Shown one piece after another: positions 1-64,000 of a stretch of DNA of 64,000 nucleotides; positions within the stretch are counted from its first letter, which is position 1; each line of letters begins with the position of its first letter. Where the stretch lies: assembly GCF_900163665.1 (NCBI RefSeq), contig NZ_FUIA01000026.1:62001-126000 (forward strand), given 5' to 3'. The position numbers were made by a program, and so were the translations under genes. The stretch is from Frigoribacterium sp. JB110. GTDB taxonomy: Bacteria > Actinomycetota > Actinomycetes > Actinomycetales > Microbacteriaceae. The notes under the pieces were generated by a model that saw nothing but the letters and a program-made list of their open reading frames with translations, was not told the DNA's origin and did not search any database.

Positions 1-1
1 C

Positions 2-1165
2 ATGATCCCGATCGGCCGCGGCCAGCGCCAGCTGATCATCGGCGACCGCCAGACCGGCAAGACGGCGATCGCGATCGATACGATCATCAACCAGCGCGAG
101 AACTGGGCATCCGGTGACGCTTCGAAGCAGGTGCGCTGCATCTACGTCGCCATCGGGCAGAAGGGTTCGACCATCGCGTCCGTGAAGGGCGCGCTGGAGG
201 ACGCCGGCGCCATGGAGTACACGACGATCGTCGCCGCTCCGGCATCTGACCCCGCCGGCTTCAAGTACATCTCCGCGTACACCGGTTCGGCCATCGGCCA
301 GCACTGGATGTACCAGGGCAAGCACGTCCTGATCGTGTTCGACGACCTGTCGAAGCAGGCGGAGGCCTACCGCGCCGTGTCGCTGCTGCTGCGCCGCCCG
401 CCGGGCCGCGAGGCATACCCCGGTGACGTCTTCTACCTGCACTCCCGCCTGCTGGAGCGCTGCGCGAAGCTGTCGGACGAGCTGGGCGCCGGTTCGATGA
501 CCGGTCTGCCGATTATCGAGACGAAGGCCAACGACGTCTCGGCCTACATCCCGACCAACGTGATCTCGATCACGGACGGCCAGATCTTCCTGCAGTCCGA
601 CCTGTTCAACGCGAACCAGCGGCCAGCGGTCGACGTGGGCATCTCGGTCTCGCGAGTCGGCGGCGACGCACAGATCAAGCACATCAAGTCGGTGTCCGGA
701 ACGCTCAAGCTCGAGCTCGCCCAGTACCGTTCGCTCGAGGCGTTCGCGATGTTCGCCTCCGACCTCGATGCGACGTCGCGCCGCCAGCTCGACCGCGGTG
801 CGCGCCTGACTGAGCTGCTCAAGCAGCCGCAGTACTCGCCGTACCCCGTGGAGGAGCAGGTCGTCTCGATCTGGGCCGGCACGAACGGCAAGCTCGACAC
901 CATCCCCGTCGAGGACGTGCTTCGCTTCGAGGCGCAGCTGCTCGACCACGTGCGTCGCAGCACGAGCATTCTCGACACTCTCAAGTCGGTCGGCAAGCTC
1001 GAGGACGACACGAAGGCCGAGCTGGAGAAGGTCGTCGACGACTTCCTGCTCGAGTTCCAGGCAGGCAAGGGCCAGAACCTCGCCGCTCCCGGTCACGAGG
1101 AGCACGACGCCGCGGTTCACGAGGATGTCGGCCAGGAGAAGATCGTCAAGGGCCGCAAGGCGTAA
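2..1165 (+). CDS. atpA: F1Fo ATP synthase subunit alpha (5' end outside window)
   Basis: Alpha subunit of the F1 head of ATP synthase; it binds nucleotide without turning it over and alternates with beta around the gamma shaft. The window opens inside the gene. The first readable codons lead straight into the P-loop GDRQTGKT (residues 14-21 of the visible part), which lies near residue 170 in full proteins, so about 150 N-terminal residues are missing and the ATG at base 2 is internal. The rest of the nucleotide-binding domain and the helical C-terminal domain are intact up to the TAA stop. It is followed after 21 bases by atpG, then atpD and atpC, in the standard operon order. Confidence 0.97.
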
Positions 1166-1186
1166 GCCGGGCGGAGCAGAAGCACT

Positions 1187-2098
1187 ATGGGCGCGAAACT
1201 CAAGGAGTACAAGCAGAGGATCTCCTCTGCCCAGACCACCAAGAAGATCACGAAGGCGATGGAGCTCATCGCGGCTTCGCGGATCCAGAAGGCGATGGCG
1301 CGCGTGCGCGCGTCGTCGCCCTTCTCCCGCGCGGTGACGCGTGCGGTCTCGGCCGTCGCGACGATGAGCGATGTCGATCACGTGCTGACGCGTGAGTCCG
1401 AGCAGACCACGCGCTCGGCGATCCTGCTGCTGACCAGCGACCGCGGGCTCGCGGGCGCATTCAACTCGCAGGTGATCCGCGAGGCTCTGGAACTGGCTGA
1501 GCTGCTGCGAGACGAGGGCAAGGACGTCGTCTTCTACCTCTACGGTCGCAAGGCGGTCGGATACTTCCAGTTCCGGCAGATCGTCAGCGCGGCGCAGTGG
1601 ACGGGCTCGGCCGATGTGCCGCAGTTCGACAACGCGGAAGAGATCGCTCAGGCGCTGCTCGAGGCCTATCTGCTCGATGAGGACGCGGGCGGCGTGAATG
1701 AGATCCACGTCGTCTACAACCGCTTCGTCAGCATGATGGTGCAGACGCCGGAGTCCGTGCGTCTGCTGCCGCTCGAGGTCGTGGAGGCCGATGAGGCCGG
1801 CGGTTCCGATGCCTCGTCGGCGAACGTCGAGGTGTTCCCGCTCTACGAGTTCGAGCCCGAGGCGGATCAGGTGCTCGACAAGCTCCTGCCCGTGTACATC
1901 CAGAGCCGAATCTTCAACGCGCTGCTGCAGTCGTCCGCCGCCAAGCAGGCGGCCACGCAGAAGGCGATGAAAGCGGCCAGCGACAATGCCGACAAGCTCA
2001 TCACCGAATACACGAGCCTGCGCAACAACGCGCGTCAGGCTGAGATCACCCAGCAGATCGCGGAGATCGTCGGCGGTGCCGACGCACTGGCCTCCTGA
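1187..2098 (+). CDS. atpG: F1Fo ATP synthase subunit gamma
   Basis: Central rotating shaft of the F1 motor, linking proton flow through Fo to catalysis in the beta subunits. The 303 residues match the family size. The N-terminal helix ([16 protein letters not shown], then [19 protein letters not shown]) and the C-terminal helix ending in [15 protein letters not shown] form the coiled coil that inserts into the alpha3beta3 ring. The ATG at 1187 is chosen because the family begins exactly there, and a GGAG-like site lies upstream. It sits in the atpA-atpG-atpD-atpC operon with short gaps. Confidence 0.97.
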
Positions 2099-3586
<1,488 letters not shown>

Positions 3587-3588
3587 GA

Positions 3589-3849
3589 ATGTCGCTTCAG
3601 GTGAGCCTGGTTTCGGCCGAGGAAGAGGTCTGGACGGGGGAAGCGACTCTCGTGGTCGCGACGACGACGGAGGGTCAGATCGGTTTCATGACCGATCACG
3701 AGCCCGTGCTTGCGATCCTCGGCGACGGCCCCGTCCGGATCACGCAGGAGGACGACTCCGTGGTCACGGCGACCGCGAAGGACGGCTTCGTGTCGGTCGA
3801 GTCCAATCGGGTCACGATCGTCGCGGGTCACGCCGCGATCGCGTCCTGA
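3589..3849 (+). CDS. atpC: F1Fo ATP synthase subunit epsilon
   Basis: Small regulatory subunit at the foot of the gamma shaft; it helps couple rotation and can inhibit ATP hydrolysis. The 86 residues start MSLQVSLVSAEEEVW and hold only the N-terminal beta-sandwich (GQIGFMTDHEPVLAILGDGPV). The C-terminal helical hairpin found in E. coli epsilon is absent, as is common in actinobacteria. The start at 3589 is preferred over an in-frame codon inside atpD because homology begins here. The stop overlaps the presumed start of yaaA. Confidence 0.93.
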   Translation: MSLQVSLVSAEEEVWTGEATLVVATTTEGQIGFMTDHEPVLAILGDGPVRITQEDDSVVTATAKDGFVSVESNRVTIVAGHAAIAS

Positions 3850-4610
3850 CCACGATCCTGCTGCCGCCTTCTGAGACGAAGCGGGCAGGAGGATCGGGCG
3901 AGCCGCTTGACGTCGACGGCCTCGCGCTGGGAGCACTGCGCTCCCCGCGCGAGGCCGTCGCCGCGTCCATAGTCGAACTCGCCGCGGATCCGGATCGCGC
4001 CACGGCGGTGCTGAAGCTCCCGCAGCGGCAGCGCCCCGCGGCGATCGCAGACAACGCCGCACTGCGCACGGCGCCGACGATGGCGGCGATGGACCGCTAC
4101 ACGGGTGTGCTGTTCGACGCGCTGGAGGCGGGGTCCCTCGAACCGGCCGGCCGCGCATGGCTCGGCAGGAACGCATTCATCCATACGGCGCCGTTCGGGC
4201 CGGTGAGGGCGAACGACGAGATCCCGTCCTACCGCCTGGCTGCCGGCGCCTCGCTTCCCGGCCTGCCCCCGCTGAAACGCGTGTGGGCGAGTGCCGTCAC
4301 CGAGGCGCTCGCCCACGAGGCGCGTCCGCTCGTGATCGATCTGCGTTCGCAGGCCTACGTCGCACTCGGCCCCGTGCCGCCCGGTGTGGCGAGCACGTAC
4401 ATCAGAGTCGTCACGGATCAGGCGGATGGCACCACTCGCGCCCTCAACCACTTCAATAAGAAGGCCAAGGGCGCTCTCACCCGTCGCCTCGCCGAGGAGC
4501 GGCCCGTCCTGCGCACCACCGGCGAACTGATCGAATGGGCCGAGGCGGCAGGACTGCGGATGCGCAGCGGTGCCGCGGACGGTGAGACGGAGCTGGTCAC
4601 TGATGGGTGA
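3846..4610 (+). CDS. yaaA: YaaA/DUF328 family peroxide stress protein
   Basis: YaaA-family protein; in E. coli it lowers free intracellular iron and limits oxidative DNA damage. Homology begins at LLPPSETKRAGG and runs to the end, about 254 residues, with the typical RLAEERPVLRTTGELIEWAEAAGL C-terminus. The start is the problem. No ATG, GTG or TTG lies in frame anywhere near the N-terminal homology: the nearest in-frame ATG, at about 4080, would remove nearly 80 residues. The likely start is the CTG at 3846, which overlaps the atpC stop as CTGA and would give MTTILLPPSETKR. Translational coupling to atpC would explain how a weak start is used. Family identity is firm; the start is inferred. 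Confidence 0.8.
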   Translation: MTTILLPPSETKRAGGSGEPLDVDGLALGALRSPREAVAASIVELAADPDRATAVLKLPQRQRPAAIADNAALRTAPTMAAMDRYTGVLFDALEAGSLEPAGRAWLGRNAFIHTAPFGPVRANDEIPSYRLAAGASLPGLPPLKRVWASAVTEALAHEARPLVIDLRSQAYVALGPVPPGVASTYIRVVTDQADGTTRALNHFNKKAKGALTRRLAEERPVLRTTGELIEWAEAAGLRMRSGAADGETELVTDG

Positions 4611-4657
4611 ACGACCCTGCGGCGGTCCGCGTTCGCGAGCTGCGCAGACTGCGCGGT

Positions 4658-4663
4658 TAGGAT
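4658..4663 (+). promoter_or_regulatory. Candidate -10 box before the PP2C phosphatase gene
   Basis: TAGGAT lies about 52 bases before the GTG start of the phosphatase gene, in the gap after yaaA. A purine-rich CTGGAG is placed six bases before that start, so this gene, unlike many in the window, looks leadered. No convincing -35 was seen. Confidence 0.4.
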
Positions 4664-4715
4664 GTGGGGAGCGTCGGCACGACCCGCGGCTCGACGCCGG
4701 AGATCTGGAGGCCGC

Positions 4716-5627
4716 GTGAGCGACACGACGAGTTCGGTGCATTCGCACACTGTCGCCCTTGAAGAGGGCGGGGAGCTGGCCGTGCGCTGGGCCGGCGTCA
4801 CCGATACGGGGCGCAAGCGCGAGGTCAACCAGGACGCGATCCTGATGGAATGGCCGATGTTCATCGTCGCGGACGGCATGGGCGGGCACATCGGCGGCGA
4901 GGTCGCGAGCGCCGTCACCGTCGAGCGGCTCTCGGCCGTGGCGTCATCTGGCGAGGCGATCACGCCGGAGACCGTGGAGCTCGCACTGGAGAATGCGGTG
5001 CGCGACATCGCCGACCATCCCGAGACCACGGATGAGGGAACCGGCACGACCGTCACCGGCATCTACCTCGACCCTGCCTCAGCACCCGCGTCATGGGTCG
5101 TGCTGAACATCGGCGACTCGCGCGTCTACCTGCTCCGAGACGACAAACTCGTACAGGTCACCGTCGACCACTCCCTCGTGCAGGAGCTGGTGCACGCGGG
5201 AAGGCTCAGCGCTGAGGAAGCGGAGAGTCACCCGTACGGCAACGTGATCACACGCGCTGTCGGCCCGAGCGAGTCCGTCGTGCCTGACTATGTGCGCATC
5301 GAGGTGGAGAACGGCGACCGGTTCGTGATCTGCTCGGACGGCCTCACCAAGGAGCTGACCGACTACGGCATTCTGCATTTCCTGCGCGAGCACGCCGCTC
5401 CGGAAATCGCCGTCGACGGCATGTTGGAAGCCGCGCTCGGCAACGGCGGACGCGACAACGTGTCGGTCATCGTGGTCGACGTCACGCACTCGGGCGGCAC
5501 GCACGGCGACGCCGACCAGCCCGGGGACGAAGCGCCGGATGCGGGCGCGCAGACGATGGACCAGGCCGCGGATGGGACCGCGGCGGCCGACGTCCCGCCC
5601 GACGATGAGGCCGAGGAACGGCACTGA
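4716..5627 (+). CDS. PP2C-family serine/threonine protein phosphatase
   Basis: Metal-dependent protein phosphatase of the PstP/PrpC type, which removes phosphate from Ser/Thr in cytoplasmic proteins. The PP2C motifs appear in order: NQDAIL near residue 36, VADGMGGHIGGEVAS near 50, NIGDSRVYLLRD, CSDGLTKELTD and GGRDNVSVIVVDV. Most metal-binding aspartates can be seen in these motifs. There is no transmembrane segment, so it appears cytosolic. The last 45 or so residues form an acidic Ala/Asp/Glu-rich tail without motif. GTG 4716 is chosen for its CTGGAG site and because homology begins just after it. It stands 103 bases before the EccC-like ATPase; a functional link is possible but not shown. 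Confidence 0.9.
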   Translation: MSDTTSSVHSHTVALEEGGELAVRWAGVTDTGRKREVNQDAILMEWPMFIVADGMGGHIGGEVASAVTVERLSAVASSGEAITPETVELALENAVRDIADHPETTDEGTGTTVTGIYLDPASAPASWVVLNIGDSRVYLLRDDKLVQVTVDHSLVQELVHAGRLSAEEAESHPYGNVITRAVGPSESVVPDYVRIEVENGDRFVICSDGLTKELTDYGILHFLREHAAPEIAVDGMLEAALGNGGRDNVSVIVVDVTHSGGTHGDADQPGDEAPDAGAQTMDQAADGTAAADVPPDDEAEERH

Positions 5628-5730
5628 CGGGGCCCGTCCTCTCCCTCACAGCCTCCGCGACGCGGCGAGTCACGTCCACAGGGGGTGGCGTGCTCTTCCG
5701 CTGACATCGTCAGCGCGATGAGCTGGACGT

Positions 5731-8700
5731 GTGAGCACACTTCATCGTCCGGACGAACCGATCGTTCTCCCTGCGCCGGCGGCCCCGGCCAGACGCGGTG
5801 CGATTCCGATCGTCGCGGCGTTCGTGCCCATGGTGGGCGCAGTGGCGATGTGGCTGCTGACCGGCTATGTCATGATGCTCTGCTTCGCGGCGATCGGCCC
5901 CCTGATGGTGCTGGCCTCTCTGGTCGACGGCGCCCGCAACCGGCGCAAGGAGAGGCGCAGGGCGGCGCGGGAGCTCACCGCGGCGTGCGCCGCCGCCAGA
6001 GAGGAGCTGTCCGAGCGTCACAGCGAGGAACGGTCTCAGCTCGACCGGTTGAGGCCGAGCACTGGCAGATTGGCTGAGGCGCGCACGCTGTGGCGGCACG
6101 GGCCGATCGAGGTTGTCCTGGGTCTCGGCAGGGTCCGCAGCGACATCCGTGTGACAGGGGGCGAAGGCGCCGAGGCAGAGCAGCTGCGGCGGGATGCCGC
6201 CTGGGTCACCCTGGCGCCGGTGACGGTTCCGCTTCGTGAAGCCGGCGGCGTGTGCGTGCAGGGCCCTCCTGCCGCGGCCACGGCGGTTGCGCGGGGGCTG
6301 CTGATGCAGCTCTGCCTGCGCGCGGCGCCGAGCGAGCTCGTCGTCTCCCATCTGCTTCCGGGCGACGAGGCCGCCTTGGAGCAGCTGCCGCACCTCGGCA
6401 CGGCGGCAGGGCGGAGCACGCAGGGGCGGGAGGGTCGTGAGCCGATCAGAGTCGTTGCTGTCGGTCTCGTGCACGAGGATCCGGCGGGAGCGGAGACGGC
6501 CACGACGATCGCATCCGCTCGGGGGAGAACCGCTTCTCTCGAGTCGGAGGGGCGTCCGGCCGCTGCGGAGCCGCCTGGCACAAGGGACGCGCGACGTGCG
6601 GCCGCCATCGCAGAGGCCGATTTCGTCATCGCTGTGACGGAGAGCGGCGCCGACGCGCCTGCGGCGTGCGGCGTCATTCTGGAGTTGGAACCCGGTGCGG
6701 CGCTGCGCGCCCGGCGCCTCGATGACACGGCACTCGACCCCGAGGGCGAGCCGCTGCGAGTCGAAGCGCTCGCCCGTGCGCAGGCCGAGCGGCTGGCATC
6801 TGTGCTCGCCGGTCGGTCGGATTCGAGCGGAGGCGAGGTGCCTCTTCCCGAGGTGCGTCTGGGCGCACTTCTCGAATCGGCCTCCCCGCATGAGCGGTCG
6901 GCGGAGGCCGCGGCGGCGGGCGGCAGAGGAGACCGGCCGCATGGGCCGGGGCTGGACGCACCGATAGGCAGGGGAGCGGACGGTACGACGAGCGTCGACC
7001 TCGTGCACGACGGGCCTCACGCCGTCGTCGTCGGCATCACCGGCAGCGGTAAGAGCGAACTGCTCACCACGTGGATCGCCTCGCTCGCTTCACGCTATGA
7101 CAGCGAGCGTGTGGCCTTCCTGCTGGCCGACTTCAAGGGAGGAACGGCGTTCACCTCGCTGCTCGCGCTGCCGCACGTGACGGGCATGATCACCGACCTC
7201 GACGGCGCGGGCTCGCGGCGCGCGGTCGAGAGTCTGCGCGCGGAACTGCGCAGGCGGGAGAGCGTGCTCGCCGCAGCGGGAGCGACCGACATCGGCGACG
7301 AACGCGTCGACATGCCCAGGCTGGTGATCGTGGTGGACGAATTCGCCGCGCTGCTGCAGGACCACGGCGATCTGCACCAGGTGTTCACAGACGTCGCGGC
7401 ACGCGGACGGGCGCTCGGCATGCACCTCGTGCTCGGCACCCAACGCTCATCGGGCGTGCTCCGCGACGCACTGCTGGCGAACTGTCCTCTGCGCATCAGC
7501 CTGCGCGTGGCGGAGAGGGCCGACAGCTCGGCCGTCGTGGGCGTCGACGACGCCGCATACCTGCCAGGGGACGTGGCCTCCCGCGGCCTGGCGCTCGTGC
7601 GCCGCGGCGGCGACGTCGCACCAGAGCGCACTCGCATCGCGCGCACGGAGGCAGAGCTGCTCGCACGGCTCGCCTCGGCAGATGCGCAGCGTGCGCAGGG
7701 TGCCGGGGCGCCGGGAGAACCGGGGCACGCGCCGTGGCTGCCGCCGCTGCCGCGCGAGCTGACGCTGGGCGAGCTGGGTGCACCCGAGCACGGAGGGGGA
7801 GCGGTGCTGCTCGGCCTCGCCGATGAGCCGGATGAGCAGCGCCAGCCCGTCGTGACGATGCACCGTGGCGGCGGTCGCGGGATGGCCGTCATCGGCGGGT
7901 CGGCGTCAGGCAAGACCAACGTCGTGCGGCTCGTCGCGGGGCAGGTGCCGGGAGCCGTGGTCGTGCCAGGTGATCTCGAGGGCGCGTGGGACGCGGTCGA
8001 GCGCGCGGCCGACGATCCTCCGCCCCTCATCGCGATCGACGACCTCGATTCGCTGCTCGGCCGGTTCCCTGCCGAGTACGCGCACGAGTTCGCCGCGCGG
8101 GCGGAGTCTCTCGTGCGCGAGGCAGGGGCACGCGGTACGACGGTCGTTGTGGCGGCCTCGCGGGTCACGGGGCCGGTCGAGCGCGTGATCGCCGGCCTCG
8201 GAAGACGGGCGCTGCTGCGGCTGCCGTCCCGCGCCGATCATGTGCAGGCGGGAGGGAACGGCGGCGACTTCGATCCGCGCCGCCCGCCGGGAAGGGCGGT
8301 GATGGACGAACGAGAAGTGCAGTTCGCAGGTGCCGCTGCCCAGGACGAAGCTGTGCCTGACAGGAGAGCGGCGGCGGGGAGAACGACGGAGGCTGGGGCA
8401 GTCGGCACGCGTGCCGAGCGCAGGCGGGCGCTGCGCGGAGAGTCGTTGCGCCCCGCCGGTACCGCGGGGCGGCGCCCCGCCCCGACGCTCGCACATCGTT
8501 CCGCGGGAGCGGCGGCGCTGTGGCGGCCGGCGGTCGCGGTCGCGGTCGCGGCGATCGTGACGAACGGTGCGGTCGCCCGCGCGTCGCTGCTGGCAGAGGC
8601 ATGGGGGAGAGCGGTGCGGGTCGTCGCCCTGGATGCGCTCGAATCCGGAGCGTCGATCGACGACCTCGCGGCAGGAGCCGAGCACCTGGTCGCCGTCGGC

Positions 8701-8904
8701 GACGGTGAGAGCTGGCTGCGACACGGCGCGCTGCTGCGCCGCATCCGGTCATCCGGCGACGTGCTCGTGGCCGCCGAATGCAGGAGCGAACTCCGCTCGA
8801 TCGCAGGAGAGCGATCGCTGCCGCCTTACGCCGAGTCGCGCGCCGGTCGCGCATGGCTGGTCTCGTCCTCGGCCCCACCGCTTCGGGTGCTCCTCCCGGT
8901 GTGA
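5731..8904 (+). CDS. Orphan EccC/EssC-like FtsK-SpoIIIE family membrane ATPase
   Basis: Large ATPase (1057 residues) built like the motor of type VII secretion systems. Two membrane segments lie near residues 23-62 and are followed by a basic, coiled stretch (RRKERRR onward). The first ATPase domain is complete: Walker A GITGSGKSE near 435, DFKGGTAF, Walker B VIVVDEF with Asp near 536, and LGTQRSSGVLRDALLANCPLRISLRV. A second domain has Walker A GGSASGKT (722-729) and Walker B LIAIDD. A third region up to the C-terminus keeps the fold-like pattern but has lost its P-loop. No WXG100 substrate gene, EccB, EccD, EccE or FHA domain was found nearby. Alternative roles in DNA or peptide transport cannot be excluded. 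Confidence 0.88.
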   Translation: MSTLHRPDEPIVLPAPAAPARRGAIPIVAAFVPMVGAVAMWLLTGYVMMLCFAAIGPLMVLASLVDGARNRRKERRRAARELTAACAAAREELSERHSEERSQLDRLRPSTGRLAEARTLWRHGPIEVVLGLGRVRSDIRVTGGEGAEAEQLRRDAAWVTLAPVTVPLREAGGVCVQGPPAAATAVARGLLMQLCLRAAPSELVVSHLLPGDEAALEQLPHLGTAAGRSTQGREGREPIRVVAVGLVHEDPAGAETATTIASARGRTASLESEGRPAAAEPPGTRDARRAAAIAEADFVIAVTESGADAPAACGVILELEPGAALRARRLDDTALDPEGEPLRVEALARAQAERLASVLAGRSDSSGGEVPLPEVRLGALLESASPHERSAEAAAAGGRGDRPHGPGLDAPIGRGADGTTSVDLVHDGPHAVVVGITGSGKSELLTTWIASLASRYDSERVAFLLADFKGGTAFTSLLALPHVTGMITDLDGAGSRRAVESLRAELRRRESVLAAAGATDIGDERVDMPRLVIVVDEFAALLQDHGDLHQVFTDVAARGRALGMHLVLGTQRSSGVLRDALLANCPLRISLRVAERADSSAVVGVDDAAYLPGDVASRGLALVRRGGDVAPERTRIARTEAELLARLASADAQRAQGAGAPGEPGHAPWLPPLPRELTLGELGAPEHGGGAVLLGLADEPDEQRQPVVTMHRGGGRGMAVIGGSASGKTNVVRLVAGQVPGAVVVPGDLEGAWDAVERAADDPPPLIAIDDLDSLLGRFPAEYAHEFAARAESLVREAGARGTTVVVAASRVTGPVERVIAGLGRRALLRLPSRADHVQAGGNGGDFDPRRPPGRAVMDEREVQFAGAAAQDEAVPDRRAAAGRTTEAGAVGTRAERRRALRGESLRPAGTAGRRPAPTLAHRSAGAAALWRPAVAVAVAAIVTNGAVARASLLAEAWGRAVRVVALDALESGASIDDLAAGAEHLVAVGDGESWLRHGALLRRIRSSGDVLVAAECRSELRSIAGERSLPPYAESRAGRAWLVSSSAPPLRVLLPV

Positions 8905-8922
8905 GGACGGCCCCGCGCAGTC

Positions 8923-9918
8923 TCAGACTGTCGGACGGATGCGGCCGACCTCGTCATCGCCGCCGCGGACGGCATAGAGCGGGTGCGCGGCGAGGAAGTC
9001 GGACACCGCGTCGGCGGGCAGCGCGCCCGTCTTCGCCAGCAGCGACAGTGCGACGGCCGAACCCGCGCGGCGGGAGCCGTCGAGCACCTTGAGGGCGACC
9101 GTGGTGCCGTTCGGAGCGACCATCACCTGCACACCCTCCGCACCGAACTTCGAGAACACGCCGAACTGCTCGATCGCCGCAGTGTCGGGGCGTCCGGCGC
9201 CCTCGACGACCCACGGATTCTCCCGCACAGCCCGGATGAGGGCACCGGAGACGCGGTGCAGTGCAAACGGCGACGTCTCGCTCGACGTGCCGATCCGCTG
9301 CATGCCGCGGGCCAGCGACGACAACGCGACGGCGTGCACGGGCGCTCCGCACCCGTCGACGGCCGTCGCAGCGATCTTCGCGCCGCCGCACAGACGTTCG
9401 ACGGCCTCTCGAATGTGCTGCTGCAACGGGTGGGTGGGGGAGAGATACGAATTCGTGTCCCAGCCGTTCACTGCGCATGCGGCGAGCATCGCCGCATGCT
9501 TTCCCGAGCAGGTCATCCGCACACGCGACATCGGCGCGCGATCGCGGATCATCTCCTGCCTGGTCGATGAATCATCAGGCAGAGCGGGAGGGCAGCCGAG
9601 ATGATCTTCGGTGAGACCCGCGTCGAGCAGCATGCTGCGCACGAGCTCGACGTGGCGGTCGGTGCCCGCATGGCTCGCAGCCGAGACCGCCAAGCGCTCG
9701 CCCTCGAACGCCGCTCCTGCCGTCGCGCACGCGATCGCCTGGAACGGCTTCATCGCCGATCGCGGAAGCACGACGGCTTCTGGGTCGCCCAGCGCCAGCG
9801 CGGCGTCACCATCAGGCGTGAGCACGATCGCGGCACCTGCGTGCCGCGATTCGACGAAACCGCCCCTGTCGGCGGTGGCGAGTTCGACCGAGGAGTCCAC
9901 TGAGAGCGTTCCGGGCAT
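8923..9918 (-). CDS. L-asparaginase II family protein (PF06089 type)
   Basis: Predicted asparaginase of the thermolabile Rhizobium etli type, hydrolysing L-asparagine to aspartate and ammonia in the cytoplasm. The 331-residue product has the family features: ESRHAGAAIVL near the start, the catalytic-type SAMKPFQA segment, CSGKHAAMLAACA, DGCGAPVHAVAL, and the late PWVVEGAGRPDTA. The start at 9918 fits family length and is served by a TATCCT -10 box seven bases upstream, consistent with a leaderless mRNA. A longer start at 9966 would run across the divergent OsmC start. It is convergent with the EccC-like gene (18-base gap) and divergent from OsmC. Confidence 0.87.
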   Translation of the reverse strand: MPGTLSVDSSVELATADRGGFVESRHAGAAIVLTPDGDAALALGDPEAVVLPRSAMKPFQAIACATAGAAFEGERLAVSAASHAGTDRHVELVRSMLLDAGLTEDHLGCPPALPDDSSTRQEMIRDRAPMSRVRMTCSGKHAAMLAACAVNGWDTNSYLSPTHPLQQHIREAVERLCGGAKIAATAVDGCGAPVHAVALSSLARGMQRIGTSSETSPFALHRVSGALIRAVRENPWVVEGAGRPDTAAIEQFGVFSKFGAEGVQVMVAPNGTTVALKVLDGSRRAGSAVALSLLAKTGALPADAVSDFLAAHPLYAVRGGDDEVGRIRPTV

Positions 9919-9925
9919 GCCCTCC

Positions 9926-9931
9926 AGGATA
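9926..9931 (-). promoter_or_regulatory. -10 box of the asparaginase-like gene (leaderless type)
   Basis: TATCCT on the minus strand, seven bases before the ATG at 9918. The start codon would fall at the transcription start, so translation would begin without a leader. Confidence 0.55.
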
Positions 9932-9952
9932 TGCCTCGCGCTCCGTACGCCA

Positions 9953-9958
9953 TACTCT
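9953..9958 (+). promoter_or_regulatory. -10 box of the OsmC gene (leaderless type)
   Basis: TACTCT ends six bases before the ATG at 9965. It lies back to back with the asparaginase promoter in a 46-base divergent gap, too short to hold two leadered transcripts. Confidence 0.55.
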
Positions 9959-9964
9959 GGTGGC

Positions 9965-10435
9965 ATGATCCAGCGCCACAGCTACGCACTCACCGCGACG
10001 TGGACGGGCAACCGCGGCAGCGGTACGAGCGGCACTCGCGACTACGACCGCAGCGTCACGCTGCGCGTGGACGGCAAGCCGGACCTGCTGGGGTCGGCCG
10101 ACAAGCCGTTCTTCGGCGACCCGGAGCGCTGGAACCCCGAAGACCTGCTCATCGCGGCGCTCGCGCAGTGCCACCTGCTGTCGTACCTGCGCGCCTGCGT
10201 GCTGCGCGGCGTCGTGGTCACCGGGTACACCGACAGCGCGACGGGCGAGATCGAGCTGTCGGGCGACGGCGGCCGCTTCATCGGCGTCACGCTGCGCCCG
10301 AGCGTCACGGTAGCCGACGCGGGGATGCGCGAGGCGGCTGCAGAAGCGCATGCGGATGCGCACGCGTGGTGCTTCATCGCCAACTCCGTCAGCTTTCCCG
10401 TCGGCTACGAGCCCATCGTCGAGGTCGCCGCATAG
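9965..10435 (+). CDS. OsmC/Ohr family protein
   Basis: OsmC-fold thiol peroxidase-like protein of 156 residues, a family that reduces organic hydroperoxides using two cysteines. The first cysteine is in the central helix (LIAALAQCHLLSYLRAC) and the second in AWCFIANSVSFPV, the expected positions for the OsmC pair. The N-terminal strand HSYALTATWTGNRGSGT and the NPEDLLIAALA motif fit the OsmC subgroup more than Ohr. No signal peptide is seen. Start at 9965 is supported by the TACTCT box six bases upstream and by homology. Peroxide substrate is inferred from the family only. Confidence 0.9.
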   Translation: MIQRHSYALTATWTGNRGSGTSGTRDYDRSVTLRVDGKPDLLGSADKPFFGDPERWNPEDLLIAALAQCHLLSYLRACVLRGVVVTGYTDSATGEIELSGDGGRFIGVTLRPSVTVADAGMREAAAEAHADAHAWCFIANSVSFPVGYEPIVEVAA

Positions 10436-10441
10436 GGCACA

Positions 10442-10465
10442 CGCACCCCGCGGATCCAGGGTGCG
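10442..10465. terminator. Hairpin between convergent osmC-like and plsC-like genes
   Basis: CGCACCC (10442-10448) pairs with GGGTGCG (10459-10465) across a 10-base loop, 7 bases after the OsmC stop and 18 before the acyltransferase stop. The position fits a two-way terminator, though the stem is short and no T-run follows. Confidence 0.4.
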
Positions 10466-10482
10466 CCGGTGGGTGCGGCCGC

Positions 10483-11271
10483 TCAGCGCCTCTCGTGCGG
10501 CAGAACGCGCTTGAGCTTCTGCACGGGTCCCTGAGCAGGCAGCTCGTTGTACGTTCCGGCCAGCTCCTGGCCTGAGAGCTCGTGGATGGCCGCCATGATC
10601 TCGTCTGTGGCGTGGCGGCGCGCCTTGCCGCTGGTCGCCGGTCCGTGCGTGGAGACGTCGATCGGGGCGCCGAACCTCACGACGACCCGCTCGGACAGCT
10701 TCGGCATCTTCGCGCCGACGGGCATCACTCTGTCCGTGCCGACGAGCCCGATCGGTACGACAGGGGCGCCCGTCTGCAGAGCCAGGAAGGCGATGCCGGT
10801 GCGCCCCTTGTACAGCCGGCCGTCGCGTGATCGGGTGCCCTCAGGGTGCAGTGCGACCGCGGCACCGGTCTCGAGGATCCGGCGCTGCTGCTCCAACGCG
10901 TCGAGAGCGGCCTGTCCTGCGCCGCGATCAACCGGCACGGCGCCGACCGACGTGAAGAAGGTGCGGGAGAGCCATCCGGTCAGACCCTTGCCGGTGAAGT
11001 AGTCGGACTTCGCCAGGAAGTGCACGGCCCGGGGAGCAGCGGCGATCGGGATGGCGAACGAGTCGATGACCGAGAGATGGTTGCTCGCGAGGATCACGGC
11101 GCCGTGCTTCGGCAGATTCTCTTTGCCCTCGACGCGCGGCCGATAGATCATCCGCGCCAGCGGTGCGATGACGGTGCGGCCGAAGGTGTACAGCCAGCTC
11201 GGGCGATGCGGGGCGCTTTCGGGCAGACCCGTGGGATCGTCGCCTTCTTCGTGCGAGCCGGAGGACGTCAT
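10483..11271 (-). CDS. plsC: 1-acyl-sn-glycerol-3-phosphate acyltransferase family protein
   Basis: PlsC-family acyltransferase, adding an acyl chain to lysophosphatidic acid to give phosphatidic acid at the inner membrane. In 262 residues the four family blocks are clear: the catalytic NHLSVID (NHx4D), then VDRGAG, HPEGTRSRDGRLYKGRTG, and the VVPIGL block. An amphipathic N-terminal stretch (WLYTFGRTVIAPLARMIY) could bind the membrane; no classic signal peptide is present. Start 11271 has both a TAAGCT -10 box six bases upstream and a GGAGG, so it could work leaderless or with a very short leader. The exact acyl acceptor is not certain; related enzymes act on other lysolipids. Confidence 0.88.
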   Translation of the reverse strand: MTSSGSHEEGDDPTGLPESAPHRPSWLYTFGRTVIAPLARMIYRPRVEGKENLPKHGAVILASNHLSVIDSFAIPIAAAPRAVHFLAKSDYFTGKGLTGWLSRTFFTSVGAVPVDRGAGQAALDALEQQRRILETGAAVALHPEGTRSRDGRLYKGRTGIAFLALQTGAPVVPIGLVGTDRVMPVGAKMPKLSERVVVRFGAPIDVSTHGPATSGKARRHATDEIMAAIHELSGQELAGTYNELPAQGPVQKLKRVLPHERR

Positions 11272-11277
11272 CCCTCC

Positions 11278-11283
11278 AGCTTA
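11278..11283 (-). promoter_or_regulatory. -10 box of the plsC-like gene
   Basis: TAAGCT on the minus strand, six bases before the ATG at 11271; the six intervening bases read GGAGGG. Confidence 0.45.
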
Positions 11284-11410
11284 ATGCGGGAGTATGCGGG
11301 CAACGGCATGCGTGACGCCCGTGGTCATCCGTACGTCGTGACGCCCGATGTCAGCGGGCGCATGGATTCGTGCGCAAAGATGGGGTGTCCCCCAACGAAC
11401 GAGGTTCTCC

Positions 11411-12385
11411 GTGCGCATTCGATCGATTGCACTGATGTCCACCGCGGCGGTCGCCGCCCTCGCCCTCGCCGGCTGCTCCGGCGACGCTGATCCCGACACC
11501 GACGGCACAAGCGACAATGCGCTCTGCGCCGCTGCCGGCGAAAGCGGCAGCGCCGTCGATTCGCTCGACGTCTCGGGCGAGGCAGGAGGGGACGTACCGG
11601 AGAGCCTCGACCTCGCCGATCCGCTCGACCCTGCCGACTTCGAGCGCGCGGTCGTGACAGAGGGTGACGGCACACAGCTCGCGGAGGGCGACTTCTTCTC
11701 CTACGCGATCACGGCGTACGACGCGGAGACGGGCGAGCAGGTCGGCCAGGCCGGTTATGAGGACGGCGAGGTGCAGCCGCAGCAGATCTCGGCGTCGACG
11801 ATGCTCGGCCAGGTCTTCGGATGTGCGACTGTCGGTACGCGCATCGCGACCGTGTATCCGGCGTCCACCGATGAGTCCGGCCAGGAGACGCCAGCCCAGG
11901 TTCAGGTCGTCGACGTGCTCAGCACGCCGGAGAAAGCGGCATGGGGCGAGGACCAGGAGCCCGTGGACGGCATGCCCGCCGTCACCCTCGCCGACGACGG
12001 CGCGCCGACCATCGAGATCCCGGACGGCATGGAGATCCCGGAGACCACCAAGGTCGAGGCCACGAAGGTCGGCGACGGCGCGGAGATCGCCGACGGTGAC
12101 ACCGCCTACGTGCAGTACAAGGGCATCAAGGCGAGCGACGGTGAGGAGTTCGACTCCAGCTGGAGCGGCGGCATGCTCGCGGCGTTCCCCACTACGGGCG
12201 TCGTCGAGGGCTTCCAGAAGGCGCTCGTCGGACAGACGGTCGGCTCCCAGGTGGTGGCCGTGATCCCCAAGGAGGAGGGCTACCACCAGGAGGGCGGCGA
12301 GAGCCACGAGCTCTACGACGAGGACCTGGTCTTCGTCGTCGACATCGTCGACGTGTTCCACCCGGCGACGCCAGCAGCCGAATAG
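11411..12385 (+). CDS. FKBP-type peptidyl-prolyl isomerase lipoprotein
   Basis: Secreted, lipid-anchored prolyl isomerase of 324 residues. The N-terminus has a hydrophobic signal segment ending in the lipobox LALAGC, so Cys becomes the lipidated first residue on the outer face of the membrane. The C-terminal third is a recognisable FKBP domain (GDTAYVQYKGIKASDGEEFDSSW, VVEGFQKALVGQTVGSQVVAVIP). The middle part (GDFFSYAITAYDAETGEQV, IGTR-like region) looks like a second, degenerate FKBP fold. The GTG at 11411 gives the correct signal peptide. dxr begins six bases after the stop, so the two are probably cotranscribed. Confidence 0.88.
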   Translation: MRIRSIALMSTAAVAALALAGCSGDADPDTDGTSDNALCAAAGESGSAVDSLDVSGEAGGDVPESLDLADPLDPADFERAVVTEGDGTQLAEGDFFSYAITAYDAETGEQVGQAGYEDGEVQPQQISASTMLGQVFGCATVGTRIATVYPASTDESGQETPAQVQVVDVLSTPEKAAWGEDQEPVDGMPAVTLADDGAPTIEIPDGMEIPETTKVEATKVGDGAEIADGDTAYVQYKGIKASDGEEFDSSWSGGMLAAFPTTGVVEGFQKALVGQTVGSQVVAVIPKEEGYHQEGGESHELYDEDLVFVVDIVDVFHPATPAAE

Positions 12386-12391
12386 GCCACC

Positions 12392-13471
12392 ATGCGGCGC
12401 ATCCTGATCCTCGGATCCACCGGCTCGATCGGCACCCAGGCGCTCGAGGTCATCCGGGACAACCCCGGCCTATTCGAGGTCGCGGGCCTCGCCGCTGGAC
12501 GCAACGCCGCGATGCTGCGCGAGCAGGCGGAGCGGTTCGGCGTCGCGCACACCGCGCTCGGCGCGGACGATGCCGCTCGGCTGGTGCGGGAGGTCGACGC
12601 CGACGTGGTGCTCAACGGCATCACGGGCTCGGTGGGGCTCGGCCCGACGCTGGCGGCGCTCGAGGCGGGCCGCACGCTGGCGCTGGCGAACAAGGAGTCG
12701 CTGATCGTGGGCGGCCCGCTCGTGAAGCAGGCGGCGGCTGCCGGTCAGATCGTCCCCGTCGACAGCGAGCACTCCGCGATCGCTCAGGCGCTGCGGGCAG
12801 GGGCACCGGATGAGGTGCGCCGGCTCGTCGTGACGGCGTCCGGCGGGCCGTTCCGCGGGCGGAGCCGCGACGAGCTCACCTCCGTCACCCCGGCCGAGGC
12901 GCTGAACCACCCGACGTGGGACATGGGTCGCGTGGTCACGACGAACTCCGCGACTCTGGTGAACAAGGGTCTCGAAGTGATCGAGGCGCACCTGCTGTTC
13001 GACGTGCCGCTGGCGAGGATCGACGTCGCCGTGCATCCGCAGTCGATCGTGCACTCGATGGTCGAATTCGTCGACGGATCCACCATCGCTCAGGCCTCGC
13101 CTCCCGACATGCGCCTGCCGATCGCGCTCGGCATGGCGTGGCCGGATCGTGTGCCAGGCGTGGGAGCGCCCATCGACTGGACGACGGCGGCGAGCTGGAC
13201 CTTCGAGCCCCTCGACGAAGCGGCCTTCCCCGCCGTGGCGCTTGCGAAGCGCGTCGGCGAGGCCGGCGCGACGCACCCCGCGGTGTTCAACGCGGCCAAC
13301 GAGCAGGCGGTCGACGCGTTCCATGACGGGCGGCTGAGCTTCCTGGGCATCGTCGACACCGTCGCGCGCGTCGTCGAGGCCCATTCCGCGCCCGCCGAAC
13401 TGACACTCGACACGCTCGCCGCTGCAGAGTCCTGGGCCCGCGCAGAAGCCGATCGCGCCATCGCCGGCTGA
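12392..13471 (+). CDS. dxr: 1-deoxy-D-xylulose 5-phosphate reductoisomerase
   Basis: Second enzyme of the MEP isoprenoid pathway: NADPH-dependent conversion of DXP to methylerythritol 4-phosphate in the cytosol. The 359-residue product begins with the NADPH-binding loop [14 protein letters not shown]. It carries [10 protein letters not shown] and the metal and substrate residues in [20 protein letters not shown] and [25 protein letters not shown]. It lies six bases after the FKBP gene. The pathway partner ispG is about 5 kb downstream; the MurE-like, protease and trpEG genes lie between them. Confidence 0.97.
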
Positions 13472-13491
13472 CCCACCGGCACCCAGAACCT

Positions 13492-13507
13492 CAGCGCTCC
13501 GGCGCTG
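13492..13507 (+). terminator. Small hairpin after dxr
   Basis: CAGCGC (13492-13497) pairs with GCGCTG (13502-13507) over a four-base loop, 21 bases after the dxr stop. It is GC-rich but lacks a T-run, so termination is only a possibility. Confidence 0.3.
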
Positions 13508-13529
13508 CGCTGCCTCTGATCCCGCAACA

Positions 13530-13543
13530 GGGTACTAGTACCC
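13530..13543. promoter_or_regulatory. Perfect 14-base palindrome upstream of the MurE-family gene
   Basis: GGGTACTAGTACCC is a perfect palindrome 82 bases before the favoured GTG of the Mur ligase. It is AT-centred within GC-rich DNA and resembles a dimeric repressor site. No regulator for it is recognisable. Confidence 0.35.
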
Positions 13544-13624
13544 CTTCCGGTGCTCAGGCGCGACCAGAGGCGCGCTCGTGCGCACTCAGCGGTTCCCTCG
13601 CCTGGGCGTGCGACGATAGACGGC

Positions 13625-15235
13625 GTGATCGTCACGCCCCGAATCCGCCGCACGCCGCCCGTGATGCTGCGCCCCTCACAGCCAGGCCCGATCCGACTGT
13701 CCGAGGTCGCCGCCCGTATCGGCGGCACCGCGTCGGGAGCGGACGCAGAGGTGACGGGAGTCTCCGTCTCATCGAGCGACCTGGCTCCCGGCGACCTGTT
13801 CGTGGGCATCAGGGGCCTGAACCGCCACGGCGCCGAGTTCGCCGCCGCCGCCGCGGAGAACGGGGCGACCGCTGTCCTCACCGACGCCGCCGGCGCGGAC
13901 ATCGCGCGTGGGGCCGGTCTGCCGATCATCGTGGTCGATGACCCCCGCGGCGCGCTCGGCGACGCGTCCATGGCGGTGTACCGCACGTCGCCTGACGACG
14001 ACATCCCGCTGCTGCTGGGAACGACGGGCACCAACGGCAAGACCAGCACAACGCATCTGCTCGAAGGGATGCTGACCCAGCTCGGCGTCGTGGCAGGCGC
14101 ATCGACTTCCGCTGAGCGCGTGGTGGCAGGCGAGCGCGTCGTCGCGGGGCTCACCAGCCCGGAGGCCAGCGAGTTCCACGCCATGATCGCCAGAATGCGC
14201 GAGCGCGACGTCGAAGCGTTCGCGGTCGAGGTCAGCGCCCAGGCCGTCACCCGTCGCCGAGTCGAAGGCGTGATGTGGGACGTGATGGGGTTCACCAACC
14301 TCACCCACGAGCACTTCGACGACTACGGCGACATGGAGACGTACTACCAGGCGAAGGCGCCGCTGTTCACCTCGGCGCGCAGCCGCCGCGCCGTCGTCTC
14401 GCTCGACTCCGCGCTGGGTGTCCGCATCGCGAGCGAGGCGGACATCCCCGTCACGACGATCGCCGCACGCGGCATCGCCGATGACGAGGCATTCGAACGC
14501 GCCGACTGGACAGTCGAGGTCACCTTCGAGGCGCAGAGCGGCACCGGCTTCCAGCTCACCGGGCCCGACGGCAGGACCCTGGCGACCACCGTGCCCGTGA
14601 TCGGCGCGCACATGGCGGCGAACGCGGGGCTCGGCATCGTGATGATGTACGAGGCGGGCTACGACTGGGATCGCATCATCGAGGCGCTCGCCGGCGAGAT
14701 CAGGGCATGGGTGCCCGGCCGAACGCAGCTCGTGTCCGGTCCGGAGGGGCCGGCCGTGTACGTCGACTTCGGACACACCCCTGACGCGTTCGAGAAGACG
14801 CTCGCCGCGGTGCGGCGCGTCACACCGGGCCGAGTGCTGATGCTGTTCGGCGCCGACGGCGACCGGGACACCACCAAGCGGTACGACATGTCGCGCACTG
14901 CGGTCGAGGGAAGTGACGTGACGGTCGTCACCGACCATCATCCGCGCTTCGAGAACGCCCAGTCCATCCGGACCACACTGATGGAAGCGGCGCACGAGGT
15001 CGACCGCGACCACGAGGTGCACGAGGTGTCGCCGCCCGAGGCCGCGATCGTCAAGGCCGTCTCGCTGGTCGGCGCCGGCGACGCGATCCTGTGGGCGGGG
15101 CCCGGCCACCAGAACTACCGCGACATCGCGGGCACGCAGTGGGCGTACTCGGCCCGCGAGCTCTCCCGACGCGCGCTCGTCGAGGCCGGATGGCCTGCCG
15201 GCGAGCGCACCTGGACCAACCCGTACGGAGACTGA
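13625..15235 (+). CDS. MurE-family Mur ligase (substrate uncertain)
   Basis: ATP-dependent amide ligase of the MurE group, about 536 residues. All three domains are visible: an N-terminal MurNAc-peptide-binding part (RLSEVAARIGG, VSSSDLAPGDLFVGIRG), a central ATPase with TGTNGKTSTTH, and a C-terminal domain (LFGADGDRDTTKR, TDHHPRFENAQSI, LWAGPGHQNY). The usual MurE amino-acid motif DNPR is HHPR here, so the added amino acid cannot be read off. The gene is far from any division/cell-wall cluster, and a second MurE probably exists elsewhere (inference). Starts at GTG 13625, GTG 13661 or ATG 13664 are all possible; GACGAT seven bases before 13625 favours the first. The protease gene follows after four bases. 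Confidence 0.82.
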   Translation: MIVTPRIRRTPPVMLRPSQPGPIRLSEVAARIGGTASGADAEVTGVSVSSSDLAPGDLFVGIRGLNRHGAEFAAAAAENGATAVLTDAAGADIARGAGLPIIVVDDPRGALGDASMAVYRTSPDDDIPLLLGTTGTNGKTSTTHLLEGMLTQLGVVAGASTSAERVVAGERVVAGLTSPEASEFHAMIARMRERDVEAFAVEVSAQAVTRRRVEGVMWDVMGFTNLTHEHFDDYGDMETYYQAKAPLFTSARSRRAVVSLDSALGVRIASEADIPVTTIAARGIADDEAFERADWTVEVTFEAQSGTGFQLTGPDGRTLATTVPVIGAHMAANAGLGIVMMYEAGYDWDRIIEALAGEIRAWVPGRTQLVSGPEGPAVYVDFGHTPDAFEKTLAAVRRVTPGRVLMLFGADGDRDTTKRYDMSRTAVEGSDVTVVTDHHPRFENAQSIRTTLMEAAHEVDRDHEVHEVSPPEAAIVKAVSLVGAGDAILWAGPGHQNYRDIAGTQWAYSARELSRRALVEAGWPAGERTWTNPYGD

Positions 15236-15239
15236 GGCC

Positions 15240-16523
15240 GTGGTGACCGTACTCGCGTTCATCGTCGGTGTCGTCATCGTCGTTCTGGGGCTCGGCGTGT
15301 CGATCGCTCTGCACGAGATCGGGCACCTCGTGCCGGCGAAGAAGTTCGGGGTGCGCGTCGGGCAGTACATGGTCGGCATGGGGCCGACCGCGTGGTCGAA
15401 GCGCGTGGGCGAGACGGAGTACGGCGTCAAATGGCTGCCCATCGGCGGTTACATCTCGATGGCGGGGATGTACCCGTCGGGCGATGGCAAGCCTGCCAGG
15501 GGGGTCTTCAAGACGCTCGTGCAGGATGCGCAGGACGCCAACGAGGAATCGCGCGAGGGCGTCGACGATTCGCGCACCTTCTCGGCGCTTCCGACGTGGA
15601 AGCGCGTGATCATCATGCTCGGCGGCCCCGTGATGAACCTCGTCATCGCCATCGTGCTGTTCACCGTCGTCGTCAGCGGCATCGGCATCCCGCAGAACAC
15701 CTCCACCGTGGCGAGCGTGTCGCAGTGCGTGCTGCCCGCGGGCACCGACAAGACGGAGTGTGCGGCGGGCGACCCCGAGTCACCGGCGGCCGCGGCCGGA
15801 CTGATGCCGGGCGACACGATCGTGGCGGTCGACGGCACCGCTGTCAGCGACTTCCAGGCGGCGTCAGAGATCATCAGGGCGCACCCGGATGACACGATCT
15901 CCGTGGTTGTCGAGCGCGACGGCGGCGAAGAGACGCTCACGATGACCCCGGTGCTGGCGACCAACCAGTACGTCGACGCCGATGGCGAGCTCGTCACCGC
16001 CGAGGTCGGCTTCGCCGGTTTCGGGCCGACCCGGGAGCGCGTCCGTCAGCCCGTGCAGGCCGGAACGCAGCAGGTGTTCGACCAGATGGGGGCCGTCGCC
16101 GGCATCATCGCGCAGCTGCCGCAGCGCATCTGGCAGACGAGCGTCGACATGTTCACCGGTCAGGACCGCGACCCGAACGGGCCGATCAGCGTGATCGGCG
16201 TCGGCCGGCTCGCCGGCGAGGTCGCCGCGACCGAGGCACCGATCCTCGACAGGACCGTCAGGCTGATTCAGCTGGTCGGATCCGTGAACATCGCCCTGTT
16301 CGCGTTCAACATGCTCCCGCTCCTCCCGCTCGACGGCGGCCATATCGTCGTCGCGCTGTGGGACGCGATCAAGCGCGGCTGGGCGAAGCTGCGCCGCAGG
16401 CCGAGGCCGAGGCCCGCCGACGCCTCGCGCCTGGTGCCGCTGACCCTGGTCGTCGTGGTGCTGATGATCGGGATGAGCGCCGTGCTCTTCGCCGCGGACA
16501 TCTTCAACCCTGTGACGCTGTAG
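15240..16523 (+). CDS. Site-2 intramembrane zinc metalloprotease (RseP/Rip type)
   Basis: Membrane-embedded protease that cuts transmembrane substrates such as anti-sigma factors. The zinc site HEIGH is in the first membrane segment (near residue 22), and the second ligand is in NMLPLLPLDGGH near residue 360. Between them lies a PDZ domain (PAAAAGLMPGDTIVAVDGTAVSDF) facing outside. Four membrane segments can be recognised; the last ends near the C-terminus. The product has 427 residues, normal for the family. GTG codons at 15240 and 15243 are both possible starts, only a few bases after the Mur ligase stop, so the genes are probably one unit. No anti-sigma substrate is encoded nearby. Confidence 0.93.
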   Translation: MVTVLAFIVGVVIVVLGLGVSIALHEIGHLVPAKKFGVRVGQYMVGMGPTAWSKRVGETEYGVKWLPIGGYISMAGMYPSGDGKPARGVFKTLVQDAQDANEESREGVDDSRTFSALPTWKRVIIMLGGPVMNLVIAIVLFTVVVSGIGIPQNTSTVASVSQCVLPAGTDKTECAAGDPESPAAAAGLMPGDTIVAVDGTAVSDFQAASEIIRAHPDDTISVVVERDGGEETLTMTPVLATNQYVDADGELVTAEVGFAGFGPTRERVRQPVQAGTQQVFDQMGAVAGIIAQLPQRIWQTSVDMFTGQDRDPNGPISVIGVGRLAGEVAATEAPILDRTVRLIQLVGSVNIALFAFNMLPLLPLDGGHIVVALWDAIKRGWAKLRRRPRPRPADASRLVPLTLVVVVLMIGMSAVLFAADIFNPVTL

Positions 16524-16546
16524 CCGCGCTCGCATACGCAGGCTAT

Positions 16547-16608
16547 CTCTTCATTTCTGGCACATCTCCGGTGGTGTGCCCACCCGGAGATGTGCCAGAA
16601 ATGAAGAG
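16547..16608. terminator. Perfect 25-base inverted repeat between convergent genes
   Basis: Arms at 16547-16571 and 16584-16608 are exact reverse complements over all 25 bases, with a 12-base loop. The structure sits between the protease stop (16523) and the trpEG stop (16634), which face each other. It would act as a two-way terminator, but the arms are far longer and less GC-biased than ordinary actinobacterial terminators, so a mobile palindromic element is an alternative. Confidence 0.65.
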
Positions 16609-16633
16609 TTGTGGTGCCGCGGTAGACGGGCGG

Positions 16634-18559
16634 TTACGCGAGGGCGTGGGCGACGAGGCGGCGGAGGGTGCTCATGCCGTCTCGGGAGAGGATCGACTCG
16701 AGGTGGCCCTGGATGCTGGCGAACTTCGGGCCGCGCAGGGCGTAGACGTCGCCGGTGGCAGGGTCTGCGGCGATCTCCACGGAGTCGATGCGGGTCGTGC
16801 CGGGCTCCACGCGTGCGGTGAACGTGTTGTAGAAGCCGATCGAGGCGCGCTCACCGAAGACGTCGACGGTCTTCTGCACGCCCTGGTGCGGCTGCGCCAT
16901 GGGGGCCAGATCGATGCTGAGGAGATCGGCGAGCACTTGGTGGCTCAGGCACACCGACACCAGAGGCTTGCCCGCGTCGATGCGACGGGCGACCACGTCG
17001 CGCATCCTGGCGATGCGCGGATTCGCCTCGTCGCGTGGGTCGCCGGGGCCCGGGCCGGTGACGAGCAGTTCGGCGTCGTCGATCTCGGTGTCCGTCACGT
17101 GTGACCAGTGCACGATGCGCGCATCGAGGCCGAGATGGCCCAACTGGTGGGCGAGCATCGTGGTGAATCGGTCCTCGGCGTCGACGACGATCGCACTGCG
17201 GCCGGCGAATGGGCCGGCGTCGTCGCTCTGCTCCTCGAGCCAGAACGGCGCGAGGCGAGCGTTGCGCGAGGCGAGCAGCTCTGCGATGCCCGGATCGTCT
17301 CCGAGCCGCTTCGGTGTCGGCGCAGGGCCGGTCGCGGGCTGGTCGGGGTCCGCGACCCGCGTCGCGCGCGGCACGGCACCGATCGCCCCGAGCACTCCCG
17401 CAGCCTTGCCGTGCGTCTCGCTGACCTCACCGTAGGGATCGGAATGGCGCACGAGCGTGGCGCCGACCGGTACGCGGAGCCTGCCTCCGTCGAGGTGGGC
17501 CGTTCTGATCAGGATGGGCGCGTCGAGGCTGTGGCCGCCGGAGACGTCAGGGGTGAACAGCGCTGCCACGCCGGAGTAGTACCCGCGAGGAGTCGTCTCG
17601 TGACGCCGGATGACGGTGCACGCGTTCTGCATCGGAGAGCCGGTGACCGTCGGGGCGAACATGGTCTCGCGCAGGATGCCGCGGGGGTCCATTCGGCTCG
17701 TGCCTCGCAGCATGTACTCGGTGTGGGTGAGCCGTGACATCTCCTTCAGGTGCGGTCCCGTGATCCGGCCGCCGTCCGAGCACACGGCGCTCATCATCTT
17801 GAGTTCCTCGTCGACGACCATGAAGAGCTCTTCGGTCTCCTTGGTGTCGGTGAGGAAGGCGGAGAGCGTCTCGACGGTCGCGCCGCCGTCCGGATGGCGG
17901 AAGGTGCCTGAGATCGGGTTCATCGTCACTGTCGACGAGCCGTCGCCGTGCGAATCCGCGACGACGTGAGCCTCGGGGCTCGCGCCGACCAGGATCCTCT
18001 CGCCCGCGACGATCGCGAAGGTCCAGTAGGCGCCGCGCTCATGCTCCAGCAGTGCGCGGAACCAGGTGAGCATCGCCGTGCGCTCGTCCGCATCGATCTG
18101 CGCGACGTAGTCGCGGCGGATCACGAAGTTGGCGCCCTCTCCTCGGCCGATCTCGTCAGAGATCACCCGGCGCACGATCGACGCGTAATCCTCATCCGCA
18201 ACGTCGAAGCCGGCGCCCGTCAGTGGGACGGTCGCGCTCGGCAGAGCGGAGAGCACGTCGCCGACCGGCACGCGGGTGTGCTCGTCGACGACGAGGCAGC
18301 GAAGGGGAGTGTCCTCTGGCTCTGCTTCGAAGCCGCGCTCGCGCACCTGCTGGTACGGCACCAGCGCGAGCACCTCGCGAGCGGCGCCCGCCGCATCGGT
18401 GAGCGGGATGTCGGCGAGGAGATCGACGTCGACGGTGTCGCCGGTGAGCACCTCGACGTGCGTCGCCGGACCGTCGCCGCCGCGCGCGATCAGCGCGAAC
18501 GAGGCGTCAGGGTCAGCGGCAAGGCGCAGAATCGTCTCGGCGGTGTCGTCAGCAGCCAT
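16634..18559 (-). CDS. trpEG: Fused anthranilate synthase TrpEG (PhzE-like architecture)
   Basis: Single-chain synthase making anthranilate from chorismate and glutamine. Residues 1 to about 400 are the chorismate-binding part (MNPISGTFRHPDGG, TKETEELFMVVDEELKMM, SPMQNACTVIRRHE, RGYYSGVAALF, RTAHLDGGRLRVPVGATLV). From about 425 on lies a glutamine amidotransferase domain (VTGPGPGDPRDE, nucleophile in SVCLSHQ, and HLES for the His/Glu pair). The arrangement matches PhzE and the fused synthases of other actinobacteria. A leader peptide with two adjacent Trp codons and a terminator hairpin upstream points to tryptophan synthesis rather than phenazines. The LLES-type Trp feedback motif of ordinary TrpE is not visible. 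A strong start is the ATG at 18559. Confidence 0.88.
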   Translation of the reverse strand: MAADDTAETILRLAADPDASFALIARGGDGPATHVEVLTGDTVDVDLLADIPLTDAAGAAREVLALVPYQQVRERGFEAEPEDTPLRCLVVDEHTRVPVGDVLSALPSATVPLTGAGFDVADEDYASIVRRVISDEIGRGEGANFVIRRDYVAQIDADERTAMLTWFRALLEHERGAYWTFAIVAGERILVGASPEAHVVADSHGDGSSTVTMNPISGTFRHPDGGATVETLSAFLTDTKETEELFMVVDEELKMMSAVCSDGGRITGPHLKEMSRLTHTEYMLRGTSRMDPRGILRETMFAPTVTGSPMQNACTVIRRHETTPRGYYSGVAALFTPDVSGGHSLDAPILIRTAHLDGGRLRVPVGATLVRHSDPYGEVSETHGKAAGVLGAIGAVPRATRVADPDQPATGPAPTPKRLGDDPGIAELLASRNARLAPFWLEEQSDDAGPFAGRSAIVVDAEDRFTTMLAHQLGHLGLDARIVHWSHVTDTEIDDAELLVTGPGPGDPRDEANPRIARMRDVVARRIDAGKPLVSVCLSHQVLADLLSIDLAPMAQPHQGVQKTVDVFGERASIGFYNTFTARVEPGTTRIDSVEIAADPATGDVYALRGPKFASIQGHLESILSRDGMSTLRRLVAHALA

Positions 18560-18604
18560 GGGGAACTCACTTCTTCGAATCCTCTGGCGGGCGCCTGTCG
18601 CAGA

Positions 18605-18629
18605 ACGACCGCCGGAGCGGGGCGGTCGT
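18605..18629 (-). terminator. Attenuator terminator hairpin of trpEG
   Basis: A nine-base stem (18605-18613 with 18621-18629, ACGACCGCC/GGCGGTCGT) with a seven-base loop lies between the leader peptide stop and trpEG. A GGCGG-containing segment just after the leader stop can pair with its 5' arm, giving a plausible antiterminator. The trailing T-run is weak. Confidence 0.6.
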
Positions 18630-18655
18630 GTTCGTGCTCGCGAAGTCGGCCGCCG

Positions 18656-18679
18656 TCAGGCGAGCCACCACTGGTTCAT
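18656..18679 (-). CDS. trpL: Trp leader peptide MNQWWLA
   Basis: Eight codons on the minus strand read Met-Asn-Gln-Trp-Trp-Leu-Ala-stop, 96 bases before the trpEG start. Two adjacent Trp codons in a tiny reading frame, followed by a hairpin and then a tryptophan gene, is the classic arrangement for ribosome-mediated attenuation. Streptomyces and Corynebacterium have similar leaders. When Trp-tRNA is scarce the ribosome would stall on the TGG pair and allow read-through. The peptide itself probably has no further role. Confidence 0.72.
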   Translation of the reverse strand: MNQWWLA

Positions 18680-18699
18680 CGTCGCGTGCACGCTGTCAA

Positions 18700-18727
18700 C
18701 CTATACGGGTGAACCGTCGCCTGCCAA
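18700..18727 (-). promoter_or_regulatory. Promoter of the trpL-trpEG unit
   Basis: On the minus strand, TTGGCA (18722-18727) and TATAGG (18700-18705) are spaced by 16 bases. Transcription would start about 15 bases before the leader peptide ATG, leaving a short leader that includes the peptide and both hairpins. Confidence 0.5.
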
Positions 18728-18841
18728 ACCAACCGCATTCGGCGCGGTTCTTCACCTGACGCGAAGCGTCGGTCTGGAGACGCACAAGGGACAACTGTCG
18801 TCATGTGAACGGCTGACAGCCTTCCTGCACCCGAGGAGTCG

Positions 18842-18847
18842 TAGGCT
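18842..18847 (+). promoter_or_regulatory. -10 box of ispG (leaderless type)
   Basis: TAGGCT ends six bases before the GTG at 18854. Confidence 0.5.
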
Positions 18848-18853
18848 GAGGGG

Positions 18854-20005
18854 GTGCCAGCTGTGAACCTCGGAATCCCCTCCGTGCCGGATGTCCTCGC
18901 CCCGCGCCGCAAGTCGCGGCAGATCGACGTGGGCAAGGTGAAGGTCGGCGGCAACGCGCCCGTCTCGGTGCAGTCGATGACCACGACCAAAACGCACGAC
19001 ATCAATGCGACGCTGCAGCAGATCGCCGAGCTGACGGCATCCGGATGCGAGATCGTGCGCGTCGCGTGCCCGACTGACAAAGACGCCGAGGCGCTCAAGA
19101 TCATTGCGATGAAGAGTCAGATCCCGGTCATCGCCGACATCCACTTCCAACCGAAGTACGTCTTCGAGGCGATCGATGCCGGATGCGGCGCCGTGCGCGT
19201 CAACCCGGGCAACATCCGCAAGTTCGACGACCGCGTCGGCGAGATCGCGAAAGCGGCGAAGGACGCCGGCGTCAGTCTGCGCATCGGTGTGAACGCCGGA
19301 TCGCTCGACAGGCGACTGCTGGAGAAGTACGGCAAGGCGACGCCGGAGGCGCTCGCCGAGTCGGCGGTGTGGGAGGCGAGCCTGTTCGAGGAGCACGACT
19401 TCCACGACTTCAAGATCTCGGTCAAGCACAACGACCCCGTCGTGATGGTGAAGGCCTATCGACTGCTTGCGGAGCGCGGCGACTGGCCTCTGCACCTCGG
19501 CGTCACCGAGGCGGGCCCGGCGTTCCAGGGCACGATCAAGTCGGCGACGGCATTCGGCATCCTGCTCGGCGAGGGCATCGGAGACACCATCAGGGTCTCG
19601 CTGTCTGCGCCTCCGGCCGAGGAGGTCAAGGTCGGTCACCAGATCCTGCAGTCGCTGAACCTTCGCGAGCGCACACTCGAGATCGTCTCGTGCCCCTCGT
19701 GCGGTCGCGCCCAGGTGGACGTGTACTCGCTCGCCGACAGCGTGACAGAGGGGCTCAAGGACATGACCGTGCCGCTGCGCGTAGCCGTGATGGGCTGCGT
19801 CGTGAACGGACCGGGAGAGGCACGCGATGCCGACCTCGGCGTGGCCAGCGGAAACGGCAAGGGCCAGATCTTCGTCAAGGGCGAGGTCGTCAAGACCGTG
19901 CCGGAGGCGGACATCGTCGAGACCCTGATCCAGGAGGCGAACCGCATCGCCGACGAGATGGGCCCGGATGCCGCCCTCGGCACGGCGCAGGTCGTCACCT
20001 CCTGA
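18854..20005 (+). CDS. ispG: 4-hydroxy-3-methylbut-2-en-1-yl diphosphate synthase
   Basis: Iron-sulfur enzyme of the MEP pathway that converts methylerythritol cyclodiphosphate to HMBPP. Length 383 matches actinobacterial IspG. The [4Fe-4S] ligands are seen in SCPSCGR and [10 protein letters not shown]; the barrel part carries [24 protein letters not shown] and RVNPGNI. The GTG start at 18854 agrees with the TAGGCT box; a second GTG at 18863 would lose only three residues. It is convergent with the MmcQ-like gene, 12 bases apart. dxr of the same pathway lies upstream on the same strand. Confidence 0.97.
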
Positions 20006-20017
20006 GGCCGCACCGGG

Positions 20018-20413
20018 TCAGCCGGGTGGGTTCTCCTCGAGGTAGGCGGAAGCGAGTCGCTTCGGGGCACGGTCGAGCCATGCGTCGACGACGACCTCGC
20101 GCAGACGGTCGACATCGATCGCCTCGAGCCGTATCAGCACGGCGGCGTAGCCGTCGAAGTGCGGGATCGTGAAGAAGCGCTCCGGCTCGGATGAGACCAT
20201 GGCCTGCTTCGCGATGTCGTGCTCCACGCGGGCGGCGGCGATCTCGCCGTTCGGCGCGGCATCGCCGAGCGCGCCGTGATCGGTCCGGTTCAGCGGGCGC
20301 TCCCAGGCGAAGCCGCGATCGTGCACTCGCCACATCCGGTTGCCCCATGCGGGGCGCATCGTGACGTCAGGCAGCGATTCGGCGAGCCGCGCCACGTCGT
20401 CCAAGGTCGCCAT
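20018..20413 (-). CDS. MmcQ/YjbR family DNA-binding-fold protein
   Basis: Small MmcQ/YjbR-type protein (131 residues), a family with a CyaY-like fold and a double-stranded-DNA-binding proposal but no settled function. Family traits include TLDDVARLAESLPDVTMRPAWGNRMWRV at the start (broken here at Met1) and FFTIPHFDGYAAVLIRLEAID, WLDRAPKRLA near the end. The ATG at 20413 is chosen because homology begins there and TACCCT sits six bases upstream; longer forms are not supported. It marks the left edge of the LysR-linked block. Confidence 0.85.
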   Translation of the reverse strand: MATLDDVARLAESLPDVTMRPAWGNRMWRVHDRGFAWERPLNRTDHGALGDAAPNGEIAAARVEHDIAKQAMVSSEPERFFTIPHFDGYAAVLIRLEAIDVDRLREVVVDAWLDRAPKRLASAYLEENPPG

Positions 20414-20419
20414 ACGGGC

Positions 20420-20425
20420 AGGGTA
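20420..20425 (-). promoter_or_regulatory. -10 box of the MmcQ-like gene (leaderless type)
   Basis: TACCCT on the minus strand, six bases before the ATG at 20413. Confidence 0.5.
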
Positions 20426-20471
20426 CGGCGACTCGTCGCGCCGGGGAAGAGTCTTCGGTCTCCGTCCGCGC

Positions 20472-20618
20472 TCAGCAGGGTGCGATCCGAGCTGTGAACC
20501 ACGCGGTCGATGCATCGAGTTCGATGCGACTGCTTGCGACGTCGATCACATGCTGGGCCGCGGCGATCGTCTCGAGTGCGTGGTCGAGATCTGCCGGGAG
20601 CTGGAGTTTCGCGGCCAC
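20472..20618 (-). CDS. Small uncharacterised reading frame (48 residues)
   Basis: A GTG-initiated frame reads VAAKLQLPADLDHALETIAA and continues to ARIAPC. Its composition (Ala, Leu, Asp, Ile in helix-like order) looks more protein-like than the shadow frames around it. An in-frame stop stands just before the GTG, and no good ribosome-binding site is visible. I do not recognise it; it could be a short real gene or the tail of a decayed one. Confidence 0.25.
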   Translation of the reverse strand: MAAKLQLPADLDHALETIAAAQHVIDVASSRIELDASTAWFTARIAPC

Positions 20619-20978
20619 AGAGCAGTGGTATCAAGCCGGTATCAACTCAGGAGGTCGGGCCCGACGCCTCTCGCGACAGTGGGGAACGGGGTGAACTCGA
20701 TGGCTTGCTTCGCGGCATCGCACGTCGCACATACCCCGGCGGTCTTGATATCCGGTGCCTCGTGTTCGAACGACCCAGATTGGCGATTCAGCAGGTGCCG
20801 CAGACGGAGCCGCGATTGCGTACCCGCCGCATCTGATCGCCTCAGGTCGGGTGCTCGTCGTCTCGGGTAGCGCTTCAGCGATTCGCGCCAAGCCTTCCAG
20901 GCTCGGTACGGGTGCCAGGGCGTGCCGCGCCGTGGTGGGCGGAGGTGGCGACGGCTGCGGTCGGATATCCGACGGTGA
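20619..20978. other. Stretch without a convincing gene, possibly decayed coding DNA
   Basis: No intact gene is supported here. On the minus strand, 20891 to about 20830 reads MARIAEALPETT, which resembles the start of another MmcQ-like protein but loses family likeness at once. A different minus frame gives a protein-like tail (VCATCDAAKQAIEFTPFP) ending near 20646. Together with the 48-residue frame next to it, this suggests broken genes at the edge of an acquired segment. An 8-base direct repeat (GGTATCAA at 20627 and 20638) is also present. Confidence 0.3.
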
Positions 20979-21869
20979 TCACCCGAGCGCGGAGTCCGTC
21001 GGACCGGCCGCTATCACGTCGACAACGTCGGTGAGAAGGGGGGAGAGTTCCGCGCGCCATGAGATCCAGGTGTGTAACGCAGCTCCGGTGAGGCCGCTTC
21101 GCAGAGGAATCCAGGCCCAGTCGGGAAGATGCCTGTAAGTCGATGTGCGCGTCGAGAGCACGCCGTCGACCCCTGCGGTGCGTGCAATGAGGCCGCTGTA
21201 CGCGGAGAAGCGACGGAAGATCCAGCGCACGTGTGCCCCTTCAGCGTCCGCGGCGGTGATGAAATCCGACTGTTCAACGGCGAGCTCGCCCGCGGCGTGG
21301 GCCATGATGGTCATCCCATCCATTTCGCGGTATCCGACTTCCGTGAGCCTGGCCACCGTTGATCCAGGAGGTACGGCGAGCCCCATTCGTTGGGTGAGTA
21401 CGTGCTTGGTGTGCAGTTCGGGCGCGTCAAGGTGGATGAGGCCCAGTTCGAGCAGGCCGGTCTGCACCTGTTGGCGCTGATCCTCGGTGGTCCCCTCGTG
21501 CAACGAGAGTCGAAGATGGGGGAACCGCTCTTCGATGCTGCTCATCACCGGTTCGGCCCACGCGTGCGGCAGCCCCTGGGGCACACCGACGTTGACGACC
21601 TCGCGCTCCTCGGCCGCTTCCGAGACGACTTCGGGGATGCGCCGCACCTGCGTGAGTACGACGTCGATGTGCGCCTTGAGAGCGCGGCCCTGCGGAGTCG
21701 GCGCGAGGCCGCGCGCCGTTCTGTCGAACAACGTGCAGTCGAGCTCGCGCTCCAGCGCCGCGATCTGTCTGCTCAGGGATGGCTGGGTGACGTGCAGGGC
21801 GACGGCAGCGCGGCTCACGGAACGCAGTTCGGCTGCTTTAGCGAAGTACTTCAGCTGTCGGAGCTCCAT
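20979..21869 (-). CDS. LysR-family transcriptional regulator
   Basis: LysR-type regulator of about 296 residues. The N-terminal winged helix-turn-helix is clear (MELRQLKYFAKAAELRSVSRAA, then VTQPSLSRQIAALEREL), followed by an effector domain from about residue 90. It lies divergent to the FAD oxidoreductase operon across 129 bases, the typical arrangement for a regulator controlling its neighbour in response to a pathway compound. The start at 21869 (MELRQ) is preferred; ATGs at 21881 and 21905 would add 4 or 12 residues. A 16-base inverted repeat spans the start, pointing to self-regulation. Confidence 0.9.
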   Translation of the reverse strand: MELRQLKYFAKAAELRSVSRAAVALHVTQPSLSRQIAALERELDCTLFDRTARGLAPTPQGRALKAHIDVVLTQVRRIPEVVSEAAEEREVVNVGVPQGLPHAWAEPVMSSIEERFPHLRLSLHEGTTEDQRQQVQTGLLELGLIHLDAPELHTKHVLTQRMGLAVPPGSTVARLTEVGYREMDGMTIMAHAAGELAVEQSDFITAADAEGAHVRWIFRRFSAYSGLIARTAGVDGVLSTRTSTYRHLPDWAWIPLRSGLTGAALHTWISWRAELSPLLTDVVDVIAAGPTDSALG

Positions 21870-21882
21870 GCTTTCAAGCATG
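21867..21882. promoter_or_regulatory. Inverted repeat over the LysR start codon
   Basis: CATGCTT (21867-21873) and AAGCATG (21876-21882) are exact reverse complements separated by TC. The repeat covers the start codon and the Shine-Dalgarno area of the LysR gene, as expected of an autoregulatory site or an mRNA hairpin. Confidence 0.4.
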
Positions 21883-21998
21883 CGTTCAAGGCATGGGTGG
21901 GTCAACAGATCGGCATTGGACGTATAGCTGTTGGCGTGTCAAAGTGGAGCCCTATGCACCCGTCACAGAGGACGGGACCGACGAGACGCAGGGAAGCG

Positions 21999-23255
21999 AT
22001 GAATTCGGAGAACACGACATACGACGTGGTCGTCATCGGTGGAGGTTCCGCGGGGATCTCAGCCGCGATCGGCGCGAGTCAGGCGGGGGCGCGTGTCGCC
22101 CTGGTCGAACAGTACGGATTCCTCGGCGGGGCCGCGACGAACGGTTCCGTCCTGACTCACTGCGGGTTCTTCGACCAGACCCGCACGCAAGTCGTGCGGG
22201 GGGTCGGACAGCTGATGCTCGATCGGCTCGACACGGAGAGCATGTACCGCACGCACACTCTGCCCGAGACGGGCAACACCGTCGTCCTGCTCGACCTGGA
22301 GACGGTGAAGGCGACCTACGATCAGCTGGTCTCAGAGGCAGGCGTCGACGTGTTCCTGCACAGCAGACTCATCAGCGCTGCCGTCGACGACGGCTCTCGT
22401 ATCAGTTCTGCGGAAGTCGTACATCGAGGAGGCCGCGTCAACCTCGTCGCGCGAGCGTTCGTCGACGCGAGCGGCGACGGAGAGCTCATCGCCGCAGCGG
22501 GCGCGGGAAGCCTGCTGTCGCCCGTTGCGGAGCGTCAGGCGTCAACCCTCGTGATGCGCGTCGGAAATGTCTGTGAGGACGCTTCATTGGCACAGACAGA
22601 CATGGACGAGGCCGTTACTGCGTATCGGGATTCACATCGGACGGAGATTGTGCGCACCAGCGGCATCGCCGTGCGCATGCCCGTCTCGCGCGAGGTGATG
22701 CTGCTTCTGGCGGATCAGCATCGTGACGCCCTCGATGTTCGTGAGCTCACCGCCGCTGAGATGGATGCCCGCCGCATGGCCGCGGAGTACATGCACGCGT
22801 TCCGCGCGAAGATGCCCGGCTGGCAGGATGCGTTCCTCGCGGCCACAGGCCCGCAGATCGGGATCAGAGAGACCAGGCGTCTGCGAGGAGTCGACGCTGT
22901 AACGGCCGGCGACGTCACGGCCGGACGGAAGCGGCTGGACGATGGCATTGCGCGATGTGGATGGCCGATGGAGAATCACGTATCACCTGGTGTCACCGAG
23001 TACGGCGGGATCGCGGAGAAGGGGTGGTACGGCATCCCGTACGGTGCGATCGCGTCGGATACGACGGAGAATCTGTGGGCCGGTGGCCGGCTCACGAGCT
23101 CCGACCAACGCGCATACGCATCGTTGCGCGTGATGGGGACGTCCTTCGCGACGGGGCATGCGGCGGGCGTTGCAGCCGCTGTCTACGCAGACGGCAGGAC
23201 CCGCGACCTCGGGCGTACGAGAGCGGAGCTGGAGCGCCAGGGAGCGCTGCTGTGA
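21999..23255 (+). CDS. FAD-dependent oxidoreductase (PF12831 type)
   Basis: Flavoprotein of 418 residues; this family oxidises small organic acids or related metabolites, but the substrate here is unknown. The dinucleotide-binding loop is at residues 14-19 (VVVIGGGSAGISAA), followed by LVEQYGFLGGAATNG, the hallmark of the FAD_oxidored group. A second FAD-contacting region appears near the C-terminus (ENLWAGGRL, then FATGHAAGVAAAVYA). ATG 21999 has a good AGGGAAG site; longer starts would cross the promoter region. The stop overlaps the next gene as GTGA. It opens a tightly coupled run of five genes and faces LysR. Confidence 0.88.
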   Translation: MNSENTTYDVVVIGGGSAGISAAIGASQAGARVALVEQYGFLGGAATNGSVLTHCGFFDQTRTQVVRGVGQLMLDRLDTESMYRTHTLPETGNTVVLLDLETVKATYDQLVSEAGVDVFLHSRLISAAVDDGSRISSAEVVHRGGRVNLVARAFVDASGDGELIAAAGAGSLLSPVAERQASTLVMRVGNVCEDASLAQTDMDEAVTAYRDSHRTEIVRTSGIAVRMPVSREVMLLLADQHRDALDVRELTAAEMDARRMAAEYMHAFRAKMPGWQDAFLAATGPQIGIRETRRLRGVDAVTAGDVTAGRKRLDDGIARCGWPMENHVSPGVTEYGGIAEKGWYGIPYGAIASDTTENLWAGGRLTSSDQRAYASLRVMGTSFATGHAAGVAAAVYADGRTRDLGRTRAELERQGALL

Positions 23256-24100
23256 CCGGCGGACTTCGTGTTGCCTTGACAGGTGCGGCCGGTTCTCTCG
23301 CCGCCGATGTCATTCCTGGGCTTCTCGAGCGCGGGCATCGCATCACTGCGATAGATGAGCGACCGTTGTCGGCACTCCCCGAAGAAGTCCGCACCGTCGA
23401 ATGCTCGATCACCGACCGGGAGGAACTCGCGGCGGCTGTCGCCTCGAGCGACGTCATCGTTCACCTCGCCGGTATCCCGCTGGAGGCACCGTGGCAGGAC
23501 ATCCTCGCGGTCAACGTCGATGGAACCCAGGCGATTCTTGAGGCTGCGCGCATTGAAGGCATCAGCCGAGTGGTACTTGCCAGTTCGATCCACGCTGCTG
23601 GCTTCGTGCCCGTGCCCCCGGAGGGCGAGTTCGTCCCGGACGATGTGGCCGCGCGGCCAGACACCTTCTACGGCGCGAGCAAGGCGATGCTCGAGTCCCT
23701 CGGTGCCCTGTATAACGATAGGCACGGTATCGACGTGGTCTGCCTGCGTATCGCCTCGCGGTTCCCTCGGCCGATGGATGAGCGGATGCTGAGCACCTGG
23801 CTGTCTCCAGATGACGCGACGCGGCTCGTGCATGCATCGCTCATGATCTCCCGCCCCGGATACCGTCTCGTCTGGGGAGTGTCGGCAAACAGCGCTGGGT
23901 ATCTTTCACCGCGCGGCGGGCGAGCGATCGGCTATGAGCCGCAGGATGATGCGGCTGTGTACGCGTCGGCGCTGGCAGAGCGCTCAGCGCATGATCAGAC
24001 CATCGGCCTCAGCGAATGGGAGCGTCGCTTCATCGGCGGCGAGTTCTGTTCGGCTGAGCCTCCCCGTTTCATCCCCTTTGCAGAGCGAGAGCAATCATGA
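23252..24100 (+). CDS. NAD-dependent epimerase/dehydratase family, uronate dehydrogenase-like
   Basis: Short-chain-type enzyme of 282 residues. The NAD-binding motif TGAAGSLA starts at residue 10, and the catalytic pair is Tyr140/Lys144 in YGASKAMLESL. Segments such as ASSIHAAGFVPVPP and LYNDRHGIDVVCLRIASRFPRP resemble uronate dehydrogenases, which oxidise galacturonate or glucuronate to aldaric lactones. The match is by pattern only, so another sugar or sugar-acid substrate is possible. The GTG start overlaps the upstream stop and the stop overlaps the next ATG, which implies coordinated translation. Confidence 0.82.
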   Translation: MTGGLRVALTGAAGSLAADVIPGLLERGHRITAIDERPLSALPEEVRTVECSITDREELAAAVASSDVIVHLAGIPLEAPWQDILAVNVDGTQAILEAARIEGISRVVLASSIHAAGFVPVPPEGEFVPDDVAARPDTFYGASKAMLESLGALYNDRHGIDVVCLRIASRFPRPMDERMLSTWLSPDDATRLVHASLMISRPGYRLVWGVSANSAGYLSPRGGRAIGYEPQDDAAVYASALAERSAHDQTIGLSEWERRFIGGEFCSAEPPRFIPFAEREQS

Positions 24101-24885
24101 CAGCAGAATCCACGGCCACGGCGTTCGAAGTTCGTGGGGTGTCCAAAGTGTTCCCCGGCGCGACGACGGTGCAAGCGCTGCGTAACATCGACCTGTCGCT
24201 AAGAGAAGGTTCGTTGACATGCATCGTCGGTCCGTCCGGTTGCGGGAAATCGACGCTGCTGCGAATTCTCGGCGAGCTCGAGAGCGCAACGACGGGCGAG
24301 ATCGTGCACAATCTGAAGGTCGATCGCGTTCCTCGTTCGGCATTCGTGTTCCAGGAGCACGGGGTGTTCCCCTGGTTCAACGTGCTCCAGAATGTCGCGT
24401 TCGGTGAGCAGATGGCGGGCGTCTCCAAATCGAGGCGCGAGGAGACCGCGCGCGAATGGATCGGCAAAGTCGGACTTGTGGGCTTCGAAGGCGCGTATCC
24501 GCACCAGCTCTCCGGGGGCATGAGGCAGCGCATCGCCATTGCACGCGCCTTTGCGACGGGATCGCCGTCCCTGCTGATGGATGAGCCGCTCGGTGCTCTT
24601 GACGCGCAGACGCGCATCCTGATGCAGGAGCAGCTCGTCTCGCTCTGGGAAGCCGAGCGCAAGACCGTCGTGCTCGTGACGCACTCGATCGAAGAGGCTC
24701 TGCTCCTTGGGGACCAGATCGTGATGATGTCGGCACGCCCTGGTCAGGTCAAGGAGGTCATCGATATCCCGTTCGAACGTCCCCGCTCGACCGCGATCGA
24801 GGCTGATCCCGAGTTCGCCCGCATGAAGCAGGACATCTGGGAATCGCTGCGCGACGAGGTCCAGGCCTCTCTGAGCTTCAAGTGA
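24097..24885 (+). CDS. ABC transporter ATP-binding protein (SsuB/TauB type)
   Basis: Cytoplasmic motor of an import ABC system, 262 residues. Walker A is GPSGCGKST at 45-53, the Q-loop is in FVFQEHGVFPWFNVL, the signature is LSGGMRQRIAIARAF, and Walker B is LLMDEPLGALD, with a His switch in LVTHSIEEA. The sequence style matches the nitrate/sulfonate/taurine group of importers. It overlaps the upstream stop as ATGA and is followed by its permease and binding protein. Confidence 0.94.
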   Translation: MTAESTATAFEVRGVSKVFPGATTVQALRNIDLSLREGSLTCIVGPSGCGKSTLLRILGELESATTGEIVHNLKVDRVPRSAFVFQEHGVFPWFNVLQNVAFGEQMAGVSKSRREETAREWIGKVGLVGFEGAYPHQLSGGMRQRIAIARAFATGSPSLLMDEPLGALDAQTRILMQEQLVSLWEAERKTVVLVTHSIEEALLLGDQIVMMSARPGQVKEVIDIPFERPRSTAIEADPEFARMKQDIWESLRDEVQASLSFK

Positions 24886-24893
24886 GGAATGAC

Positions 24894-25766
24894 ATGAGCA
24901 CAACACCTCTGACCACGTCACACCCGTCAGGAAGTGACGCTGATCTCGAAGCAGCGGTCGAACGCCAGTATCGGCGCGCGCGTCGCCTGAAGACTCGCGA
25001 CCTCGGCCTTGCGATTGCGACACCGATCCTGCTGCTCACCCTGTGGGAGATCGCGGCGCAGACCGGGCTGATCGATTCGCGCCTGTACAGCCCGCCGTCG
25101 GCCATCGGCATCAGGGGATGGGAGATGGTCGCTTCCGGCGACCTCTGGATCCACGTCGGCGCGACGATCGCTCGACTCGCAGTCGGCTTCATCGCCGGCT
25201 CTGCTGCCGGCATCGTGGTCGGCCTACTGATGGGCTTATGGCGCCCCGTTCGCGCCGCGCTCGAGCCGACGTTCACCGCGCTGTACGCATTGCCGAAGAT
25301 CGCCATCCTTCCGCTGCTTCTGCTGATCTTCGGGCTCACCGAGACGCCGAAGATCCTCTCGGTCGCCATCAGCGTGTTCTTCGTCGTGCAGATCAATACC
25401 CTCAGCGGCATCATGCAGATCGATGCGCGCATCCTGGAGGCCGCACGCGCCTACAAGGCCAAGGGAATGAACCTGTTCCGACATGTGCTGCTGCCCGGCG
25501 CGCTGCCGGCGATCATGACGGGCCTGCGGGTGTCCGCCGGTATGGCGGTGATCGTCATCACGGCGGTGGAGTTCGTGGCATCGAACGAAGGGCTCGGCTA
25601 CCTGATCTGGAACTCATGGCAGCTCTTCCAGCCGGCCACGATGTTCGTGGGGCTCATCACAGTGGCGCTGATCGGGGCGAGTGTCACTGGGCTCATCATC
25701 CTGCTCGAACGAGCACTTGTCCCATGGCGCCGTGCCGGCGCCGCAACCAAGAAGGAGCGCAAATGA
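24894..25766 (+). CDS. ABC transporter permease (SsuC/TauC type)
   Basis: Membrane channel of the importer, 290 residues with about six membrane segments. The EAA loop that contacts the ATPase is visible as EAARAYKAKGMNLFRHVLLPGALPAIMTGL. The N-terminal 40 residues are hydrophilic. The start at ATG 24894 has a GAGGA site six bases upstream; a GTG at 24882 overlapping the ATPase stop is the alternative and would add four residues. The stop overlaps the binding-protein start as ATGA. Confidence 0.93.
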   Translation: MSTTPLTTSHPSGSDADLEAAVERQYRRARRLKTRDLGLAIATPILLLTLWEIAAQTGLIDSRLYSPPSAIGIRGWEMVASGDLWIHVGATIARLAVGFIAGSAAGIVVGLLMGLWRPVRAALEPTFTALYALPKIAILPLLLLIFGLTETPKILSVAISVFFVVQINTLSGIMQIDARILEAARAYKAKGMNLFRHVLLPGALPAIMTGLRVSAGMAVIVITAVEFVASNEGLGYLIWNSWQLFQPATMFVGLITVALIGASVTGLIILLERALVPWRRAGAATKKERK

Positions 25767-26764
25767 AGCGAAAGATCGCCGCAGCGAGTGCGGCATTGAT
25801 CGCCGTGACGGCCCTCGTGGGCTGCGCGGGAGATTCGGAAGGCGGCGACGATGCCGCGACAATCGAAGTCGGCATCGTACAGCTGTCGATATTCGCCCCG
25901 ATCTATGTCGCCGACGCGAAGGGGTACTTCGAGGAGGAAGGCCTCGACGTGAACATCGAGAACGTGAAGTCCGGCCAAGACGCGATCCCCTTGGCGTCCA
26001 GCGGCAAGCTCGACGTGGTCGCAGCTGGCTTCTCCGCCGGAATGTTCAGTGCGATCGAGACGGGGCTCGACGTCCGCGTCGTCGGCTCGATGGGAGTAGC
26101 CGGTCCCGAAGGCGAAGAACCTGCGTCAGCGCTGGTCGTTCGCCGTGATCTGATCGATTCGGGCGAGATCTCATCCGTCGCCGATCTGGCGGGGCACAAG
26201 ATCGGCGCACTGGGCGGAGACGCAGCCACAAGCGCCTTCTACGTCTCGCAGGCACTCGAAGAAGCGGGCCTTTCGGCATCCGACGTCGAGTTCGTCAACC
26301 TCTCCAACCCCGATGTCCCGGCAGGGCTGGAGACCGGCGGTATCGATGCCGCGTTCGCATCCGCGCCGTTCTGGGGGCAGGCGGTGGAAGACGGAACGGC
26401 CGACATGCTCTGGACGACCCCGGAAGGCACGTCGGGCACCGGCGTCATCTACGGCGGCCAGTTCGCCGAGACTGAGCAAGCACAAGCGTTCTTCGCTGCG
26501 ATCGCGCGCGCGGCACAGGACCTGCAGGGCGATGCGCGCTACTCCGATGAGAACCTCGAGATCATCGGTGACGCAACGGGTCAGACTCCGGACGAAGTCG
26601 CCTCGGTTCCTCTGTACCACTGGGAGCCGGATCTGAAGCCGCTGCCGGATCAGCTGGCCACGATGGAGCGCGTGTGGCTTGAACTCGGCGCGCTGGAATA
26701 CGACGAGCCGCTCGACCCGGAACTCTACGTCGACACTTCGTTCAGCGACAACCTCGCGGAGTGA
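25763..26764 (+). CDS. ABC transporter substrate-binding lipoprotein (NMT1/SsuA-like)
   Basis: Extracellular, lipid-anchored receptor of the importer, 333 residues. The signal sequence ends in the lipobox ALVGC. The body begins IEVGIVQLSIFAPIYVADAKGYFEEEGLDV, the standard opening of nitrate/sulfonate/taurine-type binding proteins, and has a two-lobed domain. The ligand cannot be read from the sequence. Because it is coupled to two oxidoreductases, uptake of an organic acid that those enzymes then oxidise is plausible (inference). A GAAGGAG site precedes the ATG. Confidence 0.9.
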   Translation: MKRKIAAASAALIAVTALVGCAGDSEGGDDAATIEVGIVQLSIFAPIYVADAKGYFEEEGLDVNIENVKSGQDAIPLASSGKLDVVAAGFSAGMFSAIETGLDVRVVGSMGVAGPEGEEPASALVVRRDLIDSGEISSVADLAGHKIGALGGDAATSAFYVSQALEEAGLSASDVEFVNLSNPDVPAGLETGGIDAAFASAPFWGQAVEDGTADMLWTTPEGTSGTGVIYGGQFAETEQAQAFFAAIARAAQDLQGDARYSDENLEIIGDATGQTPDEVASVPLYHWEPDLKPLPDQLATMERVWLELGALEYDEPLDPELYVDTSFSDNLAE

Positions 26765-26770
26765 TCGGCA

Positions 26771-26806
26771 CGGGGCGACGGGCGGGCTTGCTCCGTCCTC
26801 GCCCCG
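26771..26806. terminator. Hairpin between the importer operon and the CDF gene
   Basis: CGGGGCGA (26771-26778) pairs with TCGCCCCG (26799-26806), with further partial pairing inside. It begins six bases after the binding-protein stop and lies ahead of the convergent CDF stop, fitting a shared terminator. The remaining bases to 26907 show nothing else. Confidence 0.5.
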
Positions 26807-26907
26807 CGCTGTACTTCATGCGGGCCGGAGGTTTCACGGGACACGCGTTGCCTGACCAGCAGAAAGCACGCCGGATGACGTGTTCGGCAGCCTCGCAGCG
26901 CTGTCGG

Positions 26908-27960
26908 TCACAGTGCCGCAGTGAGGGAGTGCGGCGCCGGGCCGCCGTGCGTGGGCGGATGCACCTCGACGGTGAACTCGTCGAGATGGGGGAGGTGCTC
27001 TCTGGCCTCGGCGACGACGTTCGCCCTGACCTGCTCGGCCTCGGCGAGGGACGCCGCCTCGGCGGTGATGCAGGCCTCGCCGTGCAGGCGGTGGCCCACC
27101 CAGCGAAGTCGAACGTGGCCGACATGCTCGATGCCTGCCACGTGGGAGAGGGCGATCTCGGCGCGGGAGACGAGGTCGGCGTCGACGCCGTCGAGCAGTC
27201 TTCGGATGACGGATCTCGCGGTGCCGATCAGCATCACCACGAGCATGGTGCCGATCAGCAGGCCGACGATGGGATCGGCGAGGGGGAAGCCGGCCGCGAC
27301 GCCGATGCCTCCAGCGACCACGGCGAGTGAGGTGAACCCGTCGGTGCGGGCGTGCACGCCGTCGGCGACGAGGGAGGCCGAGCCGATGCGACGCCCGACC
27401 CGGATGCGGTAGGTGGCGATGAGCTCGTTCCCGACGAAGCCGATCCCTCCGGCCGCGATGACGAGGGCGAGATTCTGCACCGGCTGCGGATGGGCGATCC
27501 TGTCGATCGCCTGCCAGATCGCCAGCGCTGCGGACGCAGCGATCGCCAGCACGATCACGATGCCGCCGAGATCCTCCGCGCGGCCCAGACCGTACGTGTG
27601 GGTGCGGGTCGGGCGGCGCCTGGCGAGCACGAATGCGATCCACAGCGGAATCGCCGTGAGTGCGTCGGCGAGACTGTGCAGCGTGTCGGCGATCAGTGCG
27701 ACCGAACCGGTGAAGGCGATCACGATCGCCTGTGCCGCCGTGATCGCCAGCAGCAGCACGAGGCTGACCTTGACGGCTCGAATGCCCGCACGGTTGGCGG
27801 CGCGCGCGTCGTTGATCGCATCCGCGGGGTCGTGCTCGTGCGGCGCGAAGACGGCGCGGAGGATGCCGCGCACACCGCGGGCGTGCTCATGCGGGGGAGC
27901 GGCACCAGGGTCGGGGCAAGCCGTCGCGCCTGGCCGTGGGTCGTGAGGGCTCTGGGTCAC
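26908..27960 (-). CDS. Cation diffusion facilitator (CDF) family metal exporter
   Basis: Proton-coupled exporter for divalent metals such as zinc or cobalt, 350 residues. Six membrane segments are interrupted by the two metal-site helices with HxxxD patterns (HSLAD in ADTLHSLADALTAIP and HARTD in ADGVHARTDGFTS), the HD-HD form usual for zinc. The N-terminus contains several histidines (PPHEHARG, APHEHDP), and the cytoplasmic C-terminal domain follows the last segment. GTG 27960 overlaps the ArsR stop, so both genes form one unit under the ArsR operator. Confidence 0.93.
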   Translation of the reverse strand: MTQSPHDPRPGATACPDPGAAPPHEHARGVRGILRAVFAPHEHDPADAINDARAANRAGIRAVKVSLVLLLAITAAQAIVIAFTGSVALIADTLHSLADALTAIPLWIAFVLARRRPTRTHTYGLGRAEDLGGIVIVLAIAASAALAIWQAIDRIAHPQPVQNLALVIAAGGIGFVGNELIATYRIRVGRRIGSASLVADGVHARTDGFTSLAVVAGGIGVAAGFPLADPIVGLLIGTMLVVMLIGTARSVIRRLLDGVDADLVSRAEIALSHVAGIEHVGHVRLRWVGHRLHGEACITAEAASLAEAEQVRANVVAEAREHLPHLDEFTVEVHPPTHGGPAPHSLTAAL

Positions 27961-28337
27961 GGTGCCCCCTCGATCCCGGCGGGCTCCGTCATGTCAGCGT
28001 GGTGACGGGGCATTCCGACTGCATGCTCCGCCTGCTGGATCGCCTGTGTCACCAGCTGCGTCGCATGGTCGTCCTGCAGTCGGTAGAACACACGCTGCCC
28101 GACCTGCCTCGTGGTGACCATCCGGGCCATCCGGAGCTTCGCGAGGTGCTGCGACACCGCAGTCGGCGACTTGTCGACGATGTCGGCGAGATGGTTCACG
28201 GACAGTTCGCCTGCGCCGCGCAGAGCCATCACGATCCGCACCCTGGTCGCATCGGCGAGCATCTGGAAGACCTCGACCGCGAGCTCGACGAAGGCATCGG
28301 CCTGGCCGAATCCATCCATCTGCGTATCTGCGTCCAT
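27957..28337 (-). CDS. ArsR/SmtB-family metal-sensing repressor
   Basis: Dimeric winged-helix repressor of 126 residues that releases DNA on metal binding. The core (FQMLADATRVRIVMALRGAGELSVNHLADIVDKSPTAVSQHLAKLRMARMVTTRQVGQRVFYRL) is textbook ArsR. Histidines in the C-terminal part (QAIQQAEHAVGMPRHHADM) are placed for a zinc-type site on helix 5; no ELCVCDL-type cysteine site is seen. The start at 28337 lies within an operator palindrome; Met at 28319 is the alternative. It is translationally coupled to the CDF exporter, whose substrate it presumably senses. Confidence 0.9.
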   Translation of the reverse strand: MDADTQMDGFGQADAFVELAVEVFQMLADATRVRIVMALRGAGELSVNHLADIVDKSPTAVSQHLAKLRMARMVTTRQVGQRVFYRLQDDHATQLVTQAIQQAEHAVGMPRHHADMTEPAGIEGAP

Positions 28338-28346
28338 ACGCAGATA
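28325..28346. promoter_or_regulatory. ArsR-type operator over the arsR start codon
   Basis: TATCTGCGT (28325-28333) and ACGCAGATA (28338-28346) are perfect nine-base arms around CCAT, which is the reverse complement of the ATG and its next base. The size and AT-rich ends resemble SmtB/CzrA/CmtR-type operators. Binding here would shut off arsR and the coupled exporter. Confidence 0.62.
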
Positions 28347-28399
28347 TTCGCACGATGAACATCGGATGTCGAGCGGTGACCGGCGTGTCGTGGCGGTCG

Positions 28400-28405
28400 T
28401 ATGCT
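28400..28405 (+). promoter_or_regulatory. -10 box of the LLM flavoenzyme gene (leaderless type)
   Basis: TATGCT ends six bases before the ATG at 28412 and lies 54 bases from the ArsR operator. Confidence 0.55.
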
Positions 28406-28411
28406 GGCCGC

Positions 28412-29398
28412 ATGAGATTCGGCACATTCATTCCACAGGGCTGGCGCTTCGACCTGGTCGGCATCGATCCGGCCGAGCACTGGGAGACGATGCGCCGGCT
28501 GGTGCAGCGCGCCGACGAGGGGGCGTGGGAGTCGGTCTGGGTGTACGACCACTTCCACACCACGCCCGTGCCGAGCGACGAGGCCACGCACGAGGCCTGG
28601 ACCCTGGTGTCCGCCTTCGCCGCGTCGACGAGCCGGGTGCGTCTCGGTCAGATGTGCACGTGCATGGGGTACCGCAATCCCGTCCACCTGGCCAAGGTCG
28701 CCGCGACGGTCGATCACGTGTCAGGCGGCCGCGTCGAGATGGGCATCGGCGGCGGATGGTACGAGCACGAGTGGCGCGCGTACGGATACGGGTTCCCCGA
28801 GGTGCCGGAACGGCTCCGGATGCTGCGGGAGGGTGTGGACATCATGCAGCAGGCATGGCTGACGGGTTCTGCCACCCTCGACGGTCGTCACTTCAGCGTC
28901 GACGGCGCGATCGTGCGCCCGCTGCCCGTGCAGGACGGCGGCATCCCGCTGTGGGTCGCGGGCGGCGGCGAGAAGGTGACGCTGAAGATCGCGGCGCAGT
29001 ACGCCTCTCACACCAACTTCCACGGCGACCTCGATACGTTCCGCCGCAAGAGCGACGTGCTGCGCGAGCACACGGACCGCCTCGGCCGAGACTTCGCGGA
29101 GATCACCAGATCGGCGAACTTCAACACCGTGATCGCAGAGACCGAGGCGGAGGTCGAGGACCGGCTGCGCGCGATCGAAGCGCGCCTCGCCCCGTATCTC
29201 GGCGACAAGCTCGAAGGAGCCATGGCCCAGTACCGGCTGCCAGGTGCGTTGGTCGGCACGGTCGAGCAGGTGTCGGAGAAGCTTGCGACGTACGGTGACG
29301 CGGGGTTGGGGTACGCCATCCACTACTTCCCTGAGGCGGCCTACGATCGGTCCGGCGTCGAGCTGTTCGAGCGCCGGGTGATCCCCGCACTGGGCTGA
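28412..29398 (+). CDS. LLM-class F420-dependent oxidoreductase
   Basis: Luciferase-like (TIM-barrel) flavoenzyme, 328 residues, from the actinobacterial branch that uses coenzyme F420. It begins MRFGTFIPQGWRFDLVGI and carries the strands WVYDHFHTTPVPSDEA, LGQMCTCMGYRNPVHLAK and IGGGWYEHEWRAYGYGF. These typical segments form the cofactor cleft. The substrate is unknown. The TATGCT box and homology both support the start at 28412. It is divergent from the ArsR-CDF unit but shows no link to it. Confidence 0.86.
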   Translation: MRFGTFIPQGWRFDLVGIDPAEHWETMRRLVQRADEGAWESVWVYDHFHTTPVPSDEATHEAWTLVSAFAASTSRVRLGQMCTCMGYRNPVHLAKVAATVDHVSGGRVEMGIGGGWYEHEWRAYGYGFPEVPERLRMLREGVDIMQQAWLTGSATLDGRHFSVDGAIVRPLPVQDGGIPLWVAGGGEKVTLKIAAQYASHTNFHGDLDTFRRKSDVLREHTDRLGRDFAEITRSANFNTVIAETEAEVEDRLRAIEARLAPYLGDKLEGAMAQYRLPGALVGTVEQVSEKLATYGDAGLGYAIHYFPEAAYDRSGVELFERRVIPALG

Positions 29399-29466
29399 GG
29401 GCGCGAGCGCGCCGACAGCAGGGGTGCGTTCACGCACGGTTCACGCAGGTGATGTCTCATCCGACT

Positions 29467-30273
29467 ATGAGCCGTGCGCGCCGCGTCGTGATCGCCTCGG
29501 TCGCCGCCGGGGCGGCCCTCGCTGGGTGGGGCGTGCGAGCGCTGCTGGTGCGCCAGGCGGCCGTGGCGCGCGAGCGCATCGGCAAGCCGCTCGGTGAGGA
29601 TTCCATCCCGGCCGACCGCATCTGGAGCCGCAAGCTCGACGGAGAGCCGATCGAACTGCTCGTGCTGGGCGACTCGCTCGCGGCGGGCCTCGGAGTGGAG
29701 CATCGCAAGCAGACCCTCGGCGGACGCGTGGCGAAGGGGCTGGCGCGCCGGATGTCGCGACCGGTCAGGCTGTGCACGGCTGCGGTCGTCGGGTCGGAGT
29801 CGAAGGCCCTGGAGGGGCAGCTCGATGCGCTGCCTGGTGACTACCGACCGGATGTCGCCGTCGTCATCGTCGGCGGCAACGACGTCACGCATCTCGTCTA
29901 CCCGGCCGTCGCCGCGGGGCAGCTCCACCGCGCCATCCGGCGCCTGCGCGATCTCGGCACGCGCGTGGTCGTCGGCACCTGCCCCGATCTCGGCGCGATC
30001 CGGCCGGTGCCGCAGCCGCTGCGAGGCATCATGTCGCGGATGTCGCAGCACATGGCGATCGCTCAGACGCGGGCCGCGCGGCACGCGGGCGCTGTTCCTG
30101 TGAGCCTGCGGAGGGCGCTGAGAACGGCGTTCCGCGATGATCCGGACGGCATGTTCAGTCTTGACCGGTTCCACCCCAGCGCCGCGGGCTACCGCCGCAC
30201 CGCCGAGGCGCTTCTGCCGGCGGTCGAGCAGGCGGCGCGGCGGAGTGGGCCTGCGTTCTCGGGAAGCCAGTGA
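29467..30273 (+). CDS. SGNH/GDSL-family hydrolase
   Basis: Secreted or membrane-tethered esterase-like hydrolase, about 268 residues. The SGNH blocks are present: LVLGDSLAAGLGVE (nucleophile Ser), GGNDVTH (Asn), and SLDRFHPSAAGY (Asp-His). The first 30 residues form a likely signal anchor (VVIASVAAGAALAGWGVRALLV). The natural substrate, perhaps an ester on a lipid or glycan, is unknown. Starts at GTG 29449, ATG 29452 and ATG 29467 are all open; none has a strong Shine-Dalgarno site. Its last 85 bases overlap the convergent TetR gene. Confidence 0.88.
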   Translation: MSRARRVVIASVAAGAALAGWGVRALLVRQAAVARERIGKPLGEDSIPADRIWSRKLDGEPIELLVLGDSLAAGLGVEHRKQTLGGRVAKGLARRMSRPVRLCTAAVVGSESKALEGQLDALPGDYRPDVAVVIVGGNDVTHLVYPAVAAGQLHRAIRRLRDLGTRVVVGTCPDLGAIRPVPQPLRGIMSRMSQHMAIAQTRAARHAGAVPVSLRRALRTAFRDDPDGMFSLDRFHPSAAGYRRTAEALLPAVEQAARRSGPAFSGSQ

Positions 30274-30812
30274 TCGAGGGCAGCGGTTGCCCAGGCGGAC
30301 TCCTCTGCGGGGTCCTGGACGATGAGGTGCAGGGCGAGGCCGTCGATCAGTGCGTGCAGCGCGTCGATGTCGCGGGGGTCGGTGAGACCGACGGCGATGG
30401 CGGCCCGTGCGCAGACCGCGCGCACCTCGCCGTCGAGGGTGCGCCGAAGGGGCTGCAGCGCCGGATCAGCCTTCGCAGCCACGCCGAGCGCGATGGTGAC
30501 GCTCATCTCGGTGCGGCGCTCGTCGTCGAGCGGAAGCAGTTCGAGCAGCGCCGCTCTCGCCCACTCGTGCGCATGCACGTCCGTCGGGAGCGCCTCGATT
30601 CGCGCGCGGATGCGCTCACCGGCTGCCGTGATCGCACGAGCGCGTACGGATGCCTGCGTCGGGAAGAGGTAGCGAAGCGAACTCGGCGCGATCCCGGCCT
30701 CGGCCGCGACCCGGCGCACGGACAGTGCCGCGACGCCCTCGGTTTCGATCACTCGCCACGCTGCGGCGACGACCGCACGATCGCGCTCGTCCTGGTCCAT
30801 CGTCCTTGGCAT
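30189..30812 (-). CDS. TetR-family regulator next to the SMR pair
   Basis: TetR repressor of 207 residues. The N-terminal helix-turn-helix is AAWRVIETEGVAALSVRRVAAEAGIAPSSLRYLFPTQ, followed by a ligand domain with the TetR_C look. It is transcribed away from the two SMR exporter genes. The 74-base gap between them contains two near-identical palindromes. The inference is that it senses a toxic cation and represses the exporter and itself. The 3' end overlaps the GDSL hydrolase gene by 85 bases; both frames look real. Confidence 0.9.
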   Translation of the reverse strand: MPRTMDQDERDRAVVAAAWRVIETEGVAALSVRRVAAEAGIAPSSLRYLFPTQASVRARAITAAGERIRARIEALPTDVHAHEWARAALLELLPLDDERRTEMSVTIALGVAAKADPALQPLRRTLDGEVRAVCARAAIAVGLTDPRDIDALHALIDGLALHLIVQDPAEESAWATAALDHWLPENAGPLRRAACSTAGRSASAVRR

Positions 30813-30823
30813 GGCTCCATAGT

Positions 30824-30837
30824 CGCACAGTTGTGCG
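30824..30837. promoter_or_regulatory. TetR operator copy 1
   Basis: CGCACAGTTGTGCG: six-base arms around GT. It lies 12 bases upstream of the TetR start and shares 12 of 14 bases with the copy at 30858. Confidence 0.55.
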
Positions 30838-30857
30838 GGAACGTGCTAGCCTCTTCT

Positions 30858-30871
30858 CGTACAGTCGTGCG
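30858..30871. promoter_or_regulatory. TetR operator copy 2
   Basis: CGTACAGTCGTGCG, centred 34 bases (about three helical turns) from copy 1 and just upstream of the SMR ribosome-binding site. A candidate -10 box TAGCCT (30847-30852) lies between the two copies. Confidence 0.55.
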
Positions 30872-30886
30872 AGAAAGGTGGCAGTG

Positions 30887-31201
30887 ATGGCGTGGGCCGT
30901 GCTGATCGCATCGGGCATGCTCGAGGCCGTGTGGGCCACGGCGCTCGGAGCGTCCAAGGGCTTCAAGAAGGCGGTGCCGACGGTCGTGTTCTTCGTCGCG
31001 CTGGTTGCCAGCATGGCGGGTCTGGCGTTCGCGATGAACACGCTGCCGACGGGCACGTCGTACGCGGTGTGGGTCGGAATCGGCGCAGTGCTGACCGTGG
31101 TGCTTGCGGTGGTGCGCAAGCAGGAGAGGCTCTCGCTCATTCGCACCGCGCTGCTCGTGCTGCTGATCGGCAGCGTGATCGGGCTGAAGGCGGTGAGCTG
31201 A
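30887..31201 (+). CDS. Small multidrug resistance (SMR) family transporter, first of a pair
   Basis: Four-helix proton antiporter subunit, 104 residues. The membrane-embedded glutamate lies in the first helix (ASGMLEAVWATALG), and the third helix contains SYAVWVGIGAVLTVV, both closer to Gdx/SugE (guanidinium exporter type) than to EmrE. Paired SMR genes usually make a heterodimer with opposite topologies. The GGTGGCAG context before ATG 30887 gives a fair ribosome-binding site; a GTG three bases earlier is possible. The partner begins one base after its stop. Confidence 0.9.
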   Translation: MAWAVLIASGMLEAVWATALGASKGFKKAVPTVVFFVALVASMAGLAFAMNTLPTGTSYAVWVGIGAVLTVVLAVVRKQERLSLIRTALLVLLIGSVIGLKAVS

Positions 31202-31202
31202 G

Positions 31203-31568
31203 GTGGCGTGGATCGCACTTCTGGTCAGTGCCGTGCTCGAGGCAGTATGGGCGACTGCGCTCGGTGACAGCGAAGGGTTCTCGCGGCCCGTGCCGACGAT
31301 CGCGTTCCTCGTCGCGCTCGCGCTGAGCATGCTCGGCCTCGGCTGGGCGACGAAGACGATCCCGATCGGCACGGCATATGCAGTGTGGACCGGAACCGGA
31401 GCTGCGCTCACCGTGGCGTACGCCATGCTGACGGGGGCGGAACCTGTCACGTTCCTGCGGGTGCTCTTCGTGGCAGGCATCGTCGGCGCCGTGGTCGGGC
31501 TCAAGCTGGTGCCTGCACCGCGCCCGCGCGGCGGGGAGCAGGCCCCGACGGACACCGGGCGCGCGTAG
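31203..31568 (+). CDS. Small multidrug resistance (SMR) family transporter, second of a pair
   Basis: Partner SMR subunit, 121 residues, with the same layout: VLEAVWATALGDSEG holds the essential glutamate, and GTAYAVWTGTGAALTVAYA is the third-helix motif. It differs from its neighbour by a hydrophilic 18-residue C-terminal tail (PRPRGGEQAPTDTGRA). The one-base spacing to the first gene favours equal synthesis of both. Exported compound unknown; guanidinium-like or quaternary cations are the family candidates. No guanidine riboswitch was recognised upstream. Confidence 0.89.
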   Translation: MAWIALLVSAVLEAVWATALGDSEGFSRPVPTIAFLVALALSMLGLGWATKTIPIGTAYAVWTGTGAALTVAYAMLTGAEPVTFLRVLFVAGIVGAVVGLKLVPAPRPRGGEQAPTDTGRA

Positions 31569-31589
31569 GCGACGCGGGCGGGCACGCCA

Positions 31590-31595
31590 TAGACT
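31590..31595 (+). promoter_or_regulatory. -10 box of proS (leaderless type)
   Basis: TAGACT ends six bases before the GTG at 31602. Confidence 0.55.
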
Positions 31596-31601
31596 CGTCT
31601 C

Positions 31602-33455
31602 GTGGTCACTCGTCTCTCTCAGCTCTTCGTCCGCACACTCCGTGAGGATCCCGCCGACGCCGAAGTGCGCAGCCATCGGCTGCTCGTGCGCGCCGGGTAC
31701 ATCCGGCGCCAGGCGCCTGGCATCTTCGCGTGGCTGCCGCTCGGTCTGCGCGTGAAGACGAAGCTCGAGCAGATCGTGCGCGAGGAGATGGCCGCCGCCG
31801 GCGCGCAGGAGGTGCACTTCCCCGCGATGATGCCGCGTGAGCCGTACGAGGTGACGGGCCGCTGGGAGGAGTACGGCGACGCCCTTCTCCGTCTGAAGGA
31901 CCGCCACGGGGCCGACTACCTGCTCGCACCGACCCATGAGGAGGCCTTCACTCTGCTCGTGAAGGACCTGTTCAACTCGTACAAGGACCTGCCGCTGTCG
32001 ATCTTCCAGATCCAGGACAAGTACCGCGACGAGGCCCGTCCGCGCGCCGGTCTGCTGCGCGGTCGCGAGTTCACGATGAAGGACGCCTACTCCTTCGACG
32101 TCGACGACGCGGGGCTCGACGCCAGCTATGACGCCCAGCGTGCGGCGTACGAGCGCATCTTCCAGCGGCTCGGTGTCGAGTACGCGATCGTCAAAGCCGA
32201 CGCGGGCGCGATGGGCGGTTCGCGCAGCGAGGAGTTCCTGCATCCGACAGCCGTCGGAGAGGACACGTTCGTGCGCAGCGAGGGCGGCTATGCGGCGAAC
32301 GTCGAAGCGTTCACCACGACGGCACCCGAGCCGGTGCCGTTCGACGGGCTGGCTGAGCCCCGGCTGCTGCCGGAAGCCGACACCCCGACGATCGACACTC
32401 TCGTCGACCACCTGAACGCGACCTCGCCTCGGGGCGACGGCCGCGCATGGCAGGCGTCCGACACTCTCAAGAACGTCGTGCTCGCGCTGACATGGACCGA
32501 GCTCGGCGGCGGCAAGGACGCTGAGCCGATTCGGAGGACGAAGCTCGTCGTCGTCGGCATTCCCGGTGACCGCGCCGTGGACATGAAGCGCGCCGAGGTC
32601 GCCTTCGCAGGCTACGAGGTGGAGATGGCCGGCGAAGAGCAGCTGAAGAAGGCGAAGGCCCTGTTCGGCCCTGAGCTCGTTCCCGGCTACATCGGCCCGG
32701 TGGGGAGCAATCACGCCAGCGGCAGGGAGGGTCAGCAGCTCGGCCTCGACGACCGGGTCGTGGAGGAGAACCCCGAAGCGCGCATCGAGTACCTGCTCGA
32801 CCCCCGCGTGGTCGACGGCACGTCGTGGGCGACCGGCGCGAACGAGAAGGGCAGGCACGTGGCCCACCTGGTCGCGGGGAGGGACTTCGTCGCAGACGGC
32901 ATCGCAGAGATCGCAGAGGTCCGCGACGGCGACCAGGCACCCGACGGCTCAGGGCCCGTGACGCGTGCGCGCGGTATGGAGATCGGGCACATCTTCCAGC
33001 TCGGACGCAAGTACGCCGACGCGCTCGGGCTGAAGGTGCTCAACGAGAACGGCAAGCTCGTCACGGTGACGATGGGGTCGTACGGCATCGGAGTCACGCG
33101 CGTGCTCGCGCTCATCGCCGAGCTGTTCAGCGATGACAAGGGCCTGATCTGGCCCGAGTCGATCGCCCCGTACGACATCCACATCGTCGCGACAGGCAAG
33201 GGCGGCGAGCCGTACGAGCTCGCGGAGAGCGTCACCGGGCAGCTCGAGGCAGCGGGCTTCGACGTGCTCTACGACGACCGGCCGAAGGTGTCGCCCGGTG
33301 TGAAGTTCGGCGATGCCGAGCTCCTCGGTGTGCCGCAGCTGCTCGTCGTCGGACGCGGCGCCGCCGACGGCGACGTCGAGCTCTGGGATCGCCGCTCCGG
33401 CGAGCGCGAGACGCTGCCGGCGGCGGCGGCCGTCGCGCGCCTCGCCGCGCGGTAG
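31602..33455 (+). CDS. proS: Prolyl-tRNA synthetase, bacterial type
   Basis: Class II aminoacyl-tRNA synthetase charging tRNA-Pro; 617 residues. Motif 2 and 3 regions are present, with [43 protein letters not shown] and [17 protein letters not shown]. An insertion (editing) domain lies between motifs 2 and 3 (about residues 230-400), and the anticodon-binding domain follows ([19 protein letters not shown]). GTG 31602 fits both the family start and the TAGACT box. In many actinobacteria rimP-nusA-infB follow proS; here a secreted nuclease stands next. Confidence 0.97.
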
Positions 33456-33554
33456 CAGCGGGCGAAGTTCTCCTGCTGGACACCTCGCGGTCAGCCGGTC
33501 GAAATACTGCACTGCGACTCTGAAGTCTTCACCCGTGACTTCCGAGGGAACTCC

Positions 33555-36371
33555 ATGTCAACTACTCCGCACGGCCGCCGCATCGCGGCCGCAGCATCCG
33601 GGCTGGCGCTCGCCGCGTCCGCTCTCGTCCTCGTGCCGTCCGCGGCGACGGCCTCGCCCGAGGGCGACGCACTCATCATCAGTGAGGTGTACGGCGGCGG
33701 GGGCAACTCCGGTGCACCTGTGACCCACGACTTCGTCGAGCTGTACAACCCGACGGGCGCCGACATCGATCTGGGCGGCTACGCCGTCGAGTATCGTTCG
33801 TCATCCGGCGGGTCCGGCGGCATCGCGGTCCTCGAAGGCACGATCGAGTCGGACACTCACTTCCTGCTGCAGCTCGCGGCGGGCAGCAACGGTGACGTCA
33901 CCCCCCTTCCGACGCCGGATGCCGAAGCGAGCATCAACATGTCAGGTTCGAACGGGCGAGTGTTCCTGTTCGAGAGCGATTCGGACTTCGACAGCTCGGT
34001 CGCCGGAGACCGCGCAGGTGCCGCAGGGCTGGTCGACATGGTCGGATACGGTTCGGCCGCGAGCTTCGAAGGAGCAGCGACTGACCCGCTGAGCAACTCC
34101 ACGAGCGCGTCGCGCGACGCGGCTGGCACGGACACGGACGACAACTCCGCCGACTTCACCGTGGGCGACCCGACGCCGACCAACTCTGCGGGCGAGACCG
34201 CGGGCGACGGCTCATCGGAGGATCCGGATGAGCCGCAGGAGCCTGTCGAGCACGGTGACGCTGTCAGCATCGCTGAGGCGAACGGCGCGGTCGGCGAGAC
34301 CGTCACCGTCGACGGCGTCGTCACCGCCGATTACCGCGACGGCGGCTTCAACGGCTTCACGATCCAGGATCCTGCAGGCGACCCGAACGACGGCGTCTCC
34401 GACGCGATCTTCGTGTGGGGTGACTCGGCACGGGCGGAGATCGGCCAGAGCGTGCGTGTGACCGGTGACGTGAGCGTCTACAACGGGCTCACCGAGATCA
34501 CCGCTGACCTCGTCACGACGTTCGAGGTGGGCCTCGGGGAGGTCGCCCCGATCACCTCCTGGGAGGTCATCGCCACCGATGAGGACAAGCAGGCGCACCA
34601 GAGCGAGCTCGTCCAGATCGACGGCTTCACCGTCACGGACAACTACGACGCGAACTTCTACGGCTCGTTCGGGCTCGCGTACGGGGATGAGCCGCTGCGC
34701 CAGCCGACCGATCACGTCGACCCGCACGACGAGGCGGCGATCGCCGCTGCTGAGGCGGAGAACGCGGCGAAGTTCATCAAGCTCGATGACGGCCGCAGCA
34801 CGAACTTCAGCAATCAGCAGGACGTGCCGCTGTCGTACCTCACGCCTGAGACGCCCGTGCGCGTGGGAGCTTCGGTGACGATGAACGAGCCCTTCGTGCT
34901 CGACTACCGCTACGACAGCTGGAACTTCCAGCCCACGACGCCGGTGAACGGCGACGCGTCCGACATCGTGACCTTCAGCGATGAGCGCGCGGCGAACGCC
35001 GCCCCGGCCGAGGTCGGAGGCGACCTCTCGCTGGCGACCTTCAACGTGCTCAACTACTTCCCGACCACGGGGGAGGAGTTCGAAGCCGCAGGGCTCGGCA
35101 CCTGCTCCTTCTACACGGACCGCGAAGGCAACCCGGTGGCCAACAACCGCTGCAACCCGGACGGACCGCGAGGTGCGGCGGACGAGGAGAATCTCGATCG
35201 CCAGCAGACGAAGATCGTGAACGCGATCATCGACCTCGATGCGTCCGTCGTGTCGCTGGAGGAGATCGAGAACTCCGCCCACTACGACAAGGACCGTGAC
35301 TTCGCGGTGGAGACGCTCGTCGGCGCGCTGAACGAGCAGGCCGGCGCAGACACGTGGGGCTTCGCCGCCAGTCCGGAGGAGCTGCCCACTGACGAAGACG
35401 TCATCCGCAACGCGTTCATCTACCAGACCGCCGAGGTCGAGACGGTGGGCGAGTCGCACATCCTGGTCGACGACCCCGCATTCGGCAACGCGCGCGAGCC
35501 GCTCGTGCAGGCGTTCGCGCCTGTGGGAGCCGATGACGCGGACGCGTTCATGGTCGCCACCAACCACCTCAAGTCGAAGGGTTCAGGCACCGACGACGGC
35601 ACGGGCCAGGGCAACGCGAACCCCGACCGGATCGCGCAAGCCGAGGCACTGGTCGACTTCGCTGCGGAGCAGGGCCAGGACGCTGGGATCGACGCTGTGT
35701 TCCTCGCAGGCGACTTCAACGCATACGCCGCGGAGGACCCTGCCGTCGTCATCGAGGAGGCGGGCTACACCAACCTCAACTATGCGCTGAACGGGGGAGA
35801 GGCCACCTACAACTACGACGGTCTCGACGGCTCGCTCGACCATGTGTTCGCCAACTCCGCCGCTCTCGACCTGGTGACGGGCGTGGACGTGTGGCAGATC
35901 AATGCGCAGGAGCAGGTGGGCTTCGAATACAGCCGCTACAACTACAACGCGACGCTGCTGTACGACGAGAGCATCTTCCGCGCCAGCGACCACAATCCGA
36001 TCCTGGTCGGGCTGCAGACGCAGGAAGCGGAGGAGCCGACCGATCCGGAGGAGCCTGGCACGGAAGAGCCGACTGACCCGGAGGAGCCCGGCACGGAAGA
36101 GCCGACCGACCCGGAGGAGCCTGGCACAGAGGAGCCGACCGACCCGGATGAGCCGGGCACGGACGGATCGGGCACGGATGAGCCGGGCACGGACGGATCG
36201 GACCAGGACGGAGCCGGCACGGATGCGCCGGTGACGGACGATGCTCAGGCGGGTGACGACGAGGCTCTCGCCGTCACGGGCGGGGAGGTCGCCTGGGGTG
36301 TCGGAGCTGCGGCCGCGCTGCTGATCATCGGCGGAATCACGCTGAGCATCCTGCGCCGCCAGCAGGCGTAG
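33555..36371 (+). CDS. Secreted, cell-wall-anchored ExeM/NucH-like nuclease
   Basis: Extracellular nuclease of 938 residues. After a signal peptide (cleavage after ATASP-like region, near residue 35) comes a lamin-tail-like domain (ISEVYGGGGNSGAPVTHDFVELYN). An OB-fold region (TVTVDGVVTADYRDGGFNGFTIQDP) is next. The endonuclease/exonuclease/phosphatase domain starts at about 500 (LATFNVLNYF) and holds catalytic motifs LEEIEN, LAGDFNAY, DHVFAN and ASDHNPILVG. Four copies of an 11-residue acidic repeat (EEPTDPEEPGT) form a wall-spanning stalk. The C-terminus ends in LAVTGG, a membrane segment and RRQQA, a sortase E-type LAxTG anchor. It likely degrades external DNA for nutrients or biofilm control. 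ATG 33555 follows a GAGGGA site. Confidence 0.92.
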   Translation: MSTTPHGRRIAAAASGLALAASALVLVPSAATASPEGDALIISEVYGGGGNSGAPVTHDFVELYNPTGADIDLGGYAVEYRSSSGGSGGIAVLEGTIESDTHFLLQLAAGSNGDVTPLPTPDAEASINMSGSNGRVFLFESDSDFDSSVAGDRAGAAGLVDMVGYGSAASFEGAATDPLSNSTSASRDAAGTDTDDNSADFTVGDPTPTNSAGETAGDGSSEDPDEPQEPVEHGDAVSIAEANGAVGETVTVDGVVTADYRDGGFNGFTIQDPAGDPNDGVSDAIFVWGDSARAEIGQSVRVTGDVSVYNGLTEITADLVTTFEVGLGEVAPITSWEVIATDEDKQAHQSELVQIDGFTVTDNYDANFYGSFGLAYGDEPLRQPTDHVDPHDEAAIAAAEAENAAKFIKLDDGRSTNFSNQQDVPLSYLTPETPVRVGASVTMNEPFVLDYRYDSWNFQPTTPVNGDASDIVTFSDERAANAAPAEVGGDLSLATFNVLNYFPTTGEEFEAAGLGTCSFYTDREGNPVANNRCNPDGPRGAADEENLDRQQTKIVNAIIDLDASVVSLEEIENSAHYDKDRDFAVETLVGALNEQAGADTWGFAASPEELPTDEDVIRNAFIYQTAEVETVGESHILVDDPAFGNAREPLVQAFAPVGADDADAFMVATNHLKSKGSGTDDGTGQGNANPDRIAQAEALVDFAAEQGQDAGIDAVFLAGDFNAYAAEDPAVVIEEAGYTNLNYALNGGEATYNYDGLDGSLDHVFANSAALDLVTGVDVWQINAQEQVGFEYSRYNYNATLLYDESIFRASDHNPILVGLQTQEAEEPTDPEEPGTEEPTDPEEPGTEEPTDPEEPGTEEPTDPDEPGTDGSGTDEPGTDGSDQDGAGTDAPVTDDAQAGDDEALAVTGGEVAWGVGAAAALLIIGGITLSILRRQQA
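36030..36161 (+). repeat. Four 33-base tandem repeats in the nuclease stalk
   Basis: Four successive 33-base units encode EEPTDPEEPGT (last copy with a Glu to Asp change). Their third-codon positions differ, so the copies are not fresh duplications. Similar but shorter acidic repeats (DGSGTDEPGT) continue afterwards. Confidence 0.85.
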
Positions 36372-36372
36372 G

Positions 36373-36427
36373 GCACGCACGAAGCGGCGGGACGATCCGA
36401 GGATCGACCCCGCCGCTTCCTGCGTGC
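36373..36427 (+). terminator. Terminator hairpin of the nuclease gene
   Basis: A 19-base stem (36373-36391 with 36409-36427, one mismatch) begins two bases after the TAG stop. The loop itself can fold (CGATCC/GGATCG). It would stop transcripts before nusA. Confidence 0.75.
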
Positions 36428-36535
36428 GGTGCAACGCGCCGACGCGTGCCGAGGAAGGGCGTCTCCCAGCGACATTCGGTAACGTGGAGCGACCGGCAGG
36501 CGCGACGCCGCGAAGAACTGAAGAGGGAGAACGCA

Positions 36536-37525
36536 GTGGATATCGATCTTGGACTGCTCCGCAACATCGAGCGTGAGAAGGAGATTCCGCTCGACGAACT
36601 CGTGCGGATCATCGAACAGGCCGTGCTGACCGCGTACGGGAAGCACGTTTCGCAGACCGGCGAGGCGCCGGCCGGCGCACGCGCCGAGCTGGACCGCTCG
36701 ACCGGCCACGTGGGCATCTACGTACCGGTGACCGACGAATCCGGCGCCGTCATCGGCGAGGAGGAGTCGACTCCCGATGACTTCGGACGCATCGCCGCCT
36801 ATGCGGCCAAGCAGGTGATCGCCCAGCGACTGCGCGACATCGCTGACGATGCCGTGCTCGGCGAGTTCCGCGGCAAGGAGGGCGACATCGTCGCCGGCAT
36901 CGTGCAGCAGGGCACGAACCCGAAGATGGTCCACGTCGATCTCGGCACCGTTGAGGCCATGCTCCCTCCAGAGGAGCAGGTGCCAGGTGAGGACTACGCA
37001 CACGGAACGCGCATCAGGGTCTATGTCACGAGCGTCGCCAAGGGGCACAAGGGCCCGGCGATCACGGTCTCCCGCACGCACCCCGGTCTGGTGCGGAAGC
37101 TGTTCGCGATGGAGGTCCCCGAGATCGCGAGCGGCCTCGTCGAGGTTCTCTCGCTGGCGCGTGAGGCGGGCCATCGCACCAAGATCGCGGTCACGGCGAC
37201 CGACCCATCGATCAATGCCAAGGGGGCGTGCATCGGTGAGATGGGGCGGCGGGTGCGTGCCGTCACGGAGGAGCTGTCTGGCGAGAAGATCGACATCGTC
37301 GACTTCGACGACGACCTCGCGACGTTCGTCGCGAGCGCATTGTCACCAGCCAAGGTCACGAGCGCGTTCGTGCTCGACGAGAGCACCAAGGCGGTCCGTG
37401 CGCTGGTGCCGGACTACCAGCTGTCGCTGGCGATCGGCAAGGAGGGTCAGAACGCCCGACTCGCCGCAAAGCTCACCGGAGCGAAGATCGACATCCAGCC
37501 GGATTCGATCATGGACGCAGGCTGA
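36536..37525 (+). CDS. nusA: Transcription termination/antitermination factor NusA
   Basis: RNA-polymerase-binding factor that modulates pausing, termination and antitermination. The 329 residues comprise the N-terminal RNAP-binding domain (1 to about 105), an S1 domain (EGDIVAGIVQQGTNPKMVHVDLG), and two KH domains (AKGACIGEMGRRVRAVTEEL and LAIGKEGQNARLAAKLTGAKIDIQ). The acidic repeats of E. coli NusA are absent, as in other actinobacteria. GTG 36536 has an AGAGGGAGAA site; longer reading frames upstream lack homology. It heads the nusA-ylxR-infB-rbfA cluster, without rimP in front. Confidence 0.96.
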   Translation: MDIDLGLLRNIEREKEIPLDELVRIIEQAVLTAYGKHVSQTGEAPAGARAELDRSTGHVGIYVPVTDESGAVIGEEESTPDDFGRIAAYAAKQVIAQRLRDIADDAVLGEFRGKEGDIVAGIVQQGTNPKMVHVDLGTVEAMLPPEEQVPGEDYAHGTRIRVYVTSVAKGHKGPAITVSRTHPGLVRKLFAMEVPEIASGLVEVLSLAREAGHRTKIAVTATDPSINAKGACIGEMGRRVRAVTEELSGEKIDIVDFDDDLATFVASALSPAKVTSAFVLDESTKAVRALVPDYQLSLAIGKEGQNARLAAKLTGAKIDIQPDSIMDAG

Positions 37526-37597
37526 TCGACCGGATGCTCCCACTCACCGAGCGCGGATCGGACACGCCAGGTGAACGCGGTCGAGGCGAGGTGTAGA

Positions 37598-37870
37598 ATG
37601 GAATCCGTACGAACGTGCGTCGGTTGTCGCACGCGTGCTCCCCGGGCCGCCCTCATTCGAGTGGTCGCGGTCGATTCGGTTCTCGTCCCAGACGAAAAAC
37701 GTTCGATGCCCGGTCGAGGCGCGTGGTTGCATCCGGCGCCGAATTGTGTGAGAACTGCGCTTCAGAGGCGCGCTTTCGCAAGAGCACTGCGTGCGTCGGG
37801 GCAACTCGACGCACACACCATCGAGGAATGGCTGACCAGCTATGGAAACCAAGTGAACGGCTCGAAATGA
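37598..37870 (+). CDS. ylxR: YlxR family RNA-binding protein
   Basis: Small basic protein (90 residues) between nusA and infB. Its fold belongs to the YlxR family, which binds RNA and, in Bacillus and others, RNase P RNA or acts on translation-linked genes. The motif RTCVGCRTRAPRAALIRVV starts at residue 5, and PGRGAWLHPAPNCVRTALQRRAFARALR is the second hallmark. ATG 37598 follows a GAGG site and fits the family start; a GTG at 37571 is less likely. A TAGAAT at 37594-37599 overlaps the start codon and might be an internal promoter for infB. Confidence 0.91.
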   Translation: MESVRTCVGCRTRAPRAALIRVVAVDSVLVPDEKRSMPGRGAWLHPAPNCVRTALQRRAFARALRASGQLDAHTIEEWLTSYGNQVNGSK

Positions 37871-37896
37871 GACCCGTCCGCCTCTAAAGGCCTGCC

Positions 37897-37923
37897 CCTG
37901 TCTGGGTGGGCCACCCAGACAGG
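37897..37923 (+). promoter_or_regulatory. Palindrome sequestering the infB ribosome-binding site
   Basis: CCTGTCTGGGTGG (37897-37909) and CCACCCAGACAGG (37911-37923) are perfect reverse complements around a single G. The 3' arm runs into the AGGAG Shine-Dalgarno (37921-37925) of infB, seven bases from its GTG. In mRNA the hairpin would cover part of that site. It could also act as a Rho-independent pause. Confidence 0.6.
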
Positions 37924-37929
37924 AGAATT

Positions 37930-40797
37930 GTGGCTAAACCACGCGTACATGAGATCGCGGCAGAGTTCGGTATCGACAGCAAGTCGGCGCTCGCGAAGCT
38001 GAAGGATCTCGGCGAGTTCGTCAAGAGCCCGTCATCCACTATCGAACCCCCGGTCGCGCGCAAGCTGCGCGCCGCGCTCCAGGAAGACGGCGCCAAGCCC
38101 GTCTCAGGAGACGACGCCGCGAAGAAGCCCGCGCCGCGCTCCGCTGCGAAGCCCTCCGCGACGCCGGGGCCGAAGCCCGGTGCCAGCGCGCCTGCGAAGG
38201 AGCCCGCTGCCCCCGTGCAGGAATCCGCTGCACCAGCGCAGGAACCCGCTGCACCGGTGCAGGAGTCGGCAGCACCCGCTGAGGCGGAGCCGAAGACTGC
38301 GGAGAAGCCGGCTGCTCCGGCTGCTGCCAAGAAGTCGTCGCCGCCGAGCCCCGGTTCTGCCAAGCCCGGCGCGCCGAACCCCGGTGGTTCCGCGCCGAAG
38401 CAGGGATCGAACCCGCCCACACCCGGCGGGGCGAAGCCAGGCGCACCGAAGCCAGGCGGCCCACGCCCCGGCAACAATCCGTTCGGCAACGCTCAGGGCA
38501 TGGGCCAGCAGCGACCAGGCGGCCCGCGGCCGGGCAACAACCCGTTCGCAACCGCTCAGGGCATGGGCCAGCGCCCGACCCCTGGCAACATTCCTAAGCC
38601 GCAGCCCGGTCGCGGTCTGCAGCGTCCCGGCCAGGCTCGTGGCGGTCGTCCCGGTCAGGGCGGCGGCGGAGCGCGCGGCAATGCGCCGTTCCAGCAGCGT
38701 CCAGGCGGCGGCGCCGGTGGCGCCGGTCGTCCAGGAGGCGGCGCAGGCGGCGCCGGTCGTCCTGGAGGCGGCGGTGGCGGCGGCTTCGCCGGTCGACCCG
38801 GCGGCGGTTTCGCCGGTCGGCCAGGCCCAGGCGGTCGCCGCGGCGGCACGGCCGGAGCCTTCGGCAAGGGCGGCGGCAAGTCCAGGCAGCGCAAGTCGCG
38901 TCGGGCGAAGCGGCAAGAATTCGAGATGCGGCAGGCGCCGATCGTCGGTGGAGTCAAGGTTCCCCGCGGCGACGGCAGCACGCTGATCCGTATGCGCCGC
39001 GGCGCATCGATCTCGGACTTCGCCGACAAGCTCGAGACGATGCACGGCGTTTCGGTGCCGCCGGGCAACCTGGTCACGGTGCTGTTCCACCTCGGTGAGA
39101 TGGCGACGGCGACCGAGTCGCTCGATGAGGCGACCTTCGAGGTCCTCGGCGTCGAGCTCGGCTACAAGGTGCAGATGGTCTCACCCGAGGACGAGGACAA
39201 AGAGCTCCTGGAGAGCTTCGGCCTCAACCTCGAGCAGGAGGAGCTCGAAGAGGACGACGAGAACCTTGAGATCCGTCCTCCCGTGGTCACGGTGATGGGC
39301 CACGTCGACCACGGTAAGACGCGACTGCTCGACGCGATCCGTCACACGACGGTGATCGAAGGCGAGGCCGGTGGCATCACGCAGCACATCGGTGCGTACC
39401 AGATCTGGACCGAGCACGACGGCCACGATCGCGCGATCACCTTCATCGACACCCCGGGCCACGAGGCCTTCACGGCCATGCGTGCCCGTGGTGCCGACGT
39501 CACCGACATCGCGATCCTTGTGGTCGCCGCCGACGACGGCATCATGCCGCAGACGGTCGAGGCGCTGAACCACGCCCAGGCGGCCGAGGTTCCGATCGTG
39601 GTCGCGGTGAACAAGGTGGACAAGCCGGACGCGAACCCCGACAAGGTGCGCCAGCAGCTCACCGAGTACGGCCTGATCGCGGAGGAGTACGGCGGCGAGG
39701 TCATGTTCGTCGACGTGTCGGCGCGAGAGAACATGGGCATCCAGGGTCTTCTGGACGCGGTTCTCCTCACCGCCGACGCAGGTCTCGACCTCCGCGCGAA
39801 CCCGAACAAGGTAGCGCGCGGCATCGCGATCGAGGCGAAGCTCGACAAGGGCCGCGGCTCTGTGGCGACCGTTCTCGTGCAGGGCGGAACGCTGCACGTC
39901 GGCGACCCGATCGTCGCCGGCACGGCCTTCGGCCGTGTGCGGGCCATGATCGACGAGCACGGCGAGCGGGTCAAGGAAGCGGCTCCGTCGCGTCCCGTCC
40001 AGGTGCAGGGGCTCAACTCGGTGCCACGCGCCGGCGACCTGTTCCTCGTCTCCGAGGACGACCGCACCGCCCGCCAGATCGCCGAGAAGCGTGAGGCCGT
40101 CGAGCGCAACGCCGCACTGGCGAAGGCGCGCAAGCGCATGTCGCTCGAGGACTTCACCAAGGCGCTCGAAGAGGGCAAGGTCGAGTCGCTCAACCTCATC
40201 ATCAAGGGTGACGTCTCCGGTGCCGTCGAGGCGCTCGAGGAGTCACTGCTCAAGATCGAGGTCGACGACAGCGTCCAGCTGCGGATCATCCACCGCGGCG
40301 TCGGCGCGATCACGGAGAGCGACATCAACCTCGCCACGATCGACAACGCGATCGTGCTCGGCTTCAACGTGCGTCCGGACACCAAGGCGCGCGAGGCGGC
40401 GAACCGCGAGGGCGTCGACACCCGCTTCTACAACGTCATCTACAACGCGATCGATGACGTCGAGGCGTCCCTCAAGGGCATGCTCAAGCCGGAGTACGAG
40501 GAGGTGCAGTCGGGTGTCGCCGAGATCCGAGAGGTGTTCCGCTCCTCGAAGGTCGGCAACATCGCGGGTGTCATCGTCCGCAGCGGTACGATCACGCGCA
40601 ACGCCAAGGCGCGCATCATCCGCGACGGCGTCGTCCTCGCCGACGGCCTGGCCATCGAGTCGCTGCGTCGCTTCAAGGACGACGTCACCGAGGTCAGGAC
40701 GGACTACGAGGCCGGTATCGGGCTCGGCAAGTTCAACGACATCCAGATCGGCGACGAGATCGAGACCATCGAGATGGTCGAGAAGCCTCGCGTCTGA
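37930..40797 (+). CDS. infB: Translation initiation factor IF-2
   Basis: GTPase that brings initiator fMet-tRNA to the small ribosomal subunit. The 955-residue protein has a short N-domain ([22 protein letters not shown]), then about 270 residues of Ala/Pro/Gly-rich linker with Pro-Gly-Gly repeats, then the conserved core. GTPase motifs are GHVDHGKT at 457-464, DTPGHEAF, and NKVDKP at about 561. Domains II-IV follow to the C-terminus (fMet-tRNA site). The start GTG 37930 follows AGGAG directly after a palindrome that could regulate translation. Flanked by ylxR and rbfA. Confidence 0.97.
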
Positions 40798-40808
40798 CGT
40801 GATTTGAT

Positions 40809-40845
40809 GGTTCTGCCGGGTGGCCACCAGCCACCCGGCAGAACC
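40809..40845 (+). terminator. Hairpin between infB and rbfA
   Basis: A perfect 16-base stem (40809-40824 with 40830-40845) and a five-base loop start 11 bases after the infB stop. The T-run is only GTTCT. It may reduce transcription into rbfA, or protect the infB message end. Confidence 0.6.
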
Positions 40846-40865
40846 GTTCTCGAAGGGGATATCTC

Positions 40866-41291
40866 ATGGCCGGTGAACGCCAGGCCCGCGTGGCGGACCG
40901 CATCAAGGTGATTCTGTCCGAACGCCTGCAGAAGGGGCTGCGCGATCCGCGGCTCGGCTTCGTCACGATCACCGAGGTGCGTGTGACGGGCGACCTGCAG
41001 AACGCGTCGGTCTTCTACACCGTCTACGGCACGGACGAGGAGCGCGAGGGCACGGCCGTCGCGCTGAAAGCTGCGACGGGCATGCTCCGCAGCGAGGTCG
41101 GTCGGCACCTGAACACGCGCCTCACCCCGACGCTCGAGTTCATTCCGGATGCACTGCCTGAGGAGGCGACGCACCTGACCACGCTGCTCGCGGAGGCGCA
41201 GGAGCGCGACGAGCAGGTGCGCGGTCTCGCCGAAGGCGCGCGATACGCCGGCGACGCCGACCCGTATCGGCACGACGACGAGGAGCAGTAG
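40866..41291 (+). CDS. rbfA: 30S ribosome-binding factor A
   Basis: KH-fold ribosome maturation factor that binds 16S rRNA helix 1 during small-subunit assembly. The product has 141 residues, with QARVADRIKVILSERLQKGLRDPRLGFVTITEVRVTGDLQNASVFYTVYG as the conserved core and a LNTRLTPTLEFIPD signature. An acidic tail (HDDEEQ) ends the protein. A GAAGGGGAT site precedes ATG 40866. It is the last member of the nusA-ylxR-infB-rbfA cluster. Confidence 0.95.
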   Translation: MAGERQARVADRIKVILSERLQKGLRDPRLGFVTITEVRVTGDLQNASVFYTVYGTDEEREGTAVALKAATGMLRSEVGRHLNTRLTPTLEFIPDALPEEATHLTTLLAEAQERDEQVRGLAEGARYAGDADPYRHDDEEQ

Positions 41292-41334
41292 CACGGCACG
41301 GAAACCCTTCCGCGACGAGGCAGACTCTTCCCTT

Positions 41335-41349
41335 TGGCACTGAGTGCCA
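41335..41349. promoter_or_regulatory. Palindrome upstream of the MftD-like gene
   Basis: TGGCACTGAGTGCCA has two seven-base arms (TGGCACT/AGTGCCA) about a central G, 46 bases before the ATG. Its size and symmetry suit a dimeric repressor such as TetR or GntR. No regulator gene lies beside it. Confidence 0.45.
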
Positions 41350-41395
41350 TTAGTGTCTGGAAGACGCAACCGTCGATGGCGAAGGGTGTACGAGT

Positions 41396-42610
41396 ATGAG
41401 CAGACTGTGGCCGTGGGTGCGCAACCCCTGGTTCGAGACCGTGCGAGAGGCGCAGCGGCGATCGCAGCAGTTCCTGCCGCCCTCCGTGTACTCGGCGCTC
41501 GTCGCCGGGTCCGAGCGCGGGCGCACCCCGCAGGACAACCAGGACGCCTTCGCCGAGCTCGAGTTCGCCCCGCACGTTGCGGGCCACCGAGCACAGCGCG
41601 ACCTCTCGACCACGATCATGGGCATCCCCGTGTCGATGCCGGTGATGATCTCGCCGACAGGTGTTCAGGCGATCCGACCCGAAGGCGAGACGGCCGTTGC
41701 GCGTGCGGCGGCGAACCGCGGCCTGATCATGGGGCTGAGCTCGTTCGCGTCGAAACCCGTCGAGGAGGTCACGGCAGCGAACGAGAACACGTTCTTCCAG
41801 ATGTACTGGACCGGTACTCGGGACGCCATGCGGCACCGGATGGACAGGGCGCGTGCGGCGGGTGCGAAGGCGCTGATCTCGACGACGGACTGGTCGTACT
41901 CGTTCGGGCGCGACTGGGGGAGCCCGGAGATCCCGGAGCGGATGACGCTCCAGGCGATCTACAAGATGGCCCCTGAGGGCATCATGCGCCCGCAGTGGAC
42001 GGCACAGTGGCTCAGGGCAGGGCTTCCCGATCTGACGGTGCCGAATCTCACGATGCCTGGCGAGGACGCCCCGACCTTCTTCGGCGCGTACGGCGAATGG
42101 ACTCAGACGCCGCCTCCATCGTGGGAGGACCTGGCATGGTTGCGAGAGGAGTGGGGCGGCCCCTTCATGATGAAGGGCATCACCCGTGTCGACGACGCGC
42201 GTCGAGCCGCCGACATCGGCGTCGACGCGATCTCGGTGTCGAACCACGGCGGCAACAACCTCGACACGACGCCGGCATCGATCCGCTGCCTCGGCCCCGT
42301 CGTCGATGCGGTGGGGGACAGGGTCGAGGTGCTTCTCGACGGCGGCGTGCGCCGAGGCGGTGACGTCGCCAAAGCGCTCGCGCTGGGCGCCCGCGCCGTG
42401 CTGATCGGGCGGGCATACCTCTGGGGCCTCGCGGCCAACGGGCAGGCAGGCGTCGAGAACGTGCTGGACCTGATGCGCATGGGCCTCGATTCCGCCGTAC
42501 TGGGTCTGGGGCACTCGTCGATCGAGGAGCTGAACCCGCGTGACCTGCACATCCCCGATGGGTTCGAGCGCGTGCTCGGCGAGGTGACCGAGTCGGCCGA
42601 GGCGCACTAG
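41396..42610 (+). CDS. MftD-like FMN-dependent alpha-hydroxy acid dehydrogenase
   Basis: Flavoenzyme of the lactate dehydrogenase/glycolate oxidase superfamily, 404 residues. Residues that bind FMN and do catalysis are visible: SPTGVQAIRPEGE, the active-site His284 in SNHGGN, and LLDGGVRRGGDVAKALALGARAVLIGR. Many blocks (LPPSVYSALVAGSERG, LSSFASKPVEEVTA, FFGAYGEWTQTPPPSWEDLAWLREEWGGPFM, YLWGLAANGQAGVENVLDL) closely follow MftD, the enzyme that oxidises pre-mycofactocin in mycobacteria. None of the other mycofactocin genes (mftA, mftB, mftC, mftE, mftF) is in the window. It could therefore serve a partial or distant pathway, or act as a lactate-type dehydrogenase. Confidence 0.85.
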   Translation: MSRLWPWVRNPWFETVREAQRRSQQFLPPSVYSALVAGSERGRTPQDNQDAFAELEFAPHVAGHRAQRDLSTTIMGIPVSMPVMISPTGVQAIRPEGETAVARAAANRGLIMGLSSFASKPVEEVTAANENTFFQMYWTGTRDAMRHRMDRARAAGAKALISTTDWSYSFGRDWGSPEIPERMTLQAIYKMAPEGIMRPQWTAQWLRAGLPDLTVPNLTMPGEDAPTFFGAYGEWTQTPPPSWEDLAWLREEWGGPFMMKGITRVDDARRAADIGVDAISVSNHGGNNLDTTPASIRCLGPVVDAVGDRVEVLLDGGVRRGGDVAKALALGARAVLIGRAYLWGLAANGQAGVENVLDLMRMGLDSAVLGLGHSSIEELNPRDLHIPDGFERVLGEVTESAEAH

Positions 42611-42627
42611 ACCCCTGGTCGACTCGG

Positions 42628-42661
42628 CGCGTTGATCCGATCCGCCGACCGGATCAACGCG
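42628..42661. terminator. Two-way terminator between the MftD-like gene and the ABC exporter
   Basis: A perfect 12-base stem (CGCGTTGATCCG with CGGATCAACGCG) and a 10-base loop lie between two genes facing each other. Confidence 0.65.
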
Positions 42662-42669
42662 ACCCGCCG

Positions 42670-44334
42670 TCAGGCGGTGGTCAGGTCTCGGCGTCGGAAG
42701 ACGATCGCGCCGAGAGCCGCGCACACCGCGCCGATGCCGGTCAGCACGGCGATACCGGCCCATGAGACGTTCTCTGCGGGGTATTCGCCCACGTGGCGGA
42801 ACGGCGAAGCGCTGAGCACGACGTCGTCGAGGTCGAGCATGTCGCCGAACAGCGACAGCAGCGCACCGACGATGAACACGGCCCACGCCAACCCGAGGAT
42901 GCGCGGTGAGACGCCGTACAGCCCGACGGAGAGGCCGAGCAGCAGCCAGACAGCCGGCACCTGCGCGGCGTGCCCGAATGCGACCGGCCAGAACATGCTC
43001 CAGTCGTTCATCCCTGCCGCCGCACCGATGCCCTCGCCGACGCCCGCGAGCGCGAGCAGCCAGAGCGACCCGATCGCGGTGACGAGCGTCCACGACAGCA
43101 GCCACGCCGACCGGCCGACGCCGGTTGCCAGCACTGCCTCGGTGCGCACGCCCTGCTCCTCTGCGCGCAGCGATTGCACGGAGATGATCGCGAATGCCGC
43201 GACCATCATCGCGAAGTACACGCCCATGAATCCGACGTAGCCCTCGACGATGCCGTCTGCGCCGCCCATGATGCCGACGATCTGCTCCGGCATGCCCTCA
43301 GCGCCGTCCGCCATCGGGCGAGTGAAAGCGCCGAAGGTCACTCCGCCCAGCAGCATGGCGATCGACCAGCCGGCGATGGACGGTCGCTGCAGGCGGTAGG
43401 CCAGCGAGAGCGGGCCGCGCAGCCAGCCAGGCGCTGCGGCGCGACCCAGCCTGTCTGGCAGGATGCCTGCGGCGAGGTCGCGGCGCGACTGCAGGGCGAA
43501 CGCCAGAGCGACCAGCAGTGCGAAGAGTGCGACGCCCAGCAGGAGCGGCCACCAGTCGTCGTTCGTGAACGGTGCCGTCTGCTGCGGCCAGCCCAGCGGC
43601 GACAGCCACGACAGCCACGCGAGATCACCGTTCTGCACCGCCGACATGTCGCCGAGTCCTCGGACGACGAAGCTCACGCCGAGCACCAGGCCCGCGAATC
43701 CGGATGCCGCTCGCGAGAAAGGGCTCAGCTGCACGGTCACAGCGGCGACACCCGCGAAGGCGAGGCCTGCCGCTCCCAGGCCCGCACCGAACAGCAGCGA
43801 TCCTGCGGGCGCCGGCTCCGCAGCCGACGACATCATCGTCAGACCGGTCAGCAGCGCCATCACGATATTCATCAGGGCTGCGACGACCAGCGCGGCGGCG
43901 AGCGGTGCGTGCCTGCCGACCACATTCGCACGGATCAGCTCGGCACGACCGGTCTGCTCCTCGACCCTGGTGTGGCGCGAGATCGTGGTGATGCTCATGA
44001 ACGCTGCGCCCAGCATGAGGCTGGTGCCGTACATTCCGACGACGAACCTCGGCACGGTGATGGCGTCGAAGCCGAAGCCGGGGCCGCCGATGAGGCCCAT
44101 GATGGGGTTCGCCGCGAACGCGGTCATCGCGTTCAGCGCTTCCTCATCCATCACCAGGGCGATCACGTTCGAGAAGTACGCCGCCATGATGCTCACCGCG
44201 AGCACCCAGACGGGGACACGGACCCGGTCGCGTCGCAGCATGAAGCGCAGCAGTCTGCCAGTGCCAGTCAGAGGGCCGCCCGACGACGCTGACTCTCGGC
44301 GCTCGCTGCGGGTGCGTTCGGCGACGGCGCTCAT
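42670..44334 (-). CDS. ABC exporter permease, tetronasin-resistance type
   Basis: Integral membrane half of an ABC-2-like exporter, 554 residues with about 12 hydrophobic segments in two repeated halves (the second begins near residue 310, [19 protein letters not shown]). The architecture and the opening [27 protein letters not shown] resemble TnrB-type permeases for polyether and other antibiotics. It is translationally coupled to its ATPase (ATGA overlap at 44331-44334), and the TetR gene precedes both. Substrate unknown; a hydrophobic drug or lipid is the family expectation. Confidence 0.87.
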
Positions 44335-45272
44335 GATTCCTCTCCGTCGCCGTAGTGGCGCAGGAGCAGCTGCTCGAGTGTCGGCGGTGCTGCGGTGATG
44401 GCCTGCACCCCGTGCCCGGCGAGGTCGCGCATGATCGCGGGGAGGTGCTCGGTGTCCGCATCGAACCGGACGTGCTCGCCCTCAGAGAGCACGTTGTGCA
44501 CTCCGGCGCGCTCGTTCAGGCCGGTGATGGGCTCGCCCGTGCGCACCGAGACGGAGGTGCGCGACAGGTGCCGCAGGTCGTCGAGCGTGCCGGTCTCGAC
44601 GATCCGTCCCTGCCGCACGATCGAGATCCGGTCGGCGAGCACCTCGACCTGCGCGAGGATGTGACTGGACAGCAGCACGGTGCGCCCGGCGCGTTTGGCC
44701 TCGTGGATGCACTCCTGGAAGACCGCCTCCATCAGGGGGTCGAGGCCGGCGGTCGGCTCGTCGAGCAGCAGCAGTTCGACGTCCGATGCCAGAGCGGCGA
44801 TGAGGGCGACCTTCTGCCTGTTCCCCTTCGAATACGTGCGACCCTTCTTGCGGGGATCGAGGTCGAATCTCTCGATCAGCTCGTCGCGCCTGTTCCGGTC
44901 CGCTCCGCCGCGGAGTCTGGCGAACAGGTCGATGGCCTCGCCACCGGTGAGGTTCGGCCACAGTTCGACGTCGCCCGGCACGTATGCCAGGCGCCGGTGC
45001 AGCGCGACAGCGTCCGAGAACGGGTCGCCGCCGAGCAGGCGCACGCGCCCCGAGTCGTGGCGCAGGATGCCCAGCAGGATGCGCATGGTCGTGGACTTCC
45101 CCGCGCCGTTGGGACCGAGGAGGCCGTGCACCTCGCCGCGGGCCACTGTCAGGTCGAAGCCGTCGAGCGCGGTGACTCGCCCGTATCGTTTGACGAGCCC
45201 CGCGATGTCGATCGCCGAGTTCGCGTCGGGTCGTGCGGCGGCAGTGTCTGCCGCGAGGGGTGCTGCGGTCAT
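44331..45272 (-). CDS. ABC exporter ATP-binding protein
   Basis: Cytoplasmic ATPase of the exporter, 313 residues. Walker A is [16 protein letters not shown], the Q-loop region [21 protein letters not shown], the signature [16 protein letters not shown] (a KGN variant rather than SGG), Walker [13 protein letters not shown] and the switch HILAQVEVL. The C-terminal 90 residues form the extra domain seen in drug-exporting ATPases of the DrrA type. Its start overlaps the TetR stop (ATGA). Confidence 0.92.
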
Positions 45273-45943
45273 GGCATTCTCCGTTCGTCTCGGGGCGCCT
45301 CGGGGTCTTCCTGCGGCGCGGGGGCAGCGGGGTCGGCGGTTCCGTCGGAGCCGGTGTCGTTCGGGGTTCCGACGATGATGCCGTGCATGTACAGGTCGAG
45401 GAGCGGCTGCGAGAGGCGTGCGAGGGTCGATGGGGTGTCCTGCGTGCCCAGCACGGACTGCAGGCGATGCTGCAGCGTCACGGGCGTGAGAGCCAGGACG
45501 GCGACCATGGCCGCCTGCGCCCTGGTGTCGTCCGAGTGGCGGAAGGAGTACCCGGCGAAGCCGGAGGCGAGGAGCTCCTCGACGAGATCGACGTAATGGT
45601 CGAAGTAGCGCTGCCCGTGCTCGGACGGATCGAGCAGCGACTTGACCAAGTAGTCGACGATCGTCTGCATCCGCTCGTCGCGGAACATCGAAGCGATCGC
45701 GTCGGGTGCGGCCTGTGACGCCGCACTTCGCTTGGCGTCGAAGATCGCGCTGAAGACGTAGTCGTCGCATTCCCTCCGCAGGCCGTCCTTCGACCCGAAG
45801 TGATGGATGATCAGGCCGGGGGAGACACCGGCGGCCTGTGCGATGCCCCGAACGGTCGTCTGGGAGAAGCCGCCGGCAGCGAACGCCGCAACGCCCGCGT
45901 CGCGGATCCGCGCCTTCGTCGTCTGATCTTCGTTTGAACTCAC
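45269..45943 (-). CDS. TetR-family regulator heading the ABC exporter operon
   Basis: TetR repressor, 224 residues from the GTG at 45943. The DNA-binding part is [51 protein letters not shown]. It is first in a coupled operon with the exporter ATPase and permease. The start is chosen because TAGCAT lies seven bases upstream, so the GTG would be the first base of a leaderless mRNA, and because the further-upstream ATG would run over that promoter and the palindromic operator at 45934. Self-repression with release by the exported drug is inferred. Confidence 0.88.
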
Positions 45944-45949
45944 GTTCAA
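45934..45949. promoter_or_regulatory. TetR operator over the start of the exporter operon
   Basis: TTGAAC and GTTCAA arms flank TCAC (GTGA on the coding strand). The GTG inside it is the start codon of the TetR gene, so the regulator would bind its own transcription start. Confidence 0.6.
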
Positions 45950-45950
45950 T

Positions 45951-45956
45951 ATGCTA
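45951..45956 (-). promoter_or_regulatory. -10 box of the TetR-exporter operon (leaderless type)
   Basis: TAGCAT on the minus strand, seven bases before the GTG at 45943 and abutting the operator. Confidence 0.5.
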
Positions 45957-46054
45957 AACGCTTGTTCAGTGCGTGGCAAGAGGGCGCAGCGCGATGTGCT
46001 GCTCGCGCCATGATGCGAAGGCGCGGGCCATGGTCGTTCCGCGGCCGAGGGTCC

Positions 46055-46921
46055 TCAGCGCGGCAGGTGCAGCTCACCGCCTGTCGTCTCGATGAGGCCG
46101 TCCTCGAGCAGCGTGAGCACCGCGCGGTCGCGCTGCGCCGCGTCGTGCCAATCGGCGAGGACGCGCTGCTGCGGGATCGGTGCGGTCGCTCCGCGCAGTT
46201 CGCGCATCACTGCACCCCGCGCCTGCCGGTCGCTGCCCTCGTACCTGGCCTGTTTGCGACGGGTGTCCGGGGTGTCGGGCCGGCCGGCGGCGTACCACGC
46301 GCACGCGTCGGCGATCGGACACGCCCCGCATGCGGGGGAGCGGGCCGTGCATGTGACCTGGCCCAGCTCCATCACGGCGGCATTCATCACGGCGGCCTCC
46401 GCGCGCGACGCCGGAAGCAGTGCGGCCATCTGGTCGAGGTCGGCGGGGCGGGGCTGCGCAGGGTGCGCAGTCCCGTCGATCGCCCTCGCCATCACACGTC
46501 GGGTGTTCGTGTCGACAACCGGATGACGGTCGCCATAGGCGAAGACCGCGACTGCACGTGCGGTGTAGTCACCGACTCCGGTGAGGGAGAGCAGCGTAAC
46601 GACGTCGCGCGGCACGACGCCGTCATGGTGGTCGCGGATCTGCACCGCCGCCCGGTGCAGCCACAGTGCACGTCGCGGATAACCGAGGTTCGCCCACGCC
46701 TTCACCGCCTCGGCCGGGGCATCCTCCGCCAGCGATGTCGGAGTCGGCCAGTGACTCAGCCACGCCTCCAGCAGTGGGATCACTCGGGCGACGGGTGTCT
46801 GCTGCAGCATGAACTCCGAGACGAGCACGCCCCACGCGCCGAAGCCGTCCGCGCGCCACGGCAGCTCGCGCGCGTTGGCGCGGTACCAGGGCAGGAGGGC
46901 CTCGGCGATCGCGGACTGCAT
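46055..46921 (-). CDS. mutY: Adenine DNA glycosylase MutY (short form)
   Basis: Base-excision repair enzyme that removes adenine mispaired with 8-oxoguanine. The 288 residues include the catalytic Glu36 in SEFMLQQTP, the helix-hairpin-helix LTGVGDYTARAVAVFAYG, the Asp of VVDTNTRRV, and an iron-sulfur cluster loop Cx6Cx2Cx5C (CTARSPACGACPIADAC). The C-terminal NUDIX-like domain that recognises 8-oxoguanine in E. coli MutY is missing; the protein ends about 75 residues after the cluster. This short form is common in actinobacteria. The ATG at 46921 agrees with a TAGTCT box six bases upstream. Confidence 0.93.
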   Translation of the reverse strand: MQSAIAEALLPWYRANARELPWRADGFGAWGVLVSEFMLQQTPVARVIPLLEAWLSHWPTPTSLAEDAPAEAVKAWANLGYPRRALWLHRAAVQIRDHHDGVVPRDVVTLLSLTGVGDYTARAVAVFAYGDRHPVVDTNTRRVMARAIDGTAHPAQPRPADLDQMAALLPASRAEAAVMNAAVMELGQVTCTARSPACGACPIADACAWYAAGRPDTPDTRRKQARYEGSDRQARGAVMRELRGATAPIPQQRVLADWHDAAQRDRAVLTLLEDGLIETTGGELHLPR

Positions 46922-46927
46922 TCGTCC

Positions 46928-46933
46928 AGACTA
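46928..46933 (-). promoter_or_regulatory. -10 box of mutY (leaderless type)
   Basis: TAGTCT on the minus strand, six bases before the ATG at 46921. Confidence 0.5.
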
Positions 46934-47044
46934 GGACTTCGTCGGCATCGCCTACCATTCGCGTGCGTGCGTTCCTGGGAACGTGCACGGCTGATCGCGA
47001 TCGAACCGTGACCGCGGCGCGGCCCTCTCGTGATCTGACGTCCG

Positions 47045-47050
47045 TAGCGT
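47045..47050 (+). promoter_or_regulatory. -10 box of the 47058 lipoprotein gene
   Basis: TAGCGT, then seven bases, then GTG 47058. Confidence 0.4.
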
Positions 47051-47057
47051 GTCCTGG

Positions 47058-47696
47058 GTGCCCTTCCCCGAACTCTCGCTGCGCCCGCGCGCGCTCGGCG
47101 CCTTCGTCGCGTCGATCGCTCTCGCCGGAGCGCTCGCCGCATGCACCGCGGTCGGAGGGTCCGGTTCCGGGGCAGAGTCGCCGCCCTCCGGCGGGCTCAC
47201 GGCGCTGAAGGAGACCCCCGTCAGCTCCGCCGACGAGGACCCGGAGGATCCCACGACGTGGGTGATCTCGGCCGGCGCGATCGGCGGCGTCCGAATCGGT
47301 GACGATTTTGCGACGACGCTCGAGACGCTGCCAGGCACATGGCGATCCGTCGATGAGTGCACAGCGAGCTGGCACGGTGACGCCGGCTTCGACGTGACGT
47401 TCGCCGCAGCTGCGTCCGGCATCGCCGAAATCGAAGTCTCGGGCGAGATCGGTGCGCCGAGCCAGGCCCCGCGCACGCCGGAGGGGCTCGGACTCGGCTC
47501 CACCCGCGATGAGGTCAGGGCCGTCTACCCCGCAGCCGAGGAGACCGCCGCTCCCACGGCAGGAGCGATCGAACTGCATCCGGATGGGATGGCCGCGCCA
47601 GGTGTGACGCTGTCGTTCACGATCGGCGACAGCGGCCGGGTCGTCGGCATCGTTCTGGCGAGCGATGCCGAGGCTTCAGAAGCCTGCGCTCCGTAG
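47058..47696 (+). CDS. Uncharacterised lipoprotein
   Basis: Exported lipoprotein of 212 residues with no family I recognise. The signal sequence (ALGAFVASIALAGALAAC) ends in a lipobox LAAC followed by a Ser/Gly/Pro-rich spacer. The body has a repeated look of small beta-sandwich proteins: IGGVRIGDDFATTLETLPGTW and GLGLGSTRDEVRAVYP share a G-x-R/S-x-G/R-D pattern, seen in other actinobacterial surface proteins. A single extra Cys pairs possibly with one near the end (DECTASW, EACAP). GTG 47058 has TAGCGT seven bases upstream; GTG 47049 is an alternative. It converges on the XRE gene with three bases between. Confidence 0.75.
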   Translation: MPFPELSLRPRALGAFVASIALAGALAACTAVGGSGSGAESPPSGGLTALKETPVSSADEDPEDPTTWVISAGAIGGVRIGDDFATTLETLPGTWRSVDECTASWHGDAGFDVTFAAAASGIAEIEVSGEIGAPSQAPRTPEGLGLGSTRDEVRAVYPAAEETAAPTAGAIELHPDGMAAPGVTLSFTIGDSGRVVGIVLASDAEASEACAP

Positions 47697-47699
47697 GCA

Positions 47700-48260
47700 C
47701 TACTCCGACTCGCTCGTGCGGGTGTGGACCTTCGCGCCCTTCTCATTGAAGATGCTGATCACCTGCGCCGCGCGCCCGCCGGCGGCGGACATGGCGTGCG
47801 GCGTGTGAGTGTCGAACTCCGCAGCCTCGCCGCGGGCGAGTACGAGATCCTGTTCGCCGAGGCGCAGCCGCAGCCTTCCTGTCAGCACATACAGCCACTC
47901 GTAGCCGTCGTGGGTGCGCAGCTCCGGCAGGGCGCCGCCCGCCGGGTAGGTGATCTTGAACGTCATCACCGACGAATGCTCTGGTGCGAGCGGCACGATG
48001 GTGAGACCGTCTCTCCTGACGGCTGGGCGATGCACGCGGGGATCGGTCGGCTTCGCGGGCAGGAGGTCGTCGATCCGGATGTCCAGCCGCCTCGTGAGCG
48101 GGAGCAGGAGCTCGAGGTTGGCTTGGCGTTTGCCTGATTCCAAGCGGGAGAGCGTGCTGGTCGACATGTCGGCGCTCGCTGCCAGTTCTTCGAGTGTGAG
48201 CCCGCGCGATCGTCGCTCGGCACGCAGGCGCGGCCCGATCTGATCCAGTTCTGCCCGCAT
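47700..48260 (-). CDS. XRE-family regulator with C-terminal cupin
   Basis: Transcriptional regulator of 186 residues. Residues 1-65 are a helix-turn-helix of the XRE type (LRAERRSRGLTLEELAASADMSTSTLSRLESGKRQANLELLLPL), and a linker leads to a cupin domain (YEWLYVLTGRLRLRLGEQDLVLARGEAAEFDTHTPHAM) that may bind a small ligand. An excellent AAGGAG site precedes ATG 48260. The gene is divergent from the redox/methyltransferase fusion over 67 bases, where TTGC and GCAA motifs alternate (48271-48295), a possible operator. Confidence 0.9.
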   Translation of the reverse strand: MRAELDQIGPRLRAERRSRGLTLEELAASADMSTSTLSRLESGKRQANLELLLPLTRRLDIRIDDLLPAKPTDPRVHRPAVRRDGLTIVPLAPEHSSVMTFKITYPAGGALPELRTHDGYEWLYVLTGRLRLRLGEQDLVLARGEAAEFDTHTPHAMSAAGGRAAQVISIFNEKGAKVHTRTSESE

Positions 48261-48327
48261 TGTGCTCCTTTTGCTGATTCTGCAAGATTGTTTGCGTTCG
48301 AGGGACAGTCTCGCACAGCATGGGGAC

Positions 48328-49899
48328 ATGCAGAACTCTTGGGATGTCATCGTCGCCGGCGGCGGACCGGCAGGCTTGTCAGCCGCGCTCATGCTCGGAC
48401 GGGCGCGCAGACGCGCGCTCGTGATCGACGCGGGGAGCGTGCGCAACCGCTTCGCCGACCATATGCACGGCGTGCTCGGTCATGACGGGGCGTCGCCGCG
48501 AGACCTGGCGGCGCGCGGCCGCGCTGAAGCAGAGGCGTACGGCGTCGAGTTCGCGGCAGGAACGATCGAACGCGTCGAGCACGACGCGGACGGGCTGGTG
48601 GTGCGCACGCTCGACGGCCTCGAGCTCAGCACGCGGGCGCTGGTCGTCGCCACGGGACTCACCGACGACCTTCCCGACATCCCCGGCCTCGTCGAGCGCT
48701 GGGGACAGACGGTGCTGCACTGTCCGTACTGCCATGGCTGGGAGGTGCGCGAGAAGCGTCTCGGCGTTCTCACGACATCGCCCCTCGGCCTGCACCAGGC
48801 GGAGCTGATCCGTCAATGGAGTGACGACGTCACCGTGTTCACCGCGGGGCTCGGCGAGCTCTCTCCCGAAACGCAGGCGCGGCTGCGTGCACGCGGCGTC
48901 AGGCTGGAGCCGGAGCCTGTCGCCGAAGTGGTCGGCGACGGTGCGGAGATCTCGGCCGTTCGTCTCAGCGACGGCCGCGAGGTCGCGGTGGACGCCATCT
49001 TCACCATGGGCGCTCCGAGGCCGCACGACGCGTTCCTGGCGCCGCTCGACCTCACCAGGTCCGAGACGCCGTTCGGCCGGTTCATCGAGGTCGACGCGAT
49101 GGGGCGGACCAGCGACGAGAGGATCTGGGCGGTCGGGAACGTCGTCAATCCCGGTGCGAACGTTCCGAAGTCGATCGGCGACGGCTCCTTCGTGGGAGCG
49201 GCAGCGAACGCCGCGCTCGTGACCGCCGAGTTCGATGCGGCCGCGAAGGCCGGCGAGCCGTGGCCGGAGGTCTCGACCGCAGAACTCTGGGAGGAGCGCT
49301 ACTCCGGCGCCGACCGCGTGTGGTCGCACTCGGTCAACGCCGTGCTCGCCGACATCGCGGGGCACCTGGCCCCCGGCCGCGCCCTCGACATCGGCAGCGG
49401 TGAGGGTGCTGACGTGATCTGGCTCGCCGAGCGCGGCTGGGACGCCACGGGAATCGATGTGTCGACCACGGCGGTCCGCCGTGCCGCCGAAGCGGCGGCG
49501 GCGGTCGATCTCGGCACCGGCAGTGCCGACTTCGCGGTGGGCGATGTCGACGCCGCGTCGGGGGAGGTCTTCGACCTGGTCACTTCGAGCTTCCTGCACT
49601 CCCCGGCGGGCGAGCCGCGCGAGGACATCCTGAGGCGGGCCGCCGATCGCGTCGCTGCGGGCGGACATCTCCTGATCACCTCGCATGCGAGCGCGCCGCC
49701 ATGGGCCGGTGATGCGCATGCCGGACACCATCGCTTCCTCGCCCCTGACGACGAGCTCGAGCTGCTCGCCCTCGATCCGGATGTGTGGGAGGTCGTGCTC
49801 GCCGAGACGCGCGAGCGGGCGACGACGTCGCCCGACGGCGAACCGAGCACGATCGATGACGGCGTGCTGCTGCTGCGACGCCGCGACTCGCGTGACTGA
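48328..49899 (+). CDS. Bifunctional thioredoxin-reductase-like flavoprotein / SAM methyltransferase
   Basis: A 523-residue fusion. Residues 1 to about 310 are an NAD(P)H/FAD oxidoreductase of the thioredoxin reductase type: FAD loop GGGPAGLSAALMLGRARR, a redox Cys132/Cys135 pair in HCPYCHGWE, and AVGNVVNPGANVPKSIGDG at the end. Residues about 330-523 are a class I methyltransferase, with the SAM loop ALDIGSGEGADVIWLAERGWDATGIDV near 352 and DLVTSSFLHSP as motif 4 region. The combination suggests reduction followed by methylation of one substrate, as in metalloid or sulfur detoxification (inference). It is divergent from the XRE-cupin gene. A GGGGA site precedes ATG 48328. Confidence 0.9.
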   Translation: MQNSWDVIVAGGGPAGLSAALMLGRARRRALVIDAGSVRNRFADHMHGVLGHDGASPRDLAARGRAEAEAYGVEFAAGTIERVEHDADGLVVRTLDGLELSTRALVVATGLTDDLPDIPGLVERWGQTVLHCPYCHGWEVREKRLGVLTTSPLGLHQAELIRQWSDDVTVFTAGLGELSPETQARLRARGVRLEPEPVAEVVGDGAEISAVRLSDGREVAVDAIFTMGAPRPHDAFLAPLDLTRSETPFGRFIEVDAMGRTSDERIWAVGNVVNPGANVPKSIGDGSFVGAAANAALVTAEFDAAAKAGEPWPEVSTAELWEERYSGADRVWSHSVNAVLADIAGHLAPGRALDIGSGEGADVIWLAERGWDATGIDVSTTAVRRAAEAAAAVDLGTGSADFAVGDVDAASGEVFDLVTSSFLHSPAGEPREDILRRAADRVAAGGHLLITSHASAPPWAGDAHAGHHRFLAPDDELELLALDPDVWEVVLAETRERATTSPDGEPSTIDDGVLLLRRRDSRD

Positions 49900-49942
49900 C
49901 CGGACGCCGACGAGTCATGATCCGTCGATCAGGCGCGTCCCA

Positions 49943-49948
49943 TAGGCT
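49943..49948 (+). promoter_or_regulatory. -10 box of truB (leaderless type)
   Basis: TAGGCT ends six bases before the ATG at 49955. Confidence 0.55.
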
Positions 49949-49954
49949 GAGGGG

Positions 49955-50842
49955 ATGAGTTCTGGCGTCCTCCTCGTCGACAAACCTCAGGGCGTCACCA
50001 GCCACGACGTCGTTGCGCGCACGAGGCGGGCATTCGGCACCCGCAAGGTCGGCCATGCCGGCACGCTGGATCCGATGGCCACCGGCCTGCTGCTGATCGG
50101 CATCAACGGTGCGACGCGGCTGCTGACCTACCTCGTCGGCCTCGGCAAGACCTACGAGGCGACGATTCGGCTCGGTGAGGCCACGACGACGGACGACGCG
50201 GAGGGCGAGGTCACCGAGCGGGCAGAGGCAGCGCTCGTCTCCGCCGTCAGCGACGAGCGGATCGACGCGGGGATCGCGGCGCTGACGGGTCAGATCGAAC
50301 AGGTGCCGAGCGCTGTCTCGGCGATCAAAGTGGACGGACGGCGCGCGTACGAGCGCGTGCGTGCCGGTGAGAGCGTCGAACTGAAGGCCAGAGCGGTGAC
50401 CGTCTCTCGCTTCCAGCGCACGGCGACGCGACGACTCGACGGCGCGATCGAACTCGACGTGAGCGTCGACTGCTCCTCCGGCACGTACATCCGGGCGCTC
50501 GCTCGCGACCTCGGCGCCGATCTCGGTGTCGGCGGGCACCTCACCTTCCTGCGTCGCACGCGTGTCGGGGACTTCGACGTCGCCGACGCGGTCGACGGCG
50601 ATCACCTCGATGGGGCAGTGCCGATGGACCCCGTCGACGTGGCGGCCATGGCTGTCGGGCGCATCGACGTCACTGCTGATCAGGCACAGGACCTGCGCCA
50701 TGGGAAGCGGCTCGACGGGCTCGCCGAGCGGGTGAGCGGAGCGCATGCTGCGGCTGTCGACCCATCCGGCGTGCTCGTCGGGATCGTCGAGAAACGGGGC
50801 ACCGCGCTCAAGTCGGCGATGAACATGCCGGAGAAGGCATGA
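49955..50842 (+). CDS. truB: tRNA pseudouridine-55 synthase
   Basis: Makes pseudouridine at position 55 in the T-loop of tRNAs. The product of 295 residues begins GVLLVDKPQGVTSHDVV; the catalytic Asp is in GHAGTLDPMATG, with KTYEATIRLGEATTTDDAEG, and SSGTYIRALARDLG near residue 170. The C-terminal part resembles the actinobacterial TruB tail. TAGGCT six bases before the ATG suggests a leaderless message. The stop overlaps the next gene as ATGA. Usually near infB/rbfA in other bacteria; here it is 9 kb away. Confidence 0.96.
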   Translation: MSSGVLLVDKPQGVTSHDVVARTRRAFGTRKVGHAGTLDPMATGLLLIGINGATRLLTYLVGLGKTYEATIRLGEATTTDDAEGEVTERAEAALVSAVSDERIDAGIAALTGQIEQVPSAVSAIKVDGRRAYERVRAGESVELKARAVTVSRFQRTATRRLDGAIELDVSVDCSSGTYIRALARDLGADLGVGGHLTFLRRTRVGDFDVADAVDGDHLDGAVPMDPVDVAAMAVGRIDVTADQAQDLRHGKRLDGLAERVSGAHAAAVDPSGVLVGIVEKRGTALKSAMNMPEKA

Positions 50843-51207
50843 TCACCTGGTTCACCGTCGCCCTGATCGCGCTCACCTGTGCGGCCGGTCTGCTCTGCCT
50901 CGTGCTCGGATTCGCCGGGCGGCGCCCCAGCGACCTGAGCGTCGGGGCGATGGCACTCGTCGAGCTCGCCCTGCTCGCGCAGGTGATCGTCTCGATCATC
51001 GCGCCCTTCGCGGGAAACCCCGCTGAGGGCGACCTGCTGGAGTTCTGGATGTACCTGGTGTCGGCGGTGCTGCTGCCGTTCGCCGCCGTGGTGTGGGCGT
51101 TCGTCGATCGCACCAGGTGGAGCACCGTGATCATGGGAACGGTCGGACTGGCGCTCGCGGTCATGGTGTGGCGTATGGACGTCATCTGGAGCACGCCGCT
51201 GAGTTGA
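50839..51207 (+). CDS. Small membrane protein of unknown function
   Basis: Membrane protein of 122 residues with about four hydrophobic helices (WFTVALIALTCAAGLLCLVLGFAG, AMALVELALLAQVIVSIIAPFA, EFWMYLVSAVLLPFAAVVWAFV and STVIMGTVGLALAVMVW). I do not recognise the family. It overlaps the truB stop as ATGA, so it is translated with truB. A second small membrane protein and ribF follow. Confidence 0.8.
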   Translation: MITWFTVALIALTCAAGLLCLVLGFAGRRPSDLSVGAMALVELALLAQVIVSIIAPFAGNPAEGDLLEFWMYLVSAVLLPFAAVVWAFVDRTRWSTVIMGTVGLALAVMVWRMDVIWSTPLS

Positions 51208-51264
51208 GCCTCCGTGCTCCGCTCGCAGTCTTCCCGGCGGTTCTCCCTCTAAACTGAGCAGGCT

Positions 51265-51705
51265 ATGACCGAACCAGCCCGCCCGCGCCGCATCGGCGGA
51301 CTCGGCACCGTCCTCGTGTGGGTGTACGGCATCCTCGCGCTCGCTGCGACGGGCCGTTCCGCGTCTCAGATCATCTCGCGCTTCTCCGAGGCGCCGGTGC
51401 CTTACCTGCTCTCGGCGCTCGCCGCCGTGGTGTACATCCTGGCCACCGTTGCGCTCGTGGCCTCCCGCAGCGCCGCGTGGTACCGAGTGGCCTGGGCTGC
51501 GGTGTCGTTCGAGCTGGCCGGTGTGCTCATCATCGGCGCGCTCAGCTTCGTTCCGGCGGTCGAGAACCTGTTCCATGCCGAGGCGACGGTCTGGACGCAC
51601 TTCGGCTCGGGGTACTTCTGGGTGCCGCTCGTGCTGCCGTTCCTCGGCACGTGGTGGCTGGCGTCTCACGCGCCCAGTCGGATCGGGGCAGAGGCGGCGT
51701 CATGA
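51265..51705 (+). CDS. Uncharacterised membrane protein upstream of ribF
   Basis: Membrane protein of 146 residues with four likely helices (GTVLVWVYGILALAATGRS, VPYLLSALAAVVYILATVALVA, WAAVSFELAGVLIIGALSFV and FWVPLVLPFLGTWWLA). No named family is recognised. TAAACT lies nine bases upstream of the ATG, so its mRNA leader is very short. Its stop overlaps the ribF start as ATGA. Pairing with ribF and truB may reflect shared transcription only. Confidence 0.8.
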   Translation: MTEPARPRRIGGLGTVLVWVYGILALAATGRSASQIISRFSEAPVPYLLSALAAVVYILATVALVASRSAAWYRVAWAAVSFELAGVLIIGALSFVPAVENLFHAEATVWTHFGSGYFWVPLVLPFLGTWWLASHAPSRIGAEAAS

Positions 51706-52655
51706 TCCTGTTCCGCGGAGCGAACGAGGTGCCTGATGGCTTCGGCGAATCGATCGTCGCGATCGGCAAGTTCGACGGTGTGCACGCGGGGCACAGGGCG
51801 ATCATCGACCGGATGATCGTGGCGTCGGCCGCGGGGGAGCGCCGCACCGTCGCGGTGACCTTCGATCGCAACCCGCTCGCGGTGCTCGCACCGGATCGCT
51901 GCCCGAAGCCGCTGGTCGGCACGAGGCAGAAAGCAGAGCTGCTCGCGGCGACCGGCATCGACGCCACCCTGATGCTCACCTTCGATGAGAGCCTCGCCCG
52001 AGAGGAGGCGGAGACCTTCGCTCGGCGGGTGCTCGTCGACGCGCTCCGCGCCCGCCACGTGCTCGTCGGCCGTGACTTCCGGTTCGGCGCCCGCGGGGCA
52101 GGAGATGCCGCTCTGCTGGAGCGGTTGGGCGCGGAGCACGGCTTCGTCGTCGACGTGATCGACGACATCGCGAGTGAGGGTGAGCGGCGGCGGGTGTCGT
52201 CGACCTGGGTGCGCGAACTGCTCACGGCCGGTGATGTCGCGCGCGCGGCCAAGCTGCTCGGCCGGCTCCCCTCGGTGACCGGCGAGGTCGTGCACGGCTT
52301 CAAGCGCGGCCGTGAGCTGGGTTTCCCCACCGCGAACCTGTCGTCGGAATCCGAGGGCTTCGTGCCAGCCGACGGCGTCTACGCCGGATGGCTCGTCGCG
52401 GCCAGGCCAGAACTCGGCAACACGCGCTACCCCGCCGCGATCTCGGTCGGCGCCAATCCCACGTTCAGCGACGTCGACGAATCGCAGGTCGAGGCGTACG
52501 TGCTCGATGAGACCGAGCTCGATCTGTACGGTGCGCGCGTCGATGTGGAGTTCGCACATCGCATTCGCGGCATGGAGGCGTTCGACGGCCTCGACTCCCT
52601 GATCACCCAGATGCGCGACGACGTCGCCCGCACCCGTGAGCTCCTCGGCACCTGA
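51702..52655 (+). CDS. ribF: Bifunctional riboflavin kinase / FAD synthetase
   Basis: Makes FMN from riboflavin and FAD from FMN. The 317 residues have an N-terminal nucleotidyltransferase domain (VAIGKFDGVHAGHRAIIDR, VGRDFRFGARGAGD, SSTWVRELLTAGDVARAAKLLGR) and a C-terminal kinase domain (ELGFPTANL, VPADGVYAGWL, SVGANPTF, VDVEFAHRIRGMEAFDG). ATG 51702 overlaps the previous stop. It is convergent with deoC. FAD supply serves the flavoproteins elsewhere in this window, but no regulatory link is visible and no FMN riboswitch was recognised. Confidence 0.96.
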   Translation: MILFRGANEVPDGFGESIVAIGKFDGVHAGHRAIIDRMIVASAAGERRTVAVTFDRNPLAVLAPDRCPKPLVGTRQKAELLAATGIDATLMLTFDESLAREEAETFARRVLVDALRARHVLVGRDFRFGARGAGDAALLERLGAEHGFVVDVIDDIASEGERRRVSSTWVRELLTAGDVARAAKLLGRLPSVTGEVVHGFKRGRELGFPTANLSSESEGFVPADGVYAGWLVAARPELGNTRYPAAISVGANPTFSDVDESQVEAYVLDETELDLYGARVDVEFAHRIRGMEAFDGLDSLITQMRDDVARTRELLGT

Positions 52656-52696
52656 TCTCGCCCACTCCGCCCGTGCCGCGCGAGTGCCTATGAAAT

Positions 52697-52732
52697 TCGC
52701 GAGTGCCTACGCTGCTGCATAGGCACTCGCGA
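52697..52732. terminator. Two-way hairpin between ribF and deoC
   Basis: A perfect 13-base stem (52697-52709 with 52720-52732) with a 10-base loop. It is nested in a larger imperfect inverted repeat (about 52685-52743) and a 12-base direct repeat (52679 and 52698). Both flanking genes end towards it. Confidence 0.65.
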
Positions 52733-52774
52733 GAAACGTAGGCGTTCGAGGGGCGCAGCCCGGGAGGCGCGGCG

Positions 52775-53494
52775 TCAGTAGGAGCTGGTGTCCTCGGTGC
52801 CGGAAGCCTCGGTGCCTGCGGCACGGGAGCGCGCCTCGGAGAGGATCGTCGCGGCAGCCGAGGTGCCGAGTCGTGTGGCGCCCGCGTCGAGCATGGCGGT
52901 CGCGGAGTCGAGCCCTCGCACGCCGCCGGACGCCTTCACCTGCACTGCCGACGACACGGTCGCGCGCATGAGTGCGACGTGCTCCACAGTGGCGCCGCCG
53001 CCGGCGAAGCCCGTCGACGTCTTCACGAACGTGGCGCCTGCCTCCTCAGCGAGGCGGCTTCCGCGCTCGATCTGCTCGAGGTCGAGCAGGCTCGTCTCGA
53101 GGATCACCTTGGTGACCGCTCCTGCTGCTGCGTGCACAACGGCCGCGATGTCCTCGCGCACCGTGACGTCGAAGCCGGAGCGCAGCGCAGCGATGTTGAT
53201 GACCATGTCGAACTCGCTCGCGCCGTCTTGAGCCGCACTGCGCACCTCGGCGACCTTCGCTGCGGTGGACGTGGTGCCGTGCGGGAACCCGATCACTGTG
53301 CCCACGCGAACGCGCGAACCTTCGAGCCGCTCGCACGCGTGGGCGACATCGCTCGGCCTGACGCAGACGCTCCACACGCCCCATTCCGCTGCGACGTCGA
53401 GTTCGCGATCCACATCGATGCGCGTGAGCTCGGGCTTCAGGACGGCGTGGTCGATGGTCTGAGCGATCTCGGCCTCTGAGTACGTGCGCGTCAT
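52775..53494 (-). CDS. deoC: Deoxyribose-phosphate aldolase
   Basis: Class I aldolase that splits deoxyribose 5-phosphate into acetaldehyde and glyceraldehyde 3-phosphate, salvaging nucleosides. The 239-residue product has the Schiff-base Lys158 in TFVKTSTGFAGGG, and VQVKASGGVRG for the second lysine. It begins YSEAEIAQTIDHAVLKPELTRIDVD, typical of DeoC. TAGGCT six bases before the start suggests a leaderless message. The last 15 residues (Ala/Glu/Thr-rich) extend beyond the usual end. Confidence 0.95.
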   Translation of the reverse strand: MTRTYSEAEIAQTIDHAVLKPELTRIDVDRELDVAAEWGVWSVCVRPSDVAHACERLEGSRVRVGTVIGFPHGTTSTAAKVAEVRSAAQDGASEFDMVINIAALRSGFDVTVREDIAAVVHAAAGAVTKVILETSLLDLEQIERGSRLAEEAGATFVKTSTGFAGGGATVEHVALMRATVSSAVQVKASGGVRGLDSATAMLDAGATRLGTSAAATILSEARSRAAGTEASGTEDTSSY

Positions 53495-53500
53495 GCCCTC

Positions 53501-53506
53501 AGCCTA
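53501..53506 (-). promoter_or_regulatory. -10 box of deoC (leaderless type)
   Basis: TAGGCT on the minus strand, six bases before the ATG at 53494. Confidence 0.5.
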
Positions 53507-53559
53507 TGCCAGGGCCGGAAGCTCAGGACGGCGAACGGGAACAGCAGCACTGGCGGGGA

Positions 53560-53576
53560 ATACCCCAGGGGGGTAT
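53560..53576. promoter_or_regulatory. CsoR-type copper operator upstream of copA
   Basis: ATACCCC (53560-53566) and GGGGTAT (53570-53576) around AGG match the G/C-core, TA-flanked pattern of CsoR sites. A TATGCT -10 box (53574-53579) overlaps its right arm, so binding would block copA. No csoR gene is in the window. Confidence 0.65.
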
Positions 53577-53624
53577 GCTGTTCCTGTCGATGAGGAACGA
53601 TCCTCGTCGACGAAGGGAATCGAC

Positions 53625-55862
53625 ATGAGCACCACGACCGACCACAGCCCGCAGCCCGCGCGCGGCGTCGTCCTCGACATCGAGGGCATGACGTGCGCGA
53701 GCTGCGTTGCGCGCGTCGAGAAGCGATTGCAGAAGGTTCCGGGTGTTGAGGCCGCTGTGAACCTCGCCACGGAATCGGCCAAGGTGTCTGCACCAGCCGA
53801 TGTGGACGGCGCTGCGCTGGTGGATGCCGTTCGCTCCGCGGGATACGCCGCGACCGTGCGCAGCGACGATGCCTCTCGCGACGACGAGCACGAGCACGAG
53901 ACGCACCACGCAGGAGGCCACGGCGGCCACGACCACGACGTCGAGGATCGGCCAGGAGCGACGACGCTCCTGACCAGGCTCGTCGTCAGCGCGATCCTCT
54001 CCGCTCCCGTGCTCGTCGTGTCGATGATTCCGGCGATCCACTTCCCCGGATGGGAGTGGATGGCGCTCGTCCTCACAATCCCGGTCGTGCTGTGGGGCGG
54101 TTGGCCGTTCCACCGCGCCACCTTCCAGAACGCCCGGCACGGTGCGATGACGATGGACACCCTCATCACCCTCGGCACGGTCGCTGCGCTCGCCTGGAGC
54201 GTCTGGGCGACGCCGACCGGCGCTCACGTGTACTACGAGGTCGCAGCCATCGTCACGGTGTTCCTGCTGGCGGGTCGATTCATCGAGCAGCGCTCGCGCC
54301 GCCGCGCCGGTGCCGCCCTGCGCGCGCTGATGGAACTGGGCGCGGACGAGGTGACGCGTGCGATGGCCGACGGCGCGGACGGCGAGGTGATTCCGACCTC
54401 GCTGCTGCGGCTCGACGATCTGTTCCTCGCGCGTCCAGGCGAGCGCATCGCCGCCGACGGCGTGGTGGTCTCCGGTGGTGCGGCGGTGGACGCCAGCGCG
54501 ATGACAGGGGAGTCCGTTCCCGTCACGGCTGCCGTGGGCGATGCCGTCACCGGCGGCACGATCGCCGTCGACGGACGGCTGGTGATCAGGGCAACAGCGG
54601 TCGGCGCCGACACGCGTCTGGCGCACATGGCGCGACTCGTCGAAGACGCGCAGGCGGCCAAGGGACGCGTGCAGCGGCTCGCGGACCGCATCTCGTCCGT
54701 GTTCGTCCCGGTCGTGATCGCCCTGTCGATCATCACACTCGTCGCATGGCTCGCTTTCGGCGGCAGCATCGATCAGGCGCTCACGGCCGCGATCGCTGTG
54801 CTGATCATCGCCTGCCCGTGCGCACTCGGTCTGGCAACCCCCGTCGCGATCCTGGTCGGCACCGGCCGCGGCGCCCAGCTGGGCGTGCTCGTGACAGGGC
54901 CGGAGGCGATCGAGACAGCAGGGCGCATCGACACGGTCGTTCTCGACAAGACGGGAACCGTGACGAGCGGCCGGATGAGTGTGAGCGGTGTCGCCGTCGC
55001 CGATGGCGCGGATCGCGATGAGGTCCTGCGCATGGCCGGTGCGTTGGAGACCGGATCTCAGCACCCGCTGGCCGCAGCCGTCGTCGCAGAAGCAGGTCGC
55101 GGCCTGCCCTCGGTCGACGGCTTCCGCAGCCACTCCGGTCGCGGTGTGACCGGGACAGTGTCCGGCAGCGACGCGTTCGCCGGCAGTCTCGCTCTGGCGC
55201 ACGAGCTGGGCGCGGACGTGCCGGATGTCGTGGCCGATGCTGCGGCGAACGCGACGGGAACCGTCGTGGTCGTCGGCTGGGTCGAACGCGGTGAGAGTCT
55301 CGCCGCGCGCGGGGTGATCGAGGTGTCCGACACGGTGCGCGACGACAGCGCGGCAGCGATCGCCGAACTGCACGGACTCGGTCTCGACGTGGTGCTGCTG
55401 ACGGGAGACGCCGAACGGGTCGCACGGAAGGTGGCCGGCGAGGTCGGCATCGACCGGGTGTCGGCTGGAGCGACGCCGGAGGACAAGATCGTCGAGGTGC
55501 GCAGACTGCGGGAGGCAGGCCACAGGGTCGCGATGGTCGGAGACGGCGTCAACGACTCCGCGGCGCTCGCCGCGGCCGACCTCGGCATCGCGATGGGCGG
55601 GGGGACCGACGCCGCCCGCCACGCCAGCGACGTCACGCTGGTGCGCGAGTCGCTCACCGCCGTCGCCGATGCCGTGAGGCTGTCCAGGCGGATGATGTCG
55701 ATCATCCGCGGCAACCTCTTCTGGGCGTTCGGGTACAACGTTGCGGCGATCCCCCTCGCCGCGCTCGGGCTGCTCAATCCGATGATCGCCGGCGCGGCGA
55801 TGGCGTTCTCCAGCGTGTTCGTCGTCCTGAACAGCCTGCGCCTGCGGCGGTTCCAGCGCTGA
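53625..55862 (+). CDS. copA: Copper-translocating P1B-type ATPase
   Basis: Copper-exporting P-type ATPase, 745 residues, in the cell membrane. One N-terminal heavy-metal domain has MTCASC (Cys24/Cys27). A histidine- and aspartate-rich linker follows at about 86-105, before eight membrane segments. The ion site CPC is at 397-399. The phosphorylation loop DKTGT begins at Asp441, with TGES and the SQHPLAAAV nucleotide loop, and GDGVND at 639-644. It is preceded by a CsoR-like operator and a GAAGGGAA site. The His-rich linker could bind copper or zinc. A terminator follows. Confidence 0.95.
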   Translation: MSTTTDHSPQPARGVVLDIEGMTCASCVARVEKRLQKVPGVEAAVNLATESAKVSAPADVDGAALVDAVRSAGYAATVRSDDASRDDEHEHETHHAGGHGGHDHDVEDRPGATTLLTRLVVSAILSAPVLVVSMIPAIHFPGWEWMALVLTIPVVLWGGWPFHRATFQNARHGAMTMDTLITLGTVAALAWSVWATPTGAHVYYEVAAIVTVFLLAGRFIEQRSRRRAGAALRALMELGADEVTRAMADGADGEVIPTSLLRLDDLFLARPGERIAADGVVVSGGAAVDASAMTGESVPVTAAVGDAVTGGTIAVDGRLVIRATAVGADTRLAHMARLVEDAQAAKGRVQRLADRISSVFVPVVIALSIITLVAWLAFGGSIDQALTAAIAVLIIACPCALGLATPVAILVGTGRGAQLGVLVTGPEAIETAGRIDTVVLDKTGTVTSGRMSVSGVAVADGADRDEVLRMAGALETGSQHPLAAAVVAEAGRGLPSVDGFRSHSGRGVTGTVSGSDAFAGSLALAHELGADVPDVVADAAANATGTVVVVGWVERGESLAARGVIEVSDTVRDDSAAAIAELHGLGLDVVLLTGDAERVARKVAGEVGIDRVSAGATPEDKIVEVRRLREAGHRVAMVGDGVNDSAALAAADLGIAMGGGTDAARHASDVTLVRESLTAVADAVRLSRRMMSIIRGNLFWAFGYNVAAIPLAALGLLNPMIAGAAMAFSSVFVVLNSLRLRRFQR

Positions 55863-55870
55863 GACAGATG

Positions 55871-55902
55871 GAGCGGCGAGTCTCGCATGAGACTCGCCGC
55901 TC
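55871..55902 (+). terminator. Terminator of copA
   Basis: A perfect 14-base stem (55871-55884 with 55889-55902, loop GCAT) starts eight bases after the copA stop, followed by TGCTGTGT. Confidence 0.8.
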
Positions 55903-55926
55903 TGCTGTGTCGGCGGTGCGAACGGG

Positions 55927-55955
55927 TTGACACGTTCATCCCGGGTAATGATAAT
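55927..55955 (+). promoter_or_regulatory. Promoter of the metallophore ABC operon
   Basis: TTGACA (55927-55932) and GATAAT (55950-55955) are separated by exactly 17 bases, close to the consensus vegetative promoter. It is the best-formed promoter in the window. Confidence 0.7.
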
Positions 55956-55968
55956 GGTTACTGTTATG
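55950..55968. promoter_or_regulatory. Fur/Zur-like box overlapping the operon promoter
   Basis: GATAATGGTTACTGTTATG covers the -10 and transcription start. The 17-base core ATAATGGTTACTGTTAT is a near-palindrome (12 of 16 non-central positions symmetrical), and the site shares 13 of 19 bases with the classic Fur consensus. It does not look like the DtxR box usual for iron control in actinobacteria, so zinc control by Zur is the better guess. Confidence 0.5.
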
Positions 55969-55994
55969 ATCACGCCTTTCCGCTCCGTACGTCT

Positions 55995-57104
55995 GTGAGA
56001 AGCGCGTCGACGGTGCCCGCGCGCCCTGAGGCATCGGCGACTCCGAATCGCGGAGCGGGATGGGCAGCGCGGCCGGGTGGATTGGCCGCCATCGTCATCG
56101 GGCTCTGCGCGGTGCTGATCGTCTCGGCGCTTGCGGCGATCGGGCTGGGATCCGCTGTCGTGCCGCCGGGGGACACCGTGCGCTACCTCTGGTCCGCGGT
56201 CACCGGCGCGACGATCACGGCGGATGAGGTCACTCGGTATCAGATCATCTGGCAGATTCGGGCGCCCAGGGTGCTGCTCGCCGTCGTCGTGGGGGCGGGA
56301 CTCGCGGCGGTCGGCGCGGCGATTCAGTCACTCGTGCGCAACTCGCTTGCCGATCCCTACATCCTGGGAGTCTCCTCAGGTGCTTCGGTCGGTGCGGTCA
56401 CGGTGTCGCTCTTCGGCGCACTGTCGGGGCTGGGGATCTACGCCGTTTCGGTCGGGGCGTTCCTCGGCGCGATCGGAGCAACGATCCTGGTCTATGCGAT
56501 CGCCCATGGCAGGGGCGGAGTCAGCCCGCTCCGGCTCGTCCTCACGGGTGTGGCAGTGTCCTTCGGCTTCCAGGCGGTGATGAGCGTGATGATCTATTTC
56601 GCTCCGAACAGCGAAGCCACGGGGACGGTGCTGTTCTGGACGATGGGATCGTTCGGGGCGGCGACCTGGGGGTCGCTGCCCATCGCTGCGGTCTTCGTCA
56701 TCGCAGGGATCGCGCTGCTGCGCCGATACGGCCGCTCGCTCGACGTGATGTCGTTCGGCGATGAGACCGCGGCGAGCCTCGGTATCGACGCGACGCGCAA
56801 TCGCAAGGCACTGTTCGTCGTGACGGCGCTGATGACGGGAGCGATGGTCGCCGTCAGCGGCGCCATCGGCTTCGTCGGGCTGGTGATCCCGCACATCACC
56901 CGGATGCTGATCGGTGCGACCCATGCGCGTCTGCTGCTCGTGACGCCATTCATCGGAGCGATTCTGATGGTGTGGGTGGATCTGCTGGCCCGCACACTCG
57001 TCGCGCCGCGGGAGCTGCCGCTGGGCGTGTTGACCGCGATCATCGGGGTTCCCGTGTTCATCATCCTGATGCGCCGCAACGGCTACGTGTTCGGGGAGCG
57101 ATGA
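55995..57104 (+). CDS. FecCD-family metallophore/metal ABC transporter permease
   Basis: Membrane channel of an importer for siderophore, cobalamin or similar metal complexes; about 369 residues with around ten membrane segments. Blocks include RYQIIWQIRAPRVLLAVVVGAGLAAVGAAIQSLVRNSLADPYILGVSSGASVGA and VAVSGAIGFVGLVIPHITRMLIG, followed by LLARTLVAPRELPLGVLTAIIGVPVFIILMRR, all typical of the FecCD fold. The start is not certain: GTG 55995 or GTG 56013, with weak ribosome-binding sites. The promoter and Fur/Zur-like box lie just upstream. Overlap with the ATPase gene is ATGA. Confidence 0.9.
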   Translation: MRSASTVPARPEASATPNRGAGWAARPGGLAAIVIGLCAVLIVSALAAIGLGSAVVPPGDTVRYLWSAVTGATITADEVTRYQIIWQIRAPRVLLAVVVGAGLAAVGAAIQSLVRNSLADPYILGVSSGASVGAVTVSLFGALSGLGIYAVSVGAFLGAIGATILVYAIAHGRGGVSPLRLVLTGVAVSFGFQAVMSVMIYFAPNSEATGTVLFWTMGSFGAATWGSLPIAAVFVIAGIALLRRYGRSLDVMSFGDETAASLGIDATRNRKALFVVTALMTGAMVAVSGAIGFVGLVIPHITRMLIGATHARLLLVTPFIGAILMVWVDLLARTLVAPRELPLGVLTAIIGVPVFIILMRRNGYVFGER

Positions 57105-57907
57105 TGGACCTGCAGATCGACGACCTGACGGTCACAGTCGACGGACGCGACCTCGTCGATCGCCTGAGCCTGATGGTGCCTGTCGGTGAGGTCGTCGGCC
57201 TGGTCGGCCCGAACGGGTCGGGGAAATCCACCGCATTGCGCTGTGTGTATCGTGCGCTCGCACCCACCGGAGGCGTCATCCGGATCGGCGGAGACGATAT
57301 TCGTGGGCTTCCTCTTCACGACAGCGCCCAGCGGGTGGCCGCGCTGACCCAGCAGGGCGGCGCGGACTTCGACTTCACGGTCGAGGAGGTCGTCGCACTG
57401 GGCCGCACCCCGCACAAAAAGGGAAACGAGCCGCTCACGGACGTCGAGCGCGCCCAGTGCGCGACGGCGATGGAGCAGATGGACGTTCTCGGTCTCGCGC
57501 ATCGGGGAATCATGGAGCTCTCAGGCGGCGAGAAGCAGCGCGTCCTGATCGCGCGGGCACTTGTGCAGGAGCCGAGCGTTCTGGTCCTGGACGAACCGAC
57601 CAACCATCTGGACCTGCGGCACCAGATCCAGCTCCTCGGCCATCTGCGTCGGAGCGGGCTCACCGTCGTGGTCGTCCTGCACGATCTGAACCTCGCTGCG
57701 GCGGCATGCGACCGGATCGGCGTCCTCGCCGAGGGGCGTCTGGTCGCCAGCGGCGCGCCTCGCGACGTGCTCTCCGAGCAGTTGATCGCGGACGTGTTCG
57801 GAGTGTCAGTCTCCGTTGTCAGTCACCTGCTCACCGGAGACCCACAGCTTCTGTTCGCACTCACGGGCGACGACATCCAGCCGAGAGTCGGCTCAACTCG
57901 AAGGTGA
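57101..57907 (+). CDS. Metallophore ABC transporter ATP-binding protein
   Basis: Cytoplasmic ATPase, 268 residues, of the FecE/BtuD group. Walker A is LVGPNGSGKSTALR, Q-loop ALTQQGGADFDFTVEEVVALGRTPHK, signature LSGGEKQRVLIARAL, Walker B VLDEPTNHLD, switch VVLHDLNLAA. Starts at ATG 57101 or ATG 57104; both follow GGGGAGCG. It is translated with the permease and followed by the binding protein 13 bases on. Confidence 0.94.
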   Translation: MMDLQIDDLTVTVDGRDLVDRLSLMVPVGEVVGLVGPNGSGKSTALRCVYRALAPTGGVIRIGGDDIRGLPLHDSAQRVAALTQQGGADFDFTVEEVVALGRTPHKKGNEPLTDVERAQCATAMEQMDVLGLAHRGIMELSGGEKQRVLIARALVQEPSVLVLDEPTNHLDLRHQIQLLGHLRRSGLTVVVVLHDLNLAAAACDRIGVLAEGRLVASGAPRDVLSEQLIADVFGVSVSVVSHLLTGDPQLLFALTGDDIQPRVGSTRR

Positions 57908-57920
57908 AGGGAACACAGCA

Positions 57921-58937
57921 ATGACATCACGGGGACGACACAGGAGAGATGCCGCGGCTGTCTCGGTTGTCGCAGGCGCGCTGATCCTCACCGGATGCGG
58001 AGCCCAGGTAGAAGCATCGGACGGCGCAGAGGGTGCCGCTGGCACGACGACTGTGAACCGGTGCGGTGAGCCGGTGGAGTACACCACACCGCAGCGTGCG
58101 GTCGCATACGAGGGAGGCAGCGCCGACAAGATGTTCGCCCTCGGTCTCACCGATCATGTGCTGGGCTATGTCCTGCCTCCCGCGAACCCGCCGGTGAGCG
58201 AGTCGCCGTGGGCGGCGGAGTACGAGAAGGTCGAGTTCCTCTCCGACGATCTGCTCAACCGTGAGCTCGTGGTCGACGCGAACGCGGACTTCGTCGTCGC
58301 CGGGTGGAACTCGGGGTTCTCAGACTCTCGCGGCATCACGCCGGAGATACTCGACACGCTGGGCATCCAGAGCTTCATGCACGCAGAGTCGTGCTTCAAC
58401 TATCCGGGGTTCCCTGAGCAGCACACGCCGTTCGAGAGCCTCTACGCTGATCTGGAACGACTCGGGCAGATCTTCGGCGTCGAGGATCGTGCAGAGGAAC
58501 TGATCGGCGAATATCAGGAACGGGTCGCGGCCGTCGAGGATCACGCTCCTGAGGGGGACCCGATCGACGTGTTCCTGTACGACTTCGGCACGGACAAACC
58601 GTTCACGGCGGCCAAGCATGTGCCGCCGAACGACATCATCCGACTCGCTGGAGGCGAGAACATCTTCGGAGACGTGGAGGCGCGCTGGACCGAAGCCAGC
58701 TGGGAGGCCGTCGTCGAGGCCGAGCCCGAGGTGGTGATCATCCTCGAATACCAGGATCAGCCCGCACAGGAGAAGATCGACTTCCTGAAGTCCAACCCCG
58801 CCACGGCGGCGCTCCCCGCGGTCGCGAACGACGACTTCTACGTGCTCGACTACAACGAGGCGATCTCGAGCCCGCGCAACATCGACGGTCTGGAAGGCTT
58901 CGCCGACTTCCTCCGTGATCACGCCGAATCCCGCTGA
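57921..58937 (+). CDS. Metallophore-binding lipoprotein (FecB/BtuF type)
   Basis: Surface receptor of the importer, 338 residues. The signal sequence ends in the lipobox ALILTGC. The body is the two-lobed helical-linker fold of the periplasmic-binding protein family PF01497: NRCGEPVEYTTPQRAVAYEGGSADKMFALGLTDHVLGYV, and the central GENIFGDVEARWTEASWEAVVEAEPEVVIIL. Cys pairs (NRCG, ESCFN) may form a disulfide. The ligand could be a metal-siderophore complex or cobalamin; the upstream box cannot settle it. GAAGGG precedes ATG 57921. Confidence 0.9.
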   Translation: MTSRGRHRRDAAAVSVVAGALILTGCGAQVEASDGAEGAAGTTTVNRCGEPVEYTTPQRAVAYEGGSADKMFALGLTDHVLGYVLPPANPPVSESPWAAEYEKVEFLSDDLLNRELVVDANADFVVAGWNSGFSDSRGITPEILDTLGIQSFMHAESCFNYPGFPEQHTPFESLYADLERLGQIFGVEDRAEELIGEYQERVAAVEDHAPEGDPIDVFLYDFGTDKPFTAAKHVPPNDIIRLAGGENIFGDVEARWTEASWEAVVEAEPEVVIILEYQDQPAQEKIDFLKSNPATAALPAVANDDFYVLDYNEAISSPRNIDGLEGFADFLRDHAESR

Positions 58938-58941
58938 ACGA

Positions 58942-58985
58942 CGGCGGTCGGGCACTCGAAGCGCGGTGTCGCCGCTCGACCGCCG
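58942..58985 (+). terminator. Hairpin between binding protein and MFS gene
   Basis: CGGCGGTCG (58942-58950) pairs with CGACCGCCG (58977-58985) over a 26-base loop that also pairs partly. It may lower transcription into the MFS gene. Confidence 0.4.
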
Positions 58986-58993
58986 AGGACTCA

Positions 58994-60235
58994 ATGGCTC
59001 CTGTGAACTCTGAATACGAAGCGCGCCCTGCCCCGGATGCTCTGATCATCCGCACGCTGTGGCCGGTGCTCCTCGCCGCGGTGATCGGCCTGTTCCCGTT
59101 CACCGTCTATTCCACGTTTCTCGTCCCGATCTCCGAGGCGGCAGGCCAGGAACTCGCGGTCGTCGGCGTTCTGCGCGGCCTCGGCGGTGTCGCAGCGCTC
59201 ATCGTCGGTGTCGCCCTCGCGCCGCTGATCACTCGTTGGTCGGCTCCGTACACCGCCGCAGCCAGCCTTGCGCTTCTCAGTGCCACGAGCCTGATCGGAA
59301 CCGCTGGGACGCTGCCGGCGCTCGTGGTCTTCTGCGTCGGGATCGGCGCAGCAACTGCCGTTCTCACACCGACGCTGCTGAAGTTCGCGACCGCCGTATT
59401 CGCGCGTCGCGGCGATGCAGGGCGCGCCGCGACCATCGTCACCGCCACGCAGTCGCTCGCCGCTGTCCTCGCCGCCCCGATCATCGGCGCCATCGGCTGG
59501 TGGGGCGGATGGCACGGCGCGCTGTGGGTCACGGCCGGTGCCGCCGCGCTCGTCGCGTTGCTGTTCGTCCGCCCAGGCCGGCGCAGCGGTGTGCTCAGCA
59601 CGCCTCCGCTGCGGTACGCAGAAGCCTTCCTGCTGCTGTGCCGGCGGCCCGACCTCCTCGCCCTCATCGGGATCGCGTTCCTGCGCACGACCGCGTTCAT
59701 GGGATGCCTCGCATTCCTCGCCGCTCACTATCACGATCGATTCGCCCTCGACCCTTCTGCGTTCACACTCGTCTGGACGCTCAGCGGATCGTCGTTCTTC
59801 GTCGGGAACTTCCTCGCCGGGCGCTGGGCCAGGTCCTCAGCCCTGCGGCAGCGGGGTCTGCTCTGCTCCGGCCTTCTCGTCGCCGCGGCGGCCGTCGGCA
59901 TCGTCTTCGCCGCGGAGACGCTGCCGCTCGCGCTGACCGGCACCGCGCTCATGGGCTTCAGCCACGCGATCGTCGCGGCACTCGTCACCACGCTGATCGG
60001 GGATCGCGGTGACGAGCTGATGGCGTCTGCCTACAGCATCAACGCCGCAGGAATGAGCCTCGGAGTCTTCGCCGGCGCGTTCATCGCCGGGATCGGATTC
60101 AGCCTCGGCGCAGGGCCGGGAACGGCGGTCTCGCTGCTCATCCCGACGCTCGGCGCACTCGTGCTGGTTCCGGCCGCCGTGCGAAGGCGCTCGACCGGCA
60201 GCGATGACGCGGGAGCGCCGCAGAGCGTCGGATGA
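58994..60235 (+). CDS. MFS transporter in the metallophore operon
   Basis: Major facilitator superfamily membrane protein, 413 residues with about 12 helices. The first domain starts LWPVLLAAVIGLFPFTVYSTFLVPISEAAGQEL, and the central loop (RPGRRSGVLSTPPLRYAEAFLLLCRRPDLL) joins two six-helix halves. It lies 56 bases after the binding protein on the same strand and may export a metallophore or import its product. The family spans many substrates, so this is inference. The start ATG 58994 has only a weak AGGACT site. Confidence 0.86.
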   Translation: MAPVNSEYEARPAPDALIIRTLWPVLLAAVIGLFPFTVYSTFLVPISEAAGQELAVVGVLRGLGGVAALIVGVALAPLITRWSAPYTAAASLALLSATSLIGTAGTLPALVVFCVGIGAATAVLTPTLLKFATAVFARRGDAGRAATIVTATQSLAAVLAAPIIGAIGWWGGWHGALWVTAGAAALVALLFVRPGRRSGVLSTPPLRYAEAFLLLCRRPDLLALIGIAFLRTTAFMGCLAFLAAHYHDRFALDPSAFTLVWTLSGSSFFVGNFLAGRWARSSALRQRGLLCSGLLVAAAAVGIVFAAETLPLALTGTALMGFSHAIVAALVTTLIGDRGDELMASAYSINAAGMSLGVFAGAFIAGIGFSLGAGPGTAVSLLIPTLGALVLVPAAVRRRSTGSDDAGAPQSVG

Positions 60236-60316
60236 GCCGAATGCGACGCGCTCCGACAGATCGGCCGAGGTGCGCACCGTCCTGCGCGTCGGGCGCTGTC
60301 GGTGCGGTGCCCTGAG

Positions 60317-60322
60317 TACCGT
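60317..60322 (+). promoter_or_regulatory. -10 box of the 60330 lipoprotein gene (leaderless type)
   Basis: TACCGT ends seven bases before the ATG at 60330. Confidence 0.5.
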
Positions 60323-60329
60323 TGGGCAC

Positions 60330-60959
60330 ATGAACATCACGCGCAGTGTCGCCGCCATCGGCCTCCTCGCCCTCGTGGCAGCCGGTGCCGCCGCCTGTGT
60401 GCCGGAACCCGATGCGGACCCCACGGACCAGCCGGAGACAACAGCACCGGAGACGTCCCCGTCTGAGACCGCGGCCCCGGATACGACGGAGCCGACTCCC
60501 GAGCCTGCTGGCTTCGAGATGCCGGCGGACTGCGCGTCCGTGTACAGCGACGACATGTTCGAGTCGCTCGACGGCGCGGACGGGTTCCCGCTCAACGACC
60601 CCGGCCTGACCATGCTGTCGTCGGAAGTCGTCGGGGCACTCGAGGTCCTCGACCAGGTCGACGCGCTGCGGTGCACCTGGGGTGTCGCGAGCGAGATCGG
60701 CATCGCGACCACCGTCGCCGAGATCGACGACGCGCAGGCGGACGCGCTTCGCGCGGCGCTCGAGCAGTCGGGGCTCAGCTGCGTCGACGGCGAGCCCGAG
60801 GTGTGCTCGCTGAAGAACACCATCAACGGAGACGCAGGGCAGTCCGAGTCGACCGAAACGCACGTGTTCGGTGGAGGCGGCTGGGCCGCGACCCGTGAAC
60901 TGAATTCGTCGGTCGAGCCCGAGTACAGCGAATCGATCGCCGCGGCGCTCTGGTCCTGA
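60330..60959 (+). CDS. Uncharacterised actinobacterial lipoprotein
   Basis: Lipoprotein of 209 residues. The signal MNITRSVAAIGLLALVAAGAAAC ends in a lipobox AAAC (broken up here by its first Cys). A Thr/Glu/Pro-rich spacer of about 40 residues follows, then a compact domain with four cysteines (PADCASVYS, LRCTWG, LSCVDG, EVCSL) likely forming two disulfides. No family name is recognised. The start agrees with TACCGT seven bases upstream. Confidence 0.78.
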   Translation: MNITRSVAAIGLLALVAAGAAACVPEPDADPTDQPETTAPETSPSETAAPDTTEPTPEPAGFEMPADCASVYSDDMFESLDGADGFPLNDPGLTMLSSEVVGALEVLDQVDALRCTWGVASEIGIATTVAEIDDAQADALRAALEQSGLSCVDGEPEVCSLKNTINGDAGQSESTETHVFGGGGWAATRELNSSVEPEYSESIAAALWS

Positions 60960-61029
60960 TCGCGCGGCCCCAGGAGGCGTCGCAGGCGATTCATCTGGCG
61001 TGGTGCCCGCCGCGGCGGCGGGCGTGCGA

Positions 61030-61035
61030 TAGAAT
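61030..61035 (+). promoter_or_regulatory. Candidate -10 box of the SNF2 helicase gene
   Basis: TAGAAT sits 165 bases before the ATG at 61200, implying a mRNA leader of roughly 157 bases. No other gene is supported between them. Confidence 0.4.
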
Positions 61036-61199
61036 GTCCGCGGAGCTTACGTGTGTCCGTTCGTGTGACCCGTGAGCGACGTCGACGCCCGCGTGGCGAC
61101 GAGTCCGGATTCATCCGGATCGCACTGCCTCGCACCCGGCTCGCACATCAGGTCATCCGGAGGGGCAATCGCTCGTCGGAATCGACGCTCAGGAGGAGC

Positions 61200-63353
61200 A
61201 TGCCGACCACGGCACCCGCGCGGAAGCGCAAGAAGTCCTCGTTCGCACGCCGTGACGATGAGGCACCGATCATCCCGATCCTCGCTCGCAAGGTGCGGGA
61301 GGTCGAGGCCAAGGCGCAGAAGAACAAGCTGGGCCCGACGAACCGCGTCAAGTTCCAGGTGATCGCGTTCCTCGTCCGCGAGGAGCGCGCACGAGTGAAG
61401 GAAGCAGCAGCCTTCAGCGACTCGGCACGCGCCGAACTCCTCAAACGGCTCGATGGTGTGGCCACGATCCTCGCCAAGACGGCGGCGCGCGACACCTCGT
61501 TGATCCAGCTGCTCGAGGTCGATCACGCCACGAGCCCCGTCGCGCAGCGCATGCGCCGCGACTGGCTGCTCGAGTCCGGTGCCGAGCTGGCGCCGGAGGA
61601 GCTGATCATCGCCGATGCGAAGCCGGCGGCAGTCGAGCCGGTCGTGCCGAGGGTGGCGGCCGAGCGTGCCGTCGTTCCGGAGCAGATCGAGTACCGACGC
61701 GAAGCGAACCCGTTCCTCGAGCCGGATATCGCACGTCGGCCGCAGCCGCCGCGCCGCAGCCGTCTCGACGACTGGGAGCTGATGGGGCCGCTGTACAAGG
61801 CCTTCGAACTCGGTTCAGGCGGAGGCTCCGCGGTGATGCCGCTGCCGCCCGTTCCGGAGATCGACCGCGTCTCGCCCAAGGGGTTCGACGTGATGGTGCA
61901 CCAGTCGCGCTTCCTCGAATCCGTCCGAGCCGGCCACCGAACGTTCCTGCTCGCCGATGAGCCGGGTCTCGGAAAGACGGCGCAGTCGGTGCTCGCCGCC
62001 TCCGTGGCGAACGCCTTCCCGCTCGTGGTCGTGGTGCCCAATGTCGTGAAGATGAACTGGGCGCGCGAGGTCGAGCGATGGACTCCGCAGCGCCGCGCCA
62101 CCGTCATCAACGGCGACGGACAGGATGTCGACGCGTTCGCCGACATCTTCATCGTCAACTACGAGATCCTCGACCGCCACCTCGGCTGGCTCGCCACGAT
62201 CGGGTTGCGCGGCATGGTGGTCGACGAGGCGCACTTCATCAAGAACCTGTCGTCGCAGCGCTCGCAGAACGTGCTGGCGCTCGCTGAGCGCGTGCGAGAG
62301 ACGACGCCGGGCGGCAACCCGCTGCTGATGGCGCTCACCGGAACCCCGCTGATCAACGACGTCGAGGACTTCGATGCGATCTGGCGGTTCCTCGGCTGGG
62401 CGAACGGGGAGAAGCCGGGGCCTGAGCTGATGTCGAAGCTCGACTCGACCGGCCTCACGCCGGCGGACAAGGCCTTCTACCCTGAGGCGCGCAGCGCCGT
62501 CATCGATATGGGCATCGTCAGGCGCAGGAAGAAGGACGTCGCCAAGGACCTGCCTGACAAACTCGTCGCCGACATGCCGGTGCAGCTCGACGACGAATTC
62601 GGCCGGGGCATCCGCGATGCCGAGCGCAAGCTCGCCGCCCGTCTGGCCGCGCGCTACCGACGCATACTCGATGCGCGTGGTGACCGTGGGCTCGCGCCGG
62701 GCGAGATCGACGAGGACATCGTGCGTCTCGTCGCGCAGGGCGAACTCGACGAGTCGAAGGCAGCCGGCGCAGAGGGCGACAACGTCTTCTCGATGGTGCG
62801 CAGGATCGGTCAGGCCAAGGCGGGTCTCGCGGCCGACTATGCGGCGCAGCTGCAGCGCTCCGTCGGCAAGGTGGTCTACTTCGCCAAGCACATCGACGTG
62901 ATGGATCAGGCCGAGGCGCACTTCCGCGCCAACGAGATCAGGGCGGTGTCCATCCGCGGCGACCAGACCTCCGTGGCGCGACAGGCGGCGATCGATGCGT
63001 TCACGAACGATCCGGATGTCGGAATCATCGTGTGCTCGCTGACGGCGGCCGGAGTCGGTGTGAACCTGCAGGCGGCGTCGAACGTCGTGCTCGCTGAGCT
63101 GAGTTGGACGGCTGCGGAGCAGACGCAGGCGATCGACCGCGTGCACCGCATCGGCCAGGACGACCCGGTGACCGCGTGGCGCATCATCGCGGCGCACACC
63201 CTCGATACGAAGATCGCCGAGCTCATCGACCAGAAGGAGGGACTCGCCGCGCGAGCCCTCGACGGCGAGCAGACCGAGGAGGGTGCGGTCGAATCCGTGC
63301 AGCTCGCCGCGCTGATGCACGTGCTGCGGGCGGAGCTGCACCCTGGGGCCTGA
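61200..63353 (+). CDS. SNF2-family DEAD/DEAH ATPase
   Basis: DNA-dependent ATPase of the SNF2/Swi2 superfamily, 717 residues. The N-terminal 230 residues lack motifs and are charged. The ATPase core has DEPGLGKTAQS (motif I, Lys259), VVDEAHFIKN (motif II, 342-345), LTGTPLIND (motif III), then a second lobe with SLTAAGVGVNLQAAS (motif V) and QTQAIDRVHRIGQDDPV (motif VI). A coiled insertion sits between lobes (about 440-560). ATG 61200 follows an ideal AGGAGG. Such proteins remodel protein-DNA complexes in repair or restart. No methylase or nuclease partner is nearby. Confidence 0.92.
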   Translation: MPTTAPARKRKKSSFARRDDEAPIIPILARKVREVEAKAQKNKLGPTNRVKFQVIAFLVREERARVKEAAAFSDSARAELLKRLDGVATILAKTAARDTSLIQLLEVDHATSPVAQRMRRDWLLESGAELAPEELIIADAKPAAVEPVVPRVAAERAVVPEQIEYRREANPFLEPDIARRPQPPRRSRLDDWELMGPLYKAFELGSGGGSAVMPLPPVPEIDRVSPKGFDVMVHQSRFLESVRAGHRTFLLADEPGLGKTAQSVLAASVANAFPLVVVVPNVVKMNWAREVERWTPQRRATVINGDGQDVDAFADIFIVNYEILDRHLGWLATIGLRGMVVDEAHFIKNLSSQRSQNVLALAERVRETTPGGNPLLMALTGTPLINDVEDFDAIWRFLGWANGEKPGPELMSKLDSTGLTPADKAFYPEARSAVIDMGIVRRRKKDVAKDLPDKLVADMPVQLDDEFGRGIRDAERKLAARLAARYRRILDARGDRGLAPGEIDEDIVRLVAQGELDESKAAGAEGDNVFSMVRRIGQAKAGLAADYAAQLQRSVGKVVYFAKHIDVMDQAEAHFRANEIRAVSIRGDQTSVARQAAIDAFTNDPDVGIIVCSLTAAGVGVNLQAASNVVLAELSWTAAEQTQAIDRVHRIGQDDPVTAWRIIAAHTLDTKIAELIDQKEGLAARALDGEQTEEGAVESVQLAALMHVLRAELHPGA

Positions 63354-63440
63354 GAGCGCCGTCGACCGGGAGTCGCTGAGCGTTCATCCGGATGTCTGGG
63401 CGTGTCGCCTTCGACGTCATCTGGAGCGTGCGGTGCCCGC

Positions 63441-63446
63441 TACCCT
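63441..63446 (+). promoter_or_regulatory. -10 box of pfkA (leaderless type)
   Basis: TACCCT ends six bases before the ATG at 63453. Confidence 0.55.
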
Positions 63447-63452
63447 TGACGT

Positions 63453-64000
63453 ATGAAGATCGGCATCCTCACCTCTGGCGGCGACTGTCCTGGCTTGAAC
63501 GCCGTGATCCGCGGGGCCGTGCTCAACGGCACAGAGCACCACGGCATCGAGTTCGTCGGCATCCGCGACGGCTGGAAGGGGCTCGTCGAGGGCGACTTCT
63601 TCCCGCTGACGCGCCACCAGGTGAAGGGCCTGTCGAAGGTCGGAGGCACGATCCTCGGCACGAGCCGCACCAACCCGTACGACGGCGAGCGCGGCGGACC
63701 GGAGAACATCGCCAAGACGCTGTACGGGCACCACATCGACGGCGTCATCGCGATCGGCGGTGAGGGGACGCTCGCCGCCGCGCAGCGCCTCGCGAACGAC
63801 GGCATCAACGTGCTCGGCGTTCCCAAGACCATCGACAACGACCTGCGCGCGACCGACTACTCGTTCGGCTTCGACACCGCGGTGAACATCGCCACAGAGG
63901 CGATGGATCGCCTGCGCACGACGGGCGACTCGCACCAGCGCTGCATGGTGGCTGAGGTCATGGGGCGCCACGTGGGGTGGATCGCCCTGCACTCCGGCAT
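63453..64000 (+). CDS. pfkA: 6-phosphofructokinase (3' end outside window)
   Basis: Glycolytic enzyme phosphorylating fructose 6-phosphate; 182 codons are visible before the window ends, about half the gene. The N-terminal motif MKIGILTSGGDCPGLNAV, the phosphate loop IGGEGTLAAA, and PKTIDNDLRATDYSFGFDTA are all present. The residue at 105 is Gly (Asp in pyrophosphate-dependent enzymes) and at 125 Lys. This Gly/Lys combination is known from ATP-dependent actinobacterial enzymes, whereas pyrophosphate users have Asp/Lys. TACCCT six bases before the ATG supports the start. Confidence 0.95.
   Translation, partial: MKIGILTSGGDCPGLNAVIRGAVLNGTEHHGIEFVGIRDGWKGLVEGDFFPLTRHQVKGLSKVGGTILGTSRTNPYDGERGGPENIAKTLYGHHIDGVIAIGGEGTLAAAQRLANDGINVLGVPKTIDNDLRATDYSFGFDTAVNIATEAMDRLRTTGDSHQRCMVAEVMGRHVGWIALHSG

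Follow-up and report, generated by a model that had tools for sequence, protein, structure and literature searches.

We analysed a 64,000-nt stretch of DNA from Frigoribacterium sp. JB110 (the window), in which a short ORF with two Trp codons lies ahead of a PhzE-family gene, referred to here as trpEG. Along the minus strand, a −35-like TTGGCA (18727–18722), TATAGGTT, the two-Trp ORF, a 9-bp hairpin and trpEG follow one another (Table 1). The hairpin (18629–18605) is a perfect 9-bp stem, ACGACCGCC-[CCGCTCC]-GGCGGTCGT, placed 26 nt past the stop codon of the leader and about 46 nt ahead of trpEG. Both flanking genes, ispG upstream and an rseP-like gene downstream (129.9 bits, cut-off 147.55), are on the plus strand, and trpEG therefore stands alone; neither an isochorismatase gene (PhzD) nor other phenazine genes adjoin it.

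The trpEG protein contains fused Chorismate_bind and GATase domains, which is the PhzE-like architecture of the TrpEG class. Its best PDB match was 3r74 (residues 20–640, E 1.8e-160), which we take to be PhzE; TrpE matches were far worse. The protein scored 78.8 bits with the canonical TrpE model PRK13571 (cut-off 693) and far under the cut-offs of all TrpE models listed. It aligned to the TrpE models only from the C-terminal chorismate-binding part of these models. The usual Trp-binding region of TrpE is N-terminal, and hence was not recognisable here, in agreement with a preliminary description of the locus that had seen no TrpE feedback motif and had suggested attenuation as perhaps the main control; on these family alignments, that suggestion may hold. 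Among the proteins fetched, the closest was from Microbacterium halophytorum (83% identity).

Table 1. Features of the trpEG leader and gene in the window.
Feature	Position	Strand	Basis or remark
−35-like TTGGCA	18722..18727	minus	Direct reading of the window
−10 box TAGGTT	18698..18703	minus	6 nt ahead of the GTG start; TANNNT spacing kept across leaders
Leader ORF GTG..TGA, MHATMNQWWLA	18656..18691	minus	Probable start, picked by conserved −10 spacing
ATG form of the leader ORF (MNQWWLA)	18656-18679	minus	Codons ATG-AAC-CAG-TGG-TGG-CTC-GCC-TGA
Putative Trp sensor, adjacent codons UGG UGG	18665..18670	minus	WW or WWW leaders in relatives
Region 1 core CGCC, partner of region 2	18659..18662	minus	Quartet and covariation tests
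Region 2 GGCGGCCG, 1 base past the leader stop	18647..18654	minus	Quartet and 2:3 tests
Region 3 ACGACCGCC, terminator 5' arm; antiterminator partner of region 2 with one mismatch here	18621..18629	minus	
Region 4 GGCGGTCGT, terminator 3' arm; the tail after it has few U in this species	18605..18613	minus	
trpEG, PhzE-family fused anthranilate synthase candidate	16634..18559	minus	Chorismate_bind and GATase
trpEG codon 348 (Pro)	17516-17518	minus	

Conservation, start and specificity of the leader

Of 580 confirmed relatives, the best 80 were kept for comparison, and 78 of them had upstream sequence; L029 and L037 lay too close to a contig end and were left out of the leader count. A leader with adjacent Trp codons (WW) was found in 77 of the 78; for Yinghuangia L070, the exception, a WWW leader came into view in L104, which extends further upstream. 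When the same stretches were read on the reverse strand, 11 loci had a small ORF with at least two W, a control looser than the leader criterion because W was counted anywhere in the ORF. Thus, as expected of a ribosome-mediated attenuator, a small ORF with two Trp codons side by side lies ahead of trpEG and is conserved in its relatives, which bears out the earlier claim of adjacent Trp codons at this place. A family sample, selected by the tool, contained 10 other genomes with a PhzE-like gene, 9 of them with the leader, and the genus genomes G205 and G212 have it too. The exception, G044, is a 1.4-Mb family member with a PhzE-like gene and no canonical TrpE; no WW leader was found at its locus (L102) within the stretch examined. 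In alignment A1 the tandem Trp codons served as the anchor and are therefore invariant by construction.

A TANNNT box ended 6–8 nt before the leader start in 86 of 89 leaders, compared with 1.6 expected from letter shuffling with 5–8 nt allowed; the window start was entered in this count by hand as GTG 18691. For the three misses (L033, L064 and L078), an alternative in-frame start with a TANNNT box was seen by eye. The pattern used for Shine–Dalgarno (SD)-like motifs matched 0 of the 89 leaders. In the window, the end of TAGGTT is 6 nt from GTG 18691 and 18 nt from the ATG, from which the preliminary description had read the seven-residue peptide MNQWWLA. We rejected the ATG on this distance; as judged by the conserved spacing, the true start is very probably GTG 18691, giving an 11-residue peptide, MHATMNQWWLA. 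This length is common to the leaders of many relatives, such as MLANLTWWPAS. The conserved spacing between the −10 box and the start suggests that the leader transcript is leaderless. The previously proposed −10 sequence, TATAGG with a 16-nt spacer, overlaps TAGGTT, but a simple sigma-70 scan reported no promoter at the leader; a simple terminator scan was likewise silent there.

A covariance model of the leader matched the window site in its own genome with E 7.5e-8. The next match had E 0.135, and we rejected the idea that the genome holds another Trp leader like it. We then considered 296 actinomycete genomes, some of which had also given sequences to the model, and obtained 89 matches in 76 of them (E 1e-4 or better). 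The downstream genes were PhzE-like trpEG (56), TrpE (11), trpS (20) and trpD (2); all 89 matches preceded Trp genes, 87 as judged by tblastn and the two trpD genes by family model. Family models were run on 7 of the 89 (2 of the 11 TrpE, which were TrpE-clade3, 3 of the 20 trpS and both trpD), and the rest were assigned by tblastn. The trpD cases come from two actinomycete genomes (L132 and L133). In Rfam 15, no family came up to its threshold for the window or for six relatives, and a further Rfam scan gave a single sub-threshold CRISPR match on the opposite strand (E 0.8).

RNA pairing and the terminator hairpin

We searched the window and 77 further loci (n = 78) for an exact quartet in which regions 1 to 4 read X, X', X, X', with the Trp and stop codons as anchors, and took expectations from dinucleotide shuffles. 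A quartet allowing the 1:2, 2:3 and 3:4 pairings was found at k = 4 in 72 of the 78 loci (8.18 expected), at k = 5 in 56 (0.14 expected) and at k = 6 in 2 (0.02 expected). The window itself passed only at k = 4 and failed at k = 5, with one mismatch in 2:3.

Covariation was analysed in 48 leaders, a non-redundant subset of the 89. The 1:2 and 3:4 helices had 88.4% standard pairs (84.3% in shuffles), double changes at 9 pairs (3.5 in shuffles) and a covariation score of 0.162 (0.096 in shuffles), and for each of these values 0 of 500 shuffles was as high. Every slid version of the two helices scored below the true register. One outer terminator pair was C-G in 19 leaders of the 48 but A-U in 18, and another was A-U in 38 but G-C in 8. 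These results indicated that the stems covary, as the comparison with relatives called for in the preliminary description was meant to reveal, along with a conserved peptide.

For the 2:3 pairing, 91.3% of cells were paired (89.1% in shuffles) and 9 cells had double changes (2.7 in shuffles). The number of pair types was below that of the shuffles (499 of 500 shuffles were at least as high), and the covariation score was exceeded by two slid versions; covariation of 2:3 is therefore weak. At a terminator column with A or G, all 8 rows with G had C at the partner base in region 2. Mutually exclusive 2:3 and 3:4 pairings were thus indicated by the quartet test and the pair counts, with weak covariation on the 2:3 side.

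Folding of the RNA, proposed earlier as a check, was unremarkable for the lone window sequence (z −1.44; 19 of 200 shuffles folded as well or better), and single-sequence folding by itself would not have proved an attenuator. The calculated energies were −16.8 kcal/mol for 3:4 and −9.4 kcal/mol for 2:3, or −13.8 kcal/mol for 2:3 with an inner hairpin. A stronger 3:4 is what a default terminator requires. The computed fold kept the 3:4 hairpin even when region 2 was left free, and antitermination would therefore have to be kinetic.

The tail 3' of the stem has 2 T in 8 in the window and 1 T in its nearest relative, L001, compared with a median of 5 in 8 over the 85 of 89 leaders that were scored, window included; the tail pattern missed L057, L073, L095 and L098. 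At least 3 T in 8 were found in 80 of the 85 leaders and 2 or fewer in 5. Thus, the nine-base stem that the preliminary description had read as a terminator is there in full, but it is followed by a poor U-tract in this species. With this tail and a silent terminator scan, efficient termination in this species is only putative.

Source of anthranilate and position within the PhzE family

The Frigoribacterium genome, with an estimated completeness of 100%, yielded no canonical trpE. Three chorismate-binding proteins were identified: a PabB-like protein, an isochorismate synthase and the trpEG product. The PabB-like protein was best matched by pabB, narrowly missing the cut-off (323.2 versus 328.4 bits), and its gene adjoins a TrpG/PabA-type amidotransferase gene; this pair could in principle also make anthranilate. 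The genes trpD, trpB, trpC and trpA are all present. The his-trp cluster lacks trpE here, and G205 and G068 have trpE at the same place. In this cluster (L105 9600–10100, G000:C15), an ORF that looks HisI-like by eye runs directly into the gene for the Trp-associated membrane protein (PF09534), its stop codon overlapping the start of that gene.

In the family sample of 100 genomes, 90 had a TrpE match at E 1e-120 or better, of which 75 exceeded the curated cut-off, and 11 had a PhzE-like gene, including G070 with a partial match. The PhzE-like gene occurred in 5 of the 10 genomes without TrpE versus 6 of the 90 with TrpE (Fisher p 0.0012, not corrected for relatedness). G026, G032, G037, G078 and G090 had neither gene; completeness is 98% or more for three of these, G032 (0.9 Mb), G037 and G090, which may accordingly be auxotrophs, unless something was missed. 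In the genus sample, the PhzE-like gene was found in 98 of 99 genomes, the miss being G159 (88% complete, 650 contigs), and TrpE in one, G205, which scored under the curated cut-off and has both genes. Canonical TrpE thus appears to have been displaced by the PhzE-like gene in the genus. Since no TrpE was found and trpD, trpB, trpC and trpA are present, the assignment of trpEG to tryptophan synthesis, already made in the preliminary description, is strongly supported, with anthranilate as the presumed product.

G212 carries a second PhzE-family gene (L107, G212:C1, ~6975–14200; 44% identical). It adjoins DAHP synthase and isochorismatase genes and has no leader, and the cluster also contains a large AMP-ligase-like gene, as judged by eye. 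This locus is probably an ADIC-type natural-product cluster.

We assembled 17 cluster PhzEs: the G212 gene, 15 of the 16 plasmid regions opened (33 records matched) and one from Kutzneria. An isochorismatase, annotated or confirmed by Pfam, lies beside 15 of the 17; at L208 it was seen only as an unscanned ORF, and at L216 it was not listed, with PhzA/B and PhzF present. A strict scan of 400 nt upstream found a leader at 0 of the 17. L212, which has no isochorismatase, and L102 were held out of the comparison. In a tree of 91 proteins, built by a quick method and with several long branches, one branch parted 72 leader-type from the 17 cluster-type rows (SH-aLRT 100); the functions attached to the two types are putative, taken from the neighbouring genes.

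The only alignment column that fully separated the two types was residue 348, just ahead of the ILIRTA motif. Of 118 leader-type proteins, 117 had Pro at this position and one (L073) had Ser, whereas all 17 cluster-type proteins had Ala. The 118 comprised the window, 90 strict-scan leaders, 25 fetched model matches, and L029 and L037, whose upstream sequence is off the contig; near-duplicates were included. The held-out L212 has Ala, and L102, with neither TrpE nor a leader, has Pro. The column is Ala in 3r74 and Cys in the anthranilate synthase 1i7q, so Pro348 is not needed for anthranilate synthase activity in general. Because a single branch separates the two types, residue 348 may be only a mark of lineage.

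Interpretation and comparison with known systems

We consider it very likely that the leader is a ribosome-mediated transcription attenuator of the stand-alone trpEG gene, the product of which would make anthranilate for tryptophan. The leader, the −10 spacing, the quartet, the 1:2 and 3:4 covariation, the specificity for Trp genes and the lack of another TrpE come from sequence comparison; the transcription start point, stalling, termination and the enzyme product are what we infer. The attenuation layout named in the preliminary description held up on conservation of the WW leader, covariation of the terminator, the quartet and the position of all model matches before Trp genes.

In the proposed mechanism, the 5' end of the transcript would lie at or beside GTG 18691, and a ribosome would initiate on this leaderless end. 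When charged tRNA-Trp is scarce, it would stall on UGG UGG, covering region 1 and leaving region 2 free to pair with region 3 as an antiterminator, and RNA polymerase would continue into trpEG. When Trp is plentiful, the ribosome at UGA would cover region 2, 3:4 would form and transcription would stop. Without translation, 1:2 would form and 3:4 would remain as the default terminator.

The T-poor tails of the window and L001, set against the median of the scored leaders, favour a variant in which the leader senses Trp but the 3:4 hairpin of this U-poor lineage needs help, termination being brought about by Rho/NusG or by ribosome coupling. The hairpin is perfect, and most of the scored leaders have at least 3 T in 8; moreover, poly-U terminators are described for Corynebacterium and Streptomyces in PMC1262725. 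The distance of about 46 nt to the trpEG start codon means that this codon is not hidden by the hairpin. We regard the variant as unlikely, though it is the alternative of most weight. Mere chance, a small two-W ORF next to a GC-rich hairpin, could appeal to the silent scans and the modest fold z-score, but conservation and Trp-gene specificity across relatives make it scarcely credible.

That the nearest solved structure is PhzE would fit a true PhzE, an ADIC synthase for a phenazine-like product with an incidental leader. This is very improbable: the search of the genome brought up no canonical TrpE, a single well-supported branch parts leader-type from cluster-type proteins, and the locus has rseP-like and ispG genes as neighbours and no isochorismatase. 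We rejected a phenazine function because trpEG is the only TrpEG-type candidate, because of its clade position and because no PhzD lies alongside. A search for PHZA_PHZB was silent for its control as well and therefore gives no evidence of absence.

With ribosome-mediated attenuation of trpEG as the preferred reading, a broader proposal can be put forward only as a speculation that we think is unlikely. The leader would be a functional label in the PhzE family, with Trp-attenuated members as anthranilate synthases and phenazine-cluster members as ADIC synthases; residue 348 would help to decide pyruvate elimination; and one modular leaderless Trp-leader RNA, without an Rfam 15 match, would serve trpEG, TrpE-clade3, trpS and trpD across actinomycetes. 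As stated in a 2018 article (PMC5958127), protein sequences do not reveal why PhzE lacks the lyase step and stops at ADIC. Presence of the leader together with Pro348 is offered here as a sequence test within the family.

A PhzE-shaped enzyme is indicated to have displaced canonical TrpE across the genus. A name like 'PhzE-like' or 'anthranilate synthase family protein' is therefore uninformative on function, and a search for canonical TrpE would misclassify such bacteria as auxotrophs. Attenuation relying on leaderless initiation is suggested to be widespread, and one may ask what keeps ribosome and polymerase in step when there is no 5' UTR. The attenuator is real and functional-looking, and its type of switch is already known, Streptomyces trpE attenuators having been published. 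Its interest comes from a leader start that is now corrected and probably leaderless, from the displacement of TrpE, and from a mark that may part anthranilate from ADIC synthases. Among the titles listed in searches of the open literature, none concerned a Microbacterium trpEG attenuator; Microbacteriaceae may already be covered in a study of 2015 on Trp attenuation in Actinobacteria, cited in PMC4833913.

Stalling follows the same logic in E. coli trpL, which differs in having a 5' UTR and an SD sequence. A trpEG attenuator in Streptomyces venezuelae was reportedly described by Lin et al. in 1998, as cited in PMC4833913. The S. venezuelae TrpEG resembles PhzE and is assigned as an anthranilate synthase in PMC3111181, where the phzE primers of that study are said not to have matched its gene; the enzyme is the subject of Ashenafi et al. 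(2008, 2015), cited in PMC3111181 and PMC5958127. Like it, the window gene is fused, very similar to PhzE and preceded by a Trp attenuator, and the S. venezuelae enzyme is reported as an anthranilate and not an ADIC synthase. Unlike it, the window gene is the only TrpE/TrpEG-type anthranilate synthase candidate found and lies between rseP-like and ispG.

Classical Trp attenuators were predicted in Corynebacterium and Streptomyces by Seliverstov et al. (PMC1262725), who cite experiments in C. glutamicum and S. venezuelae. The window shares tandem UGG codons, a classical attenuator and a conserved complementary triple with the Corynebacterium leaders, but those precede a trp operon, trpB1EDGC in C. 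diphtheriae. A further parallel, described in PMC8079986, is trpL1-trpE of S. lividans, where RNA-seq revealed a leaderless leader. It has tandem Trp codons, a monocistronic gene and two hairpins, as in the window, and a U-rich stretch is reported there; its peptide, by contrast, has 18 residues with WWW. Its start comes from RNA-seq, whereas the start point in the window and its relatives is predicted, as judged by the −10 spacing kept in 86 of 89 leaders.
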